Shown: in pieces, positions 1 through 21,596 of the stretch
How positions within the stretch are numbered: the stretch's first letter is position 1
Layout of the letters: each line of letters starts with the position of its first letter
Virus record (IMG/VR): IMGVR_UViG_3300031601_000045
Location: 1 to 21,596 of that record
Strand: one strand, 5' to 3'
From: a virus
Length of the DNA stretch: 21,596 nt
Notes under the pieces: model-generated
What the model saw: the letters and a program-made list of their open reading frames with translations, nothing else
The model's database searches: none
What the model was told of the DNA's origin: nothing
Program-made: the position numbers and the translations under genes

Positions 1-389
1 ATTTTCATTTCTTCGTATAAATTTTTTACTATATCGGAAATATTTTCCTCGTTTTTAGGTGAATGTTTATATAATGTGTTTGTGATTATAAATTTGTTAA
101 ATCGTATATTTTTATATATTGATTTAATAAATATTGTATAGTATTCCCAACTATTCCTACTTATTTCCAATATGCAACCATAATCATCATTTAATAAAAA
201 CATGTTTTCTGTAAATTCTCCTTTATTAGATAAATCACTATCGATTACTTTTTTAGAAAAATATTTAGAAAGTTCATCTTCAACATCTTTTATAACTGTT
301 TCTTTATACTTATCTATTGTAGATTTTGTTTTTCTATTTAAATTATAAATTTTATCTACATATTCTTTATATTTATCTACATTATTCAT
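1..389 (-). CDS. Unknown protein, 3' end beyond the window
   Basis: An open frame starts at the ATG at 389-387 and runs without a stop to the window edge, giving at least 129 residues. The start lies two bases after the stop of the upstream gene (392-778), so the two are probably co-transcribed. The product begins MNNVDKYKEYVDKIYNL, is lysine- and aspartate-rich and probably helical at its N-terminus, then has a more mixed section (GCILEISRNSWEYYTIF) that could be beta-rich. I do not recognise the family. No signal peptide or membrane segment is visible. The gene is real on the grounds of its length in an A+T-rich sequence and its tight spacing; the function is unknown. Confidence 0.7.
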   Translation of the reverse strand, partial: MNNVDKYKEYVDKIYNLNRKTKSTIDKYKETVIKDVEDELSKYFSKKVIDSDLSNKGEFTENMFLLNDDYGCILEISRNSWEYYTIFIKSIYKNIRFNKFIITNTLYKHSPKNEENISDIVKNLYEEMK

Positions 390-391
390 AA

Positions 392-778
392 TTAGAATGT
401 TATTTCAACATTATCACCATCAACAGTAATTTCTTGAACAGTTATTTGTTGATTATTTGGTGTGTTTGTATTAATTTCTATTTTTTCAGGATCGTCAATT
501 AATAAAGTTTTTTCTTCTTTAATATCTTCATCATTATAGATAACAACAACATACTCAAGTTCAACTTTATGAACATCAATATAATATTCAATACCTTCAT
601 CGCCCATCCATTCAAATCTTAATTTCCAATATACAATAGCACTTAAATCTTCATAATCATCATATTTATATTTATCATCATGATTTGTATAATATATTTC
701 ATTATGAGATAAATTGGTTTTGAATTCAAAATCAGAAGTATTCATATCTTCAAGTATAAAATTGTTGAATTTTTTCAT
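392..778 (-). CDS. Candidate internal head protein with T4-type capsid-targeting leader
   Basis: The 128-residue product begins MKKFNNFILED. T4 internal proteins begin MKTYQEFIAE and are cut after Glu10 by the gp21 protease, whose rule is (Leu/Ile)-x-Glu. Here Phe7, Ile8 and Glu10 fall at the same positions, so cleavage after Glu10 is plausible. The rest is acidic with alternating beta-like stretches (IEYYIDVHKVELEYVVVIY at 63-81) and no recognised domain. The gene has its own AATATATAA-type promoter 15 bases upstream, very like the one before gp21. I infer a late, packaged head protein. The leader similarity is short and could be chance, and the body matches no family I know. Confidence 0.55.
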   Translation of the reverse strand: MKKFNNFILEDMNTSDFEFKTNLSHNEIYYTNHDDKYKYDDYEDLSAIVYWKLRFEWMGDEGIEYYIDVHKVELEYVVVIYNDEDIKEEKTLLIDDPEKIEINTNTPNNQQITVQEITVDGDNVEITF

Positions 779-792
779 TTATACTAATTTTT

Positions 793-806
793 CTTTTATA
801 TATTAA
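793..806 (-). promoter_or_regulatory. Putative late promoter for the 392-778 gene
   Basis: Read on the minus strand the sequence is TTAATATATAAAAG followed by AAAAAT, ending about 15 bases before the ATG. The stretch AATATATAAAAGAAAAAT is shared with the region just upstream of the gp21 gene (21271-21290). The T4 late consensus is TATAAATA; this motif is related but not identical. There is no -35-like element, as expected for gp55-type recognition. Confidence 0.5.
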
Positions 807-822
807 AAATAAAAATTATTTT

Positions 823-1023
823 TTAAAGATTATTAATATAATCAAGCTTTTCTTTTCTTGATTTGATTAGAAATGTTTTATAGATAAGAAGTGCGGTTTT
901 TGGATTTGCAATTATAAATGTAGTATCTGAGCCTTCTTTTCTTCCTGATAGAATGTTATTATTTTCCATATATTTATCATCATATATTGGAATACCATTC
1001 ATATCCCCAATTTTATTTATCAT
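823..1023 (-). CDS. Small unknown protein with RKEKL C-terminal tail
   Basis: A 66-residue product. The front half (MINKIGDMNGIPIYDDKYM) and the phrase FIIANPKTALLIYKTFL look like a compact conserved small phage protein, but I cannot name a family. It ends SRKEKLDYINNL, a copy of the C-terminal tail shared by many small genes here. The codons of the core are AGA AAA GAA AAG CTT. Its ATG (1023-1021) lies inside the last codons of the upstream gene, an 11-base overlap, so translation is probably coupled. It is the last gene of a three-gene overlapping set (1541 to 823). Confidence 0.75.
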   Translation of the reverse strand: MINKIGDMNGIPIYDDKYMENNNILSGRKEGSDTTFIIANPKTALLIYKTFLIKSRKEKLDYINNL

Positions 1024-1294
1024 TTAATTGTTTTAATTTTTCTTTTCTTATAAATTTGTTAAATTCTTTATTAAGATGTTTTTTAATAATTGGATACCAA
1101 TCAGAATATTTAATATTAAGTGTCATGCCACTGCGTTTTTCATTCCATTCATCACCTGATTTATAAAAGCAGTGTGCTACATGTTCAACAGATAATCCTA
1201 ATTTGTGGGATAATTCTATTTTTTCTTCATTTGTTAAATCGTAATAATCTATTTCATAGTTATTTACATATTTTTCATAATAAAATTGTACCAT
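1013..1294 (-). CDS. Small unknown protein with RKEKL C-terminal tail
   Basis: A 93-residue product, MVQFYYEKYVNN at the start, with a helix-turn-helix-like phrase LTNEEKIELSHKLGLSVEHVAHCFYKSGDEW at about 20-50. That reads like a small sigma-4 or HTH-type helix pair, but the match is weak and I do not claim DNA binding. The C-terminus FIRKEKLKQLNDK is the recurring tail. Its start ATG lies inside the tail of the upstream gene (20-base overlap), and its own tail contains the start of the downstream gene. No membrane segment or signal peptide is seen. Function unknown. Confidence 0.75.
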   Translation of the reverse strand: MVQFYYEKYVNNYEIDYYDLTNEEKIELSHKLGLSVEHVAHCFYKSGDEWNEKRSGMTLNIKYSDWYPIIKKHLNKEFNKFIRKEKLKQLNDK

Positions 1295-1541
1295 TTATTT
1301 TGTTTAATTTTTCTTTTCTAATTTGTTTAATTGTTTTAAAATATGTATTGAATAGTCCATACCCTTTTGATACTAATGAATCTTGATGTTGTCTGAAGTA
1401 AATATATTCACCTTTTGAGAATTGTACATTAAATCCTTTTGGATACTCTCTTGTTACAAATTTTTGATCTGTGTATTCATACCATTCTCCTTTTTGAAAT
1501 GGGTGATTATAATTTTTAACGCATAAACATTTGCTTCTCAT
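1275..1541 (-). CDS. Small beta-rich protein of the MKVG-like paralogue family
   Basis: An 88-residue product. It starts MRSKCLCVKNYNHPFQKGEWYEY and ends FNTYFKTIKQIRKEKLNKINGTILL. Its order of motifs (C-x-K, F-x-K-G-x-x-Y, aromatic strands, F-x-x-Y-F, then the RKEKL tail) matches the three MKVG proteins at 9928-11098, so it looks like a divergent member of that family. The fold may be a small SH3-like barrel plus a C-terminal helix, which is inference from the strand pattern only. The tail core is coded AGA AAA GAA AAA TTA, and the next gene starts within it. Confidence 0.75.
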   Translation of the reverse strand: MRSKCLCVKNYNHPFQKGEWYEYTDQKFVTREYPKGFNVQFSKGEYIYFRQHQDSLVSKGYGLFNTYFKTIKQIRKEKLNKINGTILL

Positions 1542-1575
1542 AAAAATTTATAGTAAAAAGTGGTAAGAAAGTTAG

Positions 1576-2424
1576 TTAAAATTCCCCTAATTCTTCTTTA
1601 TTAAGATTTAAAAAGTTTCCTAACTTATCAAGATTTTCTTTTGATAAAGATGTTATTTTTTTAAGTAGTTGTTTTTTTGCTTCTTCGTTACTTGAATTTT
1701 TCATTAATTTAGAAAGTTGATCAATATTTGAACTAACTTGTTTATTTGTATTCAATTTATTTTTAATTGGTTTTAATTTATCCCAAATCATACCATAGAT
1801 ATATTTAAACCATTCTTTTGATTTTTCTTTATAAGTATCTAATTTTTGAGATTTTTCATCTTGTGTTTGTGGCTCAGATTGTGGTTTATTTTGAGCCTGA
1901 ACTTGAATTGGTTGAGCCACATTTGATTGAGTAAATTCATCTGCTTCTTGTACTTTTTCTATTTTTTTAATACCAGCCATTTTTTCAATTTGTGGTATCA
2001 TATAATCTTTAACAAAAATTGGAATAGCATCAGAGAATTTATCTCTTTTCATATCCATTAAATTTTTAAGGTTTTTATCTTTTGCTTGTTCAAAAATATC
2101 AGCAAAATCTTTATCATCTAATTTTATTTGAATAGATTTAAGTGCGAAGTAAATTGCCTTTAAATTGTCGTTAAGTAATTTATTAATAGTTTCTTGACCT
2201 TCACTATTGTCAATTTTGGTATTTAATGAGTTTTGATTAGAAGATAGAAAATCCTCAAAGGTGTTGACTATTTTTAAATAATCAGTTTCATCATCAATTT
2301 TTTTAAATAATGTGCCTAATTCATTTTTTATATCTTCATCTGATTCATTAAAAAGTTTCATGTAAGTACTTTTAAAATCATCATAGAAATTCTCATTCAT
2401 GAATTCTAAATAATTATATAACAT
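1576..2424 (-). CDS. Candidate head-internal or scaffold-like charged helical protein
   Basis: A 282-residue, highly charged protein, almost entirely helix-forming (Lys, Glu, Asn, Leu), with a central Gln/Pro-rich linker at about 175-195 (VQAQNKPQSEPQTQ). It starts MLYNYLEFMNENF, which resembles the F-x-x-E leader of T4-type internal proteins, but Met replaces the Leu/Ile expected two before the Glu, so cleavage is less certain. Its ATG overlaps the stop of the upstream 327-residue gene (TAATG), so the two form one operon expressed from the motif at 3421-3440. I infer a late virion or core protein; no enzyme motif, membrane segment or known domain is visible. Confidence 0.5.
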   Translation of the reverse strand: MLYNYLEFMNENFYDDFKSTYMKLFNESDEDIKNELGTLFKKIDDETDYLKIVNTFEDFLSSNQNSLNTKIDNSEGQETINKLLNDNLKAIYFALKSIQIKLDDKDFADIFEQAKDKNLKNLMDMKRDKFSDAIPIFVKDYMIPQIEKMAGIKKIEKVQEADEFTQSNVAQPIQVQAQNKPQSEPQTQDEKSQKLDTYKEKSKEWFKYIYGMIWDKLKPIKNKLNTNKQVSSNIDQLSKLMKNSSNEEAKKQLLKKITSLSKENLDKLGNFLNLNKEELGEF

Positions 2425-3407
2425 TATGCTTGACTTTTTTGCATATTTTGTGGTTGACCTTCTTTTTGAACATTTTTATTTTTTTCAATTTGTTCTTCTT
2501 GTGGTTCTTCTACTTTTTTACCAATTTTATTTGTATAAGGATTTATTGTGACAATTTCGCCATTACTATTGGTTAGTTCTGCACTTTTAACTGTACCATC
2601 ATTTTCAATTTCTTTAACAGTAATTTCAACTTCATTACCTTCTGAATTAGTATAATTATATTTTTTATCTATTTCAAATGTTCTTTGTTCTTTATCACTA
2701 CTTTCCATCATTTGTTGTAATGTTTCAGTATTAGTTTTCATTTCTTTGGCAATTTGTGCTCGTTGTTTTTGAATATTAGCAATAGTTTTTTTGTCACCTA
2801 TTTTTGTGTAGTGTTCTTCCCATTGTTCAAAAATATGGTCACTAATTTGATTTTTTGCAAGTAGCAATGCTTGTTCTAATTTTTTAGATATTTTACCATC
2901 TTTACCAGTATATTTTTTCTTTAATGCTTCAATTTCATTATTAAAATTCTTTTTAAGTTCTTCAATATGTTTCTTAGAGACATTTATTTTACCTTTTAAT
3001 TGAGTTTTATCTAGATTATTTGTGTTATCTTCTTGTCCTGCTGTTTGTTTTTGATCTATAGGGTTAGGTTTTACATCTTCACCTTTTTGTTGTGATGTTG
3101 CAGGTTCACCATCATCCTCACTACTTGCGGCATATCCATCTTCTTCATAAATTTTTGATTCAATTGCGGCTTGAACATTTTTGTTTGCAGCAGATTTTGC
3201 ATTTTCAGCATTATTTAATCCTAAGAAAATCTTATTTATTTTATCTTTATAATCTTCTATTTTTTGTTTTAATTCTTTACCACCTTTTATTTTATCGTAA
3301 AGTTTACCAATACTTTTGAAGATGTTTTTTAAAAAGCTAAATAAACCTTCGTTTAATGATTGTTCTTTTATTAAAAGAAATTCTTGTTTTGTGTGTATAT
3401 TTTTCAT
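2424..3407 (-). CDS. Candidate head protein with cleavable leader and long coiled coil
   Basis: A 327-residue protein. The N-terminus reads MKNIHTKQEFLLIKEQSLNE then Gly21; both Ile13-Lys-Glu15 and Leu18-Asn-Glu20|Gly21 fit the T4 prohead protease rule (Leu/Ile-x-Glu before a small residue). Residues 21-70 are helical and Lys-rich, 95-135 are low-complexity and polar, 140-245 form a predicted long coiled coil (KKHIEELKKNFNNEIEAL onward), and 255-295 hold a small beta-like unit (YTNSEGNEVEITVKE). The end is Gln/Lys-rich. A late-type promoter motif precedes it. The arrangement fits a processed internal or scaffold protein; an unprocessed structural role is possible. Confidence 0.55.
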   Translation of the reverse strand: MKNIHTKQEFLLIKEQSLNEGLFSFLKNIFKSIGKLYDKIKGGKELKQKIEDYKDKINKIFLGLNNAENAKSAANKNVQAAIESKIYEEDGYAASSEDDGEPATSQQKGEDVKPNPIDQKQTAGQEDNTNNLDKTQLKGKINVSKKHIEELKKNFNNEIEALKKKYTGKDGKISKKLEQALLLAKNQISDHIFEQWEEHYTKIGDKKTIANIQKQRAQIAKEMKTNTETLQQMMESSDKEQRTFEIDKKYNYTNSEGNEVEITVKEIENDGTVKSAELTNSNGEIVTINPYTNKIGKKVEEPQEEQIEKNKNVQKEGQPQNMQKSQA

Positions 3408-3420
3408 GTGTGAATTTTTA

Positions 3421-3440
3421 CTTTTTATTATATATTAAAA
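3421..3440 (-). promoter_or_regulatory. Putative late promoter for the 3407-1576 operon
   Basis: On the minus strand the sequence is TTTTAATATATAATAAAAAG, ending about 14 bases before the ATG at 3407. It carries the same TTAATATATAA core as the sites before the portal and the 392-778 gene. Confidence 0.5.
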
Positions 3441-3461
3441 AGTAAAATTGAAAAATAAAAT

Positions 3462-4394
3462 TTAATGTTCCATATTTGTTGTAATATCTATACTACAAAT
3501 TTTTCCTGATCCACTATCATCTTTATTCTTAATATTACATGTATATGTTGTGTTTCGTGTTGGATATACAGTTTGTGATTTTTGATTGCTACTTACAAAG
3601 TTTGAATCATTAGATGCTGACCACAAATATTTATATTGCCATTTACCTTGAGTTGCTTCTACGGTTATTAAAACTTCCTTACCAGGACGAATATGTTCGC
3701 CCACATTTGCTGTCATTGTGGCTTGAATTTCTTTTGGATCAGCATTGACCCCAGGAACTGAAGTGTTGCCTAACAATTGTTTTACTTCACCAACCATAGA
3801 AATAATTGGAGTGACACCAGCTAATACATTATTAACCGCACCTAATGGCACATTTATAGATGAAACTGCGTTTTCAGGTAAAAGTAATGAAGCATATTTT
3901 AATGGGTCTAATATTGGTTGTAATTGATTTATTTTTGTTTGAAATGCTTGTAAACTTGAAAGTACACTTTGAACGGCAGAAAATGCAGTTGGTATACCTG
4001 CTCCTAGTGGCATAACTGCTACGGATGAACCGATTGTAACAAATGATGATATAGTTTCGGTTGTTAATTGTATGCTACCATCATAAATTTCTATATATTT
4101 AACTCCTAGTTGTTCAACTGAAGCTATTAGTTCTTTTTTTTTATCTTTTATCCATGTTCTTGTGGGGTGATTTTCAGGATAAGATTTGATAATTAGATCA
4201 GCAGTATCATCACCAATTCTTTCATCAGGATTATTACTACTTTGTTCTATTATCATAATTTTTAATACTTCATCTTCAGAAAGTAATTGTTCTTTGATAG
4301 TATTTGCATCGATTGGAGAACCTGGACTTTGTAATTTGTTAAGTTCTGATAATTTGGTATTTATAGCATATGTGTTGGCTTCAAATGGACCCAT
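3462..4394 (-). CDS. Virion-like protein with hydrophobic middle and Ig-like C-terminus
   Basis: A 310-residue protein, unusually rich in small and hydrophobic residues for this window. Residues 1-100 are polar and helical. Residues 110-210 are Ala/Val/Leu/Ser-rich (IGSSVAVMPLGAGIPTAF and similar), which could be membrane-active or packed helices rather than clear transmembrane spans. Residues 225-305 look like an Ig/PKD-type beta sandwich (ITVEATQGKWQYKYLW, then YPTRNTTYTCNIKNKD). Two Cys in this part (in TYTCNIK and GKICSID) are plausible strand partners. There is no signal peptide. The gene has its own TATATAAATA-containing promoter motif. A tail or baseplate-associated role is inferred; I do not recognise a named family. 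Confidence 0.5.
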   Translation of the reverse strand: MGPFEANTYAINTKLSELNKLQSPGSPIDANTIKEQLLSEDEVLKIMIIEQSSNNPDERIGDDTADLIIKSYPENHPTRTWIKDKKKELIASVEQLGVKYIEIYDGSIQLTTETISSFVTIGSSVAVMPLGAGIPTAFSAVQSVLSSLQAFQTKINQLQPILDPLKYASLLLPENAVSSINVPLGAVNNVLAGVTPIISMVGEVKQLLGNTSVPGVNADPKEIQATMTANVGEHIRPGKEVLITVEATQGKWQYKYLWSASNDSNFVSSNQKSQTVYPTRNTTYTCNIKNKDDSGSGKICSIDITTNMEH

Positions 4395-4400
4395 TATTCT

Positions 4401-4420
4401 TCTTTTTATTTATATATTAA
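4401..4420 (-). promoter_or_regulatory. Putative late promoter, closest to the T4 consensus
   Basis: The minus strand reads TTAATATATAAATAAAAAGA, so it contains TATAAATA, exactly the T4 late promoter sequence, within the local TTAATATATAA motif. It ends 7 bases before the ATG of the 3462-4394 gene. Confidence 0.55.
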
Positions 4421-4431
4421 TTTTCAAGTGA

Positions 4432-5406
4432 TTAAATATTAACATTTGATTCGAGTATTTCTAACATACCTTTTGGTAAATACTCAGATTCTAATCTTAT
4501 TAATTTTCTAGAAAAAATAATATTTTTTCTTACTTTTTCTTTAAAATCTAATTCTTTATTCTTTTTATAGATTGAAAGTATTTCTACAAGATTATCAACA
4601 AATTCATTTGAATCAAAATCTATTTCATTAGGATATCTTTCTTTAAACATATTCCAGACAGTTTCACCACCTGCTTTTCCAATACCTCTCATTTTTTTAT
4701 CAAATTTGATAACTGAAAGAATATTATCACCTTTATCTCCTGTGACAATTTTTTGGAAAAGAGATTTTTCTTTATCAATTTCAACTACGGTACATCTTGC
4801 TTTTAATCTTTCAAAATGTTCAACAAATTCTGAATCATTATTTAAATCAAAAATATCTTGTTCTAAATTTTCTTCAATATGATTGAAAAATATGTTATGG
4901 TTTTTAGGTACAAATATTTTTTCATCATTAAATTTGTGATTGTACATTATATTAATATAATTTTCAGCAATATCAAATTTTAAAAATTGATGCATATCAC
5001 CATCATTACTAATAATAAAATTAGAATAACCATCTTTATTAGTTTCATTTATAATATGAGCCATTATATCATCACCTTCAAATGGATCAATTGTATATAC
5101 CATACAATTGTTTCTATGTGTGATATTTTCTTTGAATTTGTCATATGTTTCAAATACAAATTTCCAATCAATTTCAGAGTCTTTTTTTCTACCATCTTTA
5201 TATTCTGGGTAAAATGTTTTTCTCCAATTTTGTTTTGAATCAGAGATGAAATATATCATATCATATTGAAATACATTAGATATGTTATTATAATCTCTTA
5301 GTAGAAGAGTTTCTAAATCTCCATAAAGTGTTTTTATTTTATTAAGTATGAATACGGATCGGTAGAGAGTATAGTTACCATCGATCACAAGGTTAATTTT
5401 AAGCAT
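4432..5406 (-). CDS. rnh: RNase H / 5'-3' exonuclease (FEN1 family, T4 Rnh-like)
   Basis: A 324-residue protein close to T4 RNase H in length. This family removes RNA primers and short DNA from lagging-strand 5' ends at the fork. The metal-binding acidic positions are visible in order: VIDGN (Asp9), FYPEYKDGRKK (65-75, with the conserved basic arch region), EGDDIMA (110-116), SNDGDMHQ (133-140) and TGDKGDNI (222-229). A GIGKAGG loop (241-247) fits the helix-hairpin-helix type DNA-binding turn. All expected acidic residues are present, so it should be active. It lies with other minus-strand replication and accessory genes and lacks a clear AATATATAA motif, which suggests a non-late promoter. 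Confidence 0.88.
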   Translation of the reverse strand: MLKINLVIDGNYTLYRSVFILNKIKTLYGDLETLLLRDYNNISNVFQYDMIYFISDSKQNWRKTFYPEYKDGRKKDSEIDWKFVFETYDKFKENITHRNNCMVYTIDPFEGDDIMAHIINETNKDGYSNFIISNDGDMHQFLKFDIAENYINIMYNHKFNDEKIFVPKNHNIFFNHIEENLEQDIFDLNNDSEFVEHFERLKARCTVVEIDKEKSLFQKIVTGDKGDNILSVIKFDKKMRGIGKAGGETVWNMFKERYPNEIDFDSNEFVDNLVEILSIYKKNKELDFKEKVRKNIIFSRKLIRLESEYLPKGMLEILESNVNI

Positions 5407-5424
5407 GTTAAGTTTTTTTATTTT

Positions 5425-5703
5425 TTAAATGATATATTTACAAGAACCGAATGTTGTTTGATCATTTTCACCTATGTAAGTGTAATAGATTTCGATTGAT
5501 TCTAATTCATTTTCTTGTCTCTCTTTTTTCCTTGTTGTTTCATTGATCTTCAATTCTTGTGTGTAATTGAACTTTACACCTGGTTCTTCACCTAAAATAC
5601 GATTAAGACCTTTTTTTATTTCTGAAACAGATGCGTTATTTATTTCGATTTCATAAATAAAGTCGTTAATTTGTTTTTCCTTTAAATTTTTAATTTCATT
5701 CAT
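5425..5703 (-). CDS. Small unknown acidic protein
   Basis: A 92-residue protein starting MNEIKNLKEKQINDFIYEIEI. The first 40 residues look like two helices, and the C-terminal half has strands (ELESIEIYYTYIG, then TFGSCKYII). It contains TTRKKERQENELE in the middle, loosely like the basic tail of its neighbours but not at the end. It sits 18 bases upstream of the RNase H gene on the same strand. A promoter-like AATATATAG motif lies just upstream, overlapping the end of the preceding gene. I do not recognise a family. Confidence 0.65.
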   Translation of the reverse strand: MNEIKNLKEKQINDFIYEIEINNASVSEIKKGLNRILGEEPGVKFNYTQELKINETTRKKERQENELESIEIYYTYIGENDQTTFGSCKYII

Positions 5704-5720
5704 TATAATTGAATTATTTT

Positions 5721-5740
5721 TTATCTATATATTATTTTTA
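5721..5740 (-). promoter_or_regulatory. Promoter-like AATATATAG motif upstream of 5703
   Basis: The minus strand reads TAAAAATAATATATAGATAA and ends 17 bases before the ATG at 5703. It overlaps the last codons of the 5725-6165 gene. The core has G instead of the usual final A, as at 16809-16820. Confidence 0.35.
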
Positions 5741-6165
5741 AGCATTTCTAATATTTTTAATATCTTTTGATTTTTCTTTATTTCTTCAAGTTTCATTTTT
5801 CGTTCTTCTTTAATGTCACCATATTTATAATCTATGTACATTAATGAACCTTTTGGTGCTGACATTGGTTGTACTGAAACTAACCCAGGCACATTTTCAT
5901 CATCAGGTAAAATAACATTCGGATTTTTGCCTTCTATTTGTCTTATTTTATTTAGTCTATTTTCTCGTAATTGTTGTATTTCGGATTTTTTTGTGCCACC
6001 CATTCCTATCATATGAGCAGAAACCTTTTGTATAATTGGTAATACACTTGAAAAATGTTTTGAGAATCCATTAGTAATTCCTGAACCTGGATATATTTGT
6101 GTGTTTTGTAATATGTTATTTTTATGTTGTTGGGTATATTGGTCTAACCATTTATTTTTTTTCAA
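5725..6165 (-). CDS. Small protein with gp23 (major capsid)-like segment
   Basis: A 146-residue protein. Residues 41-54 (VLPIIQKVSAHMIG) and 94-110 (GLVSVQPMSAPKGSLMY) resemble, in order, the T4 gp23 phrases MGMVRRAIPNLIAFDI and CGVQPMNSPTGQVFALR, which are nearly adjacent in gp23. Here an extra helical, basic stretch of about 40 residues separates them. The C-terminus has ERKMKLEEIKK, close to the local RKxKL tail, and an internal LRENRLNKI echoes it. Far too short to be a capsid protein (gp23 is about 520 residues). It may be a gp23-derived fragment reused as a small protein, or an unrelated protein with a shared motif. It overlaps the upstream methyltransferase gene by 14 bases. Confidence 0.5.
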   Translation of the reverse strand: MKKNKWLDQYTQQHKNNILQNTQIYPGSGITNGFSKHFSSVLPIIQKVSAHMIGMGGTKKSEIQQLRENRLNKIRQIEGKNPNVILPDDENVPGLVSVQPMSAPKGSLMYIDYKYGDIKEERKMKLEEIKKNQKILKILEMLKNNI

Positions 6166-7009
6166 TTTCTATATTTTTATTTTTTATAGCTATATAATCA
6201 TCCTCTTTAAATATTTTATAATTATTTATATGAAACCAATCTATTAACTCAACATGTTTATCATTGTTTATATGATCAGGTTCAAAAATTATTAAATCCG
6301 GATAGTATTTGAGAGATAATATTAAGTCTGCATCTGCTCCTTCTGCATCTAGATAAAGCCAATTAAAATTTTCATCATTTTGTTTAAAAATATCGTTTAT
6401 TGAAACACTAGTTCTAGTATAACTTTTGATTTCATCTTCTTTCAAAAATTTTGAAATAACTTTTTTATCTATAGTATCTGTGTAACCTTCTCCACCTTCG
6501 TACCATATTACATTTTTTCCATCATTTGTTATTATTTCATTTATAAATTTACAATTAGTTAAATGTGAGTAATTTGATTTAGCTTTTTTTAATTGATTTA
6601 AACCACCATCTACCATTACAATATCACAAATGTCGTCCATTACTGGAAAAACCCAACCACCAAATGAGCCATCATGAGATCCAATGATAATACTTTTAGT
6701 TCTATTTGTGCTGTTTTTGATATAGTAATATAGAATTTTTTCTACTTGATTTCCATGTTCTTCAACTTTAAAATTCCATTCTAATATTTGATGTTCTTGT
6801 GCATTTTTAATTATGAGATTATATTTGGCTTCTCCTCCTGACCATTCAATCCAACAACCTTCATATAATTTATGAGACCAAGCAAGTGTATCATTAACAT
6901 AATTTTTAAATTCTACGGTTAGAGGTAATTGGTGGTTATTGAATATGTTAAATGATGATAATTCTACTCGTGTAGTATTTTTAATGTTATCATATAATAT
7001 ATTTATCAT
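6152..7009 (-). CDS. FkbM-type SAM-dependent methyltransferase-like protein
   Basis: A 285-residue protein. Residues 107-119 (IIIGSHDGSFGGW) fit the glycine-rich SAM-binding motif I, DIVMVDGG (129-136) fits the next strand, and 218-230 (LYLDAEGADADLI) followed by IIFEPDH (240-246) is the typical FkbM pattern of a conserved Asp-x-Glu-Gly then a Glu-x-x-His. FkbM enzymes usually methylate sugar hydroxyls. Residues 1-100 are an extra N-terminal part with a beta-rich region (LPLTVEFKNYVND, GCWIEWSGGEAKYNL). A glycosyltransferase-like gene lies immediately upstream, so the two may act on one glycan, either on the host surface or on phage particles. Substrate unknown. Confidence 0.65.
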   Translation of the reverse strand: MINILYDNIKNTTRVELSSFNIFNNHQLPLTVEFKNYVNDTLAWSHKLYEGCWIEWSGGEAKYNLIIKNAQEHQILEWNFKVEEHGNQVEKILYYYIKNSTNRTKSIIIGSHDGSFGGWVFPVMDDICDIVMVDGGLNQLKKAKSNYSHLTNCKFINEIITNDGKNVIWYEGGEGYTDTIDKKVISKFLKEDEIKSYTRTSVSINDIFKQNDENFNWLYLDAEGADADLILSLKYYPDLIIFEPDHINNDKHVELIDWFHINNYKIFKEDDYIAIKNKNIEIEKK

Positions 7010-7040
7010 TATAATTATTTTAATATTTTTTTATGCTAGT

Positions 7041-8045
7041 TTATTCAAATTTTGGTGATATTGTATAACTTTTGAATCTTTTTATAATGTTCTGATTTAC
7101 AATATCTCCATCAATTTTAATATTTAACTTATTATCATCGATAATTTTAATTATATCACTTATCGTATAATTTGTTATGTGTGAATAATATTTTTCTGTT
7201 ATATTATTCACTTTAATAATCTCACCATCTATATCTATAATTATTTCATTTAAAGGTTTTAATATTTCGAAAATTAATATTTCAAATTTATCAAATTCTG
7301 TATTATTTCCACCAAATACCCAATATAAATCTTTGTCATCTTTTGTTTTTTTCAAATAATCAAAATCATCTATAAATTCAATTGTTGTATATATATCGTA
7401 ATTATCATTAACATCCTCCAATTTGATTGGTATATTTGAATCACAATTTTTTTTAATTTTGAATTGTGATTCATATTTTTTTATTAATTCCATTATATAT
7501 GTTTCTAACATTGTATCTTTTGATTTTAAATATTTTTCTAATGTTAAATTTTCAATTAAAGTATCAAAAAATGTATTTTTTATAGATATAAATGCAATAT
7601 AAATTAGTCGTTCATTTGGAAAATATTCAAAAACTATATCATTATTTTTTAAATATTTTTGGTGTTTTAGTAGAATGTTATCACTAATGAATGTGTCATA
7701 ATTAATGATATGTATTTGATTATATCCTTGATGTTTAAGAAATTTGATGGAATCTTTCCATTGATTCATAACTGCATATGAATAGTCTGGTTTAGGAAAG
7801 CTCAACAGTTTAAAAGCTGTAACATACCATTTCCAACGAATTATTACTTTGGAACCATTGGTTATAATTGGATTTGAAGAATTGTAGATATAATATTTGA
7901 CACTATTTTGTATATCTGAATCTAAGGGATAATGTGCATGTATTAATATGTCAATATTGAATCGGTTTAAATTCTGAATACATTTTTTTAATTCATCTAC
8001 TTTTTTTATTGTATCACAATAAGTTGTAATTACAAAACAATTCAT
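7041..8045 (-). CDS. Glycosyltransferase-like protein (GT-A type, tentative)
   Basis: A 334-residue protein. It starts MNCFVITTYCDTIKKVDELKKCI, the usual first strand and helix of a GT-A glycosyltransferase, and has HIINYDTFI near residue 125, where such enzymes place their metal-binding Asp. The phrase RWKWYVTAFKLLSFPKPDYSYAV lies before it. The C-terminal third (about 235-334) is a separate alternating-strand region, possibly a binding or assembly domain. Its ATG overlaps the stop of the upstream gene (ATGA), and a methyltransferase gene follows 31 bases downstream, so a small glycan-modifying unit is likely. The family is not certain because a classical DxD motif is absent. Confidence 0.5.
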   Translation of the reverse strand: MNCFVITTYCDTIKKVDELKKCIQNLNRFNIDILIHAHYPLDSDIQNSVKYYIYNSSNPIITNGSKVIIRWKWYVTAFKLLSFPKPDYSYAVMNQWKDSIKFLKHQGYNQIHIINYDTFISDNILLKHQKYLKNNDIVFEYFPNERLIYIAFISIKNTFFDTLIENLTLEKYLKSKDTMLETYIMELIKKYESQFKIKKNCDSNIPIKLEDVNDNYDIYTTIEFIDDFDYLKKTKDDKDLYWVFGGNNTEFDKFEILIFEILKPLNEIIIDIDGEIIKVNNITEKYYSHITNYTISDIIKIIDDNKLNIKIDGDIVNQNIIKRFKSYTISPKFE

Positions 8046-8275
8046 TTGTTATTAATTTTTTCTAACTTTATTTTTCTTAACCATTTGGTGTATATTTTTT
8101 CAATATCAATTATTTTTTCTTCTGAAAAATAAAAATCAAATGAATTATCTTTATTGGTGACATGATACATTTTATCCCCACTTTGTCCACCCCAACAATT
8201 TAGTTCTAGAGGTGATAATAATTTTTCTTTAATTTTGGCACTTTTGTCATTACTGCCTGTTGCTCCCCAAACCAT
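8042..8275 (-). CDS. Small unknown protein with RKIKL C-terminal tail
   Basis: A 77-residue protein starting MVWGATGSNDKSAKIKEKL, with a Trp/Gly-rich centre (ELNCWGGQSGDKMYHV) and short strands, ending WLRKIKLEKINNK, the recurring tail. It sits 4 bases downstream of the clamp-loader stop and overlaps the glycosyltransferase start by four bases, so it is translated between two larger genes. It matches no family I know. Confidence 0.7.
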   Translation of the reverse strand: MVWGATGSNDKSAKIKEKLLSPLELNCWGGQSGDKMYHVTNKDNSFDFYFSEEKIIDIEKIYTKWLRKIKLEKINNK

Positions 8276-8279
8276 AATT

Positions 8280-9212
8280 TCATTTTAACATTTCTTTTAT
8301 ATCAGTAACATAACTTATTAGATGTATAATTGGATCTATCGTATGTTCATATTCTGCATTATAACTTCGTTGCAAATTAAGTAATATTGCTGATTTTTTA
8401 ATATCACCATTATTTTCCATAAAATATGAGAAAAATGGTCGACCTAAAGTTTTCATTAAATCTAAAGGTTTATCTTGAAAATTGTCCATAACATAATGCC
8501 AATTCTCTTGTGCATTATTATTACCATTTGTTAAGAAATCAAAAATATCTTTATACCCTGAAGTTGTGATATTTTCTAAATCACCTTTGTTTTGTGTAAT
8601 ATAAATTTCATTTAATTTTTGAACTGCACTTCTCAAATCTGGAAAATTAACAGCAATTAATTTTTTTAATTCTTCTTCTATTAGATTAACCTTCATTCTA
8701 CTATTTATCGCTTTTAAATACTTAAGGTACATAACAGTTAAATATTCTATTTCTTCTTGGTTTTTTGGTGTAAAATCTACTTTTGTGAATCTTGAAAGTA
8801 TTTTATCATCAATTTGTTGTATATAATTTGTCGTTAAGATAAATCTAACATGTTGATATTTATCAGAGAAACCTTTCATTGCTTTTTGAAACTGTATTGA
8901 AACACCATCAAATTCATCAAAAAATACTATTTTCTCAGCACCTTTTTTGAATGGATTTAATGTTTTACAAAATCTTTCAACTTCATTTCTTAATATATCA
9001 ACTGAAGAATCTTTTGATGAGTTGAATTCTATATAATCAGCATCTTGACATAATATTTTTGCTAATGTTGATTTGCCTGTTCCTGCTGAATCACTATAAA
9101 AAATCATATTTAGTTTTAATCCATCTTTAATTTCATCTCTAATTCTTGGTAAAAGAATTATTGTTTTTAATGATTTTGGTTGGAATTTATAATAAAATAT
9201 ATTATCTCTCAT
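8280..9212 (-). CDS. 44: Sliding clamp loader ATPase, large subunit (gp44-like)
   Basis: A 310-residue AAA+ protein, near the 319 residues of T4 gp44. Walker A is SDSAGTGKST (40-49), Walker B IVFFDEFD (95-102), sensor 1 ILTTNY (125-130) and the arginine-finger SRF (140-142, SRC in many clamp loaders). The N-terminus FYYKFQPKSLKTIILLP matches the usual start of phage clamp loaders. With a gp62 partner it would load the gp45 sliding clamp for the replicative polymerase and, in T4, for late transcription. No gp62 or gp45 homologue is seen in the window. The start is preceded by a duplicated A-rich leader. Confidence 0.9.
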   Translation of the reverse strand: MRDNIFYYKFQPKSLKTIILLPRIRDEIKDGLKLNMIFYSDSAGTGKSTLAKILCQDADYIEFNSSKDSSVDILRNEVERFCKTLNPFKKGAEKIVFFDEFDGVSIQFQKAMKGFSDKYQHVRFILTTNYIQQIDDKILSRFTKVDFTPKNQEEIEYLTVMYLKYLKAINSRMKVNLIEEELKKLIAVNFPDLRSAVQKLNEIYITQNKGDLENITTSGYKDIFDFLTNGNNNAQENWHYVMDNFQDKPLDLMKTLGRPFFSYFMENNGDIKKSAILLNLQRSYNAEYEHTIDPIIHLISYVTDIKEMLK

Positions 9213-9238
9213 TTATTTAAGTTTATTTATTTAAGTTT
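9211..9238. repeat. 14-bp perfect tandem repeat at the gp44 start
   Basis: Two copies of ATTTATTTAAGTTT lie head to tail (9211-9224 and 9225-9238). On the minus strand each supplies AACTTAAATAA; the copy nearest the gene leads directly into the ATG. The repeat fills the gap between the 9237 stop and the gp44 start. It may be a simple slippage duplication of the translation leader. Confidence 0.8.
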
Positions 9239-9569
9239 ATCTATAATATTTGCAAAATTTCCAATTAAAACTATCACTTTCGCCACCATCTCGTAAAATA
9301 TAATCAAATATTTTGCCAATGATCGTACCACTTTCATCACCAAAAATATATTCTTTACTTGAATTTTCATCAAATGTAAAATTATTATTTTTTGCTGATT
9401 CTAATAATTCTTCAAAGGTGTTATTATAATCATAATTATCATTCCATTCAGTAACAAGTTGAGGATTTTCTTTAACAAAATCTACTAATGTTAATTTTTT
9501 AGAAGTTTTATTTTTTATAATAAAACTACTTGAACTGCTATTACTTACAAATCCGTTTCTAATTTTCAT
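9237..9569 (-). CDS. Protein with N-terminal SNSSSSSF motif, function unknown
   Basis: A 110-residue protein starting MKIRNGFVSNSSSSSFII. This N-terminal phrase is one I recall from many small proteins of phages and bacteria whose bodies differ; its role is not established as far as I know. The body is acidic (LVDFVKENPQLVTEWND, then FEELLESAKNNNF) and ends with SFNWKFCKYYR. It lacks the RKxKL tail of its neighbours. Its ATG lies inside the last codons of the upstream gene (11-base overlap) and its stop lies 24 bases before the gp44 start. Function unknown. Confidence 0.75.
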   Translation of the reverse strand: MKIRNGFVSNSSSSSFIIKNKTSKKLTLVDFVKENPQLVTEWNDNYDYNNTFEELLESAKNNNFTFDENSSKEYIFGDESGTIIGKIFDYILRDGGESDSFNWKFCKYYR

Positions 9570-9744
9570 TTCTTTCTATTTTATTTAATTTCAATTTTCG
9601 TTGTTCTCTTATTATTTCACCTTTTGTTCTGTAATTTGTCAGGTATTCTGAAAATCGTATTGATTTATCAAGATTTTTTGCAAAATAATTTGAAAATTGT
9701 ATTAAATTGTTTTTATTTTCATCAATATATTTTCTTTCATCCAT
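9559..9744 (-). CDS. Tiny unknown protein with RKLKL C-terminal tail
   Basis: A 61-residue helical, charged protein (MDERKYIDENKNNLIQF at the start), ending REQRKLKLNKIERNEN. The tail Arg is encoded CGA and the Lys-Leu pair AAA TTG AAA TTA, different from the AGA AAA GAA AAA TTA used elsewhere. The ATG of the next gene lies inside the tail. It follows the upstream gene by two bases. No family is recognised; a small DNA- or RNA-associated protein is possible from its basic end, but this is a guess. Confidence 0.65.
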   Translation of the reverse strand: MDERKYIDENKNNLIQFSNYFAKNLDKSIRFSEYLTNYRTKGEIIREQRKLKLNKIERNEN

Positions 9745-9746
9745 AA

Positions 9747-9953
9747 TTATTTCATTATCTGTTCTAATTTCTCTTTTCGTTCTTTTCTAAGTTTTTGTAC
9801 TCTTAAAAGATGTGAAAGTTCTTTTTTTAATTTATTTCTCTCATTTATCATATTTATTGAAATACTACCATAATTAGAATTTACCTCAAGTTTAATTGCA
9901 AAAATTCTTGATTGTAATCTATATATGTTACAGTTTAATTTTTTTGAGTTCAT
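9747..9953 (-). CDS. Tiny basic protein with RKEKL C-terminal tail
   Basis: A 68-residue protein starting MNSKKLNCNIYRLQSRIF, then a basic helix and the tail LRKERKEKLEQIMK (CGA AAA GAG AAA TTA). Its start lies within the tail of the upstream frameshifted gene. A stunted 12-codon relative of its N-terminus (MNSEKLNYKILR then stop) appears at the end of the 10588-10866 gene, within a 30-base direct repeat. It therefore looks like part of a duplicated and rearranged gene block. Product function unknown. Confidence 0.6.
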   Translation of the reverse strand: MNSKKLNCNIYRLQSRIFAIKLEVNSNYGSISINMINERNKLKKELSHLLRVQKLRKERKEKLEQIMK

Positions 9954-10240
9954 TTAATTTTAATTTTCTGTGTTCTTTAATACTAATAAAATATTCATAT
10001 AAGAAATTTAGATTATCCATTTTATATTGGGAAAATTCTTTACACCTATCATGTCCATTGTTGATAGTGTACCATTCTGAAGGTATATAATTATCTTTTA
10101 TGTTAAAAAAAGAATCAAAAATGTGTATTATAATCTGATATAAATTTGATAGAATCAATAGTGTATATTGAATCTTTCTTAAATAACAATTCATCATGAA
10201 CATAATCCTTACAACATATTATTTTATTACCTACTTTCAT
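9928..10240 (-). pseudogene. MKVG-family gene broken by a +1 frameshift
   Basis: The gene most likely starts at the ATG at 10240-10238, overlapping the stop of the upstream gene, and reads MKVGNKIICCKDYVHDELLF then KKDSIYTIDSIKF up to YNTHF and a TGA. Moving one base forward at the T5 run (A5 at 10117-10121 on the plus strand) continues as DSFFNIKDNYIPSEWY and on to FISIKEHRKLKLNELKKIKL. The joined product of about 103 residues has the same plan as its intact paralogue at 10588-10866. The span is 313 bases, one more than a multiple of three. The alternative start at 10203 gives an N-terminus unlike the family. It may be decay, a sequencing indel in a homopolymer, or regulated slippage. Confidence 0.65.
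9932..9961. repeat. 30-bp direct repeat, copy 1
   Basis: Matches 10592-10621 at 29 of 30 positions by eye; the copies lie 660 bases apart in the same orientation. Each covers the tail end of an RKxKL gene, from the tail Leu-Asn codons onward, including an internal ATG. In this copy that ATG opens the 9747-9953 gene. Confidence 0.8.
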
Positions 10241-10574
10241 TTTCAATTTTATTCAATTTTAATTTGCGAAATTCTTTTATAGTTAATAAATCATGTATAG
10301 ATATCTTTCTATTTTTTAATTTACAAATATTGAATTTAATAGTATCAAAATTATCATAATTTTTAAAAATATCATTTATACATTTTGCTTTCTCTTCACT
10401 ATTCATTTCCACATATTCATATTTATAGTTTCCTGCACCATAAACATTAAATTTAGACAATCCTTTATCATCATTAAAACTCTCCAAAGATATTATTTCA
10501 TCGAATTTTTCACATAATATGCATTTTGCCTTCCTACCAGAATCATATATTCGATATACAAATTTAAAGTTCAT
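10227..10574 (-). CDS. Small unknown protein with RKLKL C-terminal tail
   Basis: A 115-residue protein starting MNFKFVYRIYDSGRKAKCIL. It has a beta-rich first half (FNVYGAGNYKYEYVEM) and a helical second half, ending IKEFRKLKLNKIENESR. The tail Arg codon is CGC, unlike AGA in most siblings, which supports selection on the protein. The last codons carry the ATG of the frameshifted MKVG gene. It stands between two MKVG paralogues but lacks their N-terminal plan. I do not recognise a family. Confidence 0.7.
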   Translation of the reverse strand: MNFKFVYRIYDSGRKAKCILCEKFDEIISLESFNDDKGLSKFNVYGAGNYKYEYVEMNSEEKAKCINDIFKNYDNFDTIKFNICKLKNRKISIHDLLTIKEFRKLKLNKIENESR

Positions 10575-10587
10575 TTATCTTAATATT

Positions 10588-10866
10588 TTATAGTTTAATT
10601 TTTCTGAGTTCATTTAATTTTTCTTTTCTTTGAATTTTCAATTCATCAAAATATTTTTTATACCATTCACAAAAATAATCATCATATTCTTTTAAGTTGA
10701 ACCAAACACTATGTCCTTTAAAATTAATGCATAATTGTTTTTTATTTATTTCAATAATTTGATATAAATCACCTCTTATAGGATCAAACGTGCCAACAAT
10801 ACCATCACCACATTTTATATCTTTTTCAATACCTTTTTTACAATATAAATAATCACCTACTTTCAT
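10588..10866 (-). CDS. Intact MKVG-family small protein
   Basis: A 92-residue protein, the intact member of a local paralogue set. It starts MKVGDYLYCKKGIEKDI, then has a beta-strand series (DLYQIIEINKKQLCINF, VWFNLKEYDDYF) that fits a small barrel, then WYKKYF and a helix ending IQRKEKLNELRKIKL. The start overlaps the stop of the upstream paralogue (ATGTTATGA arrangement), suggesting coupled translation. The end carries the second copy of the 30-bp repeat. The MKVGD-C-K start is common among small phage proteins in my memory, but no function is attached to it. Confidence 0.75.
   Translation of the reverse strand: MKVGDYLYCKKGIEKDIKCGDGIVGTFDPIRGDLYQIIEINKKQLCINFKGHSVWFNLKEYDDYFCEWYKKYFDELKIQRKEKLNELRKIKL
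10592..10621. repeat. 30-bp direct repeat, copy 2
   Basis: Partner of 9932-9961 with one mismatch. Here the internal ATG opens only a 12-codon frame (MNSEKLNYKILR) that stops just before the start of the next gene, so this copy looks like the scar of a duplication or cassette exchange. Confidence 0.8.
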
Positions 10867-11098
10867 AACATAATATTTTCTAATTTCTTTTTTCGTAAAT
10901 GTTGTAAACTAATAAAAAAATTGTAAAAATAATAACCATGATAATACTTACTTGGTAAAAGAGCAAAAGAACATATTAAGTCTTTATCATTATAAATAGA
11001 ACAATAATTATAACCGATAAGAACAATAGTGTATAGTTTATCAATAGTTATATTCGAATTTTTGTCTTGATACATATAAAATTTTTACCTACTTTCAT
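10863..11098 (-). pseudogene. MKVG-family gene broken by a one-base deletion
   Basis: The family-type start is at 11098-11096, overlapping the end of the upstream gene: MKVGKNFICIK, then TKIRI and a stop. Restoring one A at the AA of 11067-11068 gives CIKDKNSNITIDKLYTIVLI, and the frame then runs to FYNFFISLQHLRKKKLENIML. The restored product of about 78 residues matches the family plan (MKVG, C-x-K, K-x-Y-T-I, F-x-x-F-F, RKxKL tail). The span is 236 bases, one short of a multiple of three. The internal ATG at 11075 gives a 70-residue product lacking the conserved start. Decay, sequencing indel or regulated slippage are all possible. Confidence 0.65.
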
Positions 11099-11300
11099 TT
11101 TTGTTTTTTATTTCATTTATTTTATTTAATTTTTCTTTACGTTCTTTTCTTAATAATTCTTTTTTAAGTTCTTTAGTTAAATCAGGCATAGTATTAGGAT
11201 ATAAAGATACATAATCAAATGATACTACTTTATAATCAGTAACTTCACCTTTATTGTTTACTTTGCCTATTCTTCTGGCGGATATACCAATTTTTCTCAT
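11085..11300 (-). CDS. Small unknown protein with RKEKL C-terminal tail
   Basis: A 71-residue protein starting MRKIGISARRIGKVNNKGEV, then VVSFDYVSLYPNTMPDL and a basic end LLRKERKEKLNKINEIKNK. The tail Arg is encoded CGT. The phrase FDYVSLYPNTM resembles motif A of family B DNA polymerases (DxxSLYP). It is only 71 residues, so it is not a polymerase; it could be a relic or a chance match. It is the first gene of the 11300-9237 run; upstream lies a terminator-like hairpin and an A+T-rich leader. Confidence 0.65.
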   Translation of the reverse strand: MRKIGISARRIGKVNNKGEVTDYKVVSFDYVSLYPNTMPDLTKELKKELLRKERKEKLNKINEIKNKNESR

Positions 11301-11337
11301 ATTAAATATATTATTAAAAGTGATAATAGTTTAAATT

Positions 11338-11367
11338 AAAAAAGAGCCACCATTAGGTGGCTCTTTT
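11338..11367 (-). terminator. Rho-independent terminator
   Basis: Perfect 8-bp stem GAGCCACC / GGTGGCTC with an ATTA loop (11344-11363 on the plus strand). On the minus strand the stem is followed by six T, so it stops minus-strand transcripts coming from 12002 and 11605. On the plus strand only four T follow. It separates these genes from the 11300 run. Confidence 0.85.
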
Positions 11368-11455
11368 CGTAACAACTATGAACATCGAATTAGCAGGTAA
11401 TTTCTACCTACTATTAATTATAGTTAATAAATGTTTGTAGGTTTAACTTTTTTCA

Positions 11456-11605
11456 TTATTTTTTCATTTTGAAAATCGCATATTTAATTTTATCAATAAA
11501 GTAATTGATAAATTCTTTTCTTGACAAAATTGGTTTGAATAAATTTAACAGTATTGCTAAAATTATCAAAGGGAAAAATGATAACCATATTATTAGTGCT
11601 TCCAT
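11456..11605 (-). CDS. Small single-span membrane protein
   Basis: A 49-residue frame from the ATG at 11605. It begins MEALIIWLSFFPLIILAILL, a strong hydrophobic helix that should cross the membrane once, followed by a basic tail (FKPILSRKEFINYFIDKI, ending KMKK). The sharp split between hydrophobic and basic parts is not expected by chance from A+T-rich sequence. Phages use such proteins as holins, spanin parts or lysis regulators; the positive tail would stay inside the cell. Only one span, so a holin call would be speculative. It lies upstream of the terminator at 11338-11367. The rest of the 11301-11696 interval holds only this hairpin and a short AGGTA/TACCT inverted repeat at about 11396-11410. 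Confidence 0.6.
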   Translation of the reverse strand: MEALIIWLSFFPLIILAILLNLFKPILSRKEFINYFIDKIKYAIFKMKK

Positions 11606-11696
11606 AATTTTATAATTGATTTATTATATTAATACATATAAAATAATGAGTAAATAAGTTCTTCATCATTTATGTATTGCTTATTTTATGTTTGGT

Positions 11697-12002
11697 TTAA
11701 GATTTTCTTTTTATTTTTTTCAATTTTAATAATCTTAACACTTTTATAGGTGTAACTTCGACAACTTCATATTCATATGTTTCACATAAATATTTATCAA
11801 ACCCTGGTTGAAATAATCCCGCATTTAGTTTTTTTACAATTTTATCTACACTTTTTTTGTTTTTCCAATTTTGTGATATTTTAATATCTTGTGTTCTACT
11901 CTTTAATCTGTATCCTAAATCATATTTAATAAGTTCACTTACATAATAAGCGAAATTAGTTTGTGTTGTAAATTTTATTGTGTATGTTCTTTTTAAACCC
12001 AT
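11697..12002 (-). CDS. Small basic unknown protein
   Basis: A 101-residue protein starting MGLKRTYTIKFTTQTNFAYY, rich in Lys and aromatics. Strand-helix alternation (KRTYTIKF, then VSELIKYDLGYRL, then YEYEVVEVTPIKVL) suggests a small alpha/beta fold. It ends VLRLLKLKKIKRKS, a looser copy of the recurring tail (Arg-x-x-Lys-Leu-x-x-Ile). It is divergently transcribed from the gp15-like gene across a 33-base A+T-rich gap. Not recognised. Confidence 0.65.
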   Translation of the reverse strand: MGLKRTYTIKFTTQTNFAYYVSELIKYDLGYRLKSRTQDIKISQNWKNKKSVDKIVKKLNAGLFQPGFDKYLCETYEYEVVEVTPIKVLRLLKLKKIKRKS

Positions 12003-12006
12003 TATA

Positions 12007-12028
12007 TTTATATATAATTAAAAAATAA
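12007..12028 (+). promoter_or_regulatory. Putative promoter between divergent genes
   Basis: The plus strand reads TTTATATATAATTAAAAAAT and ends a few bases before the gp15-like ATG at 12036. On the minus strand the same region gives TATATAAATA just before the ATG at 12002, so one element could serve both directions. Confidence 0.4.
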
Positions 12029-12035
12029 TTGTTGT

Positions 12036-12881
12036 ATGATTAATAAACAATATATGATTGATGAAGAATACCATTATGATGATAATTATTTTAGAATGGT
12101 AACAATAACATTAGCTAGAGTTTTAAATAGAAGAGTTAGGTGGATAAATCGTTTTGAAGATAAAAAAATAAGAGTTTTATTGCCGTTTTATACTGCGATG
12201 AGTGGTCAGGAAAGATTGATATTAGATGCCTTTGTTGATGATATTGCAGATAGAAGAGTTGAATTAGATACTACTCAGAAACAGAGAGGGGTAATCACAT
12301 TTAATGGTATATCAACAATTGATGATGAATTTGCTAATCCTCATCAATATATTTCAAAAACTGGAAAGATGAATTCTGAATTAAGAACAATTTGGTCAAG
12401 AATTAGAGCGGTGCCGATACATTCATCATATGACGTTAAAATACGATTAGATAATGAAGGGGAAGTTTATACTTGTATGGCAAAATTGTTAGACACATTA
12501 CACAATTATAGTTTTTCATCTTTTGATTATTTTGGGCAAAAATTAGATTTATTTTTTAGATTACCTTCAGATAAAAGTATAGAAATAATAAGAGAACAAA
12601 ATCTTACATCTGAAATAACCCCAACGATATCAATGCAATTAGAAGTACAGACAATGTATCCTGTGTTCTTAGTTAATACAGATGATTGTGAAGTTTGTGA
12701 TAATGATAATTTAATTGATTGGAATTTTTTAGGTGTTGAGAGACCTAATGGTGATGATACAAATTGTAAAGGTTTAAAACGTGTTTATTGGTATAATAAT
12801 TTTATTGAAAAGAAAACTAAGAAGGAAATAATTGAAGATAAATTAAAGGATAAAAATCCAGATTCAGATATAATTGAATAA
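12036..12881 (+). CDS. 15: Tail sheath stabiliser and completion protein (gp15-like)
   Basis: A 281-residue protein, near T4 gp15 (272). T4 gp15 caps the tail tube and sheath and joins the tail to the neck. Similar elements in the same order: a start with YHYDDNYFRMVTITLARVL then RWINRFEDKKIRVLLPFYTA (T4: FIRVPITYAS), a central PIHSSYDVKIRLDNEGEVY (T4: PIKMIYELSIFTRYEDDMF), a helix-strand unit FGQKLDLFFRLPSD, and EITPTISMQLEVQTMYPVFL (T4: RRIEWSLTFEVNGWMYP). The C-terminus is charged and Lys/Asp-rich. It stands alone on the plus strand between minus genes, with a promoter-like motif just upstream. The call rests on motif order recalled from T4, not on an alignment. Confidence 0.65.
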   Translation: MINKQYMIDEEYHYDDNYFRMVTITLARVLNRRVRWINRFEDKKIRVLLPFYTAMSGQERLILDAFVDDIADRRVELDTTQKQRGVITFNGISTIDDEFANPHQYISKTGKMNSELRTIWSRIRAVPIHSSYDVKIRLDNEGEVYTCMAKLLDTLHNYSFSSFDYFGQKLDLFFRLPSDKSIEIIREQNLTSEITPTISMQLEVQTMYPVFLVNTDDCEVCDNDNLIDWNFLGVERPNGDDTNCKGLKRVYWYNNFIEKKTKKEIIEDKLKDKNPDSDIIE

Positions 12882-12907
12882 ATAAAAATTTTGAATGAAA
12901 AATAATT

Positions 12908-13840
12908 TTACTCTATATTTTTGTAAAATAAATAAAAATCAGAATTTGATAGATAAAATTTAATTTTTATTTTATTATTATCTTTCATATTGAAAGTAGT
13001 TTGTGATATATATTCAATATTATTTTTAAATAAATGGTACTCCCTATAAATTATATTATCATCATAAATGAATTCTAATTTTAACTTTTCTTTGAATTCA
13101 GTATTAATTTTTATTTTAAATATATTGTTTATCTTTTCACATTTGATGTTTTTCTTTAAATATGAAAAATTGAATTGTGTATACCAAGGTAATTGTTTAG
13201 TGCTATTTATGTTTATACCATTTTCAATTAAAGAATCACCTTCATATTGATAAACTATTTCTGTTCTTGTTGAAGCTTGTTTGGTCACCATATTATTCAA
13301 CCAAACATCTGGTGTGTTCCAATTTACATTTTCTATTTTTGATAAATAAAAATCTCTAGATTCTTTTGTTAATAATATACTATGAATTCTTATTATTTGA
13401 TCAACTATTAAAAAATCTTCAAATTCCTCAATAATATTACCAGCATTTAAAATATTATTAATCATCCAATAATTCCCGCCAAATGAAAATTGATAAATAT
13501 TGTTTTTTTTACAAAAATTTAGTGATTTATAAATTAATTCGTAAAATTCTATAGGAGATACATTAAGCACACTATCACATTCGAATAGCATTAATGCATC
13601 AATATCATTTGTGAAATTATCTTTAATTGCTTTTTTAAAAGATAGATATGCTCCATAATGACCTTCTCTTCTTTCTTGAGATTCATTTAAACATATAGGA
13701 ACTTTACCTTTGTAACTATTGTTTATTTGTTGTTTATATTCAATATTATCAAACATATTTAACACACTAATAGATTCAATAGATTTAATTTCTCTTACAC
13801 TATTAATATCAGTTAGTATATGAACTAATTTAATTTTCAT
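12908..13840 (-). CDS. Glycosyltransferase-like protein
   Basis: A 310-residue protein. The start MKIKLVHILTDINSVREIKS, a conserved HYGAYLSFKKAI (61-72) and LMLFECDSVL (83-92, acidic pair where GT-A enzymes bind the metal-sugar nucleotide) are the marks of a family of phage and surface-polysaccharide glycosyltransferases. The last 90 residues form a separate beta-rich part (IFKIKINTEFKEKLKLEF, then YREYHLFKNNIEYI). It lies on the minus strand among plus-strand virion genes, converging with the gp15-like gene 26 bases away, and its ATG overlaps the end of a decayed gene. This suggests an inserted accessory block. Likely target is host surface or virion glycan; unproven. Confidence 0.6.
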   Translation of the reverse strand: MKIKLVHILTDINSVREIKSIESISVLNMFDNIEYKQQINNSYKGKVPICLNESQERREGHYGAYLSFKKAIKDNFTNDIDALMLFECDSVLNVSPIEFYELIYKSLNFCKKNNIYQFSFGGNYWMINNILNAGNIIEEFEDFLIVDQIIRIHSILLTKESRDFYLSKIENVNWNTPDVWLNNMVTKQASTRTEIVYQYEGDSLIENGININSTKQLPWYTQFNFSYLKKNIKCEKINNIFKIKINTEFKEKLKLEFIYDDNIIYREYHLFKNNIEYISQTTFNMKDNNKIKIKFYLSNSDFYLFYKNIE

Positions 13841-14057
13841 TTTTCATTTTTATTATTTTTTGTAGTAATTTGGGCATTTTTCATTATAACACCCCATTTT
13901 TTTACTAAAGAAAAATATTTTTTATGCTCAGTTAACAAATTGGGCAAGTCCCAATAGTTCCTTCAACTATAACTCTTGATAATGGTTTTTGTGTCTTTGA
14001 TATTTTTTCACATACTATATTATTTTTATTTTTTATTAAAGTTGGAAAAAAATGATG
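13837..14057 (-). pseudogene. Decayed gene remnant, two frames, no start
   Basis: The minus strand holds protein-like sequence in two consecutive frames. The first runs HHFFPTLIKNKNNIVCEKIS, then KTQKPLSRVIVEGTIGTCPIC and TAA. A shift of one base near 13937 continues as LTEHKKYFSLVKKWGVIMK and on to a TGA that overlaps the ATG of the glycosyltransferase. The first frame has no ATG: upstream codons lead into the A+T-rich promoter region. The CPIC and VCEK pairs suggest a lost zinc-binding knuckle, but this is a guess. Missing start plus frameshift argue for decay. The remainder of 13841-14141 holds only the promoter motif at 14066-14082 and A-rich leader. Confidence 0.5.
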
Positions 14058-14065
14058 TTTTTTAT

Positions 14066-14082
14066 ATAATATATAAATATAG
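14066..14082 (+). promoter_or_regulatory. Putative late promoter for the 428-residue gene
   Basis: ATAATATATAAATATAG on the plus strand contains TATAAATA, the T4 late consensus. It leaves a leader of about 60 bases before the ATG at 14142, longer than for the other sites. Confidence 0.5.
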
Positions 14083-14141
14083 ATTTTTAAAATTAAAAAA
14101 TTTAAAAAACTGCAAGATATAAAAAATAAAAAAACAATATT

Positions 14142-15428
14142 ATGAAAAATTTAAAATTAGATTTATTCAATTTTAAGAGAGAACTTTCAATGGATGAAAG
14201 TGAATTATCAGTTATAGTTGAAGGTTTTATTCGAAAATATGATGATTACTCAGAAAGAGAATTAGTACAAAATTTGAATGAGAAATTAATGCCTCATTCA
14301 TGGGATAATAAAGTTAAAAATTTGATGGAGTCATTCACAGAAGAATTAGAGACAGAACCTCTTAATTATAATCTTAAACATTTATATAAGATTATTGATA
14401 GAAAAAATCACGGACAATTATATCGTCCAGCAATAAATTCAATTTTGAATATTATCAATATTCAAGGTGATGATTCAAAAATGGAAGCGATTATGAATGA
14501 GTTAACTATTCACGATTGGATTCCTGAAGTAAAGCAATTTTTACAAGGTTATTCAAGTAATCCAATTGAAATTCAGAATTACAAAAATTCAGGAAAAGGA
14601 ACTAAAGTTTATACTTTAGTAGAAAAAGTGGAAGAAGGTCATCTTGCATTTATTGCTGATAGATGGTTTTTAATTGGTGAAGATGAAGTTAAACAAACTT
14701 TATTAGAAAATCATATTGAAGATAAAGAAAAAATGCAAGAATTTAGAATTTTAGAAAAAGCATTATCATTATCAGAAATTGAAGATGATAAGATTAGTTT
14801 TAGAATTGATGAAAATTTAATTTTGAGTCTTTCAACTAAAAATAATAAAGATGTTTTCTTAAATGAAGAAAAACTTGATAAAGAAACCACACTTGAAAAT
14901 TTATTTGATTCAAAAATTATTCCTTGGTTGAAGAAAGAATATTATGTATTAGCATCTACAACTGCACAAAATATTGACAAATTTGTTGATTTAGATGTAG
15001 CATTAAGAGTTACTAATAATTTACATCCTTATCTTGAAGCAACAGTATTTAATTATAAAGATAAATTATATGTTTATACAAAAGATCAAAGAAGAGGTAG
15101 TGCATTTTATGAATATGCTTCTCCAAATGATTTGATTATTGATATTCAAAAGGATCTAGATTATGATTTAACTCCATTTGTTGAAAATAAACTTTCAAAA
15201 GAGTTGAAACATCTTAGAGCACTTGAAGATAAAGAAAAGAAAATTGAAGAAAAAATCAAAGATTGTAATAATTCAATTGAAATGTTGAATGAAAATGGAG
15301 AACTAGTAAATGAAGATGAAAAATTGAAACAAACTTTCAATAATTTATTAATCTACAAACACGAACTTTATAAGAATCTTAACACAATTAAAGAAGATAA
15401 GGTTAATGCTAAGAGAAATATAAAGTAA
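14142..15428 (+). CDS. Unknown 428-residue protein, probably late
   Basis: It starts MKNLKLDLFNFKREL and is acidic and largely helical to about residue 140, then has a beta-rich part (KVYTLVEKVEEGHLAFIADR, IGEDEVKQTLL) and a second similar unit (LEATVFNYKDKLYVYTKDQR), ending with a long charged coiled coil (about 345-428, LRALEDKEKKIEEKIKD onward). No catalytic motif or membrane segment is seen. Its position between the gp15-like gene and gp55, its own late-type promoter and a strong terminator after it suggest a single-gene late transcript. A structural or head-core role is possible. The first residues (MKNLKLDLFNF) recall the internal-protein leaders, but no I/L-x-E site follows closely. 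Confidence 0.7.
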   Translation: MKNLKLDLFNFKRELSMDESELSVIVEGFIRKYDDYSERELVQNLNEKLMPHSWDNKVKNLMESFTEELETEPLNYNLKHLYKIIDRKNHGQLYRPAINSILNIINIQGDDSKMEAIMNELTIHDWIPEVKQFLQGYSSNPIEIQNYKNSGKGTKVYTLVEKVEEGHLAFIADRWFLIGEDEVKQTLLENHIEDKEKMQEFRILEKALSLSEIEDDKISFRIDENLILSLSTKNNKDVFLNEEKLDKETTLENLFDSKIIPWLKKEYYVLASTTAQNIDKFVDLDVALRVTNNLHPYLEATVFNYKDKLYVYTKDQRRGSAFYEYASPNDLIIDIQKDLDYDLTPFVENKLSKELKHLRALEDKEKKIEEKIKDCNNSIEMLNENGELVNEDEKLKQTFNNLLIYKHELYKNLNTIKEDKVNAKRNIK

Positions 15429-15448
15429 TAAATCACTTCATTTCAAAT

Positions 15449-15478
15449 AAAAAAGAGGAACATATGTTCCTCTTTTTT
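15449..15478. terminator. Bidirectional rho-independent terminator
   Basis: A perfect 18-base palindrome GAGGAACATATGTTCCTC (15455-15472) flanked by six A on the left and seven T on the right. It ends the 14142-15428 transcript and could also stop minus-strand transcripts. The hairpin would have a stem of about seven pairs extended by A-T pairs. Confidence 0.9.
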
Positions 15479-15569
15479 TCATTACCTAAACACTTAATTT
15501 ATATTAATTTAGTCTAAATAAAAATAAATTATAAACTTTTTATTTATATATATATATCAAATGAAAGTG

Positions 15570-15630
15570 ATATCAAAATAATATCAAAATAATATCATTT
15601 TTATATCAATATATAAACTTTTTAATATCA
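15570..15630. promoter_or_regulatory. Phased ATATCA repeats upstream of gp55
   Basis: ATATCA occurs at 15570, 15581, 15592 and 15603, each 11 bases from the last, and again at 15625, two steps further. Another lies out of phase at 15554. The step equals about one helical turn, so all copies face the same side of the DNA. They sit 50-110 bases before the gp55 start. They could be an operator array or a bent-DNA promoter element. Confidence 0.6.
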
Positions 15631-15678
15631 TATCGAAGGCATAATAGGAATAAAAGGCGCAAAAAAATAACACATTTT

Positions 15679-16053
15679 ATGGCGAAATATCTTGATGATG
15701 CTGATTTTTACTACGAAATTGTGGTATCGAAGGGCAGAGGTAAACTTACACCCAAATCTCAAAAAATGATAATACTTATCGGAGAAAAGATGATTCAGAA
15801 ATTTGAAAGTAAATATAAAACAACTGATGATAAATTTGATTGTATGCAATCTGGGATTATGATGATGTTTAAAAATTGGCAAAATTTTAATGAAAAAAGG
15901 TACACTCAGGCTTTTCCATATTTTTCTGAAATATGTAAAAGAGGAATTGCCGCAGGATTAAACGAATTGTATCAAAAAAAGAATAATCAGGTTCCACCAA
16001 AAATGATTAGTCTTAGCAGTTCGAATGAAGGGAAAGGTCTGCACAATATATAA
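15679..16053 (+). CDS. 55: Late-transcription sigma factor (gp55-like)
   Basis: A 124-residue protein matching the sigma region 2 core of T4 gp55. The start MAKYLDDADFYYEIVVSKGR parallels T4 YVNNKELLQAIIDWK. Then IILIGEKMIQKFESKYKTTD (31-50; T4 AIMLIAEGLSKRFNFSGYT) and CMQSGIMMMFKNWQNFNEKR (55-74; T4 [20 protein letters not shown]) follow, and ending this part is YFSEICKRGIAAGLNEL. gp55 lets RNA polymerase read late promoters. The protein is about 60 residues shorter than T4 gp55 (185), and I cannot see the acidic clamp-binding end (T4 LDFLYE). The gene is preceded by phased ATATCA repeats, not by the AATATATAA motif, which suits a regulator made before late genes. Confidence 0.78.
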   Translation: MAKYLDDADFYYEIVVSKGRGKLTPKSQKMIILIGEKMIQKFESKYKTTDDKFDCMQSGIMMMFKNWQNFNEKRYTQAFPYFSEICKRGIAAGLNELYQKKNNQVPPKMISLSSSNEGKGLHNI

Positions 16054-16065
16054 AGCAAAACCTTT

Positions 16066-16743
16066 TCAATTTGTGTATTTATTTAGATTACCTTCATATA
16101 CTATATCATCTATTTTTCTTGTGGTTGACCAAAGTGGCTGAAGGTTTTCTAATGCACAAACAACTGACACCTTTTCATTTTTATTAAAAGACGATACTGG
16201 CTTTATATGATCAATATGCCATTCTCCATAATTATCCCAAGACATACTAACTGTAAATAATTTTATCATATATTCTTTAAGTTCTGATGCACTATAACCA
16301 AGCATATCTATTGTGTGTCCTTCTTTATCTGTGTCCATTCTAATCAGAGTATTTCTTAACACACTTCGCCAACTAATTATATGATTTATTCTTTTTTTAT
16401 TTTTTTTGTAGTAATTTCTTCTATATTTTTTAATTTTATCTTGATTTCTATCACACCAATTATTATATTGTTGTTTTGATTTTTCTTTGTTTTTTTGATA
16501 ATATTCTTTTCTCCATTTCTTTCTTCTTTCTTTTTTCTCTGGATTATTTCTTTCTATTTTTTTCTTTTCTTTATTTTTTTGATAATAGTTTTCATAGTAT
16601 TTTTTCATCTTTTCTTTATTCTTTTCTACATATTCCTTATCATATTCTTTTTTCTTTTCTTTATTCTTTTCCCTATATGTTCTTTGTGTTTCTTTTATTC
16701 TTTCTTTATTCTTTTTGTAATATTCTTTTTGATAATTATTCAT
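16066..16743 (-). CDS. HNH homing-type endonuclease with Lys-rich repeats
   Basis: A 225-residue protein. Residues 1-118 are repeats of the type YYxKNKE (about six units), very basic, likely helical and DNA-contacting. Residues 120-170 have the usual lead-in (MLGYSASELKEYMIKLF, then SWDNYGEWHIDHI). The HNH core is WHIDHIKPVSSF (175-186) with the conserved Asn in CALENLQPLW (196-205). No zinc Cys pairs. It lies opposite to the flanking late genes, between gp55 and the late operon, which is typical of free-standing homing endonuclease genes in T4-type phages. Active site residues are intact. Plus-strand sequence here is T/C-rich, giving a spurious Phe-rich open frame. Confidence 0.85.
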   Translation of the reverse strand: MNNYQKEYYKKNKERIKETQRTYREKNKEKKKEYDKEYVEKNKEKMKKYYENYYQKNKEKKKIERNNPEKKERRKKWRKEYYQKNKEKSKQQYNNWCDRNQDKIKKYRRNYYKKNKKRINHIISWRSVLRNTLIRMDTDKEGHTIDMLGYSASELKEYMIKLFTVSMSWDNYGEWHIDHIKPVSSFNKNEKVSVVCALENLQPLWSTTRKIDDIVYEGNLNKYTN

Positions 16744-16750
16744 AAAAATA

Positions 16751-16770
16751 TTTTTATTTTATATATAAAT
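16751..16770 (-). promoter_or_regulatory. Putative promoter for the HNH gene
   Basis: On the minus strand ATTTATATATAAAATAAAAA lies 8 bases before the ATG at 16743. It resembles the local late motif, as expected if the endonuclease is expressed late. The TATATATA core is symmetric. Confidence 0.35.
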
Positions 16771-16808
16771 GTGTGGAAACCCTTTTTTACTTTTTATGTA
16801 CAATAAAT

Positions 16809-16820
16809 TTTAATATATAG
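16809..16820 (+). promoter_or_regulatory. Putative late promoter for the head operon
   Basis: TTTAATATATAG lies three bases before the ATG at 16824. If used as a late promoter, initiation would be at or near the start codon, so a very short or leaderless message is implied; alternatively transcription starts elsewhere. Confidence 0.35.
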
Positions 16821-16823
16821 TTT

Positions 16824-17090
16824 ATGGCTTTACAAGATTGGGTTAGACATGAAGGACCTGTGAATTCATCCCCGAATCCACAAAAATTTGATCATTTGAG
16901 TGATGATAAGTTTATTATGCTTGTGAGAGATATACAATATGATGATATTTCTAAGGGTAGAGTTCAACATTTTAATAGTTTATATGATGTTGCTATGTCG
17001 AATCCTGGTAGTTATATTAATATAAATAATAATTATGAATTACATCAAAACCCACCTGATCCAAATGTTGTTAATCAGTATAAAAAATAA
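16824..17090 (+). CDS. Small unknown protein heading the late operon
   Basis: An 88-residue protein starting MALQDWVRHEGPVNSSPNPQ with a helical middle (DDKFIMLVRDIQYDD) and an Asn/Pro-rich end (HQNPPDPNVVNQYKK). It is the first gene on the plus strand after the HNH gene and is followed after 8 bases by a tiny gene and then gp4. The polar, Pro-rich nature fits a small virion or baseplate-associated protein, but I recognise no family. A start at ATGGC is preceded by an A+T-rich late-type motif. Confidence 0.65.
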   Translation: MALQDWVRHEGPVNSSPNPQKFDHLSDDKFIMLVRDIQYDDISKGRVQHFNSLYDVAMSNPGSYININNNYELHQNPPDPNVVNQYKK

Positions 17091-17098
17091 ATTTTACT

Positions 17099-17257
17099 AT
17101 GATTGATAAGTTGAACAAAGATGATATAATAAGAGTAGAGAAAGCAAGAAAGATATATAACGAAAAGACTATCAATGAACTTTTAAGTGATAAAGAAGCA
17201 AATAAATTAAGAAAAGAGAAATTAAAAAAGATAGAGAATGATCAGAAAAATAAATAA
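17099..17257 (+). CDS. Tiny helical protein with RKEKL tail in the late operon
   Basis: A 52-residue frame from the ATG at 17099, fitting neatly between two real genes (8 and 21 bases). It reads MIDKLNKDDIIRVEKARKIY and ends NKLRKEKLKKIENDQKNK, the same C-terminal tail seen on the minus-strand small genes, here encoded AGA AAA GAG AAA TTA. It is charged, probably one or two helices. Finding the tail on the other strand, beside head genes, shows it is not confined to one gene block. Function unknown. Confidence 0.6.
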   Translation: MIDKLNKDDIIRVEKARKIYNEKTINELLSDKEANKLRKEKLKKIENDQKNK

Positions 17258-17278
17258 AGTTAAAAATAAATTTGTGTT

Positions 17279-17794
17279 ATGGGTAGAAACAGATCAAATG
17301 GAAATAAAAAAAAATATCATCAGGGAAAATATTTACTTCAGAATGTTGAAAAATATTTAGGCGATCCAACAAATATTCATTATCTTAGTTCATGGGAATT
17401 TGCTTTTTGCCGTTGGTGCGACTTAAATGATAAGGTTAGAAAATGGAGTTCAGAATCAATTGAAATACCATATCACATATCAAATGATATTGGTCAAACA
17501 GAAATACATAGATATTATCCAGATTTTTATTTAGAAATGACAAAAAATGGAGATCCTGAATTTTATGATAGACTTATAATAGAGGTCAAACCTAAAACAG
17601 AAACATTAGCTCCTAATAAGCCAAAAAAACAAACTTTAAAATTACTTGAAAATTATGAATATTCATTAAGAATGTATAAGAAAAATTTGCACAAATGGGC
17701 GTATGCTAAAGAGTGGTGTGAGAGAAGAAATATGAAATTTATAATTATTACTGAAGATGATTTAAAGAAAAGAGGTTTAATACCTTCTAAATAA
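17279..17794 (+). CDS. 4: Head completion protein (T4 gp4/50)
   Basis: A 171-residue protein, slightly longer than T4 gp4 (150). Conserved elements: YLSSWEFAFCRWCD (35-48), VRKWSSESIEIPY (53-65), HRYYPDFYLE (77-86) and LIIEVKPK (99-106). The Asp of PDF and the Glu-x-Lys of IEVK are the pattern of a PD-(D/E)xK nuclease, in line with the idea that gp4 is a nuclease-like protein needed to finish DNA-filled heads before tail joining. It lies in a late operon upstream of the portal gene, with A-rich leader and no Shine-Dalgarno sequence. Confidence 0.88.
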   Translation: MGRNRSNGNKKKYHQGKYLLQNVEKYLGDPTNIHYLSSWEFAFCRWCDLNDKVRKWSSESIEIPYHISNDIGQTEIHRYYPDFYLEMTKNGDPEFYDRLIIEVKPKTETLAPNKPKKQTLKLLENYEYSLRMYKKNLHKWAYAKEWCERRNMKFIIITEDDLKKRGLIPSK

Positions 17795-17806
17795 AAAAAT
17801 AAATAT

Positions 17807-18169
17807 ATGAAAAATTTAAATAAATTTGAAAACTTTGATAGTGAAAAAGATAGATATATTTTAATAGAATATATTAAAATTATGGTAGATAGATTTGGTA
17901 GAAATGTGAATAGATTTCCTGGTGAAAAAAGTAATAATTTTTTAAAAGTGTCAGATATAACTGATAATATGAAATATTTAAAATATGCTGAGGATAGTGA
18001 CACTATAAGGTTCATTGAAATATTATATACGGATGCCGTTGCTGTTATTGGTTATTGGAAGAAAGATCCTGAACAAGTTGCATGTGAATGTGAAGTTGAT
18101 TATGAAGAATTGTGGGATATATCTTTATTAGAAAAAATTAAAGATTTGTTAGAAGAATATAAAACATAA
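17807..18169 (+). CDS. Small unknown protein downstream of gp4
   Basis: A 120-residue acidic protein. The first residues (MKNLNKFENFDSEKDRYILI) resemble the Met-Lys-x-hydrophobic-x-x-Phe leaders of T4 internal proteins, but no I/L-x-E site lies in the first dozen residues. The rest alternates helix and strand (FIEILYTDAVAVIGYWKKD, then YEELWDISLLEKIKDLL). It lies 12 bases after gp4 and 11 bases before the next gene, so it is co-expressed with head genes. Family not recognised. Confidence 0.65.
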   Translation: MKNLNKFENFDSEKDRYILIEYIKIMVDRFGRNVNRFPGEKSNNFLKVSDITDNMKYLKYAEDSDTIRFIEILYTDAVAVIGYWKKDPEQVACECEVDYEELWDISLLEKIKDLLEEYKT

Positions 18170-18180
18170 ATATATAGAGC

Positions 18181-18891
18181 ATGGAATTTAGCGAAGAAGT
18201 TCATGCATTAATGGGGCAATATAATGAGAATATAAAATTATTGAAAGATGATTCTACTTCTCAAATATTTCAAACTGCTTTCAAAAATCCTACTTGGCAA
18301 ATAAGACCAACCAATACTAATAAATTGAGAAAAGGTTGTTTCTATATTATAAAGTATAATTATAATGGTAATAAAATATGGTCACCAATTCTTACATTAG
18401 AATATAAAGTGAAAAATAATAAAAATATTTTATATGCTATAAATTTTGATTACTTACCTTATAAATATAAAATAATATTTGTGAATAGATTGTTTAAGTT
18501 AAATAATGAAGTGATTAACAAAAATAGAGATATTGAGAATGTTTTAGAAGAAAGAAATTTGGATCTAAGTGTCGAAAGTGTTTATAGATGGTTACAGTCA
18601 AATGGGAGAAAAGAATATTCACTAACAGCATTTGATGTGTTAAAGATTGAAAATATATATTCTATTTCAACAACGATACTCGATAGATTTATTTTTTTGG
18701 ATACTAGATATATAAATAATCGAATGATGTTAGATACTTTAGAAGCATTAGATGATCAGAAAACTAAATTAGAAATGCAGAAAAAGATTGATAAGTATGA
18801 AGAAATATTAGAACTTTATGAACAAGATGTTGAAATATATTATCGGTCATTACGAAATTTTGAAGCAAATCTAAAATTGTTTGATGAATAG
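18181..18891 (+). CDS. Unknown late protein upstream of the portal
   Basis: A 236-residue protein. After a helical start (MEFSEEVHALMGQYNENIKL) it has a strand-rich part GCFYIIKYNYNGNKIWSPIL (51-70) and FDYLPYKYKIIFVNRLF (about 89-105). This FYxxxY ... YLPYxxRxxxxxRL pattern is like one I recall from conserved, poorly characterised proteins of T4-type phages, but I cannot name it safely. The last 50 residues form a coiled coil (KTKLEMQKKIDKYEEILEL). Its place between gp4 and the portal suggests a head, neck or DNA-end protein. Confidence 0.65.
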   Translation: MEFSEEVHALMGQYNENIKLLKDDSTSQIFQTAFKNPTWQIRPTNTNKLRKGCFYIIKYNYNGNKIWSPILTLEYKVKNNKNILYAINFDYLPYKYKIIFVNRLFKLNNEVINKNRDIENVLEERNLDLSVESVYRWLQSNGRKEYSLTAFDVLKIENIYSISTTILDRFIFLDTRYINNRMMLDTLEALDDQKTKLEMQKKIDKYEEILELYEQDVEIYYRSLRNFEANLKLFDE

Positions 18892-18901
18892 GGAACATAA
18901 T

Positions 18902-18922
18902 TATTTAATATATAATTGAAAA
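18902..18922 (+). promoter_or_regulatory. Putative late promoter for portal
   Basis: TATTTAATATATAATTGAAA contains the same TTAATATATAA core as the sites at 793 and 3421, ending about 14 bases before the portal ATG at 18936. Confidence 0.55.
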
Positions 18923-18935
18923 TTAAATAAATTTA

Positions 18936-20699
18936 ATGGCTAATCGACTTAATGAATCAACATACAATAGATATAATCAACCTAATTCAATGTATGAATT
19001 TGGCAGAACTCCGAATAGAACATTTACAAATAAACTTCTTAGACGTTTATCACAATGGGGTCAAGATACTGATGATATGATTGTTAGAAATAGTCAAGCA
19101 ATAGGTGCCTTTGAGGATACTGATAATATAATTAATGATCCTGGTACTAATATGTATGATTTATTTACTAAGAAAATTATATCTAAATTCCTTGAACAGA
19201 AATCAATAGCATACTTAGATAGAAAATATTTAGATAAAAGAAAAATATTAAGACAATACTCGATTAAGGAGGAGATTAAAGATTTTATTACGAGAATATC
19301 TGATGAGACAATTATTTATAATGATAATAATTATTTTTGTAATATGGCAGATTTACCTGAATCTTATGATCAGACAATAAGGGATAAATTTCAGGAAAAT
19401 TTCAGGAAAATTTATAATTCATTTGGTTTTAATGATGGTGTAAAAGCATGGAACTTTTTGAAACATTTTCTTATAGATGGATTTATGGCATTTGAAATAG
19501 TATATGATGATAAACAGAAAAATATTATAGATTTAAATTTATTAGACCCATTAACACTTATAATTGCTACTGAACCAGGTAGTTCAACATTAGTTTGGAT
19601 TCAAAACCCAGATGTTCCAACATTGAGAAGAGTATTATTAGATACAAATATTATATATCTTTCATATTCAAATAATATGGAATATGATGAAACATCATAT
19701 GTTGAGAGTTTGATTAAACCTTATAATGAACTTAAGTTGTTAGAACAAACAAGATTAATGTATAATATTAATCAAGCTGCAATTTATAAAAAGTTTATTA
19801 TTCCAGTTGGAGGGTTAACCCGACAACAAGCGGAACAGCAGATATTACAATTAATGTCTGAATATCATGAAGATATAGAATGGGATAATAGAACTGGAGA
19901 AGTTTATATTAACGGTTCAACTAAAATTCCACATTCAAAAGATTATTGGTTTCCATCATCAGATCAGGGTCAACCTGAGATGTCAATTGAACAACCACAA
20001 CAATCATCTTTAAATGAAGATGAAGTTTTACAATGGTTTTTTAGAAATTTTAAAAGAGCTTCAAAATTGCCTTTCAGCCGTTTTGAAGAAGAATCTGGTG
20101 GTGGTGGTTTTTATGATGATACTGCGAATATTACAAGAGATGAAATTCGATTTAAAAACTTTATCACAAGAATTAGAACTATGTTTAAAGAATTGATAAT
20201 TAAACCATTACAAATTCAAATGGTATTAGATTTTCCTGAATTAATAGATGATAAATTATTTGAAACTTTTGTAAGAATTGAATTCAATTCTAATGACTTA
20301 TTTGAAGAATGGAAATTTCTAAATAATTTGGCAAAGAGATCTGAAATCGCATCAACATTATCATCTAATTTACAGGATGGTGAAGGTACTCCTTATTTAA
20401 GTATTGAGTGGATTGTTAGAAATATTATGAAATTTACAGATGCTGATATCGCTGAAAATGAAAAATATAAACTACGTGGTGGTTCTGCTGGTGAAGGTGG
20501 TGGAGCAAGTGGTCCAGGTGGTGAAGGTGGCGGAGATGACTTTGGTGGCGGCGAAGGAGACTTTGGTGGCGGCGAAGGAGACTTTGGTGGCGGTCAAGAA
20601 GAGTTTGGTGGTGGACAAGAAGAGTTTGGTGGACAAGAAGAAGGTGGTGGAGAAGGTGGAGGTCAATCACAAGGTGAAGGACCTCAAGCACAATTTTAA
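18936..20699 (+). CDS. 20: Portal vertex protein (gp20)
   Basis: A 587-residue protein; T4 gp20 has 524. The portal ring starts prohead assembly and is the DNA entry channel. Family marks: DEFL-type early helices, the FLIDGFMAFEIVYDDKQKNI region (about 180-200), LLDPLTLIIATEP, the LEQTRLMYNINQAAIYKKFI stretch, RQQAEQQILQLM, and NITRDEIRFKNFITRIRTMF (about 407-426) before the C-terminal crown. The added residues are mainly a Gly-rich, acidic C-terminal tail (about 508-587) built from 21-base repeats. It is followed after 16 bases by an acidic core-like protein and then gp21, the T4 order. Confidence 0.93.
   Translation: MANRLNESTYNRYNQPNSMYEFGRTPNRTFTNKLLRRLSQWGQDTDDMIVRNSQAIGAFEDTDNIINDPGTNMYDLFTKKIISKFLEQKSIAYLDRKYLDKRKILRQYSIKEEIKDFITRISDETIIYNDNNYFCNMADLPESYDQTIRDKFQENFRKIYNSFGFNDGVKAWNFLKHFLIDGFMAFEIVYDDKQKNIIDLNLLDPLTLIIATEPGSSTLVWIQNPDVPTLRRVLLDTNIIYLSYSNNMEYDETSYVESLIKPYNELKLLEQTRLMYNINQAAIYKKFIIPVGGLTRQQAEQQILQLMSEYHEDIEWDNRTGEVYINGSTKIPHSKDYWFPSSDQGQPEMSIEQPQQSSLNEDEVLQWFFRNFKRASKLPFSRFEEESGGGGFYDDTANITRDEIRFKNFITRIRTMFKELIIKPLQIQMVLDFPELIDDKLFETFVRIEFNSNDLFEEWKFLNNLAKRSEIASTLSSNLQDGEGTPYLSIEWIVRNIMKFTDADIAENEKYKLRGGSAGEGGGASGPGGEGGGDDFGGGEGDFGGGEGDFGGGQEEFGGGQEEFGGQEEGGGEGGGQSQGEGPQAQF
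20538..20639 (+). repeat. Five 21-bp coding repeats in the portal tail
   Basis: Units start at 20538, 20559, 20580, 20601 and 20622. The first two are identical (GACTTTGGTGGCGGCGAAGG plus A); later ones drift to GAGTTTGGTGGTGGACAAGA plus A, and the last lacks three bases. They encode (Asp/Glu)-Phe-Gly-Gly-Gly-(Glu/Gln)-(Gly/Glu). The tract is far more G-rich than anything else in the window. Confidence 0.9.
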
Positions 20700-20715
20700 A
20701 AATAAATAAATTAAA

Positions 20716-21192
20716 ATGGATAGAAGAATTAAAGCAATTTTATTAGCAAATGGCATTGATGATTTAGCATCAGTACAAATTGTTGATTATAATGATGATG
20801 TACTTGAAATTGTTAAAAATGATAAAACGCAATATATTTCATTAGAAGGTAGAGTTCATATAGAAGATATCGAAGAACAATTTGAAGAAATAAAAGAAGA
20901 TATTTTTGAAACTAAAACTTCAGATGAAAAAATGAAAATTATCATAGAAGAAATTGAAAATGGACCTATTACAGTAACAGTAAAAACTTCAATAGAAGAA
21001 GTTGATGATGATTTATTTAATATAGAAGAAAAAATTGATGATGATATAGATGATTTTCATATTGATTTAGATGATGATTTTAATTTTGATGATGAAGTTA
21101 AAGAAGTTGAAAAAATCAAGAAACCAATTAAAAAATCAAAGTTTAAAAAAAAGTCTAAGAAAAAAGATGATGATTTTATAAATTTGTTGTAA
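20716..21192 (+). CDS. Acidic prohead-core-like protein (gp67 position)
   Basis: A 158-residue protein between portal and prohead protease, where T4 has genes 67 and 68. Residues 1-45 look folded (RIKAILLANGIDDLASVQIV, then YISLEGRVHIED). Residues 47-135 are mostly Asp/Glu-rich (for instance DDDIDDFHIDLDDDFNFDDE), and the last 30 are strongly basic (KKPIKKSKFKKKSKKK) with a final DDDFINLL. The opposite charges fit a core protein that binds both scaffold and DNA or itself. Several I-x-E sites (IEE, IKE) could be cut by gp21. The assignment is by position and composition only. A strong terminator follows. Confidence 0.55.
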   Translation: MDRRIKAILLANGIDDLASVQIVDYNDDVLEIVKNDKTQYISLEGRVHIEDIEEQFEEIKEDIFETKTSDEKMKIIIEEIENGPITVTVKTSIEEVDDDLFNIEEKIDDDIDDFHIDLDDDFNFDDEVKEVEKIKKPIKKSKFKKKSKKKDDDFINLL

Positions 21193-21210
21193 AAATACAT
21201 AAGTAAAAGA

Positions 21211-21238
21211 GAGCCACAATTTTATTGTGGCTTTTTTT
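21211..21238 (+). terminator. Rho-independent terminator before gp21
   Basis: Stem AGCCACAAT / ATTGTGGCT (21212-21232) with a three-T loop, then a run of seven T. It ends the transcript carrying portal and the acidic protein; gp21 then has its own promoter-like motif downstream. Confidence 0.9.
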
Positions 21239-21270
21239 ATGCAAAAATGGAAAAAAGACGAATTTTAAGT

Positions 21271-21290
21271 AAAATATATAAAAGAAAAAT
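21271..21290 (+). promoter_or_regulatory. Putative late promoter for gp21
   Basis: AAAATATATAAAAGAAAAAT ends 11 bases before the ATG at 21302. It shares AATATATAAAAGAAAAAT with the promoter of the 392-778 gene on the other strand, linking a protease and its likely substrate. Confidence 0.5.
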
Positions 21291-21301
21291 AACACAAAGA
21301 T

Positions 21302-21596
21302 ATGTCAAAAAAACCTGTTCTAATTATCGAACATTGTTTGGATGGCTTAACTTCCATAAACGAAGAAGCGAAAAAACAAGGTAATTATATATTAGGCGGT
21401 ACTTTTACGGAATTTGACGTAAAGAATCGAAATGATAGAATATATACTGCTGAAAAATTTCTTCCACACCTTGAAGAACTTAATAATCGAAAATCGCAAT
21501 TAGGTGTAGTTTATGGTGAGTTTGATCACCCAGACGTATTTGATACATCCTTATCTAGAGTTTCCCATTTAATTGAAAGTATAAATTTTAACAAAG
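21302..21596 (+). CDS. 21: Prohead core protease (gp21), N-terminal part
   Basis: The first 98 residues of a gp21-type serine protease (family S80), cut by the window end. Conserved phrases: YILGGTFTEFDVKNRNDRIY (T4: YIEGIFMQAEVVNRNKRLY), then LGVVYGEFDHPDVFD (T4: LTKQALGELNHP), where the His of EFDHP corresponds to the catalytic His, followed by SRVSHLIESINF. The catalytic Ser region lies beyond the window. T4 gp21 processes the head core and capsid proteins after Leu/Ile-x-Glu. The start at ATGTCAAAA is preceded by an A-rich leader and the promoter motif. Confidence 0.92.
   Translation, partial: MSKKPVLIIEHCLDGLTSINEEAKKQGNYILGGTFTEFDVKNRNDRIYTAEKFLPHLEELNNRKSQLGVVYGEFDHPDVFDTSLSRVSHLIESINFNK

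Follow-up and report, generated by a model that had tools for sequence, protein, structure and literature searches.

The stretch of DNA analysed here (the window) makes up a virus record of its own, 21.6 kb long, and its sequence marks it as part of a T4-type megaphage. Its nearest contig, G001 (27.3 kb), has a portal protein 96% identical to that of the window and is largely collinear with it in gene content. Genomes of 634, 636, 642 and 735 kb have been assigned to the Mahaphage clade, and their hosts are predicted to be Bacteroidetes (PMC7162821); we take LR756501 (735 kb) and LR745206 to belong to the Mahaphage genomes of that study. The window features considered here are as follows.

392-778, minus strand: gene for a 128-aa leader-bearing protein (open reading frame with ATG start; leader kept in the homologue G001:21883-22293)
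749-778, minus strand: putative leader MKKFNNFILE, codons 1-10, predicted cut Glu10/Asp11 (match to the T4 capsid-targeting sequence; N-terminal motif enrichment in related phages)
797-807, minus strand: promoter-like TTTAATATATA, perfect, upstream of 392-778 (conserved in G001)
1576-2424, minus strand: second leader gene, MLYNYLEFMNE then N, 282 aa (strict leader rule)
2424-3407, minus strand: third leader gene, long leader MKNIHTKQEFLLIKEQSLNE then G, 327 aa (homologues retain the leader end)
3429-3439, minus strand: promoter-like TTTAATATATA upstream of 2424-3407 (identical to the 797-807 element)
18904-18914, plus strand: promoter-like TTTAATATATA upstream of the portal gene (identical to the 797-807 element)
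18936-20699, plus strand: portal protein, T4 gp20 family (PHROG 213, E = 1.5e-59; 62% identical to the LR756501 portal)
21302-21596, plus strand: start of a gp21-type prohead protease, truncated where the window ends (Peptidase_S77 match; reading frame with GEFDHP; full-length relatives)

A T4-like N-terminus

The 392-778 protein begins MKKFNNFILEDMNTSDF, and the T4 record gives the N-termini of the internal proteins IPII and IPIII as MKTYQEFIAE then A. The ungapped alignment of the two leaders proposed in a first-pass annotation of this DNA holds, with M1, K2, F7, I8 and E10 identical and F4 opposite Y4. Suppressor analysis of the T4 IPIII capsid-targeting sequence (CTS) has tied targeting mainly to residues 4 and 7 and processing to residues 8 and 10 (PMC9026906), and the window leader agrees with T4 at all four of these functionally tested positions. 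Thus the aromatic pair linked to targeting lies within a leader of about ten residues (F4 and F7), and I8-L9-E10 reproduces the (I/L)xE form of the cut site, which is kept in the G001 homologue. The Asp at P1' counts against the T4-type reading, since it is uncommon at this position (7 of 112 leader proteins among the IMG/VR matches listed), although the G001 homologue has Gly there.

The likeness to IPII and IPIII thus takes in a ten-residue leader ending FIxE, with aromatics at 4 and 7, I8 and E10, a small protein and a gp21-type protease in the genome; the differences are an unrelated, acidic body, Asp after the cut site and, in relatives of the window, a protease fused to the scaffold.

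Only one homologue of the 392-778 protein was found, the 136-aa product of G001:21883-22293 (57% identity), and the relatives other than G001 lack one. Its N-terminus reads MKKFKNFILE then G, so that the leader is identical at 9 of 10 residues as against 57% for the whole protein. The 5' flank of the gene is also very conserved in G001 at the DNA level and, because this upstream DNA is as conserved as the leader, leader conservation within the pair is weak evidence when taken alone.

Neighbouring genes and a promoter-like element

Genes 1576-2424 and 2424-3407 sit a short way upstream of 392-778 in the direction of transcription. The G001 counterpart of the former starts MLYKYLEFINE then S, and its distant homologues in G014, G021 and G022 retain an N-terminal stretch ending in Glu. 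Homologues of the latter close a leader of 20-22 residues with NE then GL, a length that recalls T4 IPI (MKTFKEFTSTTTPVSTITE then A). For both genes, distant homologues keep the E-ending leader while their bodies diverge.

Adjoining these genes is a 310-aa protein (3462-4394, minus strand) with a weak C-terminal Ig-like/Hoc-like match (phrog_2973, E = 0.042; Ig_3, E = 0.0052). Elsewhere in the window, a small protein (5725-6165, minus strand; also G001:15674-16162) has a weak match to T4 gp23 (phrog_138, E = 0.0077; PF07068, E = 0.0055).

The first-pass annotation had assigned a late-type promoter to gene 392-778. What stands is that an identical TTTAATATATA element precedes this gene and the portal gene, as well as the gene at 16824; what does not is a promoter of T4 type, as the T4 late consensus TATAAATA was not found upstream of 392-778. 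Nor was TATAAATA enriched before the leader genes of LR756501. Taken alone and with one mismatch allowed, the 11-mer TTTAATATATA shows no excess within the window; in the clade, roughly one ORF in four has its core, [AT]ATATATA, no more than 45 bases upstream, as against 9 of 702 in-gene stretches.

Leader enrichment across phages

ORFs were called mechanically and overlap-filtered, the megaphage genomes being unannotated metagenome assemblies; LR756500 was taken as its first 400 kb and phiKZ as its first 280 kb. The first leader rule specified an aromatic or hydrophobic residue ([FYLIM] at position 4), two residues, F or Y, an aliphatic residue, any residue and E, and the strict rule [FY]xx[FY][ILVM]xE near the N-terminus. 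Shuffling of residues 2-26 served as the control.

Counting leader-like N-termini, which are not proven cargo, the first rule matched 64 of 1015 ORFs in LR756501 (shuffle mean 7.9, maximum 17), 25 of 538 in LR756500 (mean 5.0, maximum 13) and 21 of 940 in LR745206 (mean 7.9, maximum 17). The T4 control gave three matches among 265 ORFs, namely IPII, IPIII and gp61.1, and there was no excess in phiKZ (3 versus 1.5 in shuffles) or RaK2 (1 versus 4.0). For single small contigs this rule was too loose, G001 and G025 lying near background, and the strict rule was therefore applied to the window. It returned two of 35 window ORFs where shuffles gave 0.1, and it also exceeded expectation in LR756501 (51 versus 1.5), LR745206 (20 versus 1.3) and LR756500 (20 versus 0.9). 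By the combined rules, about 80 of the 1015 LR756501 ORFs bear leaders.

In these megaphages the enrichment of the leader is strong at N-termini and is not seen elsewhere in proteins. In a pool of the window with eight related contigs or genomes, matches to a closely similar pattern were concentrated at residues 2-9, with rates per 1000 of 3.8, 8.8 and 6.0 in the bins from residues 2, 4 and 6 (zero-based) as against 0.36 past residue 200. Among LR756501 leader matches, 32 of 64 have A, S or G after the Glu, compared with 16 of 119 internal matches (Fisher p = 1.7e-7). Each phage also has its own stereotyped leader: M(I)KKYxxFINE then A or S in LR756501, MIIKKYIKFIKE then S in LR745206 and MKYIKEYEDFINE then A in LR756500. 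A second form (type B; MKYLKTYKIFE then S, or MIKKFKLFE then S), found post hoc and thus exploratory, occurs 26 times in LR745206 (3.5 expected), 23 times in LR756501 (3.5) and 14 times in G025 (0.8); both forms terminate in (I/L)xE.

These counts bear on whether the leader-like start is a simple accident of a low-GC gene in which K, F, N and I abound. Such residues are frequent throughout this low-GC genome, and conservation of the upstream DNA takes weight from the leader match between the window and G001. Such a coincidence nevertheless seems very improbable, given two strict-rule ORFs in the window, N-terminal enrichment throughout the clade and neighbouring genes that retain their leaders while their bodies diverge; we take the match to be more than chance.

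As with a CTS, one leader is found on unrelated bodies: BLAST sorts the 64 LR756501 leader proteins into 47 body families, and the window has its two further leader genes. Among the LR756501 carriers are a methyltransferase, a DeoC-type aldolase and a PPK2 (E = 1.1e-76) whose domain is preceded by 165 residues. Since the leader sits on dozens of unrelated megaphage proteins, it would be a general loading tag rather than a feature of the 392-778 family alone.

Prohead protease and scaffold

A gp21-type prohead protease (Peptidase_S77) is present in the window and in almost every related record searched; it was not found in phiKZ or crAss001. Profile matches are modest (8.4e-5 in G001, and below the Pfam cut-off there and in most other records), but the motifs GEFDHP and VSSRAAG have GELNHP and VSSRG as their T4 counterparts. 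The megaphage protease ORF spans 635-819 aa and joins the protease to a scaffold-like part, which in most megaphages contains many YSEYIAENLDKSI repeats with a core that resembles the leaders.

In G001 the fusion lies at 1940-4384, with homologues in LR756501, LR745206, G013, G021, G022 and G025; it holds some 6-14 tandem YSEYIAENLDKSI repeats, each with an (I/L)xE site. With a profile made from each phage's own scaffold repeats, N-termini clearly outscored internal stretches in LR756501 and G021, and did so weakly or not at all in the others. That the leader may be a detached scaffold repeat is accordingly put forward only as a suggestion, the profile being unconvincing outside those two.

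Two further sets of small proteins touch on this system. A 61-aa window protein (9559-9744, minus strand) contains the scaffold repeat twice (QFSNYFAKNLDKSIRFSEYLTNY), with Lys or Asn in place of the cut-site Glu, and ends in a motif of the RKxKLxxI type; it is possibly an uncleavable scaffold mimic. Short gp21 paralogues in LR756501 (11314-11850, minus strand) and LR756500 (154840-155244, minus strand) seemingly lack the catalytic His/Ser motifs (GELGYP/FRPR and GELYNP/GIRS, respectively) and could perhaps act as protease regulators.

The same leader on known or probable head proteins elsewhere

When IMG/VR was scanned for the pattern MKK[FY]xxFIxE, at least 119 stretches were found. Among the matches listed, 112 of 127 open an ORF and are followed by a body of 40 aa or more; these comprise 46 body families. 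We regard proteins with this leader type elsewhere as known or probable virion cargo.

One of them, L316:2774-3727, begins MKKYEEFIAE then S and is an Alt-like ADP-ribosyltransferase (PHROG 802, E = 3e-11). T4 Alt is itself packaged in the head, trimmed and injected; it is cut at ITE-6 and at its C-terminus, unlike the 392-778 protein, which has no similarity to ADP-ribosyltransferases. Another, from L322, matches the 'internal head protein' family PHROG 2667 (5.8e-5), starting at its residue 1. It is the last of four tandem genes (L322:3821-5398) that have a common leader, MKKYNQFINE, and different bodies.

Many of the listed IMG/VR matches are cyanophage cytidylyltransferases. The 387-aa cytidylyltransferase SSM1_190 of cyanophage S-SM1 (gene cluster 190) starts MKKFSAFLNE then A; it has the same leader form as the 392-778 protein on an unrelated enzyme body. 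Mass spectrometry of purified S-SM1 virions detected this cluster, T4-GC190 (PMC3037559). The virion proteomes of other cyanophages repeatedly contain NMNAT/cytidylyltransferase proteins (PMC10665884, PMC9602691), with the caveat that co-purification cannot be excluded (PMC10665884). Beyond T4 reviews, a search of open-access papers yielded none tying CTS leaders to cyanophages or megaphages.

T4 itself offers gp61.1 (18966-19130, minus strand; 54 aa), with the CTS-like start MKTFKEFIKE then D, of which a limited literature check found no mention. It has the leader form of the 392-778 protein, including Asp after the Glu, on a shorter and unrelated body. In phiKZ-type giant phages such as SPN3US, many head proteins are trimmed after Glu and ejected; the SPN3US-type ejection proteins have mostly long propeptides, as against the ten-residue aromatic leader seen here.

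The leader might instead be a general N-terminal signal that sorts proteins to some non-head site, such as a replication compartment or the membrane, its likeness to T4 being convergent. The very large number of carriers in LR756501 would suit such a signal, as would the metabolic enzymes among them. We judge it improbable all the same: small residues follow the Glu as they would at a cleaved site, a gp21-type protease is present, the identical leader form occurs in the cyanophage virion cluster and on Alt-like and internal-head-type proteins, and phiKZ builds a replication nucleus yet has no such leader.

The body of the 392-778 protein

The claim that the body is unlike known ones is confirmed: it has no relative in PHROGs, Pfam or PDB sequences, the protein has no match at E ≤ 10 among annotated phages, and IMG/VR holds no relative besides the G001 homologue. 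By the same PHROG, Pfam and phage searches it has no homology to IPI, IPII or IPIII. The AlphaFold model, built from two input sequences, is poor (pLDDT 59), and a Foldseek search with it gave no significant match, so no function was read off the structure.

T4-related internal proteins are described as basic. By contrast, the mature body here would be strongly acidic, with a pI of about 4.1 and 30 D+E against 9 K+R, and is thus not a small basic protein of the T4 internal type.

Prohead core proteins such as T4 gp67 and gp68 are cut up and lost on maturation. The 392-778 protein could likewise be a leader-targeted core component, either cut up and lost or serving as structural filler, and never an injected effector. 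Its leader would then look identical, its acidic body lies nearer to the acidic core proteins than to basic internal proteins, and it has two leader-bearing neighbours (1576-3407) in a group near the weakly Hoc-like gene. Nonetheless, between the window and G001 the protein is only 57% identical where the portal is 96% identical, and its gene is absent from the other relatives, neither of which is expected of a core scaffold part; we consider this alternative unlikely. The fast divergence fits cargo under changing selection, as read from this pair of sequences, rather than a core structural part.

Proposed role

By analogy with T4, the most likely account of the 392-778 protein has it loaded into the prohead, cut after Glu10 and later injected. 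For packaging and trimming of the leader we would put the probability at roughly 0.7. The T4-type interpretation in the first-pass annotation is partly supported: in its favour are the CTS positions, the homologue, the leader-bearing neighbours, the wider leader family, the gp21-type protease and, in part, the promoter. Counting against packaging are the very large number of leader-bearing proteins for a head cargo, an acidic body where T4-related internal proteins are basic, and a single homologue whose upstream DNA is equally conserved.

As in T4, where residues 4 and 7 serve targeting, the first ten residues would bind the assembling prohead core through F4 and F7. The gp21-type protease, scaffold-fused in these phages, would then cut after Ile-Leu-Glu10 within the prohead, so that the mature protein would begin at Asp11; here the gene and the site motif are seen and the cut is predicted from them. 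The acidic body of about 118 residues would remain in the head with the DNA and, if T4 is a guide, enter the host at infection. An anti-restriction or effector role, raised in the first-pass annotation, is a guess by analogy, and counter-defence in particular is doubtful.

More broadly, we see even odds that Mahaphage-type megaphages have greatly expanded T4-style head loading. On such a scheme, some 55-75 unrelated leader proteins in the 735-kb phage, a PPK2-type polyphosphate kinase and a methyltransferase among them, would carry short, phage-specific leaders read by, and possibly derived from, the protease-scaffold fusion with its leader-like YSEYIAENLDKSI repeats, and a large preloaded proteome, the 392-778 protein included, would be delivered to the host. 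If this is true, a short leader recognised purely in the sequence flags packaged, injected genes among the unknowns of uncultured megaphages, and a large part of their uncharacterised proteome becomes testable head cargo. It would also suggest that the largest phages bring many ready-made proteins into the host, and would narrow down the candidates for counter-defence or host takeover; the leader joined to a reporter in T4 would offer a simple test bed.

Other recurrent motifs

In LR756501 the motif DPYGEExW occurs in 105 copies in 90 proteins (for example 474651-476339 and 552104-560466), often 2-3 residues from the C-terminus. Its codons vary synonymously, with 78 distinct DNA versions among 99, and it is enriched in leader-bearing proteins (24 of 90, compared with 57 of 925; p = 1e-8).

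Within the window, 13 of 35 ORFs end in the C-terminal motif RKxKLxxI, as against 0.2 by shuffles and with none mid-protein. Its locations include 823-1541, 8042-8275, 9559-11300, 11697-12002 and 17099-17257. The promoter-like core [AT]ATATATA rarely lies upstream of such genes (4 of 44), and RKxKLxxI C-termini are also present in G001, G025, G021 and LR745206.
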